From NCBI GenBank assembly GCA_002798295.1, contig NWQT01000015.1, positions 1 through 64,000 of the forward strand: a DNA stretch of 64,000 nucleotides, given 5' to 3'. Under the pieces are notes generated by a model. The model was given only the letters and a program-made list of their open reading frames with translations. It did not search any database and was not told the origin of the DNA. The stretch is from Lysobacteraceae bacterium NML07-0707. Lineage in GTDB: Bacteria; Pseudomonadota; Gammaproteobacteria; Xanthomonadales; Xanthomonadaceae. A program made the translations under genes and the position numbers. This document shows positions 1 to 64,000 of the stretch, piece by piece (the first letter of the stretch is position 1; each line of letters opens with the position of its first letter).

Positions 1-150
1 CTCTACCCAAGCCTCAACCTCTGCCGGGGTCAGGTCAAATTGACGACTTGCCTCGGCCACCGTCGTCTTGCCCTGGATGATCTCAAGCACCAGCGCCGAC
101 TTGCGCCGTGCTGTCCAACGTTTGATTGCTTCGTCCATTACTGCACTCAT
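1..150 (-). CDS. IS3-type transposase orfA (HTH subunit), partial
   Basis: The first 50 codons of a small helix-turn-helix protein run off the left edge. The peptide starts MSAVMDEAIKRWTARRKSAL and continues with a VLEIIQGKTTVAEASRQFDL segment. This resembles the DUF1153/HTH proteins encoded as orfA of IS3-family elements, which recognise the element ends and are normally followed by an orfB DDE integrase (outside the window). The start at 150 is favoured because an AGAGGAG ribosome site lies about 7 bases upstream; a second ATG at 138 is possible. The IS3 assignment comes from recalled family resemblance. Whether the element is intact cannot be seen. Confidence 0.7.
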   Translation of the reverse strand, partial: MSAVMDEAIKRWTARRKSALVLEIIQGKTTVAEASRQFDLTPAEVEAWVE

Positions 151-206
151 TGGGTGTCTCCTCTAGTGAAGGTAACACCTGAGCAGGAAATCAGTGGGTC
201 ATTACA
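1..206 (-). mobile_element. IS3-type element, 5' end (continues off the left edge)
   Basis: The element reads on the minus strand from a TGTAATG terminus at 206, through a 56-base leader, into orfA at 150. At 207 the sequence changes abruptly to IS481-type DNA. The leader resembles a second sequence at 742-793 (TGTAATG start, a TGATTT block, a GTTAC block and GGAGACAC), so 206 is most likely the real element boundary. No target duplication can be assessed because the other end is outside the window. Confidence 0.6.
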
Positions 207-735
207 GTTCTATCGATGGCCACGAGCAGATAAAGCTTGCCCTCGGCGGTATGGATCTCGGCGATATCGACATGGAAGTAGCCGATGGGATAACGCTGGA
301 AGGTTTTTTGGCGGGCTTGTTCTCTTGCGGCTCAGGCAAGCGGAAAATGCCGTGGCGCTGCAAACAGCGATGCAGCGAGGAGCGCGTCAGATGCGGGATG
401 GTTGCTTGCAAGGCATACAGACAGTCATCCAGCGGCAGCAGGGTGTGCTTGCGGAAAGCAACGATGGCCGCCTCCTCCTCAATGGACAACACGGTAGAGC
501 GCGGTTGCCTGGGTCCGGTAGGCAAGTCGGCCACCGACGTGCGTTTCTTCCACTTGGCCAGCGTTTTGATGTTGATGCCATAACGCTTGGCCAGCGTTCT
601 CAGGCTCTCTTGACTATGTTGTATCGCTCGGCGGGTTGCCTCTGTCGTGGTGGCGCTTGCATGAAGAATCTGGCCCATAGTCCTTCCTTACCATTCAGGG
701 GAGAAAATTGAACCATCAAAGTCTGGGATCAAACA
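207..735 (-). pseudogene. IS481-family transposase, truncated and frameshifted copy
   Basis: This is a degraded copy of the element that is intact at 10205-11206. It starts with the same MGQILHASATTT sequence at 678, has the same HTH (LAKRYGINIKTLAKWKKR) and keeps its upstream terminus (TGTTTGATCCC, read on the minus strand from 735). Translation leaves the correct frame at a T-tract: six Ts at 304-309 where the intact copy has seven. After correction the frame continues through HVDIAEIHTAEG to VAIDRT and stops at 207, where IS3-type sequence begins. The last two catalytic acidic residues and the C-terminus are missing, so it cannot transpose itself. Confidence 0.88.
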
Positions 736-793
736 CCCCTAGTGTCTCCTTCAGAAAAGTAACGCTTGGACCGAAAATCAATGGAGCATTACA
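736..793 (-). mobile_element. Orphan IS3-type terminus next to the truncated IS481 copy
   Basis: Read on the minus strand from 793, the sequence is TGTAATGCTCC, then TGATTTT, GTTAC and AAGGAGACAC. It is a relative of the leader at 151-206, including the ribosome-site-like GGAGACAC. No orfA follows; IS481-type sequence starts a few bases later, after CCTAG. I infer that an IS481 element inserted close to the orfA start of an older IS3-type copy and the rest was lost. 794-824, up to the rhomboid gene, shows nothing recognisable. Confidence 0.5.
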
Positions 794-824
794 AAACCCA
801 CAACCATAGGTTTTCATATCTACT

Positions 825-1469
825 TCACAAACTGCGCAGATAGCGTTTTTTTCTCCCGCCAAATGGAGGCTGTCCGCGCCAGTAGCGAATCAGAAGCCAT
901 GCGGTCAGCATCCCGCCCAGATGGGCAAAATGGGCGATCCCAGGTACCGTGCCGGTAAATCCGGCAAACAGGGCGAAGCCGCCAATCAGCAACACGGCAA
1001 CCTTGGCAGGAATAAAAAACGGAATCGGGAAAATCATGATTTTTTGTTTCGGGAAAATCATGCCAAAACCCAGCACCAATCCCAGCACTCCCCCTGAGGC
1101 GCCAAGCGTGGGATAGGCACGTTCGCCGCTAGACATCATCCACCAACCCACCGCCAACTGGCATAGCCCGGCGCCGATAATGCACAGTAGATAGAACCAG
1201 GTGAAGCGTTTGCTGCCCCAAACCTGTTCCAGTGGCGAGCCAAACATGAACAGCGCCAGCATATTGAAGAACAGATGAAAAAAGCTGCCGTGCAAAAAAC
1301 CATAACTCAGCAATTGCCAGGGCTTAAATGACCACCATTCAAGGCCGCCACCTGGTGGCCAGAGCATGAATGAGGCCATGCGCACATCGCCCAGCAGATA
1401 CTGCAAGGCAAATATCACAAGCGTTAAGACGAGCAGAATTTTGGTCGCTGGGGGAAGGCGATTGGTCAT
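825..1469 (-). CDS. Rhomboid-family intramembrane serine protease
   Basis: A polytopic membrane protein of 214 residues with about six hydrophobic segments. It has the rhomboid signature: HGSFFHLFFNM in the second helix, catalytic serine in the GASG motif (TLGASGGVLG) and catalytic histidine in AHFAHLGG. Rhomboids cleave transmembrane substrates within the bilayer; the substrate here is unknown. The start at 1469 (MTNRLPPATK) is chosen over an in-frame ATG 18 bases upstream because an AGGA lies 7 bases before it. The gene is divergent from the 2OG oxygenase with only 33 bases between starts, so their promoters must overlap. The IS wreck lies just past its 3' end. Confidence 0.9.
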   Translation of the reverse strand: MTNRLPPATKILLVLTLVIFALQYLLGDVRMASFMLWPPGGGLEWWSFKPWQLLSYGFLHGSFFHLFFNMLALFMFGSPLEQVWGSKRFTWFYLLCIIGAGLCQLAVGWWMMSSGERAYPTLGASGGVLGLVLGFGMIFPKQKIMIFPIPFFIPAKVAVLLIGGFALFAGFTGTVPGIAHFAHLGGMLTAWLLIRYWRGQPPFGGRKKRYLRSL

Positions 1470-1502
1470 GATGATTCCTAAAAGCATGGCTATGATAGCG
1501 GC

Positions 1503-2123
1503 ATGCCGTATTCAAAAATGCTTTCATTGCCCCATATTTCGTTTCAGCCGGAGAGTATTGCCCAAGCACTGGCAGAGGTTGGCGCTTGTCTTATCAAGGA
1601 CTTTCCGCCGCCTGTGCTGACAACCCAGCTGCACGCTGAACTTCGGCAACTTGCCGAAGAGAGCCTGCTCAAACCTGCTGCAATCGGCCGCGCAGGAAAT
1701 CACCAGGAACGTCGTGATCTGCGCGGTGACAGCACGCTGTGGCTGGATGACCCGCGCTGCGGCCAGGCCGCCGAAACATATCTCGGACAGCTGGCGGTAC
1801 TGCGCCAATCGCTCAACCAACTGCTGTTTCTCGGGCTAAAAGAAGCCGAAGCGCATTATGCGCTATACCCCCCTGGCGCCCGTTACACCCGGCACCGCGA
1901 CCGTTTTCGTGACAGTGATGCGCGCGTGGTTACGGTCGTGAGCTATCTCAACCCTGAGTGGTCAGCCGATGATGGCGGCCAGCTGCGCCTGTATCTGTCT
2001 CAGCAGCATACCGATATCCTGCCGCATGCAGCCACCACGTTATGCTTTTTAAGCGAACTTGAGCACGAAGTGCTGCCCGCCCGGCGTGAGCGGCTCAGCA
2101 TCGCTGCCTGGTTGCGGCGTTGA
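1503..2123 (+). CDS. 2OG-Fe(II) oxygenase, prolyl-4-hydroxylase/SM-20 type
   Basis: A 206-residue protein with the double-stranded beta-helix iron site of 2-oxoglutarate dioxygenases. HxD is in YTRHRDRF, the distal histidine in SELEHEVLPA, and a 2OG-binding arginine in RRERLSIAAWL near the C-terminus. Spacing and length fit the bacterial SM-20/EGLN-like subgroup, which hydroxylates protein or small-molecule substrates in the cytoplasm. The target is unknown. It is divergent from the rhomboid gene and converges on rpsT, sharing a hairpin terminator with it. Confidence 0.85.
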   Translation: MPYSKMLSLPHISFQPESIAQALAEVGACLIKDFPPPVLTTQLHAELRQLAEESLLKPAAIGRAGNHQERRDLRGDSTLWLDDPRCGQAAETYLGQLAVLRQSLNQLLFLGLKEAEAHYALYPPGARYTRHRDRFRDSDARVVTVVSYLNPEWSADDGGQLRLYLSQQHTDILPHAATTLCFLSELEHEVLPARRERLSIAAWLRR

Positions 2124-2143
2124 ATCTTGGCAACAGCACACAA

Positions 2144-2171
2144 GCAAGCCCCGCATAAGTGCGGGGCTTGC
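2144..2171. terminator. Bidirectional hairpin between the oxygenase gene and rpsT
   Basis: A perfect 12-bp stem (GCAAGCCCCGCA / TGCGGGGCTTGC) with a TAAG loop lies between the convergent stop codons. Neither side has a strong T run, so termination may be partly factor-assisted. Confidence 0.75.
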
Positions 2172-2224
2172 TGCACTATTATCGCCCGCTACACCGTTGA
2201 CCGGCGCAACGTCTGCAAGCCTGA

Positions 2225-2494
2225 TCAGGCGGCTTTGAGTGCCTTGATGCGAGCGTTCAGACGGCTCTTGTGACGGGCAGCCTTGTTCTTGTGAATAAGG
2301 CCACGCGAGGCAAAGCGGTCGAGCAGCGGCTGAGCGACGGCGAATGCAGCAGCGGCGGCTTCGGCATCACCAGCCTGTAGCGCCTTGAGCACTTTCTTGA
2401 CCGAGGTGCGGAGCATGGAACGCTGGCTGTTGTTGCGCGCATTGCGAACGATGGTTTGCTTGGCGCGCTTTTGGGCGGACTTGATATTGGCCAC
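2225..2494 (-). CDS. rpsT: 30S ribosomal protein S20
   Basis: The protein begins (M)[12 protein letters not shown] and ends [14 protein letters not shown]. It has 89 residues, the normal S20 length, and is very basic and alanine-rich. S20 binds 16S rRNA early in 30S assembly. The start is GTG at 2494, not an ATG; the reading frame continues upstream, but the family N-terminus fixes the position. A non-ATG start recalls E. coli rpsT, whose UUG start is tied to translational autoregulation; that parallel is inference. It is divergent from murJ, with 108 bases between the starts. Confidence 0.95.
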
Positions 2495-2602
2495 AGGAAA
2501 ACCTTTGGAAATCGTGAAGGGGTCAACGTGTCGCAAAATGCGATAGCAGGTTAGTATGCAGACTTTTGATGCAAGCGTCAACAAAGCTTAAGGAGTCAGG
2601 CG

Positions 2603-4222
2603 ATGCCCCGGAATGATGCGACTGCCACGGAGGTGGAAACTTCGCCGAAATCAGCGGGAAAAACACTGCGTGGCGGTGGCATGCTGCGCTCAACCGCAGT
2701 ATTTACCGCGATGACGTTTCTCTCCCGCATTGCCGGGTATTTGCGCGACTGGCTGCAAGCCAGCCTGTTTGGTGCCGGGCCTGCGGTCAGCGCCTTTGTG
2801 GTCGCCTACCGCATCCCCAATTATCTGCGGCGGATTTTTGCCGAAGGCTCATTTTCTTCGGCGTTTGTGCCGGTGCTTACCGAGCTGCGCGAAAAAGGCG
2901 ATGAGAAGGCCGTGCAGGATTTCATGAACCATATCGCCGGCGCCTTGCTGGCCGCGGTGATTGTGGTCAGTGGCCTTGGCATGCTCGCCGCCCCGTGGAT
3001 AGCCAGGGGCTTTTTGCTGTTTGCCCCGGCAGGCACCGAAACCGTGCCGCTGGCGGCGGACATGCTGCGGATTACTTTTCCGTATCTGACCTTTATTTCG
3101 ATGACGGCGCTGGCAGGCGCAGCGCTTAACAGCTTCCGCCAGTTCGGGCTGCCCGCATTTGCGCCCATCCTGCACAATCTGGCCTTGATCGCGGCGATGC
3201 TGTTTCTGGCCAAACACCTGGAAGTGCCGGAAAAAGCGCTGGCCTGGGGCGTGCTGGCCGCAGGCATTTTGCAGATGCTGCTGCTTTGGCCGGCATTGGG
3301 GCGGCTGGGGATTCGCCCGCGCTTTGCCTTCAATTTCAAGCATGAAGGCGTGCGCCGCGTATTCAAGCTGATGTTGCCGACAATTTTTTCCTCGTCCGTG
3401 GCGCAGGTGAATGTGCTGGTGGGTACCTTGTTTGCCTCGCTTCTGGTGCCTGCTGCGCAGTCCTGGCTGTACTACTCCGACCGCCTTACCGAGTTGCCGC
3501 TGGGGTTGTTTGGCGTCGCCATTGGCACAGTGATTTTGCCTGCGCTTTCGCGCCATCATGCGCGTGCCGATGAGGCTGGTTATTCGCAGGCGCTGGACTG
3601 GGGGCTGCGCATCGTGCTGCTACTTGGCATTCCGGCGGCGGTGGGATTGATTCTGCTGGCTTCGCCGCTGACCATTTCACTGTTTCGCTATGGCGCTTTC
3701 ACCAGCGAGGACAGCCGCATGGTGGGCTATGCGCTGTCGGCCATGTGCGTGGGCATCCCGGCGTTCATGCTCAGCAAAGTATTGCTCTCGGCTTTCTATT
3801 CTCGCAAGGACACCAAAACCCCGATGCGCGCGGCCATCTGGACGGTAGTGTGCAATGTGTTGCTGATTGCCGGGCTGGTGACCCCGCTTTGGAAAATCGG
3901 CTCACCCATCGCCCATGTCGGCATTGCCGCAGCCACGGCCATTGCCGGGATATTCAATGCGGCACTGCTGCTGCACTGGTTGCGCCGCGATGGCATTTAT
4001 CAGCCACAGCCAGGCTGGGGGCGCTGGCTGATGAGCCTGGTGCTTGCAGCATTGGCAATGGCGGCAGTGGTCTGGGGCTTGCGCGAATGGGTGGGCGATT
4101 TCGCCCCGCTGCCTGCCATGAAGCGCTGGCTCTGGCTACTGATGATCGTCGGCAGTGGCGCCGTGACTTATGCGGCAGTGCTGCTTGTATTGGGTCTGCG
4201 TCCACGCGATTTGCGGCGATAG
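2603..4222 (+). CDS. murJ: Lipid II flippase MurJ
   Basis: A 539-residue multi-spanning inner-membrane protein of the MviN/MurJ branch of the MOP superfamily. It moves lipid-linked peptidoglycan precursor across the membrane. Recognisable parts are MLRSTAVFTAMTFLSRIAGYLRD near the N-terminus, FAEGSFSSAFVPVL, and LPLGLFGVAIGTVILPALSRHHA. An N-terminal tail of about 26 residues precedes the usual family start. The upstream AAGGAG about 9 bases before 2603 supports the longer form. ribF follows after 21 bases, as in other Xanthomonadales-type genomes. Confidence 0.95.
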   Translation: MPRNDATATEVETSPKSAGKTLRGGGMLRSTAVFTAMTFLSRIAGYLRDWLQASLFGAGPAVSAFVVAYRIPNYLRRIFAEGSFSSAFVPVLTELREKGDEKAVQDFMNHIAGALLAAVIVVSGLGMLAAPWIARGFLLFAPAGTETVPLAADMLRITFPYLTFISMTALAGAALNSFRQFGLPAFAPILHNLALIAAMLFLAKHLEVPEKALAWGVLAAGILQMLLLWPALGRLGIRPRFAFNFKHEGVRRVFKLMLPTIFSSSVAQVNVLVGTLFASLLVPAAQSWLYYSDRLTELPLGLFGVAIGTVILPALSRHHARADEAGYSQALDWGLRIVLLLGIPAAVGLILLASPLTISLFRYGAFTSEDSRMVGYALSAMCVGIPAFMLSKVLLSAFYSRKDTKTPMRAAIWTVVCNVLLIAGLVTPLWKIGSPIAHVGIAAATAIAGIFNAALLLHWLRRDGIYQPQPGWGRWLMSLVLAALAMAAVVWGLREWVGDFAPLPAMKRWLWLLMIVGSGAVTYAAVLLVLGLRPRDLRR

Positions 4223-4243
4223 TGCATTTATACTGCGCGGCTG

Positions 4244-5206
4244 ATGAATTTCCTGTTCCGTGACGCTGAAGGCGAGGCGCTGTACCCGCAAGGCAGCGTG
4301 GTCTGCATCGGTGCATTCGATGGCCTGCATCTGGGTCATCAGGCATTGCTGCGCCACGCCAGGGCGCGTGCGCAGGCATTGCGTCTGCCGGCGGTGGCAC
4401 TGTCTTTCGAGCCGTTGCCGCGCGAGTTCTTCGCCCGGGGAGCGCCGCCGGGGCGACTGATGCTGCCGCGCGACAAGCTGCAAGGCTTTGCCCAGGCTGA
4501 CATGGATGGCGTTGGCTTGCTGCGCTTTGATGCACGCATGGCGGCAATGTCGGCACAAGACTTTGTGGCACAGGTACTGCACCGGCGGCTGGCCGCCCGT
4601 GAGGTCTGGGTGGGGCCTGAATTTCACTTCGGTCATCAGCGCCGTGGTGATTTGCCATTACTGCAATCCGAAGGCACACAGCTCGGATTTACCGCCCATG
4701 CCATCGCCCCGGTGATGCATCAGGGCGAGCGCGTGTCCAGCTCGCGCATTCGCGCCGCGCTGGCCGCAGGTGATTTCGCGCTGGCGCAGCAATGTTTTGG
4801 ACGCCCTTACCGCATCAGCGGGCGGGTGGTGCATGGCCGCAAACTGGGGCGCAAGCTCGGGTTTCCCACCGCCAATCTGCGCTTTACCCGTCATCCGCCC
4901 ATGCAGGGGATTTATGCCGTGCGGGCACGGGGCATGACAGGCACAGCGCTGCCTGCGGTAGCCAGCCTTGGCACCCGCCCCACCGTGGCTGGCGAGGCGC
5001 CCTTGCTGGAAGTACACCTATTTGATTTCTCAGGCGACTTGTATGGCCAGTTGCTTGAAGTGGAATTCGTTGCCAAGCTGCGCGATGAAGAAAAATTTGC
5101 AAGTCTGGATGCCTTGAGTGCACAAATGCACCAGGATGCTGCGCTTGCCCGTTCGTTACTGGCTGCCCAAGGCGGCCCCGATGTTGTCGAGACCCCTTAT
5201 GAGTGA
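4244..5206 (+). CDS. ribF: Bifunctional riboflavin kinase / FAD synthetase
   Basis: A 320-residue two-domain cytoplasmic enzyme that converts riboflavin to FMN and then FAD. The N-terminal nucleotidyltransferase domain has the [11 protein letters not shown] motif near residue 25. The C-terminal flavokinase domain has [11 protein letters not shown] near residue 205 and [14 protein letters not shown] towards the end. No good ribosome site precedes the ATG, and a TATACT lies only about 10 bases upstream, so the message could be nearly leaderless. Its stop overlaps the ileS start by 8 bases, suggesting coupled translation. Confidence 0.95.
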
Positions 5207-8033
5207 AACCGAAGGCCACCGCTACAAAAACACCATCCTGCTGCCTGCCACGGATTTCCCGATGCGCGGCGACTTGCCCAAGCGCGAGCCGGCCACGCTG
5301 GAGGCCTGGCAAAACGGCGACCTTTATGGCCAGATTCGTGCCGCAAGCCAGGGCCGCCCGCGATTCATGCTGCATGATGGCCCGCCGTATGCCAATGGCC
5401 GGATTCATCTGGGTCATGCGGTCAACAAGGTGTTGAAGGACATCATCGTGCGCAGCAAGACCCTGGCGGGCTTTGATGCGCCATATATCCCCGGCTGGGA
5501 CTGCCATGGGCTTCCCATTGAAATCGCCGTGGAAAAGAAGTTTGGCAAGGTCGGCGACAAGCTTGATGCGGCGACCTTCCGCCAGCACTGCCGCGATTAC
5601 GCCGCGAGCCAAATCGAGCTGCAAAAGGCCGATTTCAAGCGTCTGGGTGTGCTGGGTGACTGGGACAATCCTTATCGCACGCTGGATTTCAAATACGAAG
5701 CCGATGAAATCCGTGCACTGGGCAAAATCGTCGAGAACGGCCACCTGGCGCGCGGCGTCAAACCGGTGCACTGGTGCTTTGACTGCGGTTCGGCACTGGC
5801 CGAAGCCGAAATCGAATACGCCGACAAAACCTCGCCTGCCGTGGACGTGGCTTATCCGGCGCGTGATGCCGCCGATATCGCCGCACGTTTTGGCGTGGCG
5901 CTGCCCGAAGGCGTGGAAATCGCCATCCCGATCTGGACCACCACGCCGTGGACGCTGCCGGCCTCGTTGGCGGTATCGCTGGGGCCACAGATTGATTATC
6001 AGCTGCTGGAAGGCCCTGCCCGTGCGGGCAAGCGGCGCTGGCTGGTGCTGGCCGCGCGTCTGGCAGACAAGGCGCTGGCGCGCTATGGCGTCGAACAACT
6101 ACAGGCGCACGGCAACACACTCAGCGGTGAGGCGCTCAAGGGCGCGCTGTTTGCCCATCCGTTCTACGCCGAGCGCGATATCCCGGTGCTGACCGGCGAG
6201 CATGTCAGCGACGAAGACGGCACCGGCGCAGTGCATACCGCCCCCGGCCACGGCCAGGAGGACTTTGTCGCCGTACAGGGCAGCGATATTCTCGACAAAT
6301 ACAGTCTCGGGCAGCTGAACCCGGTGGATGGGCGCGGCATGTATCTGCCCTCGACTCCGGCGCTGGGCGACACTGCACTTGCCGGCACGCATATCTGGAA
6401 GGCCAATGCCGCGATTGTCGATGGCCTCAAACAAATCGGCGCACTGCTGGCGCATCAGGACATCCGGCACAGCTATCCGCATTGCTGGCGACACAAAACG
6501 CCGATTGCCTTCCGTGCCACGCCGCAGTGGTTCATTTCCATGGAGCAGGCCGGGCTGCGCCGCGATGCGCTGGCCGCCATTCCCGGCGTGAAGTGGTATC
6601 CCGGCTGGGGACAGGCGCGCATCCACGGCATGGTGGAAGGTCGCCCGGACTGGACCATCTCCCGGCAGCGCACCTGGGGCGTGCCGATTGCACTATTTGT
6701 GCACAAGGAAAGCGGCGAGCCGCACCCGGACAGCGTGGCGCTGATGGAGGCGGTGGCCCAGCGCGTGGAGCAAGGCGGCATCGATGCCTGGTATGCGCTG
6801 GATGCGGCTGAACTCCTGGGCGATGAAGCGGCGCAATATGACAAGGTGCAGGACATCCTCGATGTCTGGTTCGACTCCGGCGTTACCCACCAGGCGGTGC
6901 TGAAGGCGCGCGGTTATGCGCTGCCTGCCGATCTGTATCTGGAAGGCTCCGACCAGCATCGCGGCTGGTTCCAGTCCTCGCTGCTTTCGGCCATCGCCAT
7001 CGACAAGGCCGCGCCCTACCGCGAGTGCCTCACCCACGGCTTCGTGGTCGATGCCCAGGGGCGCAAATTCTCCAAATCGCTGGGCAATGGCATCGAACCG
7101 CAGGAAATCATCAAGCAATACGGTGCCGACATCCTGCGCCTGTGGGTGGCTTCGGCCGACTATTCGCAGGAAATGTCGCTATCGCAGGAAATCTTGAAGC
7201 GCAATGCCGATGCCTACCGCCGCATTCGCAATACGGCGCGTTTCCTGCTGGGCAATCTGCACGGCTTTGACCCGGCGCGCGATTTGCAGGCGCCTGAAAA
7301 CATGGTGGCGCTCGATCGCTGGATTGTGCATCGCGCCGCCCAATTGCAATCGCAAATCACCGCCGCCTATGCGCGCTATGACTTTGCCGAAGTGATGCAA
7401 CTGCTCGCCAACTTCAGCAGCGTGGAGCTCGGCTCCCTGTATCTGGATGTCACCAAGGATCGCCTCTACACCCTGCAAGAAAACGCCGCAGCCAGACGCA
7501 GCGCACAAAGCGCGATGTATCACATCGCCGAAAGCTACGCCCGCTGGATTGCCCCGGTGCTGGCCTTCACTGCCGATGAAATCTGGCGGCATCTGCCGGG
7601 CGAGCGCCCCAGCAATGTGATGCTTTCCACCTGGTATGACGGACTGCACACCTTGCCCGAGGACGCAGTTTTATCTGCCGAGCAGTTCGACACCCTGCTT
7701 GCGCTGCGCAATGAAGTGGCCAAAGTGCTGGAACCGATGCGTGCCGCAGGCGACATCGGCGCGGCGCTGGATGCGGAAATCACCCTGAAAGTGGATGCCG
7801 CCACCCATGCCTGGCTTGCGCCTCTGGCCGATGAGTTGCGCTTTTTCTTCATCAGCGGTGATGTCCATGTCGAGCCGGGCGAAGGCGTTGAAGCCATTGT
7901 CAGCCACAAGGACAAATGCGTGCGCTGCTGGCACCATCGCGCCGATGTTGGCCAGCATGCCGAGCATCCGCAGCTGTGCGGACGCTGCATCGACAATATC
8001 GAGGGGGCGGGCGAAACCCGCCGCTGGTTCTGA
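5199..8033 (+). CDS. ileS: Isoleucyl-tRNA synthetase
   Basis: A class I synthetase of 944 residues that charges tRNA-Ile. The HIGH-type motif is HLGH ([11 protein letters not shown], near residue 70), the KMSKS-type motif is KFSKS (near residue 622), and the editing domain includes [14 protein letters not shown]-terminal zinc-binding segment (CVRCWHH ... LCGRC) closes the protein. The frame is open further upstream, but the ATG at 5199 ([12 protein letters not shown]) matches the family N-terminus and overlaps the ribF stop. The stop overlaps the lspA start (TGATG). Confidence 0.97.
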
Positions 8034-8530
8034 TGAAAAAGCCACACAAAAACGCCCTGCCCTGGCTCTGGGTTTCCGCACTGGTGATTGCACTGGATCA
8101 ATGGAGCAAGGCCTGGGTGCTGCGCACCTTGCCCGAATACACCGACATCGTGGTGATTGACGGCTTCTGGAACTGGTTCCGCACCTATAACACCGGGGCG
8201 GCCTTCAGCTTTCTGGCCAATGCCGGTGGCTGGCAGCAGTGGTTCTTCACCATTCTGGCCTTCGCCATCAGTGCCCTCCTGGGCTACTGGCTGTACCGCA
8301 CTGCGCGCAACGACTGGAAAACCGCCCTACCCTATGCGCTCATCATTGGCGGCGCCATCGGCAATGTCATCGACCGCCTGCAGCACGGCCATGTCATCGA
8401 CTTCATCAAATGGTATGTCGGTGATTATGTCTGGCCGGCCTTCAACCTTGCCGATGCGGCGATTGTCGGCGGCGCCGCCGGCCTGTTGCTGCTTGGCCTG
8501 ATAGGCGGAGGCAAGAAAGCCAATGGGTAA
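8033..8530 (+). CDS. lspA: Lipoprotein signal peptidase (signal peptidase II)
   Basis: A 165-residue inner-membrane aspartic protease with four hydrophobic segments that removes signal peptides from diacylated prolipoproteins. The two catalytic aspartates are in GNVIDRL and FNLADAAI, with the family [13 protein letters not shown] segment before them. The ATG is fixed at 8033 by its overlap with the ileS stop and by the [14 protein letters not shown]-terminus. It overlaps ispH by 8 bases. Confidence 0.96.
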
Positions 8531-9482
8531 TGAAATCCTGCTGGCCAACCCGCGCGGCTTCTGTGCCGGGGTCGATCGCGCCATCGAAATCGTCAAACGC
8601 GCCATCGAGACCCTGGGCGCGCCGATTTACGTCCGCCATGAAGTGGTGCACAACAAATTCGTGGTCGATGACCTGCGCCAGCGCGGCGCGGTATTTGTCG
8701 AAGAACTCGACGAAGTGCCGGACGGCGCCACGGTGATTTTTTCCGCCCACGGCGTTTCCAAGGCCGTCTGGCAGGAAGCCGAACGCCGTGGCCTGAAAAT
8801 CTTTGATGCCACCTGCCCACTGGTCACCAAGGTACATCTGGAGGTCGCCCGGCATTGCCGCAATGGCCGCGACATGATTCTCATCGGCCACGGCGGCCAT
8901 CCGGAAGTGGAAGGCACCATGGGGCAATGGCAGCGCGAAGGTGCCAGCGGGCGCATGTATCTGGTCGAAGACCTTGAAGATGCGCACACCCTGCAAGTGG
9001 GACAGCCGGAAAACCTCGCCTACACCACCCAGACCACACTCTCGGTGGACGATACCCGCGACATCATCGCCACCCTGCGCAGACGCTTTCCGGCGATTCA
9101 GGGACCGAAGAACGATGACATCTGCTATGCCACCCAGAACCGTCAGGACGCGGTGCGCGAACTGGCCCGCCGCTGTGACCTGATTCTGGTGGTCGGCTCG
9201 CCCAACAGCTCCAACTCCAACCGCCTGCGCGAGTTGGCCGAGCGCGAGGGCGTCAGCGCCTATCTCATCGACGGCGCGCATGAAATCGACCCCGGCTGGC
9301 TGCACGGCAAGACGCAAATCGGTGTCACTGCTGGCGCCTCGGCTCCAGACATTCTCGTACAAGGCGTCCTGCACAAGCTGGGAGAACTCGGCGCAGGCAA
9401 CCGCGTACGCGAGCTGGATGGCGAGCCGGAAAACATGGTGTTCGCCCTGCCCAAGGAACTACGCCTGAAGCTGGTGGACTGA
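8523..9482 (+). CDS. ispH: 4-hydroxy-3-methylbut-2-enyl diphosphate reductase
   Basis: A 319-residue iron-sulfur enzyme that catalyses the last step of the MEP isoprenoid pathway, making IPP and DMAPP. The three cluster cysteines sit in GFCAGVDRA (residue 13), [11 protein letters not shown] (near 97) and [11 protein letters not shown] (near 201). The HEVVHN and [11 protein letters not shown] segments are also typical. It is the last gene of the murJ-ribF-ileS-lspA-ispH run, which has no strong internal terminator. Confidence 0.97.
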
Positions 9483-9499
9483 AAGCCCGCCGTGATTGA

Positions 9500-9529
9500 T
9501 TGCCATATCAATGTGCAAACTCCTATAAT
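9500..9529 (+). promoter_or_regulatory. Sigma-70 promoter of tRNA-Thr
   Basis: TTGCCA (9500-9505) and a perfect TATAAT (9524-9529) are separated by 18 bases. The transcription start should fall about 4 bases before the mature tRNA, a layout common for stable RNA genes. Confidence 0.8.
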
Positions 9530-9539
9530 GCCGCCCCAT

Positions 9540-9615
<76 letters not shown>

Positions 9616-9629
9616 AACACAAGTCCTGG

Positions 9630-9672
9630 AAAGGCCATAACCCCCAAGAAAATCAAGGGCTCTGGCCTTTTT
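9630..9672 (+). terminator. Terminator downstream of tRNA-Thr
   Basis: AAAGGCCA (9630-9637) pairs with TGGCCTTT (9663-9670), and the 3' arm runs into TTTTT. The loop is long (25 bases) but contains a short internal CC/GG pairing. 9673-9775 holds nothing else I can identify. Confidence 0.65.
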
Positions 9673-9775
9673 AATTGCCGCTTATGGTGGCGTAGCGTCC
9701 CAGCACGTCCCATTGAAGCTCGTCACTTTTGGGTAATTCCTAGCCAAACCAGACTAAATCCTGGAGGATTTGGTC

Positions 9776-9844
9776 ATGAAGCATTGTCCCGAGTGTGGCG
9801 GCGCCAGGCATGGCATGTGGTCATTGATGACCACTCACACGTAG
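9776..9844 (+). pseudogene. Possible 5' stub of a zinc-ribbon (Nudix-like) gene cut by an IS
   Basis: A good ribosome site (GGAGGA, 7 bases upstream) precedes an ATG encoding MKHCPECGGA. After that the sequence merges into IS481-type transposase DNA and stops at 9844. CxxC at the very N-terminus recalls Nudix hydrolases that start with a zinc ribbon, but ten residues are too few for identification. I read it as the start of a host gene whose remainder was displaced by the transposon. Confidence 0.3.
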
Positions 9845-10198
9845 GCTTCAGCTTGGTGTTGTGCCCGATGAAACTGCCAAGAGCACCGGCGCCCCTCTAC
9901 TGGCCGCACTGCGTAACTATCGCAGCCTGGGCGTGCGCATCAAGCGCGTGCTGACCGACAACGGCTCGGCGTTTCGCTCCAAAGCCTTGCGCGTTGCTTG
10001 CACCCGGCATGGCATCGTACAGAAGTTCACCAGAGCCTACCGGCCCCAGAGCAATGGCAAGGCCGAGCGCTTCATTCAGTCGGCCTTGCGCGAGTGGGCA
10101 TACGGCTGAACCTACCAGAACTCAGCCCAACGCACCCAGGCGCTGCTCAGCTGGCAACACCACTACAACTGGCACCGACCGCACCATGGCATCGACCC

Positions 10199-10204
10199 CC
10201 TACC
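10199..10204. repeat. Target site duplication CCTACC, left copy
   Basis: CCTACC lies directly before the TG end of the inner IS481-type element and is repeated at 11207-11212, directly after its CA end. Joining the flanks through a single copy restores the outer transposase frame. That is strong evidence for a 6-bp duplication. Confidence 0.9.
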
Positions 10205-11150
10205 TGTTCAGTCTCATCATTAGATGGCTCGGGGCAATCCTAAAGCGTTCAGGCTGTGCGTCCCACTGTTTGCAGATGAATTCGTAGGGCGTGAGCCCTT
10301 TCAAGGTCTTGAGTCTGCGGGCGAAGTTGTAGGCGTCCATGAAGCTGGCCAGGTGCTGCTGCAGCTGAGCGTGATCGTCGTAATGGAAGCGTTTGACGGT
10401 GGCCTCCTTGATGGTTCGGTTCATTCGTTCGACCTGTCCATTCGTCCAGGGATGCTTGAGCTGGGTCAGACGGTGCTCGATGCCATGCTCTTTACACACC
10501 CGGGTGAAGATGTGCTCCAGGCAATACCGGTCACGACGGCGGTTGGTGAATTGGATGCCGTTGTCGGTCAGCACCGTATGGATGTGGTAGGGCGCGGTAT
10601 CCATCAAATTGCGCAGAAACTGCGCTGCTACCATCTTGGTGGCGCTGCGATGCAGCCCGGCGTAAGCGAACTTCGACGTTCTGTCGATGGCAACAAACAG
10701 GTAGAGCCTGCCTTCAGCGGTATGCACCTCGGCAATATCGACATGGAAGTAGCCGATGGGATAACGCTTGAAGGTTTTTTTGACGGGCTTATCGCCTTCA
10801 GGTTCAGGCAGCCGAGAGATGCCATGGCGCTGCAAACAGCGATGCAGCGAGGAGCGCGTCAGATGCGGGATGGTTGCTTGCAAGGCATACAGACAGTCAT
10901 CCAGCGGCAGCAGGGTGTGCTTGCGGAAAGCAACGATGGCGGCCTCTTCCTCAATGGACAACACGGTAGAGCGCGGTTGCCTGGGGCCGGTAGGCAGGTC
11001 GGTTACCGAAGTGCGTTTCTTCCACTTGGCCACCGTTTTGGGGTTGATGCCATAACGCTTGGCCAGCGTTCTCAGGCTCTCTTGACTATGTTGTATCGCT
11101 CGGCGGGTTGCCTTTGTCGTCGTGGCGCTTGCATGAAGAATCTGGCCCAT
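10200..11150 (-). CDS. IS481-family DDE transposase, apparently intact
   Basis: A protein of 316 residues. The N-terminal HTH is ESLRTLAKRYGINPKTVAKW, followed by the family TSVTDLPTGPRQPRSTVLS linker and the RNase H-fold catalytic core. The DDE residues are in FHVDIAEVHT, VLTDNGIQFT and NGQVERMNRTIKEA. The C-terminus contains RRLKTLKGLTPYEFICKQW. The start at 11150 is preferred over 11165 because GGAAGGA precedes it. The last codons cross the element end, and the TAG stop lies in the duplicated target at 10200-10202. Confidence 0.93.
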   Translation of the reverse strand: MGQILHASATTTKATRRAIQHSQESLRTLAKRYGINPKTVAKWKKRTSVTDLPTGPRQPRSTVLSIEEEAAIVAFRKHTLLPLDDCLYALQATIPHLTRSSLHRCLQRHGISRLPEPEGDKPVKKTFKRYPIGYFHVDIAEVHTAEGRLYLFVAIDRTSKFAYAGLHRSATKMVAAQFLRNLMDTAPYHIHTVLTDNGIQFTNRRRDRYCLEHIFTRVCKEHGIEHRLTQLKHPWTNGQVERMNRTIKEATVKRFHYDDHAQLQQHLASFMDAYNFARRLKTLKGLTPYEFICKQWDAQPERFRIAPSHLMMRLNR

Positions 11151-11206
11151 AGTCCTTCCTTCCATTCGGGGGAGAGGATTGAACCATCAAAGTCTGGGAT
11201 CAAGCA
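10205..11206 (-). mobile_element. Intact IS481-family insertion sequence, 1002 bp
   Basis: The element runs from TG at 10205 to CA at 11206 and carries one minus-strand transposase. The two ends form imperfect inverted repeats (TGCTTGATCCC at the right, TGTTCAGTCTC at the left, with a shared GATGG at positions 19-23). It is flanked by the 6-bp repeat CCTACC. The reported IS481 target NCTAGN, also with a 6-bp duplication, shares the CTA core. It is a recent insertion compared with the decayed copies at 207-735 and 23240-23474. Confidence 0.9.
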
Positions 11207-11212
11207 CCTACC
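11207..11212. repeat. Target site duplication CCTACC, right copy
   Basis: Second copy of the 6-bp repeat, directly after the CA end of the inner element at 11206. It continues in frame with the outer transposase remnant. Confidence 0.9.
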
Positions 11213-11289
11213 TCCCATGAGCCGATTTCCCACGCCTAGAAACAACCTCTTGATACTTCACAGCTAGGGAGTCCCTGCCCGGTAGCGAT

Positions 11290-11456
11290 AAAGCAGCGCA
11301 TCGACAAACAATCGGTTATCCGAAGCCATGGCCGCCTGCCTCTTGCGCGGCATCGGCATTGAATGCATGTCCAATGCCGCCGCTGCCCGCACCTTCAATG
11401 TGCTGGCCGGTGAAGGCCGCAAGGTGGTGGCCGGCTTCATTTTGCAGGCGGCGTAA
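11290..11456 (+). pseudogene. 3' remnant of an unidentified gene beside the IS nest
   Basis: An open stretch in one frame ends LSEAMAACLLRGIGIEC, then MSNAAAARTFNVLAGEGRKV, and stops with TAA at 11456. Codon use looks like the host genes, but there is no convincing start or ribosome site, and the frame opens directly from the right side of the decayed transposon. I read it as the tail of a gene truncated by IS insertion; the family is not recognised. 11457-11606 contains no further gene, only the leader of nhaC. Confidence 0.4.
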
Positions 11457-11606
11457 ATCGCCGCAGTGCAACATCAAACAGGCTTGTCGCCGCTTTCAGC
11501 AATTGTTAAGGTGCGGTCGAACGCTGTTACGCGGATCGATTGTTCGGGCAGTGATTCCTGCATTGCCTGATCGATAAAGCACTCTCCCCCACCCTGGAAG
11601 CCGTTC

Positions 11607-13085
11607 ATGAGTGAAACTGTCCTGCCCAATACCCGACGCCCCCCCCGGCTTTGGCTGGCATTGTTGCCGCTGCTGTTGCTGGCCGGGATGCTGGGGATGG
11701 CGGTATTCCTGTTCAAGGACAACAGCTCCCAAGGGCCCAACCAAATCGCCCTGATACTGGCCTCGATGGTTGCGGCCTTGATTGGCCTGTCCAATGGCCA
11801 GCGCTGGCAGGAGATTCAGGACGGCATGGTGCAGGGCATTTCCCTTGCCATCATCCCCATGCTCATCCTGCTGGCAGTAGGCGCCTTGATTGGCGCCTGG
11901 ATGCTCTCGGGCACCGTTCCCACGCTGATTGTGTACGGCCTGCAATTGATGCACCCGAGCTACTTCTATCCGGCCGCCTGTCTGGTTTGCGCAATCGTGG
12001 CGCTCGCCATTGGCAGCAGCTGGACCGTTGCCGGCACTTTGGGGGTGGCGCTGATTGGCGTTGCCCAGGGTCTGGGCATGTCGCCTGCGATTACCGCAGG
12101 CGCGGTGATTTCCGGTGCCTATTTCGGCGACAAAATCTCGCCACTGTCCGAGACCACCAATCTTGCACCGGCTGCGGTGGAATCGGAACTGTTTGCCCAT
12201 ATCCGCCACATGCTGTGGACCACCATTCCAAGCCTGGTGGTGGCGCTGGTGCTGTTCACCATTGTGGGTCTTTCCGCCAATACCCATAGCACGGATGTTT
12301 CATTGGGCGAATTGCCCGATATCTTGCGCGCCAATTTCAACATCGGCCCGCATTTGCTGATTCCGCTGGCGGTGGTGGTCATCCTGGCCATCAAGAAAAT
12401 GCCGGCCTATCCGGCCATTCTGATTGGCGCCCTGACCGGGCTGGTCTTTGCGGCACTGTTTCAAACCCAGGCCATGTTGCAAATGGGGAGCGCCGAGGGT
12501 CGCCCGCAGTGGCTGGCGATGCTCGCTGGTGGCTGGCAGGTGATGGCCGATGGCTTCAGCATCGAAACCGGCAATGCCGCGGCTGACGATTTGGTCAGCC
12601 GGGGCGGCATGTCGTCGATGCTTTCCACCATCTGGCTGATTGTCTGCGCAATGGGTTTTGGCTCGGTGATGGAGCGCACCGGCCTTTTGGAACAGCTGAT
12701 TCGCATGGTATTGAAGCTGGCGCGCAGCACCGGCGCCCTGGTAACCACCACCATCGCCACCGCGTTTGGCATCAATGTGGTGTCCGCCGACCAATACATG
12801 TCCATCGTGCTGACCGGACGGCTATACCGTGAAGAATACGAGCGCCGTGGCCTGGCGCCGGTCAATCTCTCCCGCGCGCTGGAAGATGGCGGCACCCTGA
12901 CTTCACCGCTAGTGCCCTGGAATACCTGCGGTGCCTATATGGCGGCCACGCTCGGAGTCGCCACGCTCGATTACCTGCCCTATGTGTTTTTCAACCTGCT
13001 CAATCCGCTGATCGCCATCCTTATGGCCTATGCCGGATTCAAGATTTTGCGCACCACTCCGGCCGTCGCCAGCAGCCGTTCCTGA
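11607..13085 (+). CDS. nhaC: Na+/H+ antiporter of the NhaC family
   Basis: A 492-residue inner-membrane protein with about eleven hydrophobic segments. It is recognised by the family block SGAYFGDKISPLSETTNLAP near residues 169-188 and by SADQYMSIVLTGRLY and EDGGTLTSPLVPWNTCGAYM in the C-terminal half. NhaC proteins exchange Na+ for H+; some relatives move organic solutes. A GGAAG sequence about 8 bases upstream supports the ATG. The next gene, 32 bases downstream, is a sodium-coupled symporter, so the two may together import a solute and expel the sodium. Confidence 0.9.
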   Translation: MSETVLPNTRRPPRLWLALLPLLLLAGMLGMAVFLFKDNSSQGPNQIALILASMVAALIGLSNGQRWQEIQDGMVQGISLAIIPMLILLAVGALIGAWMLSGTVPTLIVYGLQLMHPSYFYPAACLVCAIVALAIGSSWTVAGTLGVALIGVAQGLGMSPAITAGAVISGAYFGDKISPLSETTNLAPAAVESELFAHIRHMLWTTIPSLVVALVLFTIVGLSANTHSTDVSLGELPDILRANFNIGPHLLIPLAVVVILAIKKMPAYPAILIGALTGLVFAALFQTQAMLQMGSAEGRPQWLAMLAGGWQVMADGFSIETGNAAADDLVSRGGMSSMLSTIWLIVCAMGFGSVMERTGLLEQLIRMVLKLARSTGALVTTTIATAFGINVVSADQYMSIVLTGRLYREEYERRGLAPVNLSRALEDGGTLTSPLVPWNTCGAYMAATLGVATLDYLPYVFFNLLNPLIAILMAYAGFKILRTTPAVASSRS

Positions 13086-13117
13086 TTCCGTAACCCCAGC
13101 ACAAAGAGTCCAAGACG

Positions 13118-14479
13118 ATGGAAAACCGCTCAATTCACGGCATGTGGTCCTCGCGGCTGATGTTTGTCCTTGCCGCCACTGGCTCGGCAGTGGGCCTTGG
13201 CAATATCTGGCGCTTCCCGTACATGACTTCGGACAACGGCGGCGGCGCATTTGTATTGGTGTATCTGCTGTGCATCGCCATCGTCGGCTTGCCGATCCTC
13301 ATTGGCGAAGTGCTGATTGGCCGTCATGGCAGGCTGAGCCCAATCAATTCCCTGCGCAAGGTCATCAAGGAGAGCAATAGCAACCCGGGCTGGGTGGCGC
13401 TTGGCTGGATGGGCATCCTCGCCGGCATCCTGATTTTGAGCTTTTATTCGGTGGTGGCAGGCTGGACGCTCAATTACAGCTGGATTTACTTCAAACAACT
13501 GTTCAGCAGCGCGCCGCTCATCACCGACCCCTCTGCCACTTTCAGCGGCATGCTGGCAAGCGCGGGCGAGCTGACTTTCTGGCACAGCCTGTTCATGCTG
13601 CTGACCGTGGCCGTGGTCGCGCTGGGCGTAGAAAAGGGGCTGGAGCGCGCCGTGCGCTGGTTGATGCCGGCGCTGTTCCTGTTATTGATTGCGCTGGTGG
13701 TGTACGGCATCACCACCGGCTTTGCCGGACAGGCCGCTGAATTCCTGTTCAAGCCGGACTTTTCCAAAATCACCCCCAAGGTGCTGCTCGCGGCCATGGG
13801 GCAGGCGTTCTTCACCCTGAGCCTTGGCATGTGCACGATGATGGCCTATGGCGCCTATCTGCCGCGCGAAGGCGTGTCCATTCCCGGCTCCGGCATTGCC
13901 GTGGCGCTGACCGATACCGGCGTGGCGCTCCTGGCCGGCATGGCGATCTTCCCGATTGTGCTCAACTACGGCATCAACCCCGCCGGCGGCGGCCCGGGGC
14001 TGATCTTCACCTCGCTGCCGCTGGCCTTCAACGAAATGCCGCTGGGTGCGCTTTATGGCCTGCTGTTCTTTGGGCTGTTGTCGGTGGCCGCCTGGACTTC
14101 GTCCATCTCGCTGCTGGAGCCGGGCACCGCCTGGCTGGTGGAGCGCTTTGGCATGGGCAGTCGCAAACGTGCTGCGCTGCTGCTCAGTGCGCTGGCCTGG
14201 GGGCTGGGGCTGGCCTCGGTGCTGTCCTTCAATCACTGGTCGCATATCAAGCTGCTGGGGCGTGACATCATGAGCTTTATCGAGTTTGTTGCCAGCGACC
14301 TGATGCTGCCATTTGGCGGGCTTTTGATTGCGCTGTTTGTCGGCTGGTCGGTCAAGCAGCAGATCCTGCGCAAGGAGCTGCCGGAAATGTCTGCGAGCCT
14401 GTTCACCACCTGGCTGTGGGTGGTGCGCATCCTGGCGCCGGCGCTGGTATTGCTGGTGCTGTTGCGCACCTTCCTGTGA
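13118..14479 (+). CDS. Sodium-dependent transporter, NSS/SNF family
   Basis: A 453-residue membrane protein of the neurotransmitter:sodium symporter family. The N-terminus shows the classic ATGSAVGLGNIWRFPYM block that forms the sodium and substrate sites in LeuT-type structures, followed by GGGAFVLVYLL and IGEVLIGRHGR. Bacterial members carry amino acids such as methionine, alanine or tyrosine. Next to methionine-salvage genes, methionine or a related thioether is a reasonable guess, but the sequence does not prove it. A strong terminator follows at 14504-14536. Confidence 0.9.
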   Translation: MENRSIHGMWSSRLMFVLAATGSAVGLGNIWRFPYMTSDNGGGAFVLVYLLCIAIVGLPILIGEVLIGRHGRLSPINSLRKVIKESNSNPGWVALGWMGILAGILILSFYSVVAGWTLNYSWIYFKQLFSSAPLITDPSATFSGMLASAGELTFWHSLFMLLTVAVVALGVEKGLERAVRWLMPALFLLLIALVVYGITTGFAGQAAEFLFKPDFSKITPKVLLAAMGQAFFTLSLGMCTMMAYGAYLPREGVSIPGSGIAVALTDTGVALLAGMAIFPIVLNYGINPAGGGPGLIFTSLPLAFNEMPLGALYGLLFFGLLSVAAWTSSISLLEPGTAWLVERFGMGSRKRAALLLSALAWGLGLASVLSFNHWSHIKLLGRDIMSFIEFVASDLMLPFGGLLIALFVGWSVKQQILRKELPEMSASLFTTWLWVVRILAPALVLLVLLRTFL

Positions 14480-14503
14480 GTCCTGGCGTCAAACCGGAGT
14501 CAA

Positions 14504-14536
14504 CGCCTCTTGCCGTAGCGGCAAGAGGCGTTTTTT
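14504..14536 (+). terminator. Rho-independent terminator after the NSS transporter
   Basis: A perfect 12-bp stem, CGCCTCTTGCCG / CGGCAAGAGGCG, with a TAG loop, followed by TTTTTT. It separates the transporter pair from the mtn genes. Confidence 0.93.
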
Positions 14537-14572
14537 CATCTGTCCAGCCACTATTGTTTGTACACTTGCTGC

Positions 14573-15211
14573 ATGAATACCCCCCTCCCCTACGACAACG
14601 CCCGTATGGACGCGCTTGCCCAAGTCCTGGCAAGCCATGTCCGCGAACTGGGCGAAGCTGGCTGGACTCCGGCCACCAGCAGCAACTTCTCCATCCGCGT
14701 GGATGATGAGCACGCGCTTATCACCGTCTCCGGCCGCGACAAGCGCAAGCTGTGTGCCGACGATTTGATGCTGATTGATTTGCAAGGCCAGCCGGTCGGC
14801 AACAGCCTGCGCCCTTCGGCCGAAACCCTATTGCATACCCAGCTGTACCAGCGCTTTGCCGATGTAGGCTGCGTACTGCATACCCACTCGCTGGCACAGA
14901 CCGTGGCCTCGCGCTTTTTTGCCCGGCAAGGCCATATCGAATTCCGCGATTACGAGCTGCAAAAAGCCTTCCACGGCAACAGCACCCACGAAGGCGCAAT
15001 GCGCGTGCCGGTCTTTGCCAATACCCAGCATATGCCCACCCTTGCCGCACAAGTGGAAGCTGCGTTCGATGCCGGACCCATGTGGGGCTATCTGATCGAA
15101 GGCCACGGCCTGTATGCCTGGGGACGCGATGTCCATGAAGCGCGTCGCCACCTGGAGGCCTTTGAATTTTTGCTGCAATGCGAACTGAAACTGATGGAGC
15201 TTGCCCGATGA
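14573..15211 (+). CDS. mtnB: Methylthioribulose-1-phosphate dehydratase
   Basis: A 212-residue class II aldolase-fold zinc enzyme of the methionine salvage pathway that dehydrates methylthioribulose-1-phosphate. Metal-binding histidines are seen in [10 protein letters not shown] and [17 protein letters not shown] and VSGRDKRKL match the family substrate region. The ATG at 14573 is taken as the start; a TTG 15 bases upstream is less likely. No clear ribosome site is visible, and the distance from the preceding terminator is short, so the transcript leader must be short. The stop overlaps mtnD (ATGA). Confidence 0.94.
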
Positions 15212-15750
15212 GCCGGCTGCGCCTTTACAACGACCATGCCCCATCCACCGTACTGCTGGAAACCCGCGAACATGCGCTGATTGCCAATGAACTGGCCAAG
15301 GCCGGGGTGCTGTTCGAGCAATGGCAGGCCAATGCGCCGGTCAAGGCCGGTGACAGCCCCGAGGCCATCATGGCCGCCTACCGCAACGACATCGACCGCC
15401 TGGTGGCGGAAAACGGCTTCAACAGCGTGGATGTGGTGAGCATCGCCCCGGACAATCCGCAGCGCGAAGCCATGCGCGCCAAATTTCTGGAAGAGCACAC
15501 CCACAAGGAAGGCGAAGTGCGCTTTTTCGTCGATGGCAGCGGCCTGTTCTCGCTGCATATCGGCAACAAGGTGTACGAAGTGCTGTGCGAAAAGGGCGAT
15601 TTGATTTCCGTCCCCGATGGCACCACCCACTGGTTCGATATGGGGCCGGCTCCCAGCTTTGTCGCCATCCGCTTCTTTACCAATCCCGATGGCTGGATTG
15701 GTGATTTCACCGGCAGCGACATCGCGCAACGCTTCCCGCGTTACGAATGA
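15208..15750 (+). CDS. mtnD: Acireductone dioxygenase
   Basis: A cupin of 180 residues that cleaves the acireductone formed by MtnC, giving the keto acid precursor of methionine. The metal ligands are in [13 protein letters not shown] (HxH and Glu) and TTHWFDMG (second-shell histidine). Iron- and nickel-bound forms give different products, which cannot be told from sequence. The ATG at 15208 overlaps the mtnB stop, so translation is probably coupled. Confidence 0.95.
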
Positions 15751-15792
15751 CGCTTTGCAGAGCCCGTTCAGCCACAGCACGAGGAGGCGCCG

Positions 15793-16170
15793 ATGAGCCA
15801 AGTACCGCCTGACCTGGAAAGCGCGCAAGCGCGGATTGATGCCATCCAGAAGCGCTACCGCGAATGGACGCAACTGGTTCCCAGGCTGGAAGCCGCGCAG
15901 CAGGATTGGCAGCGCGGCATGGACATCATGCGCGAACTCGCCCAGTTTTATTTTGAAGGCGAATACATGCGCTACCACGAAGCCATTGAAAACGGCCTGG
16001 CCGTCAACCTGCATACCGAGGGCGAATACAGCGTGATGAGCGAAGACGCTTTATGGAATGCCTTCCACGAGCAACACAGCCTGGCCTGGCAGCGCCTGCG
16101 CTCGGCTATCGCCGTACTGGACAGCGACGCCCAACAAGACAGCCAAACTGCCAGCCCCCAGACCCAATAA
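15793..16170 (+). CDS. DUF4298 family protein
   Basis: A 125-residue, mostly alpha-helical, hydrophilic protein. It has [20 protein letters not shown] at the N-terminus and an aromatic patch, [20 protein letters not shown], in the middle. This looks like the small DUF4298 family, whose function is unknown. A strong AGGAGG lies 6-7 bases before the ATG. It lies between mtnD and mtnC in the same direction, so it is probably cotranscribed with methionine salvage. Whether it acts in that pathway is unknown. Confidence 0.75.
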
Positions 16171-16181
16171 ATCGCACCCCC

Positions 16182-16874
16182 ATGACGACCACCATCCTGA
16201 CTGATATCGAAGGCACGACCGGCAGCATTTCCTTTGTCAAAGACGTGCTGTTTCCCTATGCCCGCGACGCCTTGCCCGGTTTCATTGCCGCCCATCAGCA
16301 TGAACCGCAGGTACGCGCCCTGCTGGACGAAGTTGGCAGCGAACTTGGCCTCTCATACGACGACCCAGGCATCGCCCAAGCCTTGCAAAGCTGGATTGAC
16401 CAGGATCGCAAGCACACCGTGCTCAAGGCACTGCAAGGGATGATTTGGCAAGCCGGCTACCATGACGGGGAATTCACCGCGCACATCTATCCCGATGTTG
16501 CGCCGGCCCTGCGCCAATGGCATGCCGCAGGCCACCGCATCGCGGTGTATTCATCCGGCTCGGTGCCTGCCCAGAAACTGTTTTTCGGACACTCCGATGC
16601 CGGCGACCTGCTGCCAATATTCAGTGCATTTTTCGATACCCGGGTCGGACACAAGCGCGAGCGGCAGAGCTATCAGCACATCATTGCCGAACTCGGTCAA
16701 CCTGCCGGTGAAATCCTGTTTCTTTCCGATGTGGTGGAAGAACTCGATGCCGCCCGCGAAGCCAGAATGCGCACCTGCCTGATCGACCGCCGCGAAGATT
16801 ATCCCGAGCCACGCCTTGAAGCAGCGGCCAACGGTCACCCGCGCGTTGAGAGTTTTGCGGATATTGCGCCATAA
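16182..16874 (+). CDS. mtnC: Enolase-phosphatase E1
   Basis: A HAD-superfamily enzyme of 230 residues that enolises and dephosphorylates diketomethylthiopentyl-1-phosphate to acireductone, the substrate of MtnD. The HAD nucleophile motif is varied as [20 protein letters not shown]; motif II is [12 protein letters not shown] and motif IV is [13 protein letters not shown]. The ATG at 16182 gives the family N-terminus [11 protein letters not shown], 11 bases after the DUF4298 stop. mtnA and the MTA nucleosidase or phosphorylase are not in the window. Confidence 0.95.
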
Positions 16875-16917
16875 CTCCGCCGTTCAAACCGCCATCAACA
16901 ACCAATATTTATAAACC

Positions 16918-16935
16918 CACTGCGCTAACGCAGTG
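16918..16935 (+). terminator. Hairpin after mtnC
   Basis: A CACTGCG / CGCAGTG 7-bp stem with a CTAA loop lies between the convergent mtnC and the unknown two-TM gene. There is no T run, so it is a weak candidate. Confidence 0.45.
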
Positions 16936-16983
16936 AGCCTATGCTGTGCCCCCTGAAACCACTCTGCGCGGCCAACTGAAAAT

Positions 16984-17790
16984 TCAACTACCGATGCCAA
17001 CTCCGAAAATAATCGCCAGCAAGACCAGCAGGGGGTAGCGGATGATGAAAACCAGTGCCGCGATAGCCAAAATGGCAACTATCAGATAAAAAACTCCCTC
17101 GCTGCCAAAACGCACAAGGAAAAGGAAGGTGCCTATTAGCACCACGGCCACAAACAGCCAATCCGCAGCACTGAATTCCTGAATATTCACAGCTTTTTGC
17201 TGTGCTTCCAACCACTGGCGCAACTGCTCGATGCCTTCATCACAGCCAAGCGACAGCGTGAATTCAAGCGCCAGCTGCCCATCTTGCCTCGTGGCTGCCG
17301 CCAATGCTTCGGGCGTCATGGCAGCACCTATATCTGCAGCAAAATCCAGCAATTTGCGCAACAGGACATGGCAAAGCACATCGAGCCTGGCTGCCAGCGC
17401 CGACATGCCAGCCGCATCGCCTTGAAAATGCACTTTCAGCACTTCACGCTGATAGACAAGCTCATCGGCAAAATCCCCAATCTTGGCAGCAGTGAACCAC
17501 ATGACCTGCTCCGGGGTATCCGGCTGTGCCAGCCGCTCAGCCAGCGACTGACTTGCCCAGCGTACCAACCGCCGGTTCCAATCCTGCAGCCATTTGAACT
17601 GTTCTTCGGCAAACGGCAGCAAGCCGGCCAGTTCATCAAGATGCAGTTCCACCTCGACAACCGGCAAGGGCGGCGGCAAATCCGCATACCTGTCGGCAAA
17701 ATCTTTCCAGCACGCCAACAGTGCCTGGATATGGACAGGCAATTTGATTTCATTCACGCCGACATTTTCCCTTGTGGCTGATGTGGGCAT
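16984..17790 (-). CDS. Uncharacterised protein with two C-terminal membrane segments
   Basis: A protein of about 268 residues that I do not recognise. The first 190 residues look soluble and helical, with acidic and aromatic stretches (PVVEVELHLDELAGLLPFAE, WLQDWNRRLVRWASQ). They are followed by two adjoining hydrophobic segments (WLFVAVVLIGTFLFLV and VFYLIVAILAIAALVFII) plus a third (LLVLLAIIFGVGIG) at the end. There is no signal peptide, so the large domain should face the cytoplasm. The ATG at 17790 has an AAGG upstream; a GTG at 17759 is possible. It lies downstream of degP, in the same direction, beyond a terminator. Confidence 0.65.
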   Translation of the reverse strand: MPTSATRENVGVNEIKLPVHIQALLACWKDFADRYADLPPPLPVVEVELHLDELAGLLPFAEEQFKWLQDWNRRLVRWASQSLAERLAQPDTPEQVMWFTAAKIGDFADELVYQREVLKVHFQGDAAGMSALAARLDVLCHVLLRKLLDFAADIGAAMTPEALAAATRQDGQLALEFTLSLGCDEGIEQLRQWLEAQQKAVNIQEFSAADWLFVAVVLIGTFLFLVRFGSEGVFYLIVAILAIAALVFIIRYPLLVLLAIIFGVGIGS

Positions 17791-17848
17791 ATTCTGCCTT
17801 GCCCCTGTCGCAAATGCTGCGACTGATGAATGATCTGTCCCAAACAAA

Positions 17849-17868
17849 GGCCGCCCTTGCGGGCGGCC
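17849..17868 (-). terminator. Terminator of the rpoE-rseA-degP operon
   Basis: GGCCGCCC / GGGCGGCC forms an 8-bp GC-only stem around TTGC. Read on the minus strand, it is followed by TTTGTTT. It lies 18 bases after the degP stop. Confidence 0.85.
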
Positions 17869-17886
17869 AGTTTTGACAGTGCGTTG

Positions 17887-19401
17887 TTATCGGCTACTCG
17901 CTTCGGTCTTGACCGCCACAAAGCGGGTACCGCCGCGGCCTGCCAGTCGCAGGGTGACAGTATCGCCGGGTTTGACGCTGGCAAGTGCGGTTTGCAGCTG
18001 CATGGCATTGCCCACATGCTGCCGTCCCACGGCCAGAATCACATCGCCGGGGCTGATACCGGCCTCGCGTGCGGCACGCGATTCCACCGCCACTATGCCA
18101 ACGCCCTCACCGGCCTTGAGATTCAACTGACGGCGATCATTGGCATCAAGCTCGGCAATGCGCAGCCCCAGCAGGCCACGCATCGTATGTGCGTTGTCCG
18201 CTGCATTGTCCGCGCGCTCGGCAAAGCGGTTGTCGTTGCCAGTGGCCGCCTCACCCAGCACCGCTTCAATGGCACGCTCACGGCCATCACGCCATACGCC
18301 AAGGCGCACCTTGCTGCCCGGCGGCAGTGCGCCCACCAGCGGCGGCAGGTCACTGGTCTGGTTGATGGCGGTGCCATTGAAACTGCGGATGACATCACCC
18401 GGCTGAATACCGGCCTTGTCGGCCGCGCCACCGGCCTCGACATTGCTGACCAGCGCGCCGCGACTGTCAGGCAGTCCCATGCCGCGCGCCAGGTCGCTGT
18501 TGAGCGGCTGCATGTTCACGCCCAACAGGCCGCGCCGCACCTGACCGGTTTTCTTCAGCTGCTCCACGGCATTCATCGCCGTGTCAATGGGGATGGCAAA
18601 GCTGATACCCTGAAAGCCACCGGAAACACTGAAAATCTGCGAATTGATGCCGACCACTTCGCCGCGGGTATTGAGCAGCGGGCCGCCGGAATTGCCACGG
18701 TTGATGGCCACATCGGTTTGAATGAACGGCACATATTGCTGGCCGCCGGTGGAGCGCCCCACGGCACTGACGATGCCGGCGGTCACCGAATGGTCAAGGC
18801 CGTAGGGCGAGCCAATCGCCACCACCCACTGCCCCGGTTTGACAGCGCCCGAGCCGCCCAGGCGCAAGGCCGGGAGCCCGGTGCCCTCCACTTTCAAAAG
18901 CGCCACGTCCGATTGCGCATCACTGCCCACCAGCCTGGCTTTCATTTCACGGTTATCGGCAAGGCGCACGCTGATTTCATCGGCGCCTTCCACCACATGA
19001 TGATTGGTCAGCACATAGCCATCGGTTGAAATCAGGAAACCCGTCCCCTGCGAAATGCCACGCGGCATTTCCGGCATCGGCCCGCGCTGGCGCGGCATCC
19101 CCGGCAAGGGCATGCCGAAACGGCGGAAAATTTCCGCAAGCGGGTCGGCAGAAGAAAAACCGCCAGACTGGCGCGCGGCAATCCGCGCCTCGACACTCAC
19201 CACCCCGGCCCCAACCTGCTCCACCAGCCGGGTGAAATCCGGAAGGCCAGTGACCAGCTCCGGCGCAGCGGCAGCCGGCATGGTCTGCACAGTCGCTTCA
19301 CGTTGTTGCGCATCGGCAGACGGGTACATCACCACGGCCGTGGTGGCGATTGCGGTCAGGGGAACCAGCAGCAAGGGCTTGAGGATTTTCTTCATGGGCA
19401 T
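17887..19401 (-). CDS. degP: Periplasmic serine protease, DegP/MucD type
   Basis: A trypsin-fold HtrA protease of about 504 residues with a signal peptide (MKKILKPLLLVPLTAIATTA) and two C-terminal PDZ domains. The catalytic triad is seen as His in LTNHHVVEG, Asp in AQSDVALLKV and Ser in NRGNSGGPLL. It degrades or refolds misfolded envelope proteins. As the third gene after rpoE and rseA it should be under sigma-E control. Several ATGs (19395, 19401, 19410) are possible starts; 19401 has the best-placed GAG upstream. The gene order matches Xanthomonadales rpoE-rseA-mucD. Confidence 0.93.
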   Translation of the reverse strand: MPMKKILKPLLLVPLTAIATTAVVMYPSADAQQREATVQTMPAAAAPELVTGLPDFTRLVEQVGAGVVSVEARIAARQSGGFSSADPLAEIFRRFGMPLPGMPRQRGPMPEMPRGISQGTGFLISTDGYVLTNHHVVEGADEISVRLADNREMKARLVGSDAQSDVALLKVEGTGLPALRLGGSGAVKPGQWVVAIGSPYGLDHSVTAGIVSAVGRSTGGQQYVPFIQTDVAINRGNSGGPLLNTRGEVVGINSQIFSVSGGFQGISFAIPIDTAMNAVEQLKKTGQVRRGLLGVNMQPLNSDLARGMGLPDSRGALVSNVEAGGAADKAGIQPGDVIRSFNGTAINQTSDLPPLVGALPPGSKVRLGVWRDGRERAIEAVLGEAATGNDNRFAERADNAADNAHTMRGLLGLRIAELDANDRRQLNLKAGEGVGIVAVESRAAREAGISPGDVILAVGRQHVGNAMQLQTALASVKPGDTVTLRLAGRGGTRFVAVKTEASSR

Positions 19402-19418
19402 TGTTCTCATCGGGGAAA

Positions 19419-20240
19419 TCAATCTTGGTTGTTTTGTGGAAGCGGCTCGAATGGCGAATAGATAGAGGGCGCATGCTCCAGGCGCACATTGAAGGTGCCA
19501 TTCCCCGCGCCCGGCAACACGGTACGCGGCCAGGCCGGACGCGCCTGCGGCGGGCTGAACGGATCGCGGGCTTCGACTTCATCGTGACTTTGTGCCAATT
19601 GCGGCGACTGGCTTGTCGCAGCCGCTGCGCGTGCAGGCGTATTACGCGGACGGCTTCCGCGTGGTGCGGCATGTGATGTTTGCGCAACTTGCCGGGCGGC
19701 TGGTTGAACCGTTGCCACTTGCGGGGCAGTGACTGGCAGGTGTGCTGCGGCAGTGGCTTGTGGCAGCGTGGCTCCTGCAACCGCAGCCACCGTTTCAGGC
19801 GCCTGCGGCTGGACAGTGGCGATGACCGCAGGCGCTACCGGCACATGGGTTGACTGTGGCGCACGCAAGCCGATAAAAGCGGCAAAGGCAAAGCTCGCTG
19901 CCATCGCACCACCGGCAAAATAACGCCAGCGCGCAGGGCGCCTGACCTCTGCGGATCTATCTGCCAGCGCGCTGGTTTCTGGCTGCGGTGCTTGCGGCTG
20001 CACCTGCGTCGTGGGCGGCGCCTCTGCGGCCAAACGTGCCGAGAACCGGGCAACAAAGCCATCGGAAGCGGCCGCACTGCCCTGCCCGCGCAGGACATCG
20101 CCGGCCAATTGCCAGCGGCTCAAGGTATCGGCCAGCGCATCATCATGCTGCAGGCGGCGCAGCAGAAAGCGGCTGCGATCGGTATCCAGCTCGCCATCGA
20201 GCAGGGCCGAGAGTTGTTCTTCAGGAGTCTGCGGGTTCAT
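19419..20240 (-). CDS. rseA: Anti-sigma-E factor RseA
   Basis: A 273-residue membrane-anchored anti-sigma factor. The N-terminal cytoplasmic part has the conserved EQLSALLDGELD motif and a helical sigma-binding domain. A single hydrophobic segment (YFAGGAMAASFAFAAFIGL, near residue 130) follows, then a long alanine/proline/glutamine-rich periplasmic tail. It should hold RpoE inactive until cleaved under envelope stress. Its start overlaps the rpoE stop (ATGA). The tail is longer than in E. coli RseA (216 residues) and low in complexity. Confidence 0.9.
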   Translation of the reverse strand: MNPQTPEEQLSALLDGELDTDRSRFLLRRLQHDDALADTLSRWQLAGDVLRGQGSAAASDGFVARFSARLAAEAPPTTQVQPQAPQPETSALADRSAEVRRPARWRYFAGGAMAASFAFAAFIGLRAPQSTHVPVAPAVIATVQPQAPETVAAVAGATLPQATAAAHLPVTAPQVATVQPAARQVAQTSHAAPRGSRPRNTPARAAAATSQSPQLAQSHDEVEARDPFSPPQARPAWPRTVLPGAGNGTFNVRLEHAPSIYSPFEPLPQNNQD

Positions 20241-20869
20241 GCCTGTCCTCGTTCACGGGCAGTGGCGCTGCCATCCAGCAGGGGGCGCAACGCACGGTCA
20301 ATCGCTTCGCGGGCACGGAAAATGCGCGAACGCACCGTGCCCACCGGGCAGCCCAGATGCTGGGCAATGGCCTCATAAGAAAGGCCGTCCAACTCGCGCA
20401 GGCGGATGGCCTGGCGCAATTCCGGCGGCAATGCCTGCATGGCGCGCACCACCGCCTGCTCAATTTCATGGCGCATCAGCTCGCGCTCGGGGGTATCGGC
20501 ATTGCCCATCAGCGCCGCATCGCAATGCTCGGCATCGGCGATATCAATATCGGCACTGGGCGGACGGCGCTTCATCGCCAGCAGATGATTCTTGGCCGTA
20601 TTGACCGTAATGCGGTGCAGCCAGGTATGGAAGCTGGCCTCCCCCCGGAAATTGCCAATGGCGCGATAGGCGCGGATAAAGGCATCCTGGGCGACATCCT
20701 CGGCCCATTCGCCCACAAAACGCGCCGCCAACGCCACCATGCGGTGCTGATAGCGGCGCACCAAAAGCTCAAACGCGCTGTGATCGCCCTGCTGCACACG
20801 GCGTACCAGTTCTGCATCCAGCGTGTCCTGGCCTGTGTCCGGGTTGTCGGTATTGGGGTCGGCCCGCAT
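20237..20869 (-). CDS. rpoE: Extracytoplasmic stress sigma factor RpoE (AlgU type)
   Basis: A 210-residue ECF sigma factor. Region 2 shows FELLVRRYQHRMVALAARFV and AEDVAQDAFIRAYRAIGNF; region 4 shows LPPELRQAIRLRELDGLSYE and the HTH CPVGTVRSRIFRAREAI. The frame is open far upstream, antisense to the beta-oxidation gene. The ATG at 20869 is chosen because AAGGAG lies 8 bases before it and the length matches the family. It heads the rpoE-rseA-degP operon and should be autoregulated, but I could not pick out a clear sigma-E promoter. Confidence 0.95.
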   Translation of the reverse strand: MRADPNTDNPDTGQDTLDAELVRRVQQGDHSAFELLVRRYQHRMVALAARFVGEWAEDVAQDAFIRAYRAIGNFRGEASFHTWLHRITVNTAKNHLLAMKRRPPSADIDIADAEHCDAALMGNADTPERELMRHEIEQAVVRAMQALPPELRQAIRLRELDGLSYEAIAQHLGCPVGTVRSRIFRAREAIDRALRPLLDGSATARERGQA

Positions 20870-21022
20870 GGCCGGAGCTCCTTGAAACATTTGCATGGGT
20901 GCATCGTTGCGACAGGACATGGACAAAGGCCGGCAAGAAAAGTTCCTGACCATTGGGCGTCGCCACAAAATGCAGACAGCAGCCGTTATAAAATGGCTCC
21001 ATACCCTATCGGATGCTCCGCC

Positions 21023-23077
21023 ATGATGCCTCACTTCGACGGCCTGACCCTGAAAAACTGGCAAATCCAGTCCCGCGACGACGGTATTTTGATACTGCGC
21101 TTCGACCGCGAAGGCCAATCGGTCAACAGTTTTGCCCAGGAAGTACTGCTGGAGCTGGAGGCCATCATCGAGCGTCTGGCAATGGAGCCGCCACGCGGCG
21201 TGATTCTGGCTTCGGCCAAAAGCAGTGGTTTCATTGCCGGTGCCGATATCAAGGAATTTGCCGAATTCGACCGCAAGGGCACGGTCAGTGACGCCATCGC
21301 CCGTGGCCAGAGCGTGTTTGAAAAGCTCGCTCTCCTGCCCTGCCCCACGGTGGCGGCCATCCACGGCTTCTGCATGGGCGGCGGCACGGAAATGGCGCTG
21401 GCCTGCGACTACCGCATTGCAAGCAGTGATGCCAGCACCCGGATTGGCCTGCCGGAAGTGAAGCTCGGCATCTTCCCCGGCTGGGGCGGCAGCGTGCGCC
21501 TGCCGCGACTGATTGGCGCCCCTGCCGCCTTCGACCTGATGCTGACCGGACGCAGCGTCAACGCCAAAGCCGCACGTGCGATGGGGCTGGTTGACCGCGT
21601 CTCCGAACCTGCCACACTGCTGGACGATGCCGCCCTGCTGGTGTTGCGGGGCATCGAGCGCCCCTTCAAACAGCGCGCACTGGCCTGGCTCAGCAATACC
21701 TGGGTTGCGCGGCAATTGCTGGCGCCACAAATGCACAAACAAGTGGCAAGGAAGGCGCCGAAAGCCCATTACCCCGCACCGTATGCCTTGATTGACAGCT
21801 GGCAAAAAGGCGGCAGCAGCATGCGCCAGCGCCTGGAGCGCGAACGCCGCGGCGTGGTGAAACTTGCCTCCACTCCCACCGCCCGCAACCTGATTCGCGT
21901 GTTCTTTTTGCAAGAGCGCATGAAACAGCTGGGAAGTGGCGATTCCGGCATCCGCAAGGTGCATGTGGTCGGCGCCGGCGTGATGGGCGGCGATATCGCC
22001 GCATGGAGCGCTTACAAAGGCTTTGAAGTCACCCTGCAAGACCGCGAGCAAAAATACATCGACGCTGCGCTTTCGCGCGCCGCTGAGCTGTTTGCCAAGC
22101 GTGTCAAGGACGAAGCAAAGCGTCCGCAAGTCGCTGCCCGTCTCAAAAGCGACCTGGCAGGCGATGGCATCGCCGAAGCGGACTTGGTTATCGAAGCCAT
22201 CATCGAGCGCAGTGACGCCAAGCGCGAACTGTACGCCGCTACCGAGCCGCGCATGAAAACCGATGCCCTGCTCACCACCAACACTTCCTCGATCCCGCTG
22301 GCAGAGTTGAGCGCGCATATTCAGCGCCCCGCGCAGTTTGCCGGTCTGCATTACTTCAACCCGGTGGCGCTGATGCCGCTGGTGGAAATCATCCGCCACG
22401 ACGGCATGGCTGCCGATACCGAGCAGCGTCTTGCCGCCTTTTGCAAAAAGCTCGACAAACTGCCGGTACCGGTCGCGGGCACGCCGGGCTTTTTGGTCAA
22501 CCGCGTACTGTTCCCTTACCTGCTCGAAGCCATGCGCGCCTATGCCGAAGGCATCCCCGCAGCCGCCATCGACAAGGCCGCAGTGAAATTCGGCATGCCG
22601 ATGGGTCCCGTGGAGCTGGTCGACACCGTGGGGCTGGATGTGGCCGCAGGCGTTGGAGCCGAGCTTGCCCCATTCCTGGGTCTTGAAATCCCCGCCGCCC
22701 TTGCCGCCCCCCCGGAAATGGGCAAGCGTGGCAAAAAAGACGGCCAGGGCATTTACTCTTGGGAAAACGGCAAAGCCCAAAAACCGCCACTGCCCAAGGA
22801 CTATCAGGCTCCCGACGACCTGCAAGACCGGCTGATTCTGCCGCTGCTCAACGAAGCCGTCGCCTGCCTGCACGATGGCGTGGTCAGCGATGCCGACCTG
22901 CTTGATGGCGGCGTGATTTTCGGCACCGGCTTTGCCCCGTTCCGCGGCGGCCCGATTCAATACATCCGCGAAACCGGCATTGATGTCCTGCTGGAAAAAC
23001 TCAAAGCCCTGCAACAACGCCACGGCGAACGCTTCGCACCACGACCGGGCTGGGACAACCCGGTATTGCGTGATTAG
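21023..23077 (+). CDS. Beta-oxidation multifunctional protein (enoyl-CoA hydratase / 3-hydroxyacyl-CoA dehydrogenase)
   Basis: A 684-residue FadB/FadJ-type alpha subunit. The N-terminal crotonase domain has SGFIAGADIKEF, a CMGGGTEMALACDYRIA oxyanion region and the catalytic glutamate in GLPEVKLGIFPGWGG. The C-terminal NAD-binding domain has VVGAGVMGGDIAAW, followed by HYFNPVALMPLVEI and GTPGFLVNRVLFPYLLEA. It hydrates enoyl-CoA and oxidises 3-hydroxyacyl-CoA during fatty-acid breakdown. No thiolase partner gene is next to it. The ATG at 21023 (or 21026) fits the family N-terminus, though its ribosome site is weak. A TATAAA at 20987 could be its -10 box. Confidence 0.93.
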   Translation: MMPHFDGLTLKNWQIQSRDDGILILRFDREGQSVNSFAQEVLLELEAIIERLAMEPPRGVILASAKSSGFIAGADIKEFAEFDRKGTVSDAIARGQSVFEKLALLPCPTVAAIHGFCMGGGTEMALACDYRIASSDASTRIGLPEVKLGIFPGWGGSVRLPRLIGAPAAFDLMLTGRSVNAKAARAMGLVDRVSEPATLLDDAALLVLRGIERPFKQRALAWLSNTWVARQLLAPQMHKQVARKAPKAHYPAPYALIDSWQKGGSSMRQRLERERRGVVKLASTPTARNLIRVFFLQERMKQLGSGDSGIRKVHVVGAGVMGGDIAAWSAYKGFEVTLQDREQKYIDAALSRAAELFAKRVKDEAKRPQVAARLKSDLAGDGIAEADLVIEAIIERSDAKRELYAATEPRMKTDALLTTNTSSIPLAELSAHIQRPAQFAGLHYFNPVALMPLVEIIRHDGMAADTEQRLAAFCKKLDKLPVPVAGTPGFLVNRVLFPYLLEAMRAYAEGIPAAAIDKAAVKFGMPMGPVELVDTVGLDVAAGVGAELAPFLGLEIPAALAAPPEMGKRGKKDGQGIYSWENGKAQKPPLPKDYQAPDDLQDRLILPLLNEAVACLHDGVVSDADLLDGGVIFGTGFAPFRGGPIQYIRETGIDVLLEKLKALQQRHGERFAPRPGWDNPVLRD

Positions 23078-23155
23078 GTGCATAGTCCCACAAGACGGTA
23101 ACCAACTTACCCACCGGATCCAAACAGCCGCGCTTTACCACGTTATCTATTGGAG

Positions 23156-23179
23156 GAAAAGCGACCATTGTCGCTTTTC
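23156..23179 (+). terminator. Hairpin downstream of the beta-oxidation gene
   Basis: GAAAAGCGAC / GTCGCTTTTC is a perfect 10-bp stem with a CATT loop; the 3' arm carries TTTT. 23078-23155 before it holds no gene. Confidence 0.7.
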
Positions 23180-23239
23180 GCCAGCCCCCCCTGCTGCCAC
23201 TTGATGACTTTCTCTATGCCTTGTAGCCCAAATTTCAGG

Positions 23240-23474
23240 CATCTTGGACAAATGGACAGAAGGCGGTCACTGTCGAGTGCTTTCACTACGACGACCAAGC
23301 CCAGCTGCACCCACAGCTGAATAGCTTCGTGGACACCTGCAACTTCGGCCGCAGACTCAAGAACTTAAAGGGACTCAACGCCCTACGAATTAATCTGCAA
23401 ACAGTGAGACTCCCAGCCCGAGCCCGAATTGTTTGGGATTGAGCCAAGCCAGCTAATGATGGAGCTAAGCACCC
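23240..23474 (+). pseudogene. C-terminal remnant of an IS481-family transposase
   Basis: The plus strand encodes WTNGQ, then VTVECFHYDDQAQLHPQL, NSFVDTCNFGRRLKNLKGLN and, in another frame, FGIEPSQLMMELS. These align with the end of the intact transposase at 10200-11150 (TVKRFHYDDHAQLQQHL ... RRLKTLKGLT ... FRIAPSHLMMRLN). The segment around the catalytic glutamate is deleted and frames are broken. The remnant ends almost at the pgsA stop, so the insertion probably replaced whatever normally follows pgsA. Confidence 0.8.
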
Positions 23475-23492
23475 AATTACTAAAATTTTTAC

Positions 23493-24098
23493 TTACTCCA
23501 ACGTGTTCTTGTTTTCTTCCGCGCGCAGCACCGGCCAGGCGGCGCGCAGGTATTGCAGGCCTGACCAGAGTGTCAGCAAGGCCGCGCCTGCCAGCAGCCA
23601 GTCGCCAATCAGGAAAACTTCGCGTCCCATCCACAGCCAGTCGGGCGAGACTTTGGACGGTGAGTACAGCAGGCAGGAAATCGCCACCATCTGCACGATG
23701 GTTTTGAACTTGCCCAGCGCCTGCACCTTGACCGTAGCGCGCTGCCCCAGCTCGGCCATCCATTCGCGCAGGGCGGATACGGCGATTTCGCGGCCGACAA
23801 TCACTGCGGCCCAAAACGCCATCCACGGTGTGGGATGAGTCTGCACGATGAGGAACAGTGCCGTGGCGACCATCAGTTTGTCGGCCACCGGGTCAAGAAA
23901 AGCGCCAAATGCCGAATACAGGTGATAACGGCGGGCAATCCAGCCATCGAGCCAGTCGGTCAGGGCGGCCAGCACAAATACCAGCATCGAGGCGACGCTG
24001 GTCCATTTCCAGGGCAGGTAGAACACGGCAATCAGCACCGGAATCATCACGATGCGGGCGAGGGTCAGCCAGGTGGGAATCGTCAGCTTTGCTTTCAT
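23493..24098 (-). CDS. pgsA: CDP-diacylglycerol--glycerol-3-phosphate 3-phosphatidyltransferase
   Basis: A 201-residue inner-membrane enzyme that makes phosphatidylglycerol phosphate, the committed step to PG and cardiolipin. The CDP-alcohol phosphotransferase motif is complete: DWLDGWIARRYHLYSAFG continuing to FLDPVADK, with the D..DG..AR...G...D...D pattern. Several hydrophobic segments surround it. The N-terminus, MKAKLTIPTWLTLARIVMIP, is typical. Its start overlaps the uvrC stop by 4 bases, as in other Xanthomonadales. Confidence 0.95.
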   Translation of the reverse strand: MKAKLTIPTWLTLARIVMIPVLIAVFYLPWKWTSVASMLVFVLAALTDWLDGWIARRYHLYSAFGAFLDPVADKLMVATALFLIVQTHPTPWMAFWAAVIVGREIAVSALREWMAELGQRATVKVQALGKFKTIVQMVAISCLLYSPSKVSPDWLWMGREVFLIGDWLLAGAALLTLWSGLQYLRAAWPVLRAEENKNTLE

Positions 24099-25930
24099 TG
24101 CGCGCTATTGTCACCCAAACCATGCAAGGCGGTGTAGATGCGTTCGGCCAGCGCGCGACTGATACCTTCCACCCGGCTGATTTCATCCATGCCCGCGGCC
24201 TTCAGGCCGGCAAGGCCGCCAAAATGCTTCAGCAAGGCGGCGCGACGGCGCGCCCCGATACCGGGAATGTCTTCCAGCCGGCTGCTGCTGCGCGCTTTTT
24301 GACGACGGCCACGATGCCCGGTAATGGCAAAGCGATGCGCCTCATCGCGCACTTGCTGGATCAGTTGCAGGCCGGGCGAATGGGCGCCGGGCCGGATTTC
24401 ACGGCCATCGGGCAGAATCAGGGTTTCCGCGCCCGCCTTGCGCTCCACGCCCTTGGCAACGCCGACCATCTGCACTTGGCGGATGCCCAGCTCGGCCAGC
24501 ACTTCACGCGCCTGCCGCAGCTGCCCCACGCCGCCGTCAATCAGCAAGACATCGGGCAGCACGCCGTCTGCGTCCACTGCGCGGCGGAAACGCCGCTCCA
24601 GCGCTTGGTGCATCGCCGCGTAGTCATCACCCGGCGCAATGCCGCTGATGTTGTAACGGCGGTACTGGCTGCGCACTGCGCCCTCGCCATCGAACACCAC
24701 ACAGGAGGCCACGGTCGCCTCCCCCTGGGTGTGGCTGATGTCGAAGCACTCGATACGGCCGGGCGCGCTGTCCATGCCCAGCATCTGTTGCAAATCCGCA
24801 AGCCGGGCGTGCTGCGCCATCTGGCTGGAAAGCTCGCCGGCCAGGGCAATGGCCGCATTGCGCCTGACCAAATCCAGATAGCCGGCGCGCTCGCCACGCA
24901 CCGCATGCTTGATTTGCACCTTGCGCCCGGCGGCACTGCCCAGCGCTTCTTCCAGCAGCGGGATGTCGGCAATGGGCCGATCCAGCACGATTTCGCGCGG
25001 CGCCGGCTGTTCGGCGTAATACTGCGAGACAAACGCCGCCAGCACTTCTTCGGCGCTGTCTGCCCCATTCAATTTGGGAAAGTAATTGCGCGTGCCGAGG
25101 TTGCGGCCATCACGGAACATCAACAGCACCACGCAGGCGCGCCCGGCCTCCAGCGCGCAGCCCAGCACATCCAGTTCGGCGGCATTGCCATCGACAAACT
25201 GGCGTGCCTGCACGGTACGGATGGCGGCGAGCAAATCGCGCAGCCGCGCGGCTTTTTCAAAAGCCAGCTCGGCGCTGGCCGCCTCCATGCGCACAGTCAG
25301 CTCATGGGTCAGCTCATCACTGCGGCCATCAAGAAACAGGCTGGCCTGGCGCACCGATTCGGCATAATCGGCCTCGGTGATGCGCTCAACACAGGGCGCG
25401 CTGCAACGGCCAATCTGGTGTTGCAGGCAGGGGCGGCTGCGGTTTTTGAACACGCTGTCCTCGCAATTGCGCAGCTGGAACAGCTTTTGCATCAGGTTCA
25501 GCGTTTCACGCACCGCCCCGGTACTCGGATAGGGGCCGAAATAACGCCCCGGCACGCTGCGGCTGCCGCGCTTCCAGCCCATGCGCGGCCAGGTTTCGCG
25601 GGTAATCAGCACATACGGATAGCTTTTGTCATCGCGCAGCAGCACGTTGTAGCGCGGCTTGTGCGCCTTGATGAGCTGGTTTTCCAGCAGCAGCGCCTCG
25701 GCCGGAGTGCGGGTGACGGTGATTTCCATGCGCGCGATTTGCGCCACCATGCGCGCGGTACGCGCCGACAGCGCTTTGTTGAAATAGCTCGCCACCCGTT
25801 TTTTTAAAGAGGCGGCCTTGCCCACATACAGCAAGCTGTCATCGGCGGCATACATGCGGTACACCCCCGGCGCGGCGGTCAGCGCACGGGCATAGGCTTT
25901 GCCATCGAAGGGAGCAGGCGTATCGGACAC
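24095..25930 (-). CDS. uvrC: Excinuclease ABC subunit C
   Basis: A nucleotide-excision repair nuclease of about 611 residues that makes both incisions around a lesion marked by UvrAB. The domains in order are GIY-YIG (PGVYRMYAADDSLLYVGKA), a cysteine-containing linker (CLQHQIGRCSAPC), the UVR motif (ELAFEKAARLRDLL), an RNase H-like domain (ECFDISHTQGE) and tandem HhH motifs (LEDIPGIGARRRAALLKHFG). The start is uncertain: GTG at 25930 gives the usual family length, while a TTG at 25960 would overlap the phosphatase stop. Confidence 0.95.
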   Translation of the reverse strand: MSDTPAPFDGKAYARALTAAPGVYRMYAADDSLLYVGKAASLKKRVASYFNKALSARTARMVAQIARMEITVTRTPAEALLLENQLIKAHKPRYNVLLRDDKSYPYVLITRETWPRMGWKRGSRSVPGRYFGPYPSTGAVRETLNLMQKLFQLRNCEDSVFKNRSRPCLQHQIGRCSAPCVERITEADYAESVRQASLFLDGRSDELTHELTVRMEAASAELAFEKAARLRDLLAAIRTVQARQFVDGNAAELDVLGCALEAGRACVVLLMFRDGRNLGTRNYFPKLNGADSAEEVLAAFVSQYYAEQPAPREIVLDRPIADIPLLEEALGSAAGRKVQIKHAVRGERAGYLDLVRRNAAIALAGELSSQMAQHARLADLQQMLGMDSAPGRIECFDISHTQGEATVASCVVFDGEGAVRSQYRRYNISGIAPGDDYAAMHQALERRFRRAVDADGVLPDVLLIDGGVGQLRQAREVLAELGIRQVQMVGVAKGVERKAGAETLILPDGREIRPGAHSPGLQLIQQVRDEAHRFAITGHRGRRQKARSSSRLEDIPGIGARRRAALLKHFGGLAGLKAAGMDEISRVEGISRALAERIYTALHGLGDNSAQ

Positions 25931-25956
25931 GGCAGGATTATCGCGGCGCTTGCATC

Positions 25957-26424
25957 TCAAAGCCCGCGCCTGATACGGGCAAGAACCCCGCGCCCGCCCT
26001 CAACCACTTGCTGCCAGGCATGCTCGAAATCCGCCTCGCTGCCGTAATACGGGTCGATCACATCCTGCGCACCGAGACCTGCCCATTGCAGATACAAGGC
26101 GGTTTCTGCGCCGCCCTGGCCACGTCCGCGCGCACGGCCTTCGTGCAGGGTCGCCGCATCGGCAAACAGCATCAGGTCGAAATGTTCGAAGTCCTGCGAC
26201 TGCAAGCAGCGCGCACGTTGCGGGCTGATATCCACGCCATGCCGTGCAGCGGTTTTGATGGCACGCGCATCCGGCGCATGTCCCTCATGCCAACGGCCAA
26301 TCCCCGCCGAGTCCACTTGCACGCGTCCGGCCAGGGTGGCGTCACGGGCGATTTCTGCCGCAAGCCAGCCCTCCATCATCGGCGAGCGGCAGATATTGCC
26401 AAGACAGACCAGAAGAATTTTCAT
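25957..26424 (-). CDS. Low-molecular-weight protein tyrosine phosphatase
   Basis: A 155-residue cytoplasmic phosphatase. The P-loop CLGNICRSP near the N-terminus has the nucleophilic cysteine and arginine (CX5R), and the general-acid aspartate is in VIDPYYGS. In proteobacteria such enzymes often counteract capsule or exopolysaccharide tyrosine kinases, but the substrate here is unknown. The start at 26424 (MKILLVCLGN) is the family start. It lies between the SUMF1-like gene and uvrC in the long minus-strand block. Confidence 0.92.
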   Translation of the reverse strand: MKILLVCLGNICRSPMMEGWLAAEIARDATLAGRVQVDSAGIGRWHEGHAPDARAIKTAARHGVDISPQRARCLQSQDFEHFDLMLFADAATLHEGRARGRGQGGAETALYLQWAGLGAQDVIDPYYGSEADFEHAWQQVVEGGRGVLARIRRGL

Positions 26425-26492
26425 GCCCGCAGTGTAAGCCAGCCGCAAACAATATGGTTTGCAACTGCGCCATTGTTTGGCTCACCAGGCCT

Positions 26493-27353
26493 TCAGCGGC
26501 TGCGCGCCAGACGGAAGCCGACTTCGGTGGCCATCGAATCAGATGCCAGCTGCCGCCGCGAAGTGGCGCGGGAAAAGCCTGCCGGCGCGCCCCAGGAGCC
26601 GCCGCGAATCACCTTGCCTGAGTCGCTGCAGGCCTGCGTCCATGCAGTCGCAGTTGACGGTGCGCCATGATGGCTTTCATGCCAGCAATCCTGGGTCCAT
26701 TCCCAGACATTGCCGCTCATGTCGTGCAACCCCCAGGCATTGGCGGCCTTGCGCTGCACCGGCTGCTGATCACCGGCACTGTTACCGTCATGCCAGGCCA
26801 CCGCGTCCGCATCGTCACTGCCGCAATAGCGCTGCCGCTGACCGGCGCGGCAGGCATATTCCCACTCCGCCTCGCTGGGCAGCCGCCAGCCCGGGCCATC
26901 GGTTTCATTGAGCCAGGCGATGAAGTCCTGGGCATCGCCCCAGCTCACCATGATCACCGGCGCATCACCGCCACGATTGTTGTATTGCCGAAAATACGGG
27001 GTCAGCAAGTCATCGCGGCGTTTTTCGCGGATAAAGCGCTCAAATTGCTTCAAGGTCACCGGCGTTTTCGCCAGCTGGAATGCCGCCACCTCGACCTGAT
27101 GCGGCGGCCCTTCGGTGTGGTAGGCCTCGCCATCAACCGGGCTGCAAGCGGGAGTTTCTGCCTGCATCCGGGCAGGCAAACGCCGCGGCGGCACACAGCT
27201 GCCCATCACGAAGCTGCCTGCGGGAATATCCACCATGACGATGCCACTGCCGCTGCGTTGCTCGCTGGCAACGGCGGTCAAGGGCAGCAAGGCGGCAAAA
27301 ACGGCGGTCAGCCAATACTGGCCGATACTGAAGCGACAAATTTGGGTTTTCAT
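26493..27353 (-). CDS. Exported formylglycine-generating-enzyme-like (SUMF1 domain) protein
   Basis: A 286-residue protein with an N-terminal signal sequence (ending around AVASEQ) and a full SUMF1/FGE-sulfatase fold: [54 protein letters not shown] and [16 protein letters not shown]. The cysteine pair that true formylglycine-generating enzymes use after the RGGSW block is absent, so it is unlikely to oxidise sulfatase cysteines. Many such proteins bind ligands or have other roles. It overlaps the kdsB stop (ATGA) and should be cotranslated with LPS genes. Confidence 0.85.
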
Positions 27354-28162
27354 CGGGTGGTTACAAAGGTTTCAGAAATTTGACCGGCGGCAGACAAGGC
27401 GCACTGCGCCTGCCAATGTGCTTGGGCGCGCGCCAAGTCCTCGGGGGTATCCACGCCGGGCGGGAAGGCCTCCGGGGTGAGGCCAACCAGGATGCGGTGC
27501 CCGGCCTCCAGCACGCGCAGTTGTTCCAGCGATTCAATCTGCTCCAGCCGTCCCGGCGGCATGGCGGCAAACTGCCGCAAAAAGCCTGCGCGATAGGCAT
27601 AGATGCCGATATGCCGCAGCCAGTGCTGGCCCTGCGGCAAATCGTTGCTTGATGTTGCAAAGCTGTCCCGATGCCAGGGCAGCGGCGCACGGCTGAAATA
27701 CAGCGCCGCACCATCATCCGCACGCACCACTTTCACCGCATTGGGGTCGAAAACTTGCTCGCGCGCACTGATGGGGGTGGCCAGCGTCGCCATTGGCGCA
27801 TCGCCCTCCGCCAGCAACGCGGCCACGGCACGGATGCCGCTGGCCGGGGCAAATGGCTCATCACCTTGCAGGTTCACCACCAGCGTGTCATCGCGCCAAC
27901 CGGCAATGGCCGCGCATTCGGCCAGCCGGTCGGTGCCGGAGGCATGGCTTGGCGCCGTCATCACTACCTGCACGCCGGGCAGCTGCACGGCCTCGGCGAT
28001 GCGGACATCATCAGCCGCCACCCAGACCTCGCGCGCACCGGCGGCCAGCGCGCGGCGCGCCACATGCACAACCAGAGGCGTACCACCAATCAGCCGCAAG
28101 GGTTTTCCGGGCAGGCGCGAGGCCGCGTAACGGGCAGGGATGGCTACGACAAAATCAGTCAT
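27350..28162 (-). CDS. kdsB: 3-deoxy-manno-octulosonate cytidylyltransferase
   Basis: A 270-residue enzyme that activates Kdo as CMP-Kdo for lipid A/LPS core synthesis. The N-terminal nucleotide-binding motif is [25 protein letters not shown] and [12 protein letters not shown] are also family-specific. The start at 28162 ([12 protein letters not shown]) overlaps the lpxK stop by 8 bases; no Trm112-like gene sits between them here. Confidence 0.95.
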
Positions 28163-29165
28163 CGGAAGGCTTCCGCAATTGCGCCAGTTTTTCTTCCACC
28201 GCCAGCCAGAAGGCTTCCGGCAGGCGCGCCTCGATCGCCACACACCAACTGTTTTCCGGGGCGAAGCGGGCGCATTTCACCGCGTCTTTTTCAGTCATGA
28301 AAATCGGCAAGGGGCTGTCGAAGTCCAGATCTGCTGCCGTATAGGCATGATGGTCAGGGAAGGCATGCGGTAGCACGCCCAGCCCCTGTGCGCGCAGCAG
28401 CTCGAAGAACCTCTCAGGCTTGCCGATACCGGCCACGGCATGAATACGCTGCCCGGCAAATTCGGCAAACGGCCGCGCGCGCGCGCCATGCAGCGGAAAA
28501 GGATGGCCAAAGACCAGGCGCTGTGGCCACTCACCCAGCACGGGCTCCGGCAGCGCGGCACTGATGCCATGGTTGATGACGCGAAAATCCACCTCGCCGG
28601 GCGGCTCGCGCAACGGCCCGGCAGGCAGCAGGCGGCCATTGCCATAGCGATGGCGGGCATCGACCACCTCGATGCGGATATCCGGCAGCAAGGCCAGATG
28701 CTGCAAGCCGTCATCGCAGACCACCACATCGCAACCGGCCTCGGCCAATGCAGCCACTGCGGCCACGCGGTTATTGTCCACCCGCACCCGGGCAGCGGTA
28801 CGGCGGGCAATCAGCACCGCCTCATCGCCATGGGTTTGCGGATGACTGTCCGCCTCCACCCAGCGCGCAGTCGCGGCATCTTCACGGCCATGCCCACGGC
28901 TGGCCACCCCCGGCGTCCAGCCCGCCTGTTTCAGGCGGTTGACCAGGGCAATCACCAAGGGTGTTTTGCCGCTGCCGCCAGCGGTGAAATTGCCAACCAC
29001 AATCACCGGCACCGCCGGCTTGTGGCGCTTCAAAAAACCTTTCTGGTAGAGCTTGCGGCGCAGGCTCACCGCGCCGCCGTACAACATCGCCACCGGGCGC
29101 GTGTACCACGGCGGCCTGCTATCGCCATACCACCAGTGCGGCGTGTGGGGCAGTTTGCGGCTCAT
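28155..29165 (-). CDS. lpxK: Tetraacyldisaccharide 4'-kinase
   Basis: A 336-residue inner-membrane-associated kinase that adds the 4'-phosphate to the lipid A precursor. Its P-loop is [19 protein letters not shown], near residue 60, followed by ASRGHGR and the VCDDGLQH motif. An N-terminal hydrophobic segment ([17 protein letters not shown]) is also expected. It overlaps msbA by 4 bases and kdsB by 8, forming a tight LPS block. Confidence 0.95.
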
Positions 29166-30910
29166 GCGCTTTCACGAAATTGCAGTCGGTGCAGATGCGC
29201 GTACAGGCCATCGCGGGCGATGAGTTCGGCATGGCTGCCCTGCTCCACCAGGCGCCCCTCATCCAGCACCAGTACCTGGTCGGCGTGTTCAATGGTGGAA
29301 AGCCGGTGCGCAATCACCAAGGTGGTGCGGTCGGGCATCAGTTGTGCCAATGCAGCTTGCACCAGGCGCTCGGATTCGTTGTCGAGTGCGGCGGTGGCCT
29401 CGTCCAGAATCAGAATCGGCGCATCTTTGAGCAGTGCCCGGGCGATGGCAAGACGCTGGCGCTGGCCGCCGGAAAGCTTGCCGCCGCGCTCGCCCACCGG
29501 GCTGTCGATGCCCTGCGGCAGACGTTCGACAAACTCCATGGCATTGGCGCCGCGAATCGCCGTTTCGATCGCCTCACGGCTGGCCGCATGCAATTCGCCA
29601 TAGGCCACATTCTCGGCAATGCTGCCGTCAAACAGCATCACCTGCTGGCTGACCATGGCAATCTGGCTGCGCAGGTCGGCCAGGCGGTAATCATGCAGTG
29701 GCCTGCCATCGAGCAGGATCTGCCCTGATTCGGGTTCGTAAAAGCGCGGCAAGAGCTTCACCAGGGTGGACTTGCCACTGCCGGAGCGGCCGACAATCGC
29801 GGTCACCGTGCCGGGGCGGGCGACAAAACTCAAATCGCGGATCGCCGGTGTCTCCTGCCCCTCGTAACGGGCACTGACATGGCGGAACTCAATCAGCCCC
29901 TTGGCGCGCGGCAGGGCGTGCCCCCCATCATCGGCCTCGTCGGCCTGGTCGAGAATGGCAAACACCCGCTCGGCCGAGGTGATGCCGCGATTGAGCATGT
30001 TCTGCACATTGGTCAGCTGCCGCAATGCCGGCACCAGCGCCACCATCGAAGTCAGCAGCACGCTGAAATCCCCTGCCGAAAGACGCCCGGCACTGGCCTC
30101 GAAACCGGCCACCACCAACATCGAGGCCAAAGTCACCGCGCCCAGGAACTGCACAAACAACGAGAGCATGCCGCGGGTGACTTCGACCTTCATCTCCAGG
30201 CGCACATTGCGCAGGGTCTGGCCGCCATAACGCTGCATTTCCAGCGCATGCCCGCCATAGGTCTTGACCTCCTGCTGCGCGTGCAAGGCCTGATCGGCGC
30301 TCTGCAATGCCGCTGCCGAAGCCTCCTGGATGGCGTGGTTGAGGCGCCGGTAACGCTTGCCAATGCGCCCCATGGTCCAAGCCATGATCGGCGCCAGAAT
30401 CAGCAATACCAGCGATACCCGCCAGCTGGTCCAGATCATCACTGCCAAAAGCGCCGCAACCTGCAAGGCATTGCCAATCATCACCTTCAGCGCATCCACC
30501 GCCGCACGCGCCACCTGGTCGGCATCGCTGCCAAGGCGGGTCAGCATCGACGGTACCGGCTCGCTGTCAAAATGCTGACCCGGTATGCGCAGGTATTTGT
30601 CCATCAATTGCAGTCGCAAATCGCGCGCCACATTGCGGCCACTGCGGGCGATGGTGTAGTCACCGGCCAAACCAAACAGGCCGCGCGCCAGCAACAGCAA
30701 CACCATGGCCACCGGCAGCCACCATTTGAAGGTCTGTGCCACCAACAAATCGTCAATGATGGGCTGCTGCAATTTGACCACAGCGGCGCTCACCAGCGCT
30801 TCGAGCAGCATGGCCGCCGCCGCGGCCAGCAACAGCCCGCGATAAGGCCGGGCATAGCCCTGCAAGCGCCGCCAGGTTTTTCTGGATGCCACCGTGCTGC
30901 TGTCCATCAT
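29162..30910 (-). CDS. msbA: Lipid A export ATP-binding/permease protein MsbA
   Basis: A half-size ABC exporter of 582 residues that flips core-lipid A across the inner membrane. The N-terminal transmembrane domain has six hydrophobic segments. The C-terminal ATPase has Walker A GRSGSGKSTLVKLL, the Q-loop, signature LSGGQRQRLAIARALL, Walker B ILILDEATAALD and the switch histidine in IAHRLSTIEH. It overlaps both exbD and lpxK by 4 bases. Confidence 0.95.
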   Translation of the reverse strand: MMDSSTVASRKTWRRLQGYARPYRGLLLAAAAAMLLEALVSAAVVKLQQPIIDDLLVAQTFKWWLPVAMVLLLLARGLFGLAGDYTIARSGRNVARDLRLQLMDKYLRIPGQHFDSEPVPSMLTRLGSDADQVARAAVDALKVMIGNALQVAALLAVMIWTSWRVSLVLLILAPIMAWTMGRIGKRYRRLNHAIQEASAAALQSADQALHAQQEVKTYGGHALEMQRYGGQTLRNVRLEMKVEVTRGMLSLFVQFLGAVTLASMLVVAGFEASAGRLSAGDFSVLLTSMVALVPALRQLTNVQNMLNRGITSAERVFAILDQADEADDGGHALPRAKGLIEFRHVSARYEGQETPAIRDLSFVARPGTVTAIVGRSGSGKSTLVKLLPRFYEPESGQILLDGRPLHDYRLADLRSQIAMVSQQVMLFDGSIAENVAYGELHAASREAIETAIRGANAMEFVERLPQGIDSPVGERGGKLSGGQRQRLAIARALLKDAPILILDEATAALDNESERLVQAALAQLMPDRTTLVIAHRLSTIEHADQVLVLDEGRLVEQGSHAELIARDGLYAHLHRLQFRESA

Positions 30911-31335
30911 TTTTTGGCTGCCACCTGTGGCGCCGTGGCAATCATGATTTGCTTGAAGCCAAGCTGCCCCAGCGCCTCGTAAGCAGTCACCACCGCCTGA
31001 TGCGGGGTGCGGGCATCGGCGCGCAGCAGCACCGGGCGCTCACGGTCATCGCCTGCCGCCTCGCTGATGCTGCGCTTTAAGCTCTCCACATCGGTGCGCA
31101 GTACTTCGCGATCGGCCACGAAATAACGGCCATCGGCATTGACCAGTACCGACAACGGCTGCACCTGGGTGGGCGCCGGGCTGCCATCGGCGCGCGGCAG
31201 TTGCAAACGCAGCACGGCGCGACTGTCAAACGTGGTGGTGACCACAAAGAAAATGATCAGCACCAAAATCACGTCGATCAGCGGCACCAGGTTCAATTCC
31301 GGCGCATCCTCGGCGCTGCGGTCACGGATACGCAT
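30907..31335 (-). CDS. exbD: ExbD/TolR-family biopolymer transport protein
   Basis: A 142-residue protein with one N-terminal membrane segment, LVPLIDVILVLIIFFVVTTT, which carries the aspartate essential for proton-driven function, and a periplasmic domain. With ExbB it forms the energising complex for TonB-like transport. No tonB lies nearby. Its place between exbB and msbA suggests a linked envelope role, as in related genomes. Confidence 0.93.
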   Translation of the reverse strand: MRIRDRSAEDAPELNLVPLIDVILVLIIFFVVTTTFDSRAVLRLQLPRADGSPAPTQVQPLSVLVNADGRYFVADREVLRTDVESLKRSISEAAGDDRERPVLLRADARTPHQAVVTAYEALGQLGFKQIMIATAPQVAAKK

Positions 31336-31338
31336 GGT

Positions 31339-31950
31339 TCAGGACTTCCGGCCACTGGCAAGCACATCCAGCAATTGCGCGGCCTCGTGCTCCATCTCGA
31401 CGATATAGCCGTTGATGCGTCCTTTGAAATAGCGGTGGAACATTAATGCCGGAATCGCCACGATCATGCCGGTGGCCGCACATACCAGCGCCTTGCCGAT
31501 GCCGCCTGCCAGCTGGTTGACATCCCCCACGCCGTGATCGCCAATCACCAAGAACATCTGGATCATGCCCACCACGGTGCCAAATAGTCCCAGCAAAGGG
31601 CCGGCCGAGGCAATGCTGCCCAGGGTGTTGAGATATTTTTCCATGCGGTGCACGATGCGCCGGCCGGTATCTTCCACGCGCTCGCGGATGATTTCGCGCG
31701 GCTGCTGGCGGGCATCCAGTGCTGCGGCCAGCAACTCGCCCAGCGGTGATGTGGCGCGCAGCGACTCGATATGCGGCTGCTCCATCTGCCCACGCTTGGC
31801 CCAGTTGCGCACTTCATCGCCCAGCCCCTGCGGCAAGACTTCGGAGCGGCGCAATGTCCAGAAACGCTCGGCGATGATGGCGATGGCGACCAGGGTCAAC
31901 AACAGCAGGGGAATCATCGGCCAACCACCGGCCTTTACCAGTTCAATCAT
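31339..31950 (-). CDS. exbB: ExbB/TolQ/MotA-family proton channel protein
   Basis: A 203-residue inner-membrane protein with an N-terminal segment (PMIPLLLLTLVAIAIIAERF) and the family core LNTLGSIASAGPLLGLFGTV ... GGIGKALVCAATGMIVAIPA. It assembles into the proton channel that drives ExbD. The start at 31950 (MIELVKAGGW) matches the family; the longer frame upstream is unlikely. It is divergent from the HSP90-like gene with 92 bases between, where GATAAT at 32015-32020 may be a -10 box for the plus-strand operon. Confidence 0.92.
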   Translation of the reverse strand: MIELVKAGGWPMIPLLLLTLVAIAIIAERFWTLRRSEVLPQGLGDEVRNWAKRGQMEQPHIESLRATSPLGELLAAALDARQQPREIIRERVEDTGRRIVHRMEKYLNTLGSIASAGPLLGLFGTVVGMIQMFLVIGDHGVGDVNQLAGGIGKALVCAATGMIVAIPALMFHRYFKGRINGYIVEMEHEAAQLLDVLASGRKS

Positions 31951-32042
31951 GAGCTTGTCAGGGTATGGGTCAAGTCGGGCATAAGCATAACTGATACGGC
32001 GCGGGCGCTTGAGCGATAATTGCAAGCCCTTTTTCGACCCCC

Positions 32043-33926
32043 ATGCCCGTGAGCCATTCCGATTTTCCCGCCACCGCGTCGATTCACCGCGCCGGGGTGG
32101 ACATGGGCGGACTGATGTCCGTCCTCAGCAAGCACCTGTACTCCACACCGATGGTCGCGCTGCGCGAGCTGGTGCAGAACGCCCATGACTCCATCCTGCG
32201 CCGCAGGCTGGAAGAGTCTGGCTGGACAGCACCGGCACGCATCGACATCCTGCCCGATGCCGCCGCCAACATACTGCGCATCATCGACACCGGCGCCGGG
32301 CTGACTGAAGACGAAATCCACCAATATCTCGCCACCGTCGGCGTGGGCTATACCCGCCGCCTGCGTGAGGGCGGTCATGAGGAAAGCGGGCTGATTGGCA
32401 TGTTTGGCCTGGGCTTTTTGTCGGCCTTTGTGCTTGCCAAGCGCGTCACCGTGCGTACCACCTCATGGCAAAGCCCCGACAGCGGCTGCCGTTATGTCTC
32501 CAGCAATGCCGAACAATACAGCGTGGCGGCGATGCCCGCGCGCGCAGTCGGCACGGAAATCGTGCTGGAGCTCAAAGACGAATATCACGCGCTGACTCAA
32601 CCCGTACATCTGCACGAGATTCTTGGCCATTACTGCGCCCTGCTTTCCGAGCCGATTCATATCGCAGGTGAAACTGAAGCCATCAATCCCGAGCCGCCGC
32701 CATGGCGCAGGCCAGCCGATGCCCCGGCCTTGCTGCCGCTACAGCAGCGCAAGCTGGAGCATGCCTTTGCCGCGCGCTTCGAGCACAGCTTCGAGCCGGT
32801 ATGCACCCTGCCGGTCAAACCCGATGGGCAAAGCGATGCCATCGGCATTTTGTGGGTGCAGGATGGCGCCACCTATGGCACCAGCGACAACCGCAATCTG
32901 TCGGTATTCCTGCGCGGCATGTTGCTCGACGATGATGCCCGCGACCTGCTGCCGCACTGGGCAGGCTTCATCGGTGGCGTCATCGAATCGCAGCGCCTGA
33001 CCCCCACCGCCAGCCGCGAGGATTTGCAGCGCGACGAGGCCTACGAGGCCACCCGCCATGCACTGACCGAGGCGCTGATTGCCGGCCTGGCCGAAGTCGC
33101 CCGAAGCCAGCCCGAAGCCTGGCGACGGGTACTGTGGCGGCATAACGAAGCCTTGCTGGGCGCGGCGCTGTGTGACGAGCGCCTGTTCGAGCTGCTCAAG
33201 GACAATCTGCGCATCCCCACCTCGCACGGCGACTTGCCGGCCAGCGAACTGCTGGCGCGTGGCGCAGTGCATGTGATGCTGGATCACAAGGCCGGATTTG
33301 AAGGCATGCTGTTCAATACCCTCGGCATTCCGGTGGCGCATGGCAACCGCTATGCAGTGGTGCCGTTCCTGCGCCGCTGGGCCGAGGCGCGCGGCGTGCG
33401 TCTGGCCGAGCTGGGCACCGATGCCGGCAACCGGCAACTGTTCCGCCCAGCGCCCTTGTCCAGCGAAAAACAGGACTGGCTGAACCAGCATCTGGGCGAT
33501 GGCGAAGAACTCATCGCCGCACATTTTGCCCCGCAGGAGCTGCCGCTGGTGGTGGTGCCCGACCGCGACAGCGCGCTCAAAAAGCGGCTGGAAGAAGACA
33601 ATCACGACAAACAAGTCTCGCTGGCGGCACTGCGCCTTGCGCGGCAATTCACCGCCCAAATCGACGATCGCCATCCGGCGCGGCTTTATCTGAATCTGGA
33701 CAACCCGGCGGTGCAATCCCTGCTTGCGGCCATCGACCACCAGCCCAGCCAGGCCGCCACCGCCGCCGCCCTGCTGCGCGCATTCAAAACCATTCTTGCC
33801 AGCAACACCCCCGGCAACGCCAATGCGGCGCAATCACGCGAAAAGCTCAGCGCCGCCCTGCACCAGCTGGCCGACAGCATCCAGCAACTCACCCGCCACA
33901 ATCCCCAGGAGCAATCCCAGGCATGA
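32043..33926 (+). CDS. Divergent HSP90/HtpG-like ATPase
   Basis: A 627-residue protein, close to E. coli HtpG in length. The GHKL ATPase domain is well kept: ELVQNAHDS (catalytic E42, N46, D49), the D82-T-G-A-G motif, a TVGVGYTRR lid segment and GMFGLGFLSAFVLAKRVTVR. The middle domain has GVIESQRLTPTASREDLQRD, matching the HSP90 arginine region. The C-terminal part is poorly conserved. It is probably an HSP90-family chaperone specialised for a partner, since the next gene overlaps it (ATGA) and encodes a large helical-repeat protein. No ribosome site is visible before the ATG. Confidence 0.88.
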   Translation: MPVSHSDFPATASIHRAGVDMGGLMSVLSKHLYSTPMVALRELVQNAHDSILRRRLEESGWTAPARIDILPDAAANILRIIDTGAGLTEDEIHQYLATVGVGYTRRLREGGHEESGLIGMFGLGFLSAFVLAKRVTVRTTSWQSPDSGCRYVSSNAEQYSVAAMPARAVGTEIVLELKDEYHALTQPVHLHEILGHYCALLSEPIHIAGETEAINPEPPPWRRPADAPALLPLQQRKLEHAFAARFEHSFEPVCTLPVKPDGQSDAIGILWVQDGATYGTSDNRNLSVFLRGMLLDDDARDLLPHWAGFIGGVIESQRLTPTASREDLQRDEAYEATRHALTEALIAGLAEVARSQPEAWRRVLWRHNEALLGAALCDERLFELLKDNLRIPTSHGDLPASELLARGAVHVMLDHKAGFEGMLFNTLGIPVAHGNRYAVVPFLRRWAEARGVRLAELGTDAGNRQLFRPAPLSSEKQDWLNQHLGDGEELIAAHFAPQELPLVVVPDRDSALKKRLEEDNHDKQVSLAALRLARQFTAQIDDRHPARLYLNLDNPAVQSLLAAIDHQPSQAATAAALLRAFKTILASNTPGNANAAQSREKLSAALHQLADSIQQLTRHNPQEQSQA

Positions 33927-36220
33927 ATATCTGGCATTGGATGGAAAAGCTGCAGCAAGACCTCGCCCATGCAGGTCAGGCGCACAGTGCCCAGCTGATT
34001 GATGATTTCAGCAGCGAAGTCTGCGACCTGCAGGTCGAACGCGCCGAAGCGCTGCTGCCGGAAGCCAAAGCCCTGGCGCGCACGCTGGAAAATCCCTGGC
34101 TGGAAGTGTTCATCGGCCACTGGGAAATGCGCAACCGCCTTGGCAACAAGGGCGAAGGCGAAAGCGCCCTGGCCGATGCCGTGGCGCTGTTTGAGCGCGC
34201 ACACCGCAGCGACACCCATGAATGCCCGCAGTCGGTGTGTATCACCCAGGACCTGTCCGCCTGCTATGCCAATATCGACGGCCCCGGCTGGGCGGCCGAG
34301 CGCATCGAAGTCTGCGATGAAACGCTTGCCCGCATCACCCCCAAATGGGGCTGCTTCCAGTGCATCTCCATTGAAAAGAGCGAGGCGCTGCTCGACCTCG
34401 GACAGGCCCAAGCCGCTTACGACTATCTCGAACAGCAAACCCGCGCCATCGAGGCTGCAGGCGAAGAAGTCAATGCCGGCATCACCGAGTTTCGCAACAA
34501 GCTGCTGCTGGCGCTGGGACGCTACCAGGAAGCGCTTGAGCATATCGCCAATGAAGAAGCCAAAGCCGATGGCGCCCCGGAATGGACCAATATCAAGCAG
34601 CCGCGCGATATTCTGAAAGCCCGCGCCCTGGCCGCACTGGGGCGTGACGACGCAGCCCTGGAGGCCTTGCCTGCATTGCGCGATATCCATCCCGGCACCC
34701 TGCACCGCTGGCTGAATGCCATCTTCCCGGTGTTGCTGCGTCGCCCGGAACTGAACAACTGGAGCCTCGGCAGCCGCCTGCAACACGGGCTGGACACCCT
34801 CGCCCGCCATGGCGCACATCGTCATCTGCTCGATATGGCCGCGCAGTGCATTGAACTGGCACTGGCACGCGGCGCGCTATGGACGGCCAGGCGACAAATG
34901 GCACAGGCGCGCCAGGCACACAGCAAACTGCGTGTGGATGGCGGTGCCGCGGCCAAACTCGATGCCCTGCAGGCGCGGATCGAGGCACAGGCAGCGATGC
35001 CGCTGCCCACCGCCCCGGAAAACCTGCTGCAATGGCTGGATGAACAAGATGCCGACAGCGCCCGCAACCCGGAGGCAGAAGTTGAATGGCTGCTGGCCGC
35101 ACTCGCCCAGCGCCCGGATGATTTGGCGCTGCTCAAGCAAAGCGTCGAAGCGCTGGCCGCCATCGGCGCCCCTGCCGAAGCCATTGACCTGCTCTGGCGC
35201 AATGTCCGCCAGAACACCGATAGCGAATATCTACCGGCCTACTTCCTGCTCGATCTGCTGCTGGACAATGGCCGCAGTGAGGAAGTCGAACCACTTGCCG
35301 AGCTTTATCAATCCGGCGCGCCCGGTGCCGCCTGCTGGATGCGCGCGCAATTGGCAAAACACAACCGCGACTGGACAGGGTGCGAGCTGCATTGCCGCAA
35401 GCTGCTGGCACACGCCCAACCCCCCATGTCACACGGTGCCAAGCGCCTGCTGGCGCAAAGCCTGATGCAGCAGCAACGCTTTGCCGACGCCGCCGCCACC
35501 TATGCCGAGCTTGCCAGGGACTTGCCCGAAGATGGCGCAGCGCACTGGGACTATCTCACCGCCGCCAGCGCCGCCCAGGACTGGCAGGGCGTGCGCCGCA
35601 TGGCCGACGCAATGGGCATGGCGCTGCCCGAAGGCGATGGCGCACCACAGATGCAGCTAGGCTGGGTACTGATTCGCAGCATCGAAAACGGCGAGCCCAT
35701 CGATTACTACGCCATGCGCTCAGGCCCCACCAATGCCCGCATCATGGAAAACGCCCCGCCACGCTTTCCCCAGCGCAGCGGCGACCAGGTGGCTTTTGAT
35801 GCCCAGCCCTTGTTCCCGCCGCCGCAGGACGACGAAGCACAGCAATACTTTGTGCCGACCTTCATGGCCGTGCATACCTTCCAGCCCGGCGGCCGCGCCC
35901 GCAGCCTCATCGTCGAAGGCCCAGACCCCGGCGATGAGGCCATTGAAGCACTACGCCAAACCCTGCAAGCGCAGGACGCACAACTCTGGGTACACCGCCG
36001 CGAAGACTACCAGCTTCACGACCAGGAAACCGGCGAAGCACTCCCCGGCATCCTGTTCACCGTAGCACCCCCGCAGGGCACCCCGGCCACCGAAATCGAC
36101 CGCCAACTGCGCCAGGCCACCGCCCACTGGCCAAGACCCGTCTGCTGGCTGGCGCTGGCCGAAGACGCCGGCGCCAACCCCGCCCCCCACCAGGCCATCA
36201 TCGACCGCTACGGGTTGTAA
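33923..36220 (+). CDS. Large TPR-like helical-repeat protein paired with the HSP90-like ATPase
   Basis: A 765-residue cytoplasmic protein without signal peptide or membrane segments. Residues about 1-560 form a chain of degenerate tetratricopeptide-type helix pairs (for example AEALLPEAKALARTLENPWL, LLLALGRYQEALEHIANEEA, RLLAQSLMQQQRFADAAATY). A distinct C-terminal domain from about residue 580 (VLIRSIENGEPIDYYAMRSG, HTFQPGGRARSLIVEG) looks like a separate fold that I do not recognise. TPR proteins are classic HSP90 co-chaperones in eukaryotes. The 4-base overlap suggests a similar partnership here; that is inference. Confidence 0.8.
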   Translation: MNIWHWMEKLQQDLAHAGQAHSAQLIDDFSSEVCDLQVERAEALLPEAKALARTLENPWLEVFIGHWEMRNRLGNKGEGESALADAVALFERAHRSDTHECPQSVCITQDLSACYANIDGPGWAAERIEVCDETLARITPKWGCFQCISIEKSEALLDLGQAQAAYDYLEQQTRAIEAAGEEVNAGITEFRNKLLLALGRYQEALEHIANEEAKADGAPEWTNIKQPRDILKARALAALGRDDAALEALPALRDIHPGTLHRWLNAIFPVLLRRPELNNWSLGSRLQHGLDTLARHGAHRHLLDMAAQCIELALARGALWTARRQMAQARQAHSKLRVDGGAAAKLDALQARIEAQAAMPLPTAPENLLQWLDEQDADSARNPEAEVEWLLAALAQRPDDLALLKQSVEALAAIGAPAEAIDLLWRNVRQNTDSEYLPAYFLLDLLLDNGRSEEVEPLAELYQSGAPGAACWMRAQLAKHNRDWTGCELHCRKLLAHAQPPMSHGAKRLLAQSLMQQQRFADAAATYAELARDLPEDGAAHWDYLTAASAAQDWQGVRRMADAMGMALPEGDGAPQMQLGWVLIRSIENGEPIDYYAMRSGPTNARIMENAPPRFPQRSGDQVAFDAQPLFPPPQDDEAQQYFVPTFMAVHTFQPGGRARSLIVEGPDPGDEAIEALRQTLQAQDAQLWVHRREDYQLHDQETGEALPGILFTVAPPQGTPATEIDRQLRQATAHWPRPVCWLALAEDAGANPAPHQAIIDRYGL

Positions 36221-36252
36221 GAGCCTATTCAAAACGCAACTGAAGATGCAAA

Positions 36253-36280
36253 CAGCCCGTCACTCGATCATGACGGGCTG
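36253..36280 (+). terminator. Hairpin after the HSP90-like operon
   Basis: CAGCCCGTCA / TGACGGGCTG is a perfect 10-bp stem with an 8-base loop between two convergent genes. No T run follows directly; TTTTTT occurs about 25 bases later. Confidence 0.55.
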
Positions 36281-36355
36281 AGGCAAATCCCCAAAGCATG
36301 TATTTTTTGAAAAACGAGCTACGCGCTCCCAACAAAAAGCCCTGCTGCATTCACA

Positions 36356-37900
36356 TCAAAAATCACGCACCAGCAAATCTTTCGGCCAACTCACAGTGCT
36401 ATTGATGCTGAACTCTGCACGCTCACCAGCAACCAGCGTTTGTTGCCATTGAACAACGCCACTTTGCTTTTGCCAGTTTTGCTGGGCAGGTTGCGGGCTG
36501 TAGTGATTTTCCACGCGGATTTGGTCGTTGACCGAATGCGGGGCAGCAGCCAGCACTTCAACCATCATCGGCATGCGGTGACGGTTTTCCACACTGAAGC
36601 TGCGCTCAATACGACGCTCAATGCGCCCGCCACCAAGACCCGCCACTCCGCGTCTGTCCTTGTCCGGGTTACGCCTCACCCGGATGTTCTCGTCAGGGCC
36701 GAAGGAAAGCGCCAGATCTTCACTATGGCTGCTGTGCTGCCATTGGCTATTGCCCACAAACGTGCCATCACGATACAACTGCAACTGGCCGCTCGGCCAA
36801 TTGCCATCCGGTGGTTTGACATAAGCCAACAGGTAAGCAGTTGCCTCATCCACCGGGCTAGTGCGTACCACCATGCGCGACTGAAGGGTTTGGGTATCCA
36901 GCACCATCGCCACTCGCTGCCCATTGGAGGGTATATCCAGCACTCTGGACGGATGGAACTCGGTATCAAAATCACCTTGGAAGACGCTGACATCAAACAA
37001 CGGCGCTGCGTTCCTTTCCATCGTCGGTGCAGGCGGCGCAGCTGGAGCAGGCGCTTGCGAAGCATAAGTGAGAGGTTCCGGCTCGTAGACGCTGAACTGC
37101 CAAGAAGAAGGCATACGCCCCCGGGTGACATGCCGTGGCTGCGAGGTAGACAGCACCAATCGCACACCTTTCCAGTCTTCACCCGTAGCCTGCGCTACCA
37201 ACGCCCGGCGCTCTATCTGCACTTCTCCGCTGCGGCTATCAAGCGAGGCGCGATAAGCCGGCGTCCACCCCGGGCCGACAACGCGATAACGCAAAGTGAC
37301 TTCGGCACGGCTACTTGCCGAAACGGCCGCTCTCACCAGAGTCACCATTGCTCCGGCACCGCCTTGTTGACGCTCACGCTCGGCCAACAGTGGACGCAGG
37401 GCTTGCTCAATAGCTTCTTGTTTCCGCTTGATGTCATGCTGGCGCAGCATGATATCCTGCCCGGTACGTTGTATTTGCATTGCGGTGGCGCTAATGGCGC
37501 CGGAATTGGCTCGGGTATTTTTCAGCATGTCGGCCACCAAACCAAGCGCGTTCAGCTCGGCAAGCAGTGTAGCTTGCTGGTCTTCCAATTCATGAATGCG
37601 ATCATCGGCTGCACCGGCAAGACACTGCGGATACAGCGCACGGGGCTCGGTACGCAAGGTGATTTCACCCACTTCCATCGGTACATCACCGCTTATCTGG
37701 ATGCTTTGCGCATCAAGCGCTGCCGGAAGGCAGGCAAAAACAATCTCATCTTTGCCCGCAGCCAAGTGCGCAACCCGGGTAACTTCAGCCATGCCGGGAA
37801 AAACCTTGACTTCGGTAATGCGCGAATTGGCGGCCTCGGTGGAAGTTGGCAAGATGGCAGTCAAGGCCAGCGGCAACAAGACAAGACGGGGCAGATACAT
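36356..37900 (-). CDS. MuiA-family exported protein (DUF4140/DUF4139)
   Basis: A 514-residue protein with a signal peptide (MYLPRLVLLPLALTAILPTSTEA). The N-terminal domain (RITEVKVFPGMAEVTRVAHL) and a coiled-coil centre (residues about 100-180) precede a beta-rich C-terminal domain with YRVVGPGWTPAYRASLDSRS and SFSVENRHRMPMMVEVL. This is the architecture of the mucoidy inhibitor MuiA family. The biochemical function is unknown. It stands alone, between the HSP90-like operon and comEC. Confidence 0.85.
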   Translation of the reverse strand: MYLPRLVLLPLALTAILPTSTEAANSRITEVKVFPGMAEVTRVAHLAAGKDEIVFACLPAALDAQSIQISGDVPMEVGEITLRTEPRALYPQCLAGAADDRIHELEDQQATLLAELNALGLVADMLKNTRANSGAISATAMQIQRTGQDIMLRQHDIKRKQEAIEQALRPLLAERERQQGGAGAMVTLVRAAVSASSRAEVTLRYRVVGPGWTPAYRASLDSRSGEVQIERRALVAQATGEDWKGVRLVLSTSQPRHVTRGRMPSSWQFSVYEPEPLTYASQAPAPAAPPAPTMERNAAPLFDVSVFQGDFDTEFHPSRVLDIPSNGQRVAMVLDTQTLQSRMVVRTSPVDEATAYLLAYVKPPDGNWPSGQLQLYRDGTFVGNSQWQHSSHSEDLALSFGPDENIRVRRNPDKDRRGVAGLGGGRIERRIERSFSVENRHRMPMMVEVLAAAPHSVNDQIRVENHYSPQPAQQNWQKQSGVVQWQQTLVAGERAEFSINSTVSWPKDLLVRDF

Positions 37901-37974
37901 TAGAGCTCCTTGCTCGTGTCTTTACGGTAACGCACGGGCTGTAAAACAGGATTCGGAGCTTATCAAGGCGAGCC

Positions 37975-40329
37975 TTATGGTGCATCCAGTTGTTCCAGTG
38001 TCACCGCATCCCAAAACCTGCGGCGACGGTGGCGCTCACCTTGCCAGCGGATGCCATCGGCACCAAGGCGCGCGTAAATTGCGCCGTGCGCAAAGCTGAC
38101 AGGCGTTTCCGTACCTTGTTGCTGCCAGCGCTGCAATACCACTTGCCGGGGGTGGCCGAAGCGGTTGCCATGTCCTGCTGAAACCAGTGCCAGTTGCGGA
38201 CGGGTTGCCTGCACAAAGGCGGGGCTGGATGAGCTGGCACTGCCATGATGCGGCACAGTCATGATGTCGGCCTGCAGTGCATCCGGCACGGTGCGTACAA
38301 GGCGCGCTTCAATCAGGCGGTCGATATCGCCGGTAAGAAGCACATTGCCGTATCGACTGTGCAGGAGCAGCACGCAACTGGACTGGTTTTTGAGATAGGG
38401 AAAATGCGCCACCGGATGCAGGAAATCAAACGCCACGTCATCGTGCTGCCAGTGGCTCTCCCGGGTGCAGTCGCGCGCACCGGCAAGCCCGGCACCGGGG
38501 GGCGCCCAGAGCAGGGCTTCGGGAAAGGCGGCCTGTACGGCTGACAAACCACCGGCATGGTCGGCATCGGCATGGCTGATGACGATGGCGGTGAGCCTGC
38601 GCACACCCAGTGCATACAGGGCTGGCAGTACCACGCTTTCACCGGCATTGAAGCCGCCCGGCGCGGCGGGGCCTGTGTCATACAAAAAATCATGTTGGCG
38701 GGTACGCAGCAAAATGGCCGTGCCCTGCCCGACTTCCAGCTGCACGATGTCGACTTCGCCCATTTCCGGTCGCGGCACCCAGGGCCAGAGCAGCGGCAGC
38801 AGTAAAACGCTCGCCAGCCATTTGCCCGGCACGCCGCGCGGCAGCATCAGCACGAATACACCAAGCAGTGCCAATGGCAAGGCAAACCATGCAGCTTCCG
38901 GCAACCTTGCCAATGCCCAGGGCGATGCGGCCATCTGCGCAAACAGCTGCCAGCTGGGCTCGAAAGCCTGCGCGGCCAGTGTCCAGAAAATCGAGCCACT
39001 CCCTGTTGACAGCATTTCCGCCAGCACCCCGAGAATCGACAACGGCACCACTACCAGGCTCCACCATGGCACTGCCAGCAGGTTGGCCAGCGGCCCTGCC
39101 AATGAGGCTTGCGCAAAAAACACCGCTGTCAGTGGCAAAAGCCCCAGTGTCGCCACCATTTGCGCCAGCAAAAACTGCCGGATATGCCCGGACTTGGCCG
39201 ATTGCAATACCCAGGCCAGCCATGCCACCCCGCCAAAGCTCAGCCAAAAACCCGGTTGCAAGATGGATAGCGGCTCCAGCAGCAACATCGCCGCCAGCGC
39301 CAGAGCCACGGATTGCGCGATATGGGTCTGCCTGCGCAGCAACATCGCCCCGGCTACGAATACGCTCATCAGCACGGTGCGCACCGTGGGCAGCGATGCG
39401 CCGGTCGCCAGCAAATAGGCAAAGGCCGCCGCACTTGCGGCCAGCAGCATCCAGATACGACGCGGGAACAGTCTGCCAAGCCCGGGCAGCAGCCAGCAGA
39501 TGACAAACATCAACCCGGCAGCAGCCAATCCAACCATGCCGACATGAAAGCCGGAAATGGCAATCAAATGGGTAAGACCTGTGGCGCGCAGCGTCTGCCA
39601 GTGGGCTTCTGACAGCCCGCGGGTATCGCCAATGGCGAGCGCTGCCACAAAGCGCGCACTGGTTTCAGGCGTGGCGGCGTTGATGCGGGCGGCCATTGCC
39701 TCGCGCCAGGCGAGAGTGCCCTTGCCCGATGCCAGCCGCCGGTTGCCTGCATCCTCGCGTACCGTGCCTTGGGCGGCGATGCCTTCCACCAGCATTTGCC
39801 GCTCGCTATCGAAACCACCGGGGTTACGCAGGCCACGCGGCCTTTTCAGGCGCACCTTGAACTGCCATGTTTCACCGCCGCGCAATTGATGGCGCGCGCC
39901 AGACGTTACCGCTTCATCTGGCCTGCCAAAGCCGTCATACCAGCTCAGACGCAGGCGCTTGCCACGTAGCCCGGCCGGCATGTCGGCGCTGTCGGCCACC
40001 TGGAAGTGAAAGCGGCTGCGACGCGCCTCATGCACCGGCAGGCTGATTATCTGGCCGCGAACCAGCATATCGCGGCCGTCCAGAGCAGCTGGCAGTTGCG
40101 CGCCAAGCCGCAGGCTGCCCTGCGCCATCAACAGTGCAAAGCCAAAAAGCAGCGCCCCCAACCAGCGACGTGCATCTTGCAACCACAGCCACAGCCCGGC
40201 ACCTGTCAGCAGCAAAACCACAATCACCCAGCCAGACGGCAAGGCTGGCAAGCGACTGGCAGCCAACATGCCCAGCAAGAGTGCGGCCACACTGGCCGGG
40301 GAAAGCAGCGGCGTCCTTGCCGCGCACAT
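37975..40329 (-). CDS. comEC: DNA internalisation competence protein ComEC/Rec2
   Basis: A 784-residue polytopic protein that forms the inner-membrane channel for DNA uptake. An N-terminal membrane and OB-like region is followed by the Competence domain (THLIAISGFHVGMVGLAAAG) and a C-terminal metallo-beta-lactamase domain (VISHADADHAGG, LLTGDID, VPHHGSASSSS). All parts appear intact, so the cell may be naturally transformable. It lies 2 bases downstream of lolD, in the same direction. Confidence 0.94.
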   Translation of the reverse strand: MCAARTPLLSPASVAALLLGMLAASRLPALPSGWVIVVLLLTGAGLWLWLQDARRWLGALLFGFALLMAQGSLRLGAQLPAALDGRDMLVRGQIISLPVHEARRSRFHFQVADSADMPAGLRGKRLRLSWYDGFGRPDEAVTSGARHQLRGGETWQFKVRLKRPRGLRNPGGFDSERQMLVEGIAAQGTVREDAGNRRLASGKGTLAWREAMAARINAATPETSARFVAALAIGDTRGLSEAHWQTLRATGLTHLIAISGFHVGMVGLAAAGLMFVICWLLPGLGRLFPRRIWMLLAASAAAFAYLLATGASLPTVRTVLMSVFVAGAMLLRRQTHIAQSVALALAAMLLLEPLSILQPGFWLSFGGVAWLAWVLQSAKSGHIRQFLLAQMVATLGLLPLTAVFFAQASLAGPLANLLAVPWWSLVVVPLSILGVLAEMLSTGSGSIFWTLAAQAFEPSWQLFAQMAASPWALARLPEAAWFALPLALLGVFVLMLPRGVPGKWLASVLLLPLLWPWVPRPEMGEVDIVQLEVGQGTAILLRTRQHDFLYDTGPAAPGGFNAGESVVLPALYALGVRRLTAIVISHADADHAGGLSAVQAAFPEALLWAPPGAGLAGARDCTRESHWQHDDVAFDFLHPVAHFPYLKNQSSCVLLLHSRYGNVLLTGDIDRLIEARLVRTVPDALQADIMTVPHHGSASSSSPAFVQATRPQLALVSAGHGNRFGHPRQVVLQRWQQQGTETPVSFAHGAIYARLGADGIRWQGERHRRRRFWDAVTLEQLDAP

Positions 40330-40331
40330 GG

Positions 40332-41057
40332 TTAAACGCCCAAGTCTTCTGGGGCGATTTCCATCAAGCGCCCTTCGTGCAGCTCCAGCACCCGGTCAAG
40401 CCGTCGTGCCAGCCGCCGGTCATGGGTGACCAATACCAGGCTGGTACGCTCGGCGCGGTTCAGCGCCAGCATCAGGTCGAACACCACGGCAGCGGTTTTC
40501 TCATCCAGATTGCCGGTAGGCTCATCCCCCAGCACGCAGGCGGGCTTGTTGACCAGCGCCCGCGCCACCGCTGCACGCTGGCGTTCGCCGCCGGACAGCT
40601 CGCCCGGCTTGTGCTCCAGCCGGTGCGCAAGCCCGACTTGCGCCAGCAAGGCTTCAGCACGGCTGCGGGCAGAGGCCATGTCCAGGCCGGAGAGCAAAAC
40701 CGGCAACATCACGTTTTCCAGCGCGGTGAACTCCGGCAACAGATGGTGGAACTGATAGATAAAGCCCAACGACTTGTTGCGCAGCTTGCCGCGTGCGGCA
40801 TCACTCAAGGCGCTCATGCGCTGCCCGGCCACCCAGACTTCACCCATGCTGGGGGTGTCCAGCCCGCCCAGAAGATGCAGCAAGGTGCTCTTGCCCACCC
40901 CGGAAGCGCCGATGATGGCGACGGTTTCGCCCTGGCGCACGGCAAGGTCAAGCCCCTCGAACACCGGCGTCTTCAGCTTGCCTTCGGCATACACCTTGGC
41001 CAGCCGCTCGGCACGGAGCACGATGTCGCCAGCAGTTGATGAAAACTTCTCATTCAT
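40332..41057 (-). CDS. lolD: Lipoprotein-releasing ABC transporter ATPase LolD
   Basis: A 241-residue ATPase of the Lol complex, which extracts outer-membrane lipoproteins from the inner membrane for LolA. Walker A is [16 protein letters not shown], the signature [15 protein letters not shown] and Walker [11 protein letters not shown]. The start at 41057 ([11 protein letters not shown]) has GGAGG 9 bases upstream, inside the end of the permease gene, which it overlaps by 8 bases. Confidence 0.95.
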
Positions 41058-42294
41058 AACGCAATGCCTCCGCAGGGGCGGTACGCGCCGCACGCCAGGC
41101 CGGATACAAGGTGGCGACAAAAGCCATCAGCAAGGCCACACAGGCGATGGTGATGACATCCATACTGCGCAACTCGGTGGGCAGGCCCGTGATGTAATAC
41201 ACATCGGCAGGCAGCAAGGTCACACCAAAAGCCGACTCAATCAGGCCAAGAATGCGTTCAAGGTTCAGGGTCAGCACGACGCCGCCAACTACCCCCAACA
41301 CGGTGCCAATCAGGCCAATCAGGCTGCCCTGCACCATGAAAATCTGCATCACCTGCGCCGGGCTCATCCCCAGGGTGCGCTGGATGGCGATATCGGCCTG
41401 CTTGTCGGTGACCAGCATCACCTGCGAGGACACCAGATTGAAGGCGCCCATGGCAATGATCAGCGAGAGCAAGATGCCCATCATGGTGCGCTCAAGTTTC
41501 ATCGCCTGAAACATATTGGCGTTTTCATACATCCAGTCACTGACCCGGTACGGGCCGCCGAGCTTCAAGGCCAGGTCCACCGATACCCGGCCAGCTTCGT
41601 CCATGTCATGCATTTTCAGCCGCACCCCGGTCACCGCATCGCCCATCCGCAGCACCCGCTGCGCATCCTGGATATTGATAAGCGCCAAGCCGCGATCGAG
41701 TTCGTTATATCCAGCCTCAAACAACCCGGACACGGTAAAGCGCTTGGTCTGCGGCACCGCACCCACTGGCGTTGCGCTGATTTTGGAAGTCATCACCACC
41801 ACGCTGTCGCCTACGCCCACATTCAGCCAGGTGGCCAGCTCGCGCCCCAGAATGATGTTGAAATCACCCGCGCGCAGCGATTCCAAGTTGCCCTGGTGCA
41901 TTTTTTCGTCAATTACCGACACCGACTTTTCCTGCGCCGGGTCAATACCGCGAATCATTGCCGGCTGCTCCTGCGGCCCCTGAATCAAGCCCTGGGTGTC
42001 CACATAAGGCGCAGCACCGGCCACGCGGGCATCGGCGCGTGCCAGATTGATCGCCTCCTGCCAGTTGTCCATCTGCGCACCATCGGCGGCCACCGTGGCA
42101 TGCGACACCATCTGCAACATGCGATCACGGATTTCGCGCTGGAAGCCGCCCATGACCGCGAGCGTGGTAATCAGCACCATCACACCGATAGCAATGCCCA
42201 GCACCGAGGCCAGCGAAATGAACGAGATGAACCCGTTGCGGCGCTTGGCGCGCAAATAGCGCAGGCCGATGGCGATGGGCAGCGGTTTGAACAT
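41050..42294 (-). CDS. lolC: Lipoprotein-releasing ABC transporter permease LolC/LolE
   Basis: A 414-residue membrane protein with four predicted spans: one at the N-terminus ([21 protein letters not shown]), a large periplasmic domain, and three spans at the C-terminus. The N-terminus [20 protein letters not shown] and the [16 protein letters not shown] coupling segment are typical. Only one permease gene is present, so the complex may be a homodimer (LolF type). AAGGA 5 bases upstream of 42294 fixes the start. Confidence 0.93.
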
Positions 42295-42320
42295 GAAAAT
42301 CCTTGTCAAAAAGGGGTGCG

Positions 42321-42767
42321 CTATGTTGCCATTCCCGCTGCAGCAGATACAGCCTTTATCGGCAGCGAAGCCAGTCGCAGTTCACGCCGCAACCTGGCCG
42401 GCAAGGTATCGGGCCAAAAATCCAGCCTCACACAGCGCCCACCCACGCGCCATTGCAAAAACGCAAGCGCCCCGCGCCACTGAAGTTGCCAATTTTCAAT
42501 CAGCACTTCATCTGCCCAAAGACTGCCATCGGCACGCAGCAACAAACGATAACGGCGACGCTTGCCATAACGCCACAAGGCGAATCCGGCCACAGTCGCA
42601 GCTAGCGGCATCAGTGCAAGTGCCAGCGCACGCGGCAGTGCCGATGCCCAAAGCGCCAATGGCGCAAGCGCCGCCAGCGATAACAGCCAAACCTTTACAA
42701 AGCCCGATGGCCGCCACTCAAGGCGGCAAGTCGCGGATGCGCTGGATGAGTGCGGCGATTTCGGCAT
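42321..42767 (-). CDS. ygfX: YgfX/CptA-family membrane protein
   Basis: A 148-residue protein with two adjoining hydrophobic segments ([20 protein letters not shown] and [18 protein letters not shown]) and a basic C-terminal region with [19 protein letters not shown]. Length, topology and position next to sdhE match the YgfX (CptA) family, described both as a toxin partner of SdhE and as a factor in succinate dehydrogenase maturation. A very strong AGGAGG lies 7 bases before the ATG and is contained in the sdhE coding sequence, which it overlaps by 50 bases. Confidence 0.82.
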
Positions 42768-42972
42768 CACTAGCCTCCTCATAACCCATGAACCACCGCC
42801 ATAGTTTGTCGTCTTCGCAATCCTGAAGGCGTAGGAAAAGCGTCCGCTGCGCCTCGGAATCCCCCGCCCAGCAACGCTCAAGATAGCGCTCGAACAACTG
42901 GTCAAGCTCCCGCATCCCGCGACGGCAACGCCAGCGGATGCGTTTGAGTTCGGCACTCTCCACATCCTTCAT
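42718..42972 (-). CDS. sdhE: Succinate dehydrogenase FAD assembly factor SdhE
   Basis: An 84-residue protein of the SdhE/SDHAF2 (YgfY) family, which promotes covalent FAD attachment to SdhA. The signature [16 protein letters not shown] contains the conserved RGxxE motif, and [10 protein letters not shown] matches the second conserved helix. The ATG at 42972 has GAGG 8 bases upstream. It lies downstream of sdhB beyond a 283-base gap with a terminator, so it probably has its own promoter and is followed by ygfX, lolC, lolD and comEC. Confidence 0.93.
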
Positions 42973-43228
42973 CAGCAAACCTCAATATAAAAGAAGGTCG
43001 CTAAGTTACTACAGCTCAATTTGAAAAACGAAGAAACCTCCACCCTCAAGCCAGATACCTGTCCACCTTTCCAGCCGGCAGCAACATACATGCCTGTACA
43101 AGGTGGGCGCTTAAGTGTGATTTGGGCAGACTGCCTGCCAAAGCTGCGCATTAGCACTTGCCCAAGATCATCCTAGCTGCTTGGTCTTTGTCCTGTACTT
43201 TCAATTATGCTTGGCTCCGGGCAATAAG

Positions 43229-43251
43229 AAACCCCTTCCGCAGAAGGGTTT
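43229..43251 (-). terminator. Terminator of the sdhCDAB operon
   Basis: AAACCCCTTC / GAAGGGTTT forms a stem with one bulged C around CGCA; read on the minus strand it is followed by CTTATT. It starts 5 bases after the sdhB stop. The rest of 42973-43228 contains no recognisable gene and presumably carries the promoter of sdhE. Confidence 0.75.
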
Positions 43252-43255
43252 GGCA

Positions 43256-44038
43256 TTACATCGTACGCGCCAGCATCAGCTGCTTGATTTCGCTGATGGC
43301 CTTGGCGGGATTGAGTCCCTTCGGGCAGGTGCGGGCGCAGTTCATGATGGTATGGCAGCGGTACAGCTTGAACGGGTCTTCCAGATCATCCAGACGGCTG
43401 CCGGTGTCCTCGTCACGGCTGTCCACAATCCAGCGGTAGGCTTGCAGCAGGATGGCCGGGCCCAGATAGCGGTCGCCATTCCACCAGTAGCTCGGGCAGG
43501 AGGTGGAGCAGCAGGCGCACAGGATGCACTCGTACAGGCCATCGAGTTTTTCGCGGTCTTCCGGCGATTGCAGGCGCTCGCGGGTCGGTGCAGCACTTTG
43601 GGTGCGCAGCCAGGGGCGAATCGAGGCGTACTGGGCATAGAAATGGGTCAGGTCAGGCACCAGATCCTTGATGACCGGCATATGCGGCAGCGGATAAATC
43701 GGGATGGTGCCTGCGGCGCAATCATCAATGGCCTTGGTACAGGCCAGGGTATTGGTGCCGTCGATATTCATCGCACAGGAGCCGCAAATGCCTTCGCGGC
43801 AGGAGCGGCGCAGGGTCAGGGTCGGGTCGATTTCGTTTTTGATTTTCAAAAGCGCATCGAGCACCATCGGCCCGCAGCTGGCCAGATCCACTTCATAGGT
43901 ATCGGTGCGCGGGTTCTGGCCGTCATCGGGATTCCAGCGGTAAATCTTGAAGGTGCGCACGTTTTTGGCGCCACTGGCAGCCGGAAAGTGTTTGCCCTTC
44001 TGGACGACGGAATTGGCAGGGAGCTTGAATTGAGCCAT
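43256..44038 (-). CDS. sdhB: Succinate dehydrogenase iron-sulfur subunit
   Basis: A 260-residue subunit carrying the three Fe-S clusters that pass electrons from FAD to quinone. The [2Fe-2S] site is [13 protein letters not shown] with a later C in NTLACTKA. The other clusters are in [18 protein letters not shown] and [18 protein letters not shown]. At 260 residues it is slightly longer than E. coli SdhB (238). A 109-base gap separates it from sdhA. Confidence 0.97.
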
Positions 44039-44147
44039 GGTTGGAAACCTTGTAGGTGAGACGTTGGACGTTCGATGCGGGGCGTGGCGGGCGGTGTAGC
44101 TGGCGCGGCTGCCTCGACATCTCGCGTCTTACCTTGCTGCGCGCGTG

Positions 44148-45935
44148 TCAGTACACGCGCGGCTTGGGGGGAACCACTTCCACGTCGCCGGTCAACGTGT
44201 ACATATGCACCGGGCGGTAGTCGATATGGGTCTTGCCCGCTTCGTCCACCGAGCACACGGTGTGCTTGTGCCAGTTGACGTCATCGCGCTCGGGATAGTC
44301 CTCACGGGCATGGGCGCCACGCGATTCCTTGCGGTTTTCCGCCGAGGTGATGGTGACCAGCGCCTGTCCCAAGAGGTTCTGCAATTCCAGGGTCTCGATG
44401 AGGTCGGAATTCCACACCAGCGAACGGTCGGAAACGCCGACATCGGCAAACGACTGGTAAATCTCGTTGACTTTCTTGACCCCGGCCGCCAGCGATTCGC
44501 CGGTACGGAACACCGCAGCATCGGACTGCATGGTGCGCTGCATATTGCTGCGAATCTGCGCCGTCGGCAGGCTGCCCTTGGCATTGCGCAGGCGGTCGAG
44601 GTTGGCCAGCGACTTGTCGCAGGCGTCGGCGCCCAGGGTGGGATGCACGGCACCGGCCTTGATGGTTTCGGCAGCGCGATTGGCCACGGCGCGGCCAAAC
44701 ACCACCAGGTCAAGCAGCGAGTTGGAGCCGAGGCGATTGGCGCCATGCACCGACACGCAGGCGGCCTCGCCAATGGCATACAAGCCCGGCACCACGGCAT
44801 CGGGATCGCCATTGCGCAGCTGCACCACTTCGCCGTGATAGTTGGTGGGGATACCGCCCATGTTGTAGTGCACGGTCGGAATCACCGGAATCGGCTGTTT
44901 TTCCACGTCCACGCCGGCAAAGATGCGCGCCGATTCGGCAATGCCCGGCAGCTTGGCGTGGATGTCTTTCGGATCCAGGTGGGTGAGGTCGAGGAAGATA
45001 TGATCCTTGTGCTCACCCACGCCGCGGCCTTCGCGGATTTCGATGGTCATCGAGCGACTGACCACGTCGCGGCTGGCCAGATCCTTGGCGTTCGGCGCAT
45101 AGCGCTCCATGAAGCGCTCGCCATTGGCATTGCGCAGGATGCCGCCTTCGCCGCGCACGCCTTCGGTAATCAGGCAGCCCGCGCCATAGATGCCGGTCGG
45201 GTGAAATTGCACGAACTCCATATCCTGCAGGGCAAGACCGGCGCGCAGCGCCATGCCGCCGCCGTCGCCGGTGCAGGTATGGGCAGAAGTGGCCGAGAAA
45301 TAAGCGCGGCCATAGCCGCCGGTGGCCAGTACCGTACCGTGGGCGCGGAAAAGATGCAGCTCGCCGGTGGCCATGTCCAGTGCCAACACGCCACGGCAGG
45401 CGCCTTCGGCATCCATGATGAGGTCGAGCGCGAAGTATTCGATGAAGAACTCGGCATCATGCGCCAGCGACTGCTGGTACAGGGTATGCAGGATGGCATG
45501 GCCGGTACGGTCGGCAGCGGCGCAGGTACGCTGGGCAATGCCCTTGCCGTAATGGGTGGTCATGCCGCCGAACGGGCGCTGGTAAATCTTGCCCTCTTCG
45601 GTACGCGAGAACGGCACGCCCTGGTGCTCAAGCTCGATGACCGCCGGGATGGCCTCGCGGCACATGTATTCGATCGCATCCTGGTCGCCCAGCCAGTCCG
45701 AGCCCTTGATGGTGTCGTAGAAGTGGAAGCGCCAGTCGTCCTCGCCCATATTGGCAAGCGCGGCGGAAATCCCGCCCTGTGCTGCCACGGTATGCGAGCG
45801 GGTCGGGAACACCTTGGTGATGCAAGCGGTTTTCAGACCTTTCTGGGCCAGGCCAAAGGTGGCACGCAGGCCAGCGCCACCGGCGCCGACCACCACCATG
45901 TCGTATTTATGTTCAGTAATTTTGTAGGCAGTCAT
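44148..45935 (-). CDS. sdhA: Succinate dehydrogenase flavoprotein subunit
   Basis: A 595-residue catalytic subunit. The dinucleotide-binding motif is [18 protein letters not shown]; the histidine that binds FAD covalently is in [11 protein letters not shown], and the substrate region contains [11 protein letters not shown] and [20 protein letters not shown]. It oxidises succinate to fumarate in the TCA cycle and as complex II. Four bases separate it from sdhD. Confidence 0.97.
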
Positions 45936-45939
45936 GGGT

Positions 45940-46338
45940 TCAGGCCGTCATTGCGATGCGGGCGATGGCGTAAATGGCGCTCAAAACGCCGACCAGGCTG
46001 CCCAGGATGAGAAGGATGCGCAGCACCAGGTGCATATTGCGGTCATGAACATAGTCTTCGATGACCACCTGCAGGCCGAGCTTGGCATGCCAGAACAGCG
46101 CGATGGCAAAGACCGAGAAAATGATGGCATTCCACGGCTTGGCGATGGCCATGCGCAGCGTGTCGGCATCGCTGCCGGCCAGGCAGGCCAGCATGAACAC
46201 GATATAGGGCACCAGTAGCGCCAGGATGACGGCGGTGACGCGCTGCCACCAGAAATGCCCGGTACCGGACTTGGCCGAGCCCAGACCCTTGGCCTGATGC
46301 AGTGGCGAGCGGAACCTCGGTGCGGCTTTGCCACTCAT
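45940..46338 (-). CDS. sdhD: Succinate dehydrogenase membrane anchor subunit SdhD
   Basis: A 132-residue protein with three membrane segments and the haem/quinone-site region [20 protein letters not shown]. The start at 46338 ([13 protein letters not shown]) has GGAGG about 6 bases upstream and overlaps the sdhC stop by 4 bases. Confidence 0.93.
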
Positions 46339-46733
46339 GCGGCACCTCCAAACAATGCAAGCGCCCAAATGGCAGCGGTGGTGATAACGGTCAGCGCCTG
46401 TACCAGATAGCCGCTACGGTAAACCTGCGGAATCTTGAAGCCCAGCCCCAAATCCCAGGCCAGGTGACGGATACCGTTGAACAGGTGATACATCAGTGCC
46501 AGCGAAATCAGGAACAGCACGACTTTGCCGGGGATGGAGCGGGTCACGGCCTGGGCGCATTCGGCATAGCTGCCACCCAGCGCCAGCGACATCACCCACC
46601 AGGAGAAGCCAAAAGCCGAAATGGCCAAGGCCACACCCGAGGCGCGGTGCATCAGCGACATGAAGGACGTGATCTGGAAGCGATACGTCTGCCCCAGCAT
46701 GAAGGGCGATAAGGGACGTTTGTGATTTGCCAT
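46335..46733 (-). CDS. sdhC: Succinate dehydrogenase cytochrome b556 subunit SdhC
   Basis: A 132-residue protein with three membrane segments. The quinone and haem signature SFMSLMHRASGVALAISAF and the HLFNGIRHLAWDLG block are typical. It is the first structural gene of sdhCDAB. The small SDHAF4-type gene lies 86 bases upstream on the same strand. Confidence 0.95.
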   Translation of the reverse strand: MANHKRPLSPFMLGQTYRFQITSFMSLMHRASGVALAISAFGFSWWVMSLALGGSYAECAQAVTRSIPGKVVLFLISLALMYHLFNGIRHLAWDLGLGFKIPQVYRSGYLVQALTVITTAAIWALALFGGAA

Positions 46734-46819
46734 GAGGGTGGCAGTCTCCGGGCTGGGCGGCTAGGCCGCGTGGCGGGGCGCGAAAGCCCCAAGGTCATGC
46801 AACAGCGCAGACCATGGGG

Positions 46820-46984
46820 TTAGAAGTCGATACAACGGCCATTTTTTTCCCAATCGCCATAGCGCGTGGGCTCCAAACCGTCCCTGCCGCCAATCTCGCG
46901 CGGCAAAGTTTCGGTTTTTTGCTCCACTTCCACAGCCTCTGCGGCCTGCTCGGCTGCAGTATCGGCAACGTCTTGGCCTATCAT
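46820..46984 (-). CDS. Small SDHAF4/DUF1674-family protein
   Basis: A 54-codon gene. It encodes MIGQDVADTAAEQAAEAVEV, then a segment ending PREIGGRDGLEPTRYGDWEK followed by NGRCIDF. The C-terminal EIGGRDGxEPTRYGDWExNGRCxDF pattern is the hallmark of the DUF1674/SDHAF4 family, which in eukaryotes protects flavinated SdhA before it joins SdhB. A GAAAGAGAAG lies directly before the ATG; an in-frame GTG four codons upstream is an alternative. Its place before sdhC supports the same job here. Confidence 0.88.
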   Translation of the reverse strand: MIGQDVADTAAEQAAEAVEVEQKTETLPREIGGRDGLEPTRYGDWEKNGRCIDF

Positions 46985-47024
46985 CTTCTCTTTCACAATT
47001 TTTTCATTTTACGGCGATGCAGCA

Positions 47025-47840
47025 ATGACAGACAAGCCGCACCACACTGCAAAAGCGTTTTTTACCCTGCCGGACTACCGATTACTGGCGCTTACCGGCG
47101 CCGATGCCGTGCAATTTGCCCAGTCGCAGTTCATGAACGATGTCAGCATGTTGGCCGACGGCCAGTACCAGTGGAATGGCTGGCTGAACGCCAAAGGCCG
47201 CCTCATCGCCCTGTTTGCCCTGCTGCGACTGGATGCGCAAACGCTCTGGCTGCTGCTGCCCGATGCCGCCCCGGAAATGCTGGCTGCCGAACTTGGCCGA
47301 TATGTTTTCCGCAGCAAGGTCAAGCTCACGCCACGCGCGGATTTGCATGTCAGCGGCCAGCCCTGCGCGGAAGAAAACAACAGCCGGCAATTGCAAATGC
47401 GTGATGGCGACGTACTGCTGCCCTGGCCGGGAGCGCGGAAAATCGCCATCAGCGCACACACCAGCCCGCCCGATGAAGCGGCATATGCCACCTGGCGTGC
47501 AGCCGACCTTGAGGCCGGGATTCCCAGGCTTGACCCGCAACAAGCGCCCAAGTGGACGCCACAGCAGCTTTCGCTGCAACGCCTTGCCGCCTACAGCGTC
47601 AAGAAGGGCTGCTATCCCGGGCAGGAAATCGTGGCGCGCACGCACTTCTTGGGGCAGGCCAAGCGCGGCCTGGTGCTGTTGCGTACCCTTACGCCTGCGG
47701 CAAGCGGCGATACCCTGATGCAGGCCGAGCGCAGCGTTGGCGAGATAGTCTCCACTGCGGGCACGCTGGCGCTGGCGGTCTTGCCCGATGATGCACAGGC
47801 ACTCACCCTGAACGGCCAGACCGTGGAGTTGTTGTCATGA
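47025..47840 (+). CDS. ygfZ: YgfZ-family folate-dependent Fe-S maintenance protein
   Basis: A 271-residue GcvT-like protein with the family motif VKKGCYPGQEIVAR near residue 202. YgfZ uses tetrahydrofolate to help assemble or repair certain iron-sulfur enzymes. The ATG at 47025 (MTDKPHHTAKAF) is chosen because the family N-terminus starts there; the frame is open upstream. It is divergent from the sdh locus and overlaps yggS (ATGA). Its neighbours fit an Fe-S/PLP housekeeping unit. Confidence 0.92.
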   Translation: MTDKPHHTAKAFFTLPDYRLLALTGADAVQFAQSQFMNDVSMLADGQYQWNGWLNAKGRLIALFALLRLDAQTLWLLLPDAAPEMLAAELGRYVFRSKVKLTPRADLHVSGQPCAEENNSRQLQMRDGDVLLPWPGARKIAISAHTSPPDEAAYATWRAADLEAGIPRLDPQQAPKWTPQQLSLQRLAAYSVKKGCYPGQEIVARTHFLGQAKRGLVLLRTLTPAASGDTLMQAERSVGEIVSTAGTLALAVLPDDAQALTLNGQTVELLS

Positions 47841-48571
47841 CCACACTGAATTTGGACACCCTGCGCCAGAATATCGCCACCGTGCGTGCCCGTATCGAGG
47901 CGGCCTGTGCAGCCTGCAGTCGCAATACCGATGAAGTCCGACTGCTGCCGGTCAGCAAAACCCACCCGCCGGAAGTGCTGCGGCTGGCGCATCAAGCCGG
48001 CATCAACGAATTTGGCGAAAACAAGGTGCAGGAAGCCCGGCAAAAGGCCGAAGCGCTGGCCGACCTGCCGCTGCGCTGGTCAGTGATTGGCCATCTGCAA
48101 AGCAACAAGGCCAAATATGTGGCGCGTTTTGCGCATGAATTTCAGGCACTGGATTCCATCGAACTTGCCGAAGCACTGGACAGGCGCCTGCAAATCGAAG
48201 GCCGGGCACTGGATGTATTCATCCAGGTCAATACCTCCAGCGAACCGCAGAAATTCGGCATCGCCCCCGAGGCGGCACGCGATTTCTTGCGGCAAATGCC
48301 CATTTTTTCCAGCCTGCGTGTCAAGGGCCTGATGACGCTTGCCATCTTCGATGCCGATGAAGCCCGCGTGCGCCAATGTTTCATCCGCCTGCGCCAGCTG
48401 CGCGATGCACTGCGCCAGGAACTGCCCGATGGCATCGGCCTGGATGCGCTTTCCATGGGCATGTCCGGGGATTTCCCCATCGCCATCGAGGAAGGCGCTA
48501 CCGTGGTGCGCGTGGGACAGGCCATCTTCGGCGCCCGCCCTACCCCGGACAGCCATTACTGGCCAAGCTGA
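47837..48571 (+). CDS. yggS: PLP homeostasis protein YggS/PLPBP
   Basis: A 244-residue TIM-barrel protein that binds pyridoxal phosphate. The lysine for PLP is in LLPVSKTHPPE; FGENKVQEARQKAE, WSVIGHLQSNKAKYV and LSMGMSGDFPIAIEEGATVV are all family blocks. It has no known catalytic reaction and keeps free PLP balanced. Its start overlaps ygfZ by 4 bases. map starts 31 bases downstream. Confidence 0.95.
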   Translation: MTTLNLDTLRQNIATVRARIEAACAACSRNTDEVRLLPVSKTHPPEVLRLAHQAGINEFGENKVQEARQKAEALADLPLRWSVIGHLQSNKAKYVARFAHEFQALDSIELAEALDRRLQIEGRALDVFIQVNTSSEPQKFGIAPEAARDFLRQMPIFSSLRVKGLMTLAIFDADEARVRQCFIRLRQLRDALRQELPDGIGLDALSMGMSGDFPIAIEEGATVVRVGQAIFGARPTPDSHYWPS

Positions 48572-48602
48572 ATTCAGACCAATATCGGTGATAATGCCCG
48601 CC

Positions 48603-49388
48603 ATGACAGTCACTATCAAAACCCCCGAAGAAATCGAAAAGATGCGCGAAGCCGGCCGTCTGGCCGCCGAAGTGCTGGATCTGATGAGCGAATACGTTCG
48701 CCCCGGCATCAGCACCGAGGAGCTGGATCGCATCGCCAACGAGCATATTGTCAAGGTGCAAAAAACCATTCCGGCCAATGTCGGTTATCGCGGTTTCCCC
48801 AAGACCCTGTGCACCTCGGTCAACAATGTCATCTGCCACGGCATTCCCAGCGAGTCGAAAGTGCTCAAGGACGGCGATATCGTCAATATCGATGTCACCG
48901 TTATCAAGGATGGCTGGCATGGCGATACCAGCCGCATGTATTACGCCGGGACGCCCTCGGTGATGGCCAAGCGTCTGGTGGATACCACTTATGAAGCGAT
49001 GTGGCGCGGCATCCGCGTGGTGCGCCCTGGCGCCACCCTGGGTGATGTCGGTGAAGCCATCCAGAAGTTTGTGGAAGCGCAGCGCTTTTCGGTGGTGCGC
49101 GAATACTGCGGCCACGGTATTGGCCGGGTGTATCACGAAGACCCGCAAGTGCTGCACTATGGCCGCGCCGGTGATGGCCTGGTACTGAAGCCGGGCATGA
49201 CCTTCACCATCGAGCCGATGGTCAACGAAGGCACACGCCATACGCGCCTGCTGCCCGATGGCTGGACGGTGGTCACCAAGGATCGCAAGCTCTCGGCACA
49301 GTGGGAACACATGATTGCCGTCACCGAGGACGGTTTTGATGTGTTGACCCTTTCGGCAGGCTCACCGCCGCCGCCCGCCGTGGCGTGA
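48603..49388 (+). CDS. map: Methionine aminopeptidase type I
   Basis: A 261-residue dinuclear metallo-aminopeptidase that removes the initiator methionine. Metal ligands are visible in VNIDVTVIKDGWHGDTSRM (two Asp), GHGIGRVYHEDP (His), TFTIEPMV (Glu) and AQWEHMIAV (Glu). The ATG at 48603 gives the usual MTVTIKTPEEIEKMREAG start; another ATG 9 bases upstream is possible. The stop overlaps the glnD GTG. Confidence 0.96.
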   Translation: MTVTIKTPEEIEKMREAGRLAAEVLDLMSEYVRPGISTEELDRIANEHIVKVQKTIPANVGYRGFPKTLCTSVNNVICHGIPSESKVLKDGDIVNIDVTVIKDGWHGDTSRMYYAGTPSVMAKRLVDTTYEAMWRGIRVVRPGATLGDVGEAIQKFVEAQRFSVVREYCGHGIGRVYHEDPQVLHYGRAGDGLVLKPGMTFTIEPMVNEGTRHTRLLPDGWTVVTKDRKLSAQWEHMIAVTEDGFDVLTLSAGSPPPPAVA

Positions 49389-51979
49389 GCAAACAGGCTG
49401 GCAATCCTTGGGCGCAATCCGCCCGCAGCCGTCTGGCTGAACTGGACGCCGGGCTTGCCCGGCGCTTTGATACAGGCGAGCCTGCGCATCTGCTGACCCG
49501 CGCCCGTGCCGATGGCGTGGAAGCCTTGATTCTTGAGGCCTGGCAGGCGCTGATAGCAGCTGATGCCGGGCTGTCCCTGCTGGCCGTCGGCGGCTTTGGC
49601 CGTCGCAGCCTGTATCCGCATTCGGATGTGGATTTGTTGATTCTGCACGATGCGCCCTTGCAGCCTGAAACCATTGAGGCCATTGCCGGCTTCATCGCCC
49701 GGCTCTGGGATGCGCATATCGAAGTCTCGCACGCGGTGCGCAGCTTGCCGCAATGCCTTGAAGCCGCGCGCGATATCACCATCCACACTGCGCTGATGGA
49801 TGCCAGATCGCTGGCGGGCGCCGAGGATGCCGCCGGGCAGCTGGCAGCGCTGCTTGCTGCCGAAAACATCTGGCCGCGCGAGGCGTATTTCCATGCCAAG
49901 CGCGAGGAGCTGCGCCAGCGACATGCGCGCTTTGACGATACCGCCGACAATCTCGAACCCAATATCAAGGAAGGCCCCGGCGGGCTGCGCGACTTGCAGA
50001 CCCTGCGCTGGATGTCCACCCGCGTGCATGGCACGGGCCAGCTGGCGCAGCTTGAGACGATGAACCTGATTGGCGCCGATGAGCGCCAGACCCTGCTGCG
50101 TGCGGCCAGCCAGTTGCAGCGGCTGCGCTGGGGACTGCATCTGGTGGCGGGCAAGCGCGAGGAACGCCTGCGTTTTGACTATCAGCGCCTGCTCGCCGCC
50201 CGCCTTGCCGGGCGGGAGTCCGCCGATAACGCCGCCGTCGAGCAGATGATGCAGGGTTTTTACCGTAGTGCGGCACTGGTATTGCGCATCAGCGAGCGAT
50301 TGTTGCAGCGGCTGGAAGAGCATCTTGAAGGCGCATGCAAACGCCAGGTGCTGGATGAGCATTTCGAGCTGCGCGGGCGCTGGCTCTCGGCACGCAAGGC
50401 CGGATGGCCGCATGGCGATGCGTCCCAGATTTTTGCCCTGTTCCAGACCTGGGCAGGACTGCCCGAAGATACTGGCCTGCATTCTGAAAGCGCGCGGGCG
50501 CTGGCGGAAAACCTGACGCTGATCCCCCCTCACGGCGAAGCCAATGCCGCGCTATGCGCGCAATTCATGCAGCTATTGCGGCAGAACCAGGCCATCACCA
50601 CGCTCAAGCGCATGTCCAAACTGGGCGTGTTGGCACGCTGGATTCCGGCCTTTGCGCAAGTCACCGGACGGATGCAATTCGACCTGTTCCATGTCTATAC
50701 CGTAGACCAGCACACTCTGGCCTTGCTGGGCAATTTCGCGCTGTTCCGGCGCGGTGCCGAACGGCAGCGGTTTTCACTGGCACATGAGGTTTGGCCGTTA
50801 CTGGAAAAGCCGGAGCTGCTGCTCTTGGCCGGGCTTTTTCATGACATCGGCAAAGGCCGCGGCGGCGACCATTCCGAACTGGGCGCCGCCGATGCCCGTG
50901 CCTTCGGGCAGGCTGTGGGGCTTGCCGAGCATGACACCGAGCTGGTGGCCTGGCTGGTGCAAAAGCATCTTTTGATGTCGGTCACCGCACAGAAACAGGA
51001 TATTTCCGACCCGGAAGTGGTACAGCGCTTTGCCACGCTGGTGGCTCGCCGCGAGCGGCTGGACATGCTGTATCTGCTGACCTGTGCCGATATCGCCGCG
51101 ACTTCGCCCAAGCTCTGGAACAGCTGGAAAGACCGGCTGCTGGCCGACCTGTACCTGGCCACCCGCAGGGCGCTGCAACGCGGGCTGGAAAACCCGCTGA
51201 ACATCACCGAACACCGCAACCAGACCCATATCTCGGCACAGGCCTGCCTGCAACTTGCTCACCCGCTCAGTGCCGAACAAGCCGGTCTATGGCTGCAAGC
51301 GCTACCCGAAGAAAGCTTCCTGCGCGGCCAGCCCGAGCAAATCGCCTGGCAGGCAGAAGTTCTGGCCGCAGCGCCTGAAGCCCCGCTGCATGTGGCCGTG
51401 CGCGCCCTGGCTGATGATGAAAGCGGCGCACTGGAAGTATTTGTGCATGCCCCTGACCGGGACGGGCTATTTGCCGCCATTGCCGCCACACTTGACCGCG
51501 CCGGTCTTGCCATCCAGCAGGCGCGGCTTTTGAACGCCGCCAATGGCGAAGTGTTCGATATCCTGCAAGGGCTGCCGCTTGACCCGCGCCGCAAGCTCAG
51601 CGCTGCCGAAATTGAAAAGCGGCTGCTGGAGGTGCTGGCCAAGCCCGAACTTTCCACCGTGCGCGCACCACGCCGCAGCCAGCCCCGGCATTTGCGCCAT
51701 TTCCGCATCCCGGTGCAAATCAGCTTTGCACCCGCTGCAGCCGGGCAGCGCAGCCAGTTGAGCCTGGTCTGCACCGACCGTCCCGGCCTGCTTTCGGACA
51801 TCACCCAGGTATTCCGGGCGCAGGGACTGCGGGTGCATGATGCCCGCATCGCCACCTTTGGCGAGCGCGCCGAAGATATTTTCCAGCTCACCAATGCCGC
51901 TGATGCGCCGCTGGATGAAGCCGCGCAAACCCGACTTGGTGAAGCCCTCACACGCACGCTCCAGGGAGATTGCCGATAA
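49385..51979 (+). CDS. glnD: PII uridylyltransferase / uridylyl-removing enzyme
   Basis: An 864-residue nitrogen sensor that uridylylates or de-uridylylates PII according to glutamine. The nucleotidyltransferase motif is VGGFGRRSLYPHSDVDLLIL. The HD domain has LFHDIGKGRGGDHSELG. Two ACT domains lie at the C-terminus (VFVHAPDRDGLFAAIAATLD and LSLVCTDRPGLLSDITQVFR). The start is a GTG overlapping the map stop (GTGA), so coupled translation is likely. Confidence 0.95.
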   Translation: MSKQAGNPWAQSARSRLAELDAGLARRFDTGEPAHLLTRARADGVEALILEAWQALIAADAGLSLLAVGGFGRRSLYPHSDVDLLILHDAPLQPETIEAIAGFIARLWDAHIEVSHAVRSLPQCLEAARDITIHTALMDARSLAGAEDAAGQLAALLAAENIWPREAYFHAKREELRQRHARFDDTADNLEPNIKEGPGGLRDLQTLRWMSTRVHGTGQLAQLETMNLIGADERQTLLRAASQLQRLRWGLHLVAGKREERLRFDYQRLLAARLAGRESADNAAVEQMMQGFYRSAALVLRISERLLQRLEEHLEGACKRQVLDEHFELRGRWLSARKAGWPHGDASQIFALFQTWAGLPEDTGLHSESARALAENLTLIPPHGEANAALCAQFMQLLRQNQAITTLKRMSKLGVLARWIPAFAQVTGRMQFDLFHVYTVDQHTLALLGNFALFRRGAERQRFSLAHEVWPLLEKPELLLLAGLFHDIGKGRGGDHSELGAADARAFGQAVGLAEHDTELVAWLVQKHLLMSVTAQKQDISDPEVVQRFATLVARRERLDMLYLLTCADIAATSPKLWNSWKDRLLADLYLATRRALQRGLENPLNITEHRNQTHISAQACLQLAHPLSAEQAGLWLQALPEESFLRGQPEQIAWQAEVLAAAPEAPLHVAVRALADDESGALEVFVHAPDRDGLFAAIAATLDRAGLAIQQARLLNAANGEVFDILQGLPLDPRRKLSAAEIEKRLLEVLAKPELSTVRAPRRSQPRHLRHFRIPVQISFAPAAAGQRSQLSLVCTDRPGLLSDITQVFRAQGLRVHDARIATFGERAEDIFQLTNAADAPLDEAAQTRLGEALTRTLQGDCR

Positions 51980-52208
51980 GCGCATTCGCCCCGGCGCCGC
52001 CAACCAATTCAGCTGATCGCCGGGGAGCTTGTCGATACAGGATGGGTGATGAAATATCGCTGGCCGCACAATTCATCCCGCTGCCGCCAGCAGCCTTGAT
52101 TTCATGCCTGCCATGTGCGTCACGGCACTCATCCCCTTCGGCAAGCCTCGTATAAACACGCCAACCCGGCTACCATGAACGCCTTCATTTATCCAACGCA
52201 ACCAAGGC

Positions 52209-52748
52209 ATGAAGGCACAAGCCGTACTCGATTTCTGGTTCGACCAGGCACAGCAACCGCTCTGGTTCCAAAAGAGCGCAGATTTCGATGCGCAAATCCG
52301 CGAGCGTTTTGCCGCGCTATGGCAGCAGGCGGTGTATTCGGAGCTCGATGGCTGGCGCGACACCTTGCAGGGACGGCTGGCGGAAATCATCGTGCTCGAC
52401 CAGTTCTCGCGCAACCTGTTCCGCAACAGTGCCATCGCCTTTGCCCAGGACAATATGGCTGTGGCACTGGCACAAGAAGCGGTGCGTCAGCCGGGCTTTG
52501 CCGATATGGCGCCCAGCGAGCGGCATTTCATGCTGATGCCGCTGATGCACAGCGAAAGCCGTCGCATCCACGAACAGGCCGTGACGCTGTTCGAGCGTTA
52601 CACCACGCCGTATGCACTGGATTTTGAAATCAAACACAAGCTCATCATCGACCGCTTTGGCCGCTATCCGCACCGCAATGCCGTGCTGGGGCGCGAAAGC
52701 AGCGCCGAAGAAATCGAGTTTCTCAAACAACCGGGCTCATCGTTCTGA
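52209..52748 (+). CDS. DUF924 family protein
   Basis: A 179-residue helical protein. Typical DUF924 features are AVLDFWFDQAQQPLWFQKSA at the N-terminus, LAEIIVLDQFSRNLFRNSA in the middle, and FMLMPLMHSESRRIHEQAV and KHKLIIDRFGRYPHRNAVLG towards the end. The function is unknown; the fold is described as TPR-like. AAGG lies 3-6 bases upstream. The 229 bases between glnD and this gene hold nothing I can identify. Confidence 0.85.
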   Translation: MKAQAVLDFWFDQAQQPLWFQKSADFDAQIRERFAALWQQAVYSELDGWRDTLQGRLAEIIVLDQFSRNLFRNSAIAFAQDNMAVALAQEAVRQPGFADMAPSERHFMLMPLMHSESRRIHEQAVTLFERYTTPYALDFEIKHKLIIDRFGRYPHRNAVLGRESSAEEIEFLKQPGSSF

Positions 52749-52844
52749 TGTCTGCGAACTGTTGAAAGAACCCTTCCCTTGCCATCACCGGCCATCCCAT
52801 GGCCGGTATCGCCGCTCAAGTCCCGGCCAATATGAATAAAGCCA

Positions 52845-54341
52845 TCACGTCCCGCAAAAGGTCTGGTAGCCCGGTGTCGGCGCGTCAGGCAAGCGTTGCC
52901 AGTGGCGCTCGGCGCTGTAGTCAAACGGTTTCTGCAAGGCGGCCAGCAGGGCGTTGAAGGGCTGCATATCGCCCGCTTCGGCGGCGGCCAGCGCCGCTTC
53001 CACGCGGTGGTTGCGCGGGATGACAAACGGGTTGGCCGATTGCATCAGGGCGGCAATCTCCGCCCTGCCCTGCGCTTGTTCGGCCAGTCGCGCCTGCCAA
53101 CAGGCATGCCATTGGGTGAAGGCCGGGTCGGCAAACAGCGCGTGCGTACCATCGAGATACGCGCCATCGGCATCAAGCATGTCCAGCGTCAGCCGCACAA
53201 AGGTATGGGTGTAATCGGCGGCGTGGGTCTGCATCCGCGTCAGCAGCGCTTCCAGCAGTTCGGTGTCCTGCGCTTGCGGCTGGAAAATACCGAGCTTGCG
53301 CGCCATGCCCTGCTGGTAATGCTGGTTGAAAAGCGGCGCAAACTGCCGCAGTTCCGCGTTGGCGATGTCGATGGCGGTCTTTTCATCCGCATCCAGCAAG
53401 GGCAACAGCGCCTCGGCCAGCCGCGCCAGATTCCATTGCGCCATCGACGGCTGGTTTTCATAGCGGTAGCGGCCATCGCGGTCGATGGCGCTGAACACCG
53501 TGGCCGGGTCGTAGCCATCCATGAAGGCGCAGGGGCCGTAGTCGATGGTCAGGCCTGGGATGGACATATTGTCGGTATTCATCACGCCGTGGATGAAACC
53601 GACGGTTTGCCAGCGGGCAACCAGCGCCGCCTGCCGGGCGATGACCGCGCGCAGCAGACCCGGATAGGGATTCGCCGGGTTTTGCGCCAACACTTCGGGG
53701 AAATGCCGCTGCAAGGCGTAATCGGCCAGCGCACGCAGATTCGCCGCTTCACCACTGGCCGCAGCAAATTCAAACGTGCCCACGCGGATATGGCTTTGCG
53801 CGGTGCGCGTCAGCACCGCGCCGGGCAGCAAGCGCTCGCGGCGGATGTGCTCGCCCGTGGACACCACGGCCAGGCTGCGCGTGGTCGGGATGCCGAGTGC
53901 ATGCATGGCCTCGCTGATCAGGTATTCGCGCAGCATCGGCCCCAGCGCTGCCTTGCCATCGCCGCGACGCGAATACCGCGTCGGCCCGCTGCCCTTGAGC
54001 TGGATGTCGATGCGCTGCCCATCCGGCGTGCGCTGCTCGCCCAACAGCAGCGCACGACCATCGCCCAGCATCGTGAAATGCCCGAATTGATGCCCGGCAT
54101 AGGCCTGCGCAATCGGCCGCGCGCCTTGGGGAAAGCGGTTGCCGCACAACACCTCCGCCACCGCTTGCCGCTCGATAGCTGCATCCGCAGCAGGCAACAG
54201 CCCCAACTCCGCCGCCAACGCGCTATTGAACAGCACGGTTCTGGGCCCGGAAAAATCAGCAGGCTCGACCACCGAATAGAACAGCGGCGGCAGGGTTTGG
54301 TAGGTGTGGGAAAGATGCCAGTTCAATGTGGGGGCTTTCAC
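52845..54341 (-). CDS. selO: Protein adenylyltransferase SelO (YdiU)
   Basis: A pseudokinase-fold enzyme of about 498 residues that transfers AMP to protein side chains, linked to redox stress. Family blocks are AQAYAGHQFGHFTMLGDGRA, IQLKGSGPTRYSRRGDGKAA, LREYLISEAMHALGIPTTRS and FIHGVMNTDNMSIPGLTIDY. The GTG at 54341 is chosen because it sits just after the end of the decayed DUF1697 gene and fits the normal N-terminus. An upstream ATG at 54431 would run through that pseudogene. It ends convergent with the DUF924 gene; 52749-52844 is empty. Confidence 0.92.
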   Translation of the reverse strand: MKAPTLNWHLSHTYQTLPPLFYSVVEPADFSGPRTVLFNSALAAELGLLPAADAAIERQAVAEVLCGNRFPQGARPIAQAYAGHQFGHFTMLGDGRALLLGEQRTPDGQRIDIQLKGSGPTRYSRRGDGKAALGPMLREYLISEAMHALGIPTTRSLAVVSTGEHIRRERLLPGAVLTRTAQSHIRVGTFEFAAASGEAANLRALADYALQRHFPEVLAQNPANPYPGLLRAVIARQAALVARWQTVGFIHGVMNTDNMSIPGLTIDYGPCAFMDGYDPATVFSAIDRDGRYRYENQPSMAQWNLARLAEALLPLLDADEKTAIDIANAELRQFAPLFNQHYQQGMARKLGIFQPQAQDTELLEALLTRMQTHAADYTHTFVRLTLDMLDADGAYLDGTHALFADPAFTQWHACWQARLAEQAQGRAEIAALMQSANPFVIPRNHRVEAALAAAEAGDMQPFNALLAALQKPFDYSAERHWQRLPDAPTPGYQTFCGT

Positions 54342-54349
54342 GGGGCTTC

Positions 54350-54662
54350 TCAAAAATCCATCATCTTGCGCAGGGTGTTGCCGTTGCGCGTGGTCAATAT
54401 CTGGCGGAGTTTGTTTTCCAAAAAAACGCATGACTTACATGGTGGGCAAATCCACCTGCAAATGCGTGCGCAAAAGCGCCTGGATGCGCTCGGCGGCGAC
54501 GGCCGCATCCAGATCGGTTCGCAGCGCGATATTGCCACTTTGTATCCAGGTGCGCACATCGTCAAAACCGTTGCCGCCCAGCACCGCGCACACGTCCGCC
54601 ATCTTCACGGCACTCTTGCCGCTGGGCATTACCCCGCGCAGAAAGGCAACCAGATTATTCAT
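54350..54662 (-). pseudogene. DUF1697 gene with a large internal deletion
   Basis: The first 75 codons (MNNLVAFLRGVMPSGKSAVK ... GFDDVRTWIQSGNIALR) are a good DUF1697 N-terminus but stop at 54435. A second frame, ending at 54350, reads LENKLRQILTTRNGNTLRKM and MDF, which matches the family's C-terminal TTRNxxTLxKL motif. About half of the normal 180 residues is missing between them, and the frames differ. I read this as an internal deletion that removed the middle and broke the frame. Confidence 0.75.
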
Positions 54663-54752
54663 CCGTATATCCGACAGTGCTGTGGCAAGCCAGGATGGCC
54701 GCCCAACTCACGGCAATATGGTGGCAAAAACACCTGCTGCAAGACGGCGCAG

Positions 54753-55382
54753 CTAGTCTGCGGTCCGGGCGAAATAGGCCAACTGGTCTTGGTGCGCCTT
54801 GATGAACGCCGGGCGGGCGCTGGCACGGGTCACGTAGTCGCGGCAGGCCGGGTAATCGGCCAGCCCGCCCAGATGGCCGACCAGGCGCAGCACGTCGCTC
54901 ATGGCGATATCGGCAATCGAAAAATCCTCGCCCAGCCACTGCCGCCCGGCCAATGCCGTCTCCATGCTGTCCAAACGGCGGTCGCGCCGCTTCTCCAGCA
55001 CCGCCAGCCAGCCGGGTTGGTTCTGCACCCGGTTGAAATGGAAATACACCCAGGGCAGGGTTTCCATTTCCACCGAATTGAAGGCGGCAAACAGCCAGCT
55101 GATGGCCTGCGCGCGGGTGGGCACGGCGCGTGGCAGCAGGTGTTCGCTCAACTCGCCCAGGTGCAGCAAAATGGCGCCGCTTTCAAACAGCTCGACCTCG
55201 CCATCGCGCAAAAACGGCACTTGCCCGAAGGGCTGCTGCGCCAGATGGCGGCGCGGCTCGAAGGGCACGCTGGCCACCGTATAGGGCAGTGCCGCTTCTT
55301 CCAGCGCCCAGCGGATGCGGATGTCGCGCACAAAGCCGTGGGCAAACTCCGGCGCGCGGTCAAAGGTGAAAAGCGTCATCAT
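54753..55382 (-). CDS. Glutathione S-transferase family protein
   Basis: A 209-residue protein with an N-terminal thioredoxin-fold domain (TLFTFDRAPEFAHGFVRDIR, GQVPFLRDGEVELFESGAIL with the glutathione-binding ES pair) and a helical C-terminal domain (WLGEDFSIADIAMSDVLRLV). Substrates are unknown. The start at 55382 (MMTLFTF) follows GGGAG; an ATG one codon later is equally possible. 54663-54752 between it and the DUF1697 remnant shows nothing recognisable. Confidence 0.88.
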   Translation of the reverse strand: MMTLFTFDRAPEFAHGFVRDIRIRWALEEAALPYTVASVPFEPRRHLAQQPFGQVPFLRDGEVELFESGAILLHLGELSEHLLPRAVPTRAQAISWLFAAFNSVEMETLPWVYFHFNRVQNQPGWLAVLEKRRDRRLDSMETALAGRQWLGEDFSIADIAMSDVLRLVGHLGGLADYPACRDYVTRASARPAFIKAHQDQLAYFARTAD

Positions 55383-55431
55383 GTCGCGGCTCCCAAGTGG
55401 ATGCACCTGCGGCGCAAGAACGGCCATCCTG

Positions 55432-55468
55432 CCGCAAATCGCCGTGCGGCATTTGTCACGGATTGCGC
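55432..55468. repeat. 37-bp repeat, copy 1
   Basis: This sequence starts CCGCAAATCGCCGTGCGGCA and ends GGATTGCGC. It is identical to 57424-57460 and contains an imperfect palindrome (CAAAT-cg-CCG-tg-CGG-c-ATTTG). This copy lies 4 bases past the PIN gene stop codon. Confidence 0.85.
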
Positions 55469-55471
55469 AGC

Positions 55472-55909
55472 TCAGCCCGCCATGCCGTGCTGCATTGCCC
55501 AAGCCTCCGGCGTCAGGATCCAGCCAGCGGGAAAAGCCTCGCGCAAGGCCAGCAGGTCGGCATCGCCAGTAATCAGCGCCTGCGCTTGGCCCACATGCGC
55601 CAGCACCAGAAATACCTGGTCTTTTTCATCCCGGCAGGCGGGCAGTTCGGGCCAAACGTCGGGGAGCTGAACCACTTGCGCATAGGGCAGAAAGTCGGCC
55701 AGCAAATCCTGTTGCTGCTGCGCGCTCAGATTGAATTTGGGATAGGCCAGCACGCGCAGCAACTCGCTGGCCGTTGGTTTGCAGACCAGGGGGCGCAACT
55801 GCCCGCGTTGCCAGGCGTGGCGCAGCCAAGCCAGCCGCCCGTTGCTGAACAACAGGGCGGAAAGCACCACATTGGTATCGAGCACGACGCGGGGCGCGGC
55901 GCTTGTCAT
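55472..55909 (-). CDS. PIN-domain toxin, VapC-like (COG1569 type)
   Basis: A 145-residue PIN-domain ribonuclease candidate. The acidic active-site residues are seen in VVLDTNVVLSALL, KPTASELLRVLAYP, CRDEKDQVFL and ITGDADLLAL. These toxins typically cut RNA when their antitoxin is degraded. It overlaps the antitoxin gene upstream (ATGA), the standard layout. The 37-bp repeat lies immediately after its stop. Confidence 0.9.
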   Translation of the reverse strand: MTSAAPRVVLDTNVVLSALLFSNGRLAWLRHAWQRGQLRPLVCKPTASELLRVLAYPKFNLSAQQQQDLLADFLPYAQVVQLPDVWPELPACRDEKDQVFLVLAHVGQAQALITGDADLLALREAFPAGWILTPEAWAMQHGMAG

Positions 55910-56127
55910 CCGCGCCGGGCCCAGGCGATGGCGTCTTCCACGTCTTGCTCGTTGATGCCTAAACGCTGCAATTGGTCACGCACGGCCTGCGCCTGATGGA
56001 TGCGCACCGGTGTCAGCACAATGCGGCCGTTTTCAACCTGCACATCGAAATATTCGGCGGCATCGACTGCCGAGACGGCTGCCTTGGGCAAGGTGATCTG
56101 GTTTTTGACCGTCAGTTTGGCGAGCAT
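55906..56127 (-). CDS. AbrB/MazE-type antitoxin
   Basis: A 73-residue protein with an N-terminal swapped-hairpin DNA-binding domain (LTVKNQITLPKAAVSAVDAA ... YFDVQVENGRIVLTPV) and a C-terminal helical tail that should bind the PIN toxin. AAGGGGG lies 7 bases before the ATG. A palindrome about 25 bases upstream is a candidate operator. Confidence 0.9.
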   Translation of the reverse strand: MLAKLTVKNQITLPKAAVSAVDAAEYFDVQVENGRIVLTPVRIHQAQAVRDQLQRLGINEQDVEDAIAWARRG

Positions 56128-56149
56128 GGCTTGCCCCCTTAAAAAATGA

Positions 56150-56166
56150 AGTAAGGAAATCTTACT
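56150..56166. promoter_or_regulatory. Candidate operator of the toxin-antitoxin pair
   Basis: AGTAAG (56150-56155) and CTTACT (56161-56166) form a 6-bp inverted repeat around GAAAT, upstream of the antitoxin start. The AT-rich surroundings contrast with the GC-rich genome. TA antitoxins of this kind usually repress their own promoter; the exact promoter is not clear. Confidence 0.5.
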
Positions 56167-56250
56167 CTCTTTAATAGCAATTGCAAGCCATTCACCATTC
56201 CGCTACAGCGAGCGGCGCGGCTCAGTCCAGCGCCAGCGGGGTGGATGGGG

Positions 56251-56415
56251 TCATGGATGTTTCTCCTTCAGCCAGAAACGTTCATCGCGCAACAGGTTTT
56301 GCATGCGCTCGGCCGAGCTGCCCTCGCCGTGCTCAAACACCCGCGCCATCAATTGCGTGACCGCAGCCGCTGCCACCGCATCTTGCGCCGCCAATCGGCG
56401 AATCTGGATATTCAT
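56251..56415 (-). pseudogene. N-terminal fragment of a GNAT-like acetyltransferase
   Basis: A 54-codon frame starts with MNIQIRRLAAQDAVAAAAVT and includes LMARVFEHGEGSSAERMQNL. It has a good AGGAG ribosome site, but stops where an acetyltransferase would continue for another 100 residues. The opening resembles AAC(3)-I-type GNAT proteins. No continuing frame was found downstream (56128-56250), so the 3' part seems deleted. The identification is tentative because only the N-terminus remains. Confidence 0.45.
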
Positions 56416-56446
56416 GGGCTTGACTCCTGTTTCTGCATACGCCTCT

Positions 56447-56926
56447 TCACCGCCCGGCCAAGGCCGCCTCGATGGCCGCAATGTCGATTTTTTTCATCGT
56501 CATCATGGCGGCAAAGGCGCGTTGGGCGGCGGCGCGGTCAGGGTGGGTATAGATTCGCATGAGCTGCACGGGCGTGATTTGCCAAGAGATGCCCCATTTG
56601 TCCTTGCACCAGCCGCACGCGCTTTCCTGCCCGCCGTGGCCGACGATGGCGTTCCAGTAGCGGTCGGTTTCTTCCTGCGTGGTGGTGGCAACCTGAAACG
56701 AAAACGCCTCGCTGTGCTCGAAGTGGGCGCCGCCGTTCAGCCCCATGCAGGGCAGGCCCAGCACGGTGAACTCGACCATTAGCACGTCGCCAGCCTTGCC
56801 GCCGGGATAGTCGCCCGGCGCACAGTGGATGGCGCCCACCGCCGAATCGGGGAAGGTGTCGGCGTAAAAGCGCGCGGCGTCCTCGGCATCGCCGTCAAAG
56901 CAGAGGTAGATGGTGTTTTTGTGCAT
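56447..56926 (-). CDS. VOC-superfamily PhnB-like protein (3-demethylubiquinone methyltransferase-like domain)
   Basis: A 159-residue protein of the PhnB group (MHKNTIYLCFDGDAEDAARF, LMVEFTVLGLPCMGLNGGAH, WCKDKWGISWQITPVQL). The fold binds metals or small hydrophobic ligands, but the activity is unknown. ATG at 56926 is preferred because AAGGA precedes it by 9 bases; the ATG at 56935 would leave no room for a ribosome site. It follows the related gene at 56932-57366 almost without a gap. Confidence 0.85.
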   Translation of the reverse strand: MHKNTIYLCFDGDAEDAARFYADTFPDSAVGAIHCAPGDYPGGKAGDVLMVEFTVLGLPCMGLNGGAHFEHSEAFSFQVATTTQEETDRYWNAIVGHGGQESACGWCKDKWGISWQITPVQLMRIYTHPDRAAAQRAFAAMMTMKKIDIAAIEAALAGR

Positions 56927-56931
56927 GACGT

Positions 56932-57366
56932 TCATTCCTTCAATCCGGCATTCATCATCCACGGGGTGCCGAAGCGGTCGGTGACGATGCCAAAGCCCTT
57001 GGCCCAGGCGCTTTCGGCAAACGGCATTTGCACCTGTCCGCCTGCGGCCAGCGCGTTGAAGATGCGCTCGCCTTCGGCCACGGTATCGACATCAATCGCT
57101 ACCTGAAAACCCTGCATGGGCTGGAAGCCGCCTTCGCTGCAAAAGGCCGGCAGGCTGTCGCTGGCGCTGAACAGGCATTCGCCGTGGTGCATCAGCTGGC
57201 TGTGCGCCACTTTGTTTTTGTCGGCCTCGGAAAGCGGCGGCATGTCCGGCTCTGGCGGCATCTCGGCATAGCGCATGATTTGCGCTTGGGCGCCCAAGAG
57301 TTCGGCGTAAAACGCCATCGCCTCGGCGCAGTCGCCGTTGAAATAGAGATAGGGGCTGAGTTTCAT
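56932..57366 (-). CDS. VOC-superfamily PhnB-like protein
   Basis: A 144-residue glyoxalase-fold protein (MKLSPYLYFNGDCAEAMAFY, HSQLMHHGECLFSASDSLPA, FGIVTDRFGTPWMMNAGLKE). It is distantly related to its downstream neighbour, so the pair probably arose by an old duplication or acts as partners. AAGGAG lies 7 bases before the ATG at 57366. The substrate is unknown. Confidence 0.87.
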   Translation of the reverse strand: MKLSPYLYFNGDCAEAMAFYAELLGAQAQIMRYAEMPPEPDMPPLSEADKNKVAHSQLMHHGECLFSASDSLPAFCSEGGFQPMQGFQVAIDVDTVAEGERIFNALAAGGQVQMPFAESAWAKGFGIVTDRFGTPWMMNAGLKE

Positions 57367-57423
57367 GGGCTTTCTCCTTGGGTGGGTACGCTGCGGACGC
57401 GAATGAAGTACGCGGAGATTCTT

Positions 57424-57460
57424 CCGCAAATCGCCGTGCGGCATTTGTCACGGATTGCGC
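57424..57460. repeat. 37-bp repeat, copy 2
   Basis: Identical to 55432-55468. Here it covers the last codons and the stop of the AraC-type regulator, whose TGA (57448-57450) lies within it. Similarity extends a few bases further left in both copies (ATTCTT / ATCCTG). Confidence 0.85.
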
Positions 57461-58227
57461 TGGCGCAGGTAGTCAAACAGCAGTTTGGGCATGTTGACGG
57501 TGATTGGCGGGTCGCTGGGGCGCAGCGGGCGGAATGGCAGCGTCAGCGTCTGTGGCGCGGGCAGCGGGAAGGTGATCGGTTCGGGATGCAGGGCACGCAG
57601 GCAGTGGTCAAGGCGGAAGAAATCCAGCGGGTTCAGGCTGGGGCGCATTTCGCAGCCGAGCAAGTGGTAGCGGCCGTCGGGAATATGGTCGATGACAAAG
57701 CGGCGGGTATGGAACAGCGCCCGCCCCAGCACCGGCACGCCGCGCGGGATTGGCTCGGCAAACAGCCCGACAAACACCAGCGTCCCCAGCCCCTCGCCCT
57801 GCACTTCCACGCTGAGCGCATGCGGCTGCGGATGGGCGACGGGGTTGAAACCGTGATACGGCAGCACCCGGGCGCGCGCATCGCCCAGCTCCCGGCGCAG
57901 CACGGCGCTGAAGCCGGGCGCATCGGCGCGGTAATCGCGCGGGCTTTGCCCGGTATGGGCGCGAAAGCGGTGCGCGTAGGTGGCGGCGCTGGCATGGCCG
58001 GCCTCCAGTTGCGAGGCAATCACTGGCTGGCCTTGTACCAGCGGAGCGATGCCCTGCTCGATTTTCAACGCAGCGATGTAGTCACGCAGCGACAGTCCGG
58101 TGTGGGCGCGAAACCAGCGGCTCAGGGCAAAGCGGCTCACCCCGAAATGCGCGGCAATCTGCGCCGGCGTGGGGTCTTGATGCAGCTGGGTGCGGATATG
58201 CGCTGTCAGGGTCTCAACATCCATCAT
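57448..58227 (-). CDS. AraC-family regulator with N-terminal HTH domain
   Basis: A 259-residue transcription factor in which the two HTH motifs come first: PTPAQIAAHFGVSRFALSRW and ASAATYAHRFRAHTGQSPRD, with GLSLRDYIAALKIEQGI between. The C-terminal 150 residues look like a ligand-binding domain related loosely to the effector domains of Rob/GyrI-like proteins. The start at 58227 (MMDVETL) has no clear ribosome site. It lies between the VOC and pirin genes, all in one direction, so it may control either group. Confidence 0.85.
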   Translation of the reverse strand: MMDVETLTAHIRTQLHQDPTPAQIAAHFGVSRFALSRWFRAHTGLSLRDYIAALKIEQGIAPLVQGQPVIASQLEAGHASAATYAHRFRAHTGQSPRDYRADAPGFSAVLRRELGDARARVLPYHGFNPVAHPQPHALSVEVQGEGLGTLVFVGLFAEPIPRGVPVLGRALFHTRRFVIDHIPDGRYHLLGCEMRPSLNPLDFFRLDHCLRALHPEPITFPLPAPQTLTLPFRPLRPSDPPITVNMPKLLFDYLRQRNP

Positions 58228-58277
58228 GAGCGTGATTGAAACACGACGGCCTGCGCACCGGCAGGCCGTGGCAGGCT

Positions 58278-59174
58278 TTAGCGCAGGTTGCCGGGCACCT
58301 GTGGCGCCTGCAAGCGCCGCAGCGGGGTGCCGGTGAGGTCGATTTCTTCGCCAAAGCGCGGGCTGTGGTGGTTCCACGCGTCCACGGCGCGATCCAAAGC
58401 CTCGCGGCTGTCGGCGACGAAGTTCCACCACATGAGCGTGGGATGCGGCAGCGGCTCGCCGCCCAGCAGCAGGAAGTGGCTGCCGGCTTCGGCTTCGATG
58501 GCCAACTGGGTTTCGCCCGCAGCGATAAAGGCCAGCGTATCGGCGCCAAAGGTTTCATCGCCAATGCGCACCTGGCCGGCAATCACCAGCACGCCGTATT
58601 CCCAGCCGCACTGGCAGGGAATTGGCAAGCGAGCCGCCGCCTGGCATTGCACATCCACGCCCAGCAGCGGGCTGTGCTGCATGGTGGGCGCAGTACGCCC
58701 CTGAAAGCTGCCGGTAGTGAGGACATAGCGCACGCCGCCTTCCTGCCAGGTGGGCAGTTCCGGGTAATGCACAAAGCCCGGCGCGATGGATTGATTCATC
58801 GGCAGGGCAATCCACAGCTGCACTGCGTGCAGGCTGTGCACCCCCTCGAGGCTCTGCTCGGTATGGGCGATACCATGCGCATCACCCGTGCCTGCGGTCA
58901 TCAAGTTGACCTGGCCCGGGCGGATCAGTTGCCTGGTGCCCAGGCTGTCGCGGTGCAACAGCTCGCCTTCCAGCATCCAGGTAAAGGTTTGCAGGTTGGT
59001 GTGCGGATGCGCGCCGACTTGCAGGCCGGGGCTGCCTGCCTCGAAACGGGCCGGGCCGATATGGTCGAGAAAGCACCAGGCGCCGATGGTGCGGCGCCCG
59101 GCCTGCGGCAGCAGCCGGGCAACGGGGATGCCGCCAACGTCTTTGCCATGGGCAGTGAATTTTTGTGCGGTCAT
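58278..59174 (-). CDS. Pirin-family protein (first of two)
   Basis: A bicupin of 298 residues. Metal-binding histidines are visible in VGAHPHTNLQTFTWMLEGEL; GTGDAHGIAHTEQ continues the pirin N-terminal cupin, and the C-terminal cupin holds YGVLVIAGQVRIGDETF. Pirins bind iron; some are quercetinases, others regulate transcription. The activity here cannot be told. Confidence 0.9.
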   Translation of the reverse strand: MTAQKFTAHGKDVGGIPVARLLPQAGRRTIGAWCFLDHIGPARFEAGSPGLQVGAHPHTNLQTFTWMLEGELLHRDSLGTRQLIRPGQVNLMTAGTGDAHGIAHTEQSLEGVHSLHAVQLWIALPMNQSIAPGFVHYPELPTWQEGGVRYVLTTGSFQGRTAPTMQHSPLLGVDVQCQAAARLPIPCQCGWEYGVLVIAGQVRIGDETFGADTLAFIAAGETQLAIEAEAGSHFLLLGGEPLPHPTLMWWNFVADSREALDRAVDAWNHHSPRFGEEIDLTGTPLRRLQAPQVPGNLR

Positions 59175-59233
59175 GGGAAGGTTTCTTGACCTGGGGCGGG
59201 GCTGGGCGGCAGGTCACGACCTGCCGCCCTACT

Positions 59234-60112
59234 TCAAGCCATCTGCCCAAACTTGCCGCTGTTGAAGTCACGGATGGCTTCGGCGATTTCGGCCTGGCTG
59301 TTCATCACAAACGGGCCATAGCCCACCACCGGCTCATCAATCGGCTCCCCGGCCAGCAGCAGCAGCTTGGCATCGGCATTGGCTTCGATACTCACGCCGC
59401 TGCCCTGGTGCGAGAGCGTGGCCATTTCGGCCTTGCGCAGCACCTTCTCGCCGTTGACCTGCACCGTGCCATCCAGCACCACAATCAGCGTGCTCCAGCC
59501 CTCGGGCTGGTCAAGCCGGGCGCTGTGGCCGGCATTCAGGCGCACATCCCAGACGTTCATCGGGCTGTAAGTCTCGGCAGGCCCCTTGCCTTCGCCATAA
59601 TGCCCGGCAATCACCCGCACCCGCCCGGCATCGCCCGGCAGCGCGATGGCGGGGATTTGCGCATCGGTAATGCCCTGATAGTGCGCCGGGGTCATCTTGT
59701 CCTTCCTGGGCAGGTTCACCCACAGCTGCACCATCTCGAACGGCCCGCCCTCGCGACTGTAGCGCTCGGAATGAAATTCCTCATGCAAGATGCCGCCGCC
59801 GGCCGTCATCCACTGCACATCGCCACGGCCAATCACGCCGCCGGCGCCAGTGGAATCGCGGTGTTCGACCTCGCCCTCATAGACGATGGTGACCGTCTCA
59901 AAACCGCGATGCGGATGCCGCCCCACGCCACGGCGGTAGCCGCTGTTGGGTTCAAACTCGGTCGGCGCGGCATAGTCCAGCAGCAAAAACGGGCTGCGGC
60001 TGGGCACATCCGCGCCGCTGTAGCCAAACATGCCGTGCACGGGAAAACCATCGCCCACCCAGTGACGGCCGGGGGCGCTATGGGTACTCAATACGGTTTT
60101 GTTGCTGGTCAT
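59234..60112 (-). CDS. Pirin-family protein (second of two)
   Basis: A bicupin of 292 residues with the classic pirin motif GRHPHRGFETVTIVYEGEVE and HRDSTGAGGVIGRGDVQWMT, plus GGGILHEEFHSE. The start at 60112 (MTSNKTVLSTH) follows AGGA. It is clearly related to, but quite different from, the downstream pirin. The 59-base gap between them favours cotranscription. Confidence 0.92.
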   Translation of the reverse strand: MTSNKTVLSTHSAPGRHWVGDGFPVHGMFGYSGADVPSRSPFLLLDYAAPTEFEPNSGYRRGVGRHPHRGFETVTIVYEGEVEHRDSTGAGGVIGRGDVQWMTAGGGILHEEFHSERYSREGGPFEMVQLWVNLPRKDKMTPAHYQGITDAQIPAIALPGDAGRVRVIAGHYGEGKGPAETYSPMNVWDVRLNAGHSARLDQPEGWSTLIVVLDGTVQVNGEKVLRKAEMATLSHQGSGVSIEANADAKLLLLAGEPIDEPVVGYGPFVMNSQAEIAEAIRDFNSGKFGQMA

Positions 60113-60360
60113 GGCAGATATCCTGTTGTTTCTTGTAATCAAGCACCGAAAGAAACGGTACGGATGTCATGGTAGGGATGAACACCAGCAGGATAAACAG
60201 GCGTTTTCTCATCACATCATCCCGTATTTGCAACAATTGGCCGCCCTGCCCCGGCGCTGGGCGATAATCGCGGCTGTTTTGCTTGTCCTCAACGCCAAGG
60301 CGCGCACCGCTGTGGCGGTCTGGCAAGGCATCTTGTCCAATATCCCCAAGGAGATTTCCG

Positions 60361-61197
60361 ATGACTGCATTCGACCCGGCACTGCGCCAGCGCATTGAAA
60401 CCGCCTTTGAGCAGCGCGCCAGCCTCGATAACGCTGCGCTGGCTGCCCTGCACCCGGATATCGAAGCCTGCATGGCCGGGCTTGAAAGCGGTGCGCTGCG
60501 CGTGGCCGAGCCCACGGCGGATGGCTGGCAGGTCAATGAATGGCTGAAAAAAGCCGTGCTGCTGTACTTCCGCACCCATGACATGCAGGTGATGGCAGGT
60601 GCCCCGGCTCCCTACTGGGACAAGGTGCCGATGCGTTTTGCCGGCTTTGATGCCGAGGACTTTCGCCGCGAAGGTGTGCGCGTGGTGCCGGGCACGGTCG
60701 CGCGGCGCGGCTGCCATATTGGCCGCGATGTGGTACTGATGCCGAGCTTCGTCAATATCGGCGCCCATGTGGGCGAAGGCACGATGGTCGACACCTGGGC
60801 GACGGTCGGCTCCTGCGCCCAGGTCGGCAAACACTGCCATATCTCCGGCGGCGCCGGCATTGGCGGCGTGCTGGAGCCGTTGCAGGCCACCCCCACCATC
60901 ATCGAAGACCATTGCTTTATCGGCGCGCGCTCGGAAGTGGTGGAAGGCGTCATCGTCGGCCATCACAGCGTGATTGGCATGGGCGTGTTTCTGGGTCAAT
61001 CCACCCGCATCTACCACCGTGAAAGCGGCGAAATCAGCTATGGCCATATCCCGCCGGGCAGCGTGGTGGTATCCGGGCAACTGCCTGCCGCCGATGGCTC
61101 GCATTCGCTGTACTGCGCAGTCATCGTCAAACAGGTGGACGAAAAAACCCGCGCCAAGACTTCCGTCAACGAGCTGCTGCGCGGCCTGGCAAGCTGA
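60361..61197 (+). CDS. dapD: 2,3,4,5-tetrahydropyridine-2,6-dicarboxylate N-succinyltransferase
   Basis: A 278-residue left-handed beta-helix acyltransferase (hexapeptide repeats around [20 protein letters not shown] and [20 protein letters not shown]). It makes N-succinyl-amino-ketopimelate on the way to diaminopimelate and lysine. The start at 60361 ([10 protein letters not shown]) has AAGGAG about 7 bases upstream. It is first in the dapD-spx-dapE run. The leader, 60213-60360, contains no gene I can support. Confidence 0.96.
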
Positions 61198-61232
61198 ACC
61201 AAATCCATCGAAATCACCTTACGGACTTCACC

Positions 61233-61589
61233 ATGACCACGCTTTACGGACTGAAAAACTGCGATACCTGCAAAAAAGCACGCAAATGGCTGGAACGCTT
61301 TGATATTGCGCACCAATTTGTCGATGTACGCGAAACCCTGCCCAGCCCGGAGATGTTGCTGGTGTGGCAAGCGCATGTTGGCGGCTTTGAAAAGCTCATC
61401 AACAAATCCTCGACTACCTGGCGGCAGTTGCCGGAAAACCGCAAAACGCCCGGCTCCGAGGCCGAGTGGAAGCTGCTGTTGCGCGAGCATCCGGCGCTCA
61501 TCAAACGCCCGCTGCTGCAACTGGACGATGGCCGTGTGGTGCAGGGCTTTTCCGACAATGGCTACAAAAAGCTGTTTGCACTGGCATGA
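61233..61589 (+). CDS. ArsC/Spx-family protein (YffB type)
   Basis: A 118-residue thioredoxin-fold protein with a redox-type CDTC motif in [20 protein letters not shown]. The conserved [20 protein letters not shown] lies at the end. Members located between dapD and dapE are common in gammaproteobacteria and are not proven arsenate reductases. The stop overlaps dapE (ATGA). Confidence 0.92.
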
Positions 61590-62719
61590 GTGATGTTGTT
61601 GCGCTCACCTGCGCGCTGATTTCCCGGCCGTCCATCACGCCTGAAGATGCTGGCTGTCAGGCACTGATTGCCGAACGTCTGGCGCGCTGCGGCTTTGCCA
61701 TCGAACACTTGCGTTTCAACAACGTCGATAACCTCTGGGCCAGCCACGGCAACGGCGCCCCGGTACTGCTGCTGCTCGGACATACCGATGTCGTGCCGCC
61801 GGGCAATCTGGACGCCTGGCAGAGCGCCCCCTTCACCCCGGAAATCCGCGATGGCCTGCTGTATGGCCGTGGCGCTGCCGACATGAAGGCCAGCGTGGCT
61901 GCCTTCGTGGTGGCGCTGGAGCAATTCGTGGCGGCGCATCCCGAGCACCCCGGCACAATTGCCCTGCTGCTGACCTCTGATGAAGAAGGCGCAGCCATTG
62001 ACGGCGTGCGGCAAATGGCCGAAGTGCTGCGCGCACGCAGCCAGCGCATTGACTGGTGCATCACCGGCGAGCCTTCATCCAAACAGCGTCTGGGAGATTT
62101 GTTGCGGGTAGGCCGGCGCGGCTCGCTGTCGGCACGCCTCATCATCCAGGGCGTGCAAGGCCATGTCGCCTATCCCGAACTTGCCCGAAACCCCATCCAT
62201 GCCGCCCTGCCCGCCCTGGCCGAACTTGCCGGCAAGCAATGGGACAGCGGCTTTGACAGCTTCCCGCCGACCAGCCTGCAAATCACCGACACCCACGCCG
62301 GAAACCACGCCAACAATGTGATTCCCGGGCAGATGGAAGTGCTGTTCAACCTGCGCTACAACCCCAACTGGAACGCCACCGCCCTGCAAACTGCCTGTGA
62401 AGCCATCTTCAAGCGCCACCAACTTGATTACCAAATCCACTGGCATCACAGCGGCGCCCCCTTCCACACCCCGGAAGGCGTCTTGCGGCAGACCGCCCGC
62501 CAGATACTGACCGAATTTTCCGGCACGCCCCCGGAAGAGAGCACTGGTGGCGGCACCTCCGATGCCCGCTTCATCGCCCCGCTGGGCGCCGAGTGCATTG
62601 AAATCGGCCCGGCCAATGCCAGCATCCACCAAGTGGACGAACATATCCGCCTCACTGACCTGCAGGCTCTGCCAGCGCTTTACCTGCACCTGATTGAACG
62701 CCTGCTGCTGGCAAACTGA
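61586..62719 (+). CDS. dapE: Succinyl-diaminopimelate desuccinylase
   Basis: A 377-residue zinc peptidase of the M20 family that releases succinate to give LL-diaminopimelate. Metal ligands are seen in [38 protein letters not shown] and [12 protein letters not shown]. The start at 61586 ([20 protein letters not shown]) overlaps the ArsC/Spx stop. Confidence 0.96.
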
Positions 62720-62726
62720 AAATTGA

Positions 62727-62750
62727 GCCCCTGCAACCACCTGCAGGGGC
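62727..62750. terminator. Bidirectional terminator between dapE and the ammonia-lyase gene
   Basis: A perfect 9-bp stem, GCCCCTGCA / TGCAGGGGC, with an ACCACC loop. Read on the minus strand it is followed by TCAATTTTC, so it fits the lyase gene better than dapE. Confidence 0.75.
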
Positions 62751-62756
62751 AATCAG

Positions 62757-64000
62757 TCAGGCATTCAAAGCCGCCTGTGCGGCACTGAGTACTGCGCCGC
62801 TTTCCACCATGCGCACAGCGCTGGCGACATCGGCATCGAGGGCATGGTCGCGCCACATCATCGGCAAATGCCGGCGGATTTCCGCATGTGCTGCGGCCAC
62901 CGCCTTGCCCGGATGAAATGCCTGGCTTGCCGCCAGTTCCTGGCGCAGGCTCTCGACTTCAGCCAAAAACACCTCGCGATTGTCGGCCTCGGGCAGCGGC
63001 ATGCCACGCACCTTGCGGGCAAACTGCCCGGCATTGCCGTTCCGGGCCAGCTCGCGCGCGGCATTGATCATGGCGATGCGCAAGTCCAGCGCCTGTGCGG
63101 CGGTGGCCAACTCCAGCCCCAGCACTTTGGCAAGTTCGCCGGTCATCGCCAACACATGCCGGGCTTCGTTGGCGCCCATCGACACATGGTCTTCGGCATT
63201 GGCACTGGTCGGCACTGAATACACCGCAGCGGGCATGGCGCGCGATGCCAGGTCGTTGACGATGGCCGCGCAGCTGTACTGCACGATCATGTAGCCCGAT
63301 TCGGTGCCATCCTCGTTGCCAATCAGGAACGCCGGCAAGCCGTCGTTGGTGGCCGGATCCACCAGTTTGTTGGTGCGGCGCTCGCTGATGGAAGCCAGCA
63401 CCGGAATCGCCGCTTTCAGATAGCTCATCGCTAGCGCCAGCGGCATGCCGTGGAAGTGGCCGGCGGAAATCACTTGCTGCTCGACATGCTCGGCATTGGC
63501 ATCGGGGAATACCAGCGGGTTGTCGGTCACCGCGTTCAGCTCGATGTCCAGAACACGCGCGGCCTGTGCCAGCGCATCGCGCACTGCGCCATGCACCTGC
63601 GGAATGCAGCGCAGTGAGTAGCTGTCCTGCGGCTGATGCTTCTTGCCGCCGCGGAAGGGTTTGAAGCGTTGATAGAACTTTTCGCAGCCATGCCGCTGTG
63701 TATCCGGCACCCAATCCCAGCTGATATCGAAGCTCAGCGCCTGCAGCTCGACACTGTCCCAGCTTTCCGGCTGCCAGGTTTTGAAGCTCGGCACCAGATG
63801 GTAGGGAATATCGGCAAGCCTTGAGCCTTGCAGCAGGCGGCGCAGATTGCCCGCCACTTGCACCTGTCCCGGGTGCGGGCGCAGGGCATGGACTTCCGGC
63901 GCAAAGGCGCCGAGCCGTCCGGCAAAGGCTTCGATGGTCATGGCCGCAGCGAGGTCAGCGGTATCGAGCAGTTTTTCCATGCGCTCAACGGCCAGCACGC
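62757..64000 (-). CDS. HAL/PAL/TAL-family aromatic amino acid ammonia-lyase, C-terminal part
   Basis: The last 414 or so codons of an MIO-type lyase; the 5' end lies outside the window. SLRCIPQVHGAVRDALAQAA, NAVTDNPLVF and SVPTSANAEDHVSMGANEAR are lyase core motifs. The ASG triad forming the MIO cofactor would lie upstream and cannot be seen. The SWDSVELQALSFDISWDWVP to QRHGCEKFYQRFKPF stretch is longer than in ordinary HutH. No hut neighbours are visible, so substrate identity (His, Phe or Tyr) stays open. Confidence 0.85.
   Translation of the reverse strand, partial: VLAVERMEKLLDTADLAAAMTIEAFAGRLGAFAPEVHALRPHPGQVQVAGNLRRLLQGSRLADIPYHLVPSFKTWQPESWDSVELQALSFDISWDWVPDTQRHGCEKFYQRFKPFRGGKKHQPQDSYSLRCIPQVHGAVRDALAQAARVLDIELNAVTDNPLVFPDANAEHVEQQVISAGHFHGMPLALAMSYLKAAIPVLASISERRTNKLVDPATNDGLPAFLIGNEDGTESGYMIVQYSCAAIVNDLASRAMPAAVYSVPTSANAEDHVSMGANEARHVLAMTGELAKVLGLELATAAQALDLRIAMINAARELARNGNAGQFARKVRGMPLPEADNREVFLAEVESLRQELAASQAFHPGKAVAAAHAEIRRHLPMMWRDHALDADVASAVRMVESGAVLSAAQAALNA

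Follow-up and report, generated by a model that had tools for sequence, protein, structure and literature searches.

A gene for a divergent Hsp90-like ATPase and a gene for a helical-repeat partner lie side by side in the window (the whole 64,000-nucleotide stretch of Lysobacteraceae bacterium NML07-0707 DNA analysed here), and the linkage of the two genes is near-absolute. Because the partner gene nearly always stands beside the ATPase gene, the pair suggests that some bacteria possess a two-part Hsp90 chaperone of their own. The best explanation, to which a probability of roughly 0.6 is given, is an Hsp90 chaperone whose clients are selected or delivered by a TPR co-chaperone of its own.

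The gene pair and its surroundings

The two open reading frames have the lengths, strand and overlap claimed in a preliminary description of this DNA (627 and 765 aa, 4 nt shared; Table 1). Both are under purifying selection in comparisons with two congeners, with dN/dS values of ~0.05 and ~0.12 for the ATPase and ~0.15 and ~0.22 for the partner. The pair had also been said to interrupt an otherwise conserved envelope gene order, which was taken to suggest insertion. The interruption is borne out, as comEC and exbB are neighbours in all eight pairless congeners examined (8 of the 13 pairless members of the genus). Insertion between comEC and exbB, or else a clean loss in the other genomes, is supported as well. 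In G001 and G012, two of the four genomes that bear the pair, comEC was not found within the 6.3 and 7.4 kb examined past it. The DUF4139/DUF4140 gene, which in the window lies between the pair and comEC, was unmatched in the corresponding stretches of the eight pairless and three other pair-bearing congeners.

Table 1. Positions of the gene pair, its parts and its flanking genes in the window
Feature	Position	Strand	Remarks
HSP90-like ATPase gene (P0001)	32043..33926	+	627 aa; predicted Bergerat ATPase N-terminal, middle domain, divergent C-terminal domain
TPR-superhelix partner gene (P0002; fold predicted)	33923..36220	+	765 aa
ATGA overlap of partner start and HSP90-like gene stop	33923..33926	+	4 nt
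Catalytic E42/N46/D49 helix (RELVQNAHD)	32166..32189	+	motif in 46/46 intact homologues
Partner N-terminal solenoid (predicted), residues 1-361	33923..35005	+	
Partner cysteine cluster C101, C106, C114, C144, C147 (CPQxxC ... CFxC)	34223..34363	+	
Partner second solenoid (predicted), residues 363-563	35009..35611	+	conservation lower
Partner C-terminal alpha/beta domain (predicted), residues 580-765	35660..36217	+	
exbB/tolQ-type proton channel gene	31339..32025	-	divergent from pair; Pfam MotA_ExbB 5.7e-31
DUF4139/DUF4140 gene	36356..37900	-	convergent with pair
comEC	37975..40329	-	Pfam Competence 4.1e-53

The GC content of the pair (0.64) and its GC3 (0.74-0.76) are inside the range of the neighbouring genes; a composition signal is therefore absent, and the idea that the pair is recent foreign DNA was dropped. 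An upstream likeness to a heat-shock promoter (CTTGAG ... CCCCAT) was rejected as chance because its gap is 25 nt and it overlaps the start codon.

A divergent Hsp90 and its predicted TPR-type partner

The ATPase passes the Pfam models HSP90 (PF00183; 32.8 bits, cut-off 24.4) and HATPase_c_3 (31.3 bits, cut-off 25). The ATPase motifs previously described as intact are present at the residues named (E42, N46, D49, D82-T-G-A-G and GMFGLGF at 119-125), and all but T83 are invariant in a 20-row alignment of type A proteins, where type A denotes Hsp90s like the ATPase of the window and type B those of the PRK14083 type. In Hsp90, such residues, including the middle-domain arginine, serve in ATP binding and hydrolysis. 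More broadly, the four ATPase motifs (E/N/D helix, DxGAG, GxFGxGF and catalytic-arginine loop) and the C-terminal LYxNxxNP occur in 46 of 46 intact homologues, that is, the window and 45 of the 47 loci described below, with the broken L084 and L095 left out. The structural model of the ATPase (pLDDT 76.7, with some segments below 50) aligns in Foldseek over at least 600 columns to full-length Hsp90/TRAP1 chains with TM-scores mostly of 0.5-0.6, and the protein is predicted with moderate confidence to have the full-length Hsp90 fold of N-terminal, middle and C-terminal (dimerisation) domains.

This layout, the catalytic E/N/D and arginine loop and the Foldseek match along the full length are common to HtpG. 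The ATPase differs from HtpG, as had been claimed, in its score of 202.8 bits against NCBIfam HtpG (NF003555), which is below the equivalog cut-off of 371, in its separate group and in its pairing with a TPR gene. Its best family match is NF010683/PRK14083 at 283.6 bits (residues 15-590), also below the equivalog cut-off (455), and its identity to PRK14083-type Hsp90s is 22-28%. In the phylogeny against HtpG that had been proposed as a check, the 13 HtpG rows are set apart by a 100/100 branch and the 23 type A rows by another; type A, type B and HtpG form three groups, of which the tree, being unrooted and having long type B branches, does not give the nearest two. Because it falls below the family cut-off and in a separate group, the ATPase gene is, judged from its sequence, not htpG and belongs to a separate group of Hsp90s.

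The HtpG cut-off is reached in none of the 17 genomes of the genus, so by profile scores the ATPase of the pair is the sole Hsp90 found in the genome of the window. The pair is present in 4 of these 17 genomes and both genes are missing from the other 13 (three of which are less than 90% complete); the role of HtpG therefore looks dispensable in the genus. The preliminary description had held that an HSP90-like gene that was the only one in its genome and occurred mostly without the partner would speak against a dedicated module. It is indeed the only one there, but occurrence mostly without the partner was not found.

In the AF2 model of the partner (pLDDT 90.5), an all-helical solenoid runs to residue 563, and a separate alpha/beta domain comes after it. 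Pfam TPR models gave sub-threshold matches, none over its own cut-off, and the best PDB matches are mostly helical-repeat scaffolds known as TPR proteins. The partner is predicted with high confidence to form a superhelix of the TPR type, to which an alpha/beta domain is joined at the C terminus, much as had been proposed. Its N-terminal solenoid is near the TPR subunits of APC/C and MalT domain III (Z ~21-22 over ~325 residues), the matches of this solenoid include signalling TPR proteins (MalT domain III, Rap/NprR), and Tom70/71 is among the solenoid matches at Z ~14-15; the match rows of a second structural aligner scarcely reach the C-terminal domain. Solenoid fold matches are frequent among helical repeats and say nothing on function. 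The best PDB match of a five-row partner profile is the chaperedoxin CnoX/YbbN, a TPR chaperone (residues 386-462, E 0.0033); however, this match is weak and covers the TPR stretch only, and a thioredoxin domain was not seen among the matches of the partner.

The five cysteines of the partner are present in 31 of 31 rows (partner alignment A8), and all 46 intact homologues have the motifs CPQxxC and C[FY]xC. The N-terminal 120 residues are the best conserved, with 68% mean identity versus 43-51% in the rest, and short partner versions in Pseudomonas keep the N-terminal solenoid only. Proteins of ~325 aa that belong to the same family also contain the stretch ~530-629, which reaches into the C-terminal domain.

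Linkage across bacteria and the type B parallel

An ATPase homologue lies directly upstream on the same strand in 47 of 47 loci found with a partner profile, and the intergenic spacing is -4 to +122 nt in 46 of them, the 47th being a broken pair. When partner and ATPase were searched separately, a sample of 100 genomes of relatives yielded five full-length partners and five close ATPase homologues, adjacent and in the same genomes (close homologues score at least 890 bits, HtpG-like ones at most 121). A phylum sample (398 genomes) yielded five of each, again adjacent, and a class sample (369 genomes) five partners and four ATPases, the fifth ATPase being present but cut by a contig end. Shorter partial partner matches from other TPR-like proteins were excluded (8 of 13 genomes among the relatives, 13 of 18 in the phylum). 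Among 5,426 genomes of E. coli, 245 have both genes, all with matches over 80% or more of a query made of the two, and the site is empty in E. coli K-12. Every close ATPase homologue examined has the partner, or the beginning of the partner where the contig or record ends. A 14-kb X. vasicola plasmid record on which the ATPase seems to stand alone fits this rule too, because the record stops inside the start of the partner.

The pair is thus conserved as neighbours across Gamma- and Betaproteobacteria, and the dedicated two-gene module of the preliminary description holds up. A partner found mostly with other genes, which would have spoken against it, was not encountered, except that a distant relative of the partner in Nonomuraea, in which four of the five cysteines are missing, is without an ATPase match in the 6 kb searched. 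No third gene accompanying the pair in a comparable position was found in distant lineages among 15 loci, scanned for ORFs of at least 90 aa over ~7-10 kb each side at most, with contig ends shortening some loci. Beyond close relatives, the flanks matched only in generic ABC transporters and in two genes whose distances from the pair differed (Xanthomonas-Kosakonia and Stenotrophomonas-Zoogloeaceae). X. populi, X. axonopodis and E. coli SCU-115 have apparently broken copies, which together with its patchy presence show the pair to be dispensable.

PRK14083-type Hsp90s of Streptomyces, Listeria and Paenibacillus are also followed by a partner-family gene, in six of the six plasmid-collection records whose positions were compared. 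The two genes overlap by 4 nt in Paenibacillus, as they do in Streptomyces sp. BHT-5-2 provided that 5935 is the correct start, and a Listeria record has one Hsp90 gene and then two partner copies. TPR is over its Pfam cut-off in two of seven type B partners scanned and below it in four more; an Actinomyces oris plasmid also carries a type B partner, but its record is without an Hsp90 match. Besides the differences in ATPase score, identity and tree group given above, homology of the partners is not recognisable by BLAST, which returned scraps only, and the profile match is weak. Full-length partner profiles of types A and B match at prob 73, but in a different TPR stretch, whereas the N-terminal profiles match at prob 41 (E 2.8e-4) with their CxxC motifs aligned, which is only suggestive of a relationship between the two N-termini. 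The type B neighbours are mostly TPR-like and are perhaps remotely related to the partner of the window.

An orthologous pair in a P. aeruginosa record (69% and 51% identity), presumably PA1068-PA1069, differs in having bra/liv genes as flanks. PMC4053335 calls PA1069 apparently operonic with an Hsp90 gene, and the adjacency was already mentioned in passing in 2014. The PA1069 transcript is reported to be about four-fold down at high temperature while htpG is about seven-fold up; PA1069 is therefore not a simple heat-shock gene in P. aeruginosa, and the stress role that had been suggested for the pair is unproven. In PMC9995270, PA1068 is a strain name and not a gene. The literature search found neither a functional study of the P. 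aeruginosa pair nor a description of the pair as a system, and the abstract of PMC7688965 refers to bacteria as being without an orthologue of Hop.

Proposed function and alternative explanations

In the preferred reading, the ATPase would be a complete Hsp90 that dimerises and cycles with ATP like HtpG and TRAP1, and the partner would dock on it via its N-terminal solenoid, which is conserved and bears the cysteines. With its second solenoid and its C-terminal domain, which are missing in some lineages, the partner would choose or deliver a restricted set of clients, and would probably act on clients and not on ATPase timing alone. Eukaryotic Hsp90 depends on TPR co-chaperones, and the C-terminal (M)EEVD of the cytosolic form is the docking signal for their TPR carboxylate clamp. 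EEVD is at the C terminus of none of 46 ATPase homologues, one of which carries it internally. The likeness to Hop/Sti1 and FKBP52 (Tom70 being a related receptor) would lie in a TPR protein acting with Hsp90; the window pair differs in the missing EEVD tail, in the alpha/beta domain of the partner and in having its genes in one operon. As a statement about function, the analogy to eukaryotic TPR co-chaperones seems reasonable. To our knowledge, bacterial HtpG is generally described as working without TPR co-chaperones; we know of no dedicated co-chaperone of HtpG, and a literature search for one found none.

A wider proposal is more tentative, and we hold it to be possible rather than probable. 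The pair may represent an ancient second bacterial Hsp90 system in which a divergent Hsp90 is obligately paired with a cysteine-bearing TPR co-chaperone, in two related forms spread over Proteobacteria, Actinomycetota and Bacillota. In both forms the ~350-residue N-terminal domain of the partner would serve for docking and would hold a metal-binding or redox-sensing cysteine site; the remainder would be exchangeable.

Strict one-to-one linkage with the chaperone gene first is also consistent with a TPR protein that is itself the client, the ATPase being the dedicated folding factor for one difficult repeat protein that does the cellular work as a signalling or scaffold protein. The resemblance of the N-terminal solenoid to signalling TPR proteins points the same way, as does the faster evolution of the partner (dN 0.025 vs 0.007 and 0.099 vs 0.043 for partner and ATPase against two congeners). 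This is nevertheless unlikely, since the uneven conservation of the partner, highest at its N terminus, fits a docking face, and two partner copies stand behind one Hsp90 gene in Listeria. Least probable of all is an ordinary HtpG paralogue with a passenger neighbour, the adjacency being inherited and not functional. As the only Hsp90 in the genus of the window, the ATPase could simply fill the HtpG role; yet the adjacency persists across two proteobacterial classes although the surrounding genes change, type B Hsp90s have a paired gene as well, most of the genus does without both genes, and a fully supported branch splits off HtpG.

The preliminary description had further raised a defence role, and an anti-phage or other conflict module made of a GHKL ATPase and a TPR sensor would suit the patchy distribution in the genus and in E. 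coli and the broken copies. Weak PADLOC matches of the ATPase domain to the REase_II and TmtA models, and toxin-antitoxin-type genes ~10 kb off in E. coli SE15 and ~3 kb off in Salmonella, agree with it, but PADLOC gives no match for the partner up to an E of 1, and the immediate neighbours at the loci read are metabolic, envelope or regulatory genes. Among the annotated loci read, a TIR gene adjoins only that of Pseudanabaena, whose ATPase is distant. Copies filed in plasmid records (a conjugative 847-kb P. aeruginosa record and two small X. vasicola records) would suit a conflict module too, but they sit there among chromosome-typical genes (cyo, radA, bra/liv, flg). A scan of viral_contigs with two peptide patterns found no relative. 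The one hit labelled 'phage' is a contig from a Salmonella whole genome and carries fdo and rha genes. With an ATPase that appears to be a complete three-domain Hsp90, the evidence for defence is so far weak, and we consider such a role improbable.

A two-part Hsp90 chaperone is otherwise known from animals, plants and fungi. If the wider proposal of an ancient second system is true, the Hsp90-TPR partnership would not be a eukaryotic invention: it would have originated in bacteria, and with another mode of docking. A bacterial Hsp90 that has a TPR partner of its own would make the choice of clients by co-chaperones accessible in a simple two-protein system, and natural strains with the pair in place of HtpG are on offer. 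Proteins that now go under the labels 'ATP-binding protein', 'HSP90 family protein' or 'hypothetical protein' would gain a role that can be tested.

The ATPase and its place among Hsp90 proteins

The window's ATPase (P0001) is an Hsp90, a conclusion based on Pfam cut-offs, phmmer and its predicted model. The Pfam families HSP90 and HATPase_c_3 both score above cut-off, phmmer matches HtpG, TRAP1 and Hsp90 structures over residues ~13-402, and the model (pLDDT 76.7, with weak segments) aligns in Foldseek with full-length Hsp90 and TRAP1 chains at TM-scores of mostly 0.5-0.6. The HtpG family score of 203 bits does not reach the cut-off of 371; PRK14083 is the best-scoring family at 284 bits, yet this lies under its cut-off of 455. 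The ATPase motifs and a C-terminal LYxNxxNP motif occur in 46 of 46 intact homologues, comprising the window and 45 of 47 loci, the two broken loci being left out. Mean identity of the homologues to the window is 70% in the middle domain, 67% in the ATPase domain and 53% in the C-terminal part; the middle domain is thus conserved about equally to the ATPase domain and the C-terminal part less.

Coordinates of the features discussed in the text
Feature	Location	Strand	Remark
P0001, Hsp90-like ATPase gene, 627 aa	window 32043-33926	+	ORF
P0002, TPR-type partner gene, 765 aa	window 33923-36220	+	ORF; overlaps the P0001 gene by 4 nt
Five-cysteine cluster of P0002	window 34223-34363		
DUF4139/DUF4140 gene	window 36356-37900		between pair and comEC
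Regulator gene, Xanthomonas G033	L048 11827-13353		upstream of pair, same strand as pair
Listeria PRK14083 Hsp90 locus	L129 3151-7778		
Pseudanabaena plasmid locus	L125 5207-10789		

A second form of such a pair (type B) was found in the plasmid collection, where a PRK14083-type Hsp90 appears at E <= 1e-40 in six records (three Streptomyces, two Listeria and one Paenibacillus), with a partner gene of another family immediately adjacent in all six. An overlap of 4 nt joins the two genes in Paenibacillus; the same applies to Streptomyces sp. BHT-5-2 if its start is so read. On an Actinomyces oris plasmid, the seventh record, a type B partner occurs with no Hsp90 on the plasmid record itself. Among seven type B partners scanned (320 to 1,055 aa), TPR matches were over the Pfam cut-off in two, below it in four and lacking in the one from Paenibacillus; those of Streptomyces lie in the C-terminal part. 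In Listeria, the PRK14083 Hsp90 stands beside fri and is followed by two partner genes in tandem, of 324 and 320 aa, and by an SMI1/KNR4 gene.

The preliminary description had held that P0001 differs strongly from housekeeping HtpG, and the phylogeny agrees: HtpG (13 rows), the P0001-like type A Hsp90s (23) and type B (5) form three separate groups with supports of 100/100, 100/100 and 100/99. Because the tree is unrooted and does not give the nearest two of these groups, the link between type A and type B Hsp90s rests on family scores and an end-to-end alignment at 22-28% identity.

The TPR-type partner

No family model reaches its own cut-off in the partner P0002, and a PDB search with the single sequence returned no match. 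A five-row profile gave weak matches to TPR stretches, the best being a chaperedoxin (E 0.0033). The predicted model (pLDDT 90.5), built from an alignment of 31 rows, shows a helical solenoid through residue 563 followed by an alpha/beta domain from residue 580. Most of its PDB fold matches are scaffolds that we take to be TPR proteins. With a second structural aligner, the nearest matches of the N-terminal 357 residues are APC/C subunits and MalT domain III (Z ~21-22), and Rap/NprR and Tom70/71 rank lower; such solenoid matches are frequent among repeat proteins and are evidence of fold only. A family of ~325-aa proteins from the window's family and order (L007-L014) has a few TPR-like repeats and a domain resembling P0002 residues ~530-629, to which no Pfam name was assigned in the one protein scanned.

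Residues 1-120 are the most conserved (68% identity vs 43-51% elsewhere), and in Pseudomonas loci L090-L093 the partner is reduced to its first ~362 residues. Within this protein's first fifth, five cysteines (CPQxxC ... C ... CFxC) are invariant in 31 of 31 aligned rows and could form a metal or redox site within the solenoid. In type B partners a CxxC and a later cysteine are common to all seven aligned rows. BLAST detected no relationship between type A and type B partners; their N-terminal profiles align weakly (probability 41, E 2.8e-4) with the CxxC motifs in register.

Linkage and genomic surroundings of the two genes

The two genes constitute a module, as the preliminary description had proposed. 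A scan of a species-genome collection with two peptide patterns from the partner profile, and hence anchored on the partner, yielded 47 loci spanning Lysobacteraceae, Xanthomonas, Stenotrophomonas, Betaproteobacteria, Escherichia, Phytobacter, Kosakonia, Pseudomonas and MAGs. An ATPase homologue lies directly upstream of the partner in 47 of 47. For 46 of these the spacing is between -4 and +122 nt; the other is a broken pair. Because of the anchoring, each gene was also searched independently in 100 relatives, 398 phylum genomes and 369 class genomes. Partner and close ATPase homologue were found in the same genomes, numbering 5 and 5, 5 and 5, and 5 and 4; for the missing class-set ATPase a contig end cuts the gene, residues 357-600 being present. 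Partial matches from other proteins were excluded as partners (8 of 13 matching genomes among relatives, 13 of 18 in the phylum), and over the three samples the pair is present in 12 different genomes. A Nonomuraea homologue of the type A partner (29%) is an exception with no ATPase match within 6 kb, and is without four of the five cysteines.

Apparently broken copies in X. axonopodis, X. populi (draft contigs) and E. coli SCU-115 (L084, L095, L097) indicate that the module can be lost; SCU-115, among the listed E. coli strains with the pair, has a frameshift in the partner. With 80% or more of the two-gene query covered in each, the pair occurs in 245 of 5,426 E. coli genomes, at a single chromosomal site in each. 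In strain SE15 it sits between fdhD and yiiG, where K-12 MG1655 has 152 nt; Salmonella shares the fdhD/yiiG context, with other genes in between. The P. aeruginosa pair, which we take to be PA1068-PA1069 (PA1069 being the partner), lies among bra/liv genes, and the gene downstream of the pair in two Pseudomonas loci is presumably guaA from our reading of the protein. In Xanthomonas G033 the gene upstream of the pair seems to encode an AraC-type regulator whose N-terminal part is helical, and the equivalent position in X. vasicola is occupied by a gene for a helix-turn-helix regulator.

That the pair interrupts a conserved envelope gene order was upheld insofar as comEC stands next to exbB in all 8 pairless genomes fetched from the window's genus; insertion of the pair fits this arrangement, but so does loss elsewhere. 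Nothing but the pair separates comEC and exbB in congener G009; in the window the pair and the DUF4139 gene lie between them, and comEC was not found in the 6.3 and 7.4 kb fetched for congeners G001 and G012. The DUF4139/DUF4140 gene has a GC3 of 0.59, vs 0.70-0.78 in the measured surrounding genes, and was unmatched in stretches fetched from 11 congeners.

Function, rival explanations and relation to HtpG

We interpret the pair as a bacterial Hsp90 with a TPR partner. The partner's conservation pattern, the short Pseudomonas forms and the invariant cysteines suggest that its N-terminal solenoid would dock on the ATPase and that the remainder may be the client or effector side. Eukaryotic Hsp90 carries an EEVD docking tail, whereas this tail is absent from the C terminus of 46 of 46 type A homologues; if ATPase and partner bind, the binding mode therefore differs from the eukaryotic one.

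Excerpts of published P. aeruginosa studies describe a heat-shock change of PA1069 from 7.5 to 1.9 and of htpG from 8.6 to 61 (PMC4957987), PA1069 as absent from efhP mutants or present at lower levels there when calcium is high, and as a protein whose induction by calcium and/or biofilm growth had been seen before (PMC4053335), its place among proteins changing upon surface attachment (PMC5541441) and its co-purification with BatR (PMC13411936). That PA1069 adjoins the Hsp90 gene was noted in 2014, the arrangement being called apparently operonic (PMC4053335).

The strongest rival to this interpretation is a chaperone with a single client. A defence module, also raised in the preliminary description, is unlikely, although the patchy distribution, the broken copies and the copies in records filed as plasmids speak for it; P0002 is without a family match at cut-off, and the contexts read include fdhD/yiiG and bra/liv. 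It is also unlikely that the partner gene is a passenger neighbour of the ATPase gene, given the ATPase upstream in 47 of 47 loci, the pairing of the type B Hsp90s and an all-against-all ORF comparison around 15 loci, in which no third gene was seen to travel with the pair and, beyond close relatives, the only matches were generic ABC transporters and two genes whose distances differ between loci. A Pseudanabaena plasmid carries a distant Hsp90-like ATPase (877 aa) adjoining a TIR-domain gene with a TPR gene near, and in contrast to the window's pair is possibly a real defence locus.

A second, canonical htpG was sought in the window's own genome and not found, P0001 being the sole HSP90-family match. 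None of 17 genus genomes reaches the HtpG-model cut-off; the strong sub-threshold matches in four are the pair's ATPase, and one further genome has a weak match (5e-5). Outside the genus, most relatives show an Hsp90 match. Because 13 genus genomes (three of them < 90% complete) are without both Hsp90s, and Xanthomonas G033 possesses the pair together with another Hsp90 scoring in the range of HtpG-like ones, the pair does not invariably accompany HtpG, nor does it have to be present where HtpG is missing.
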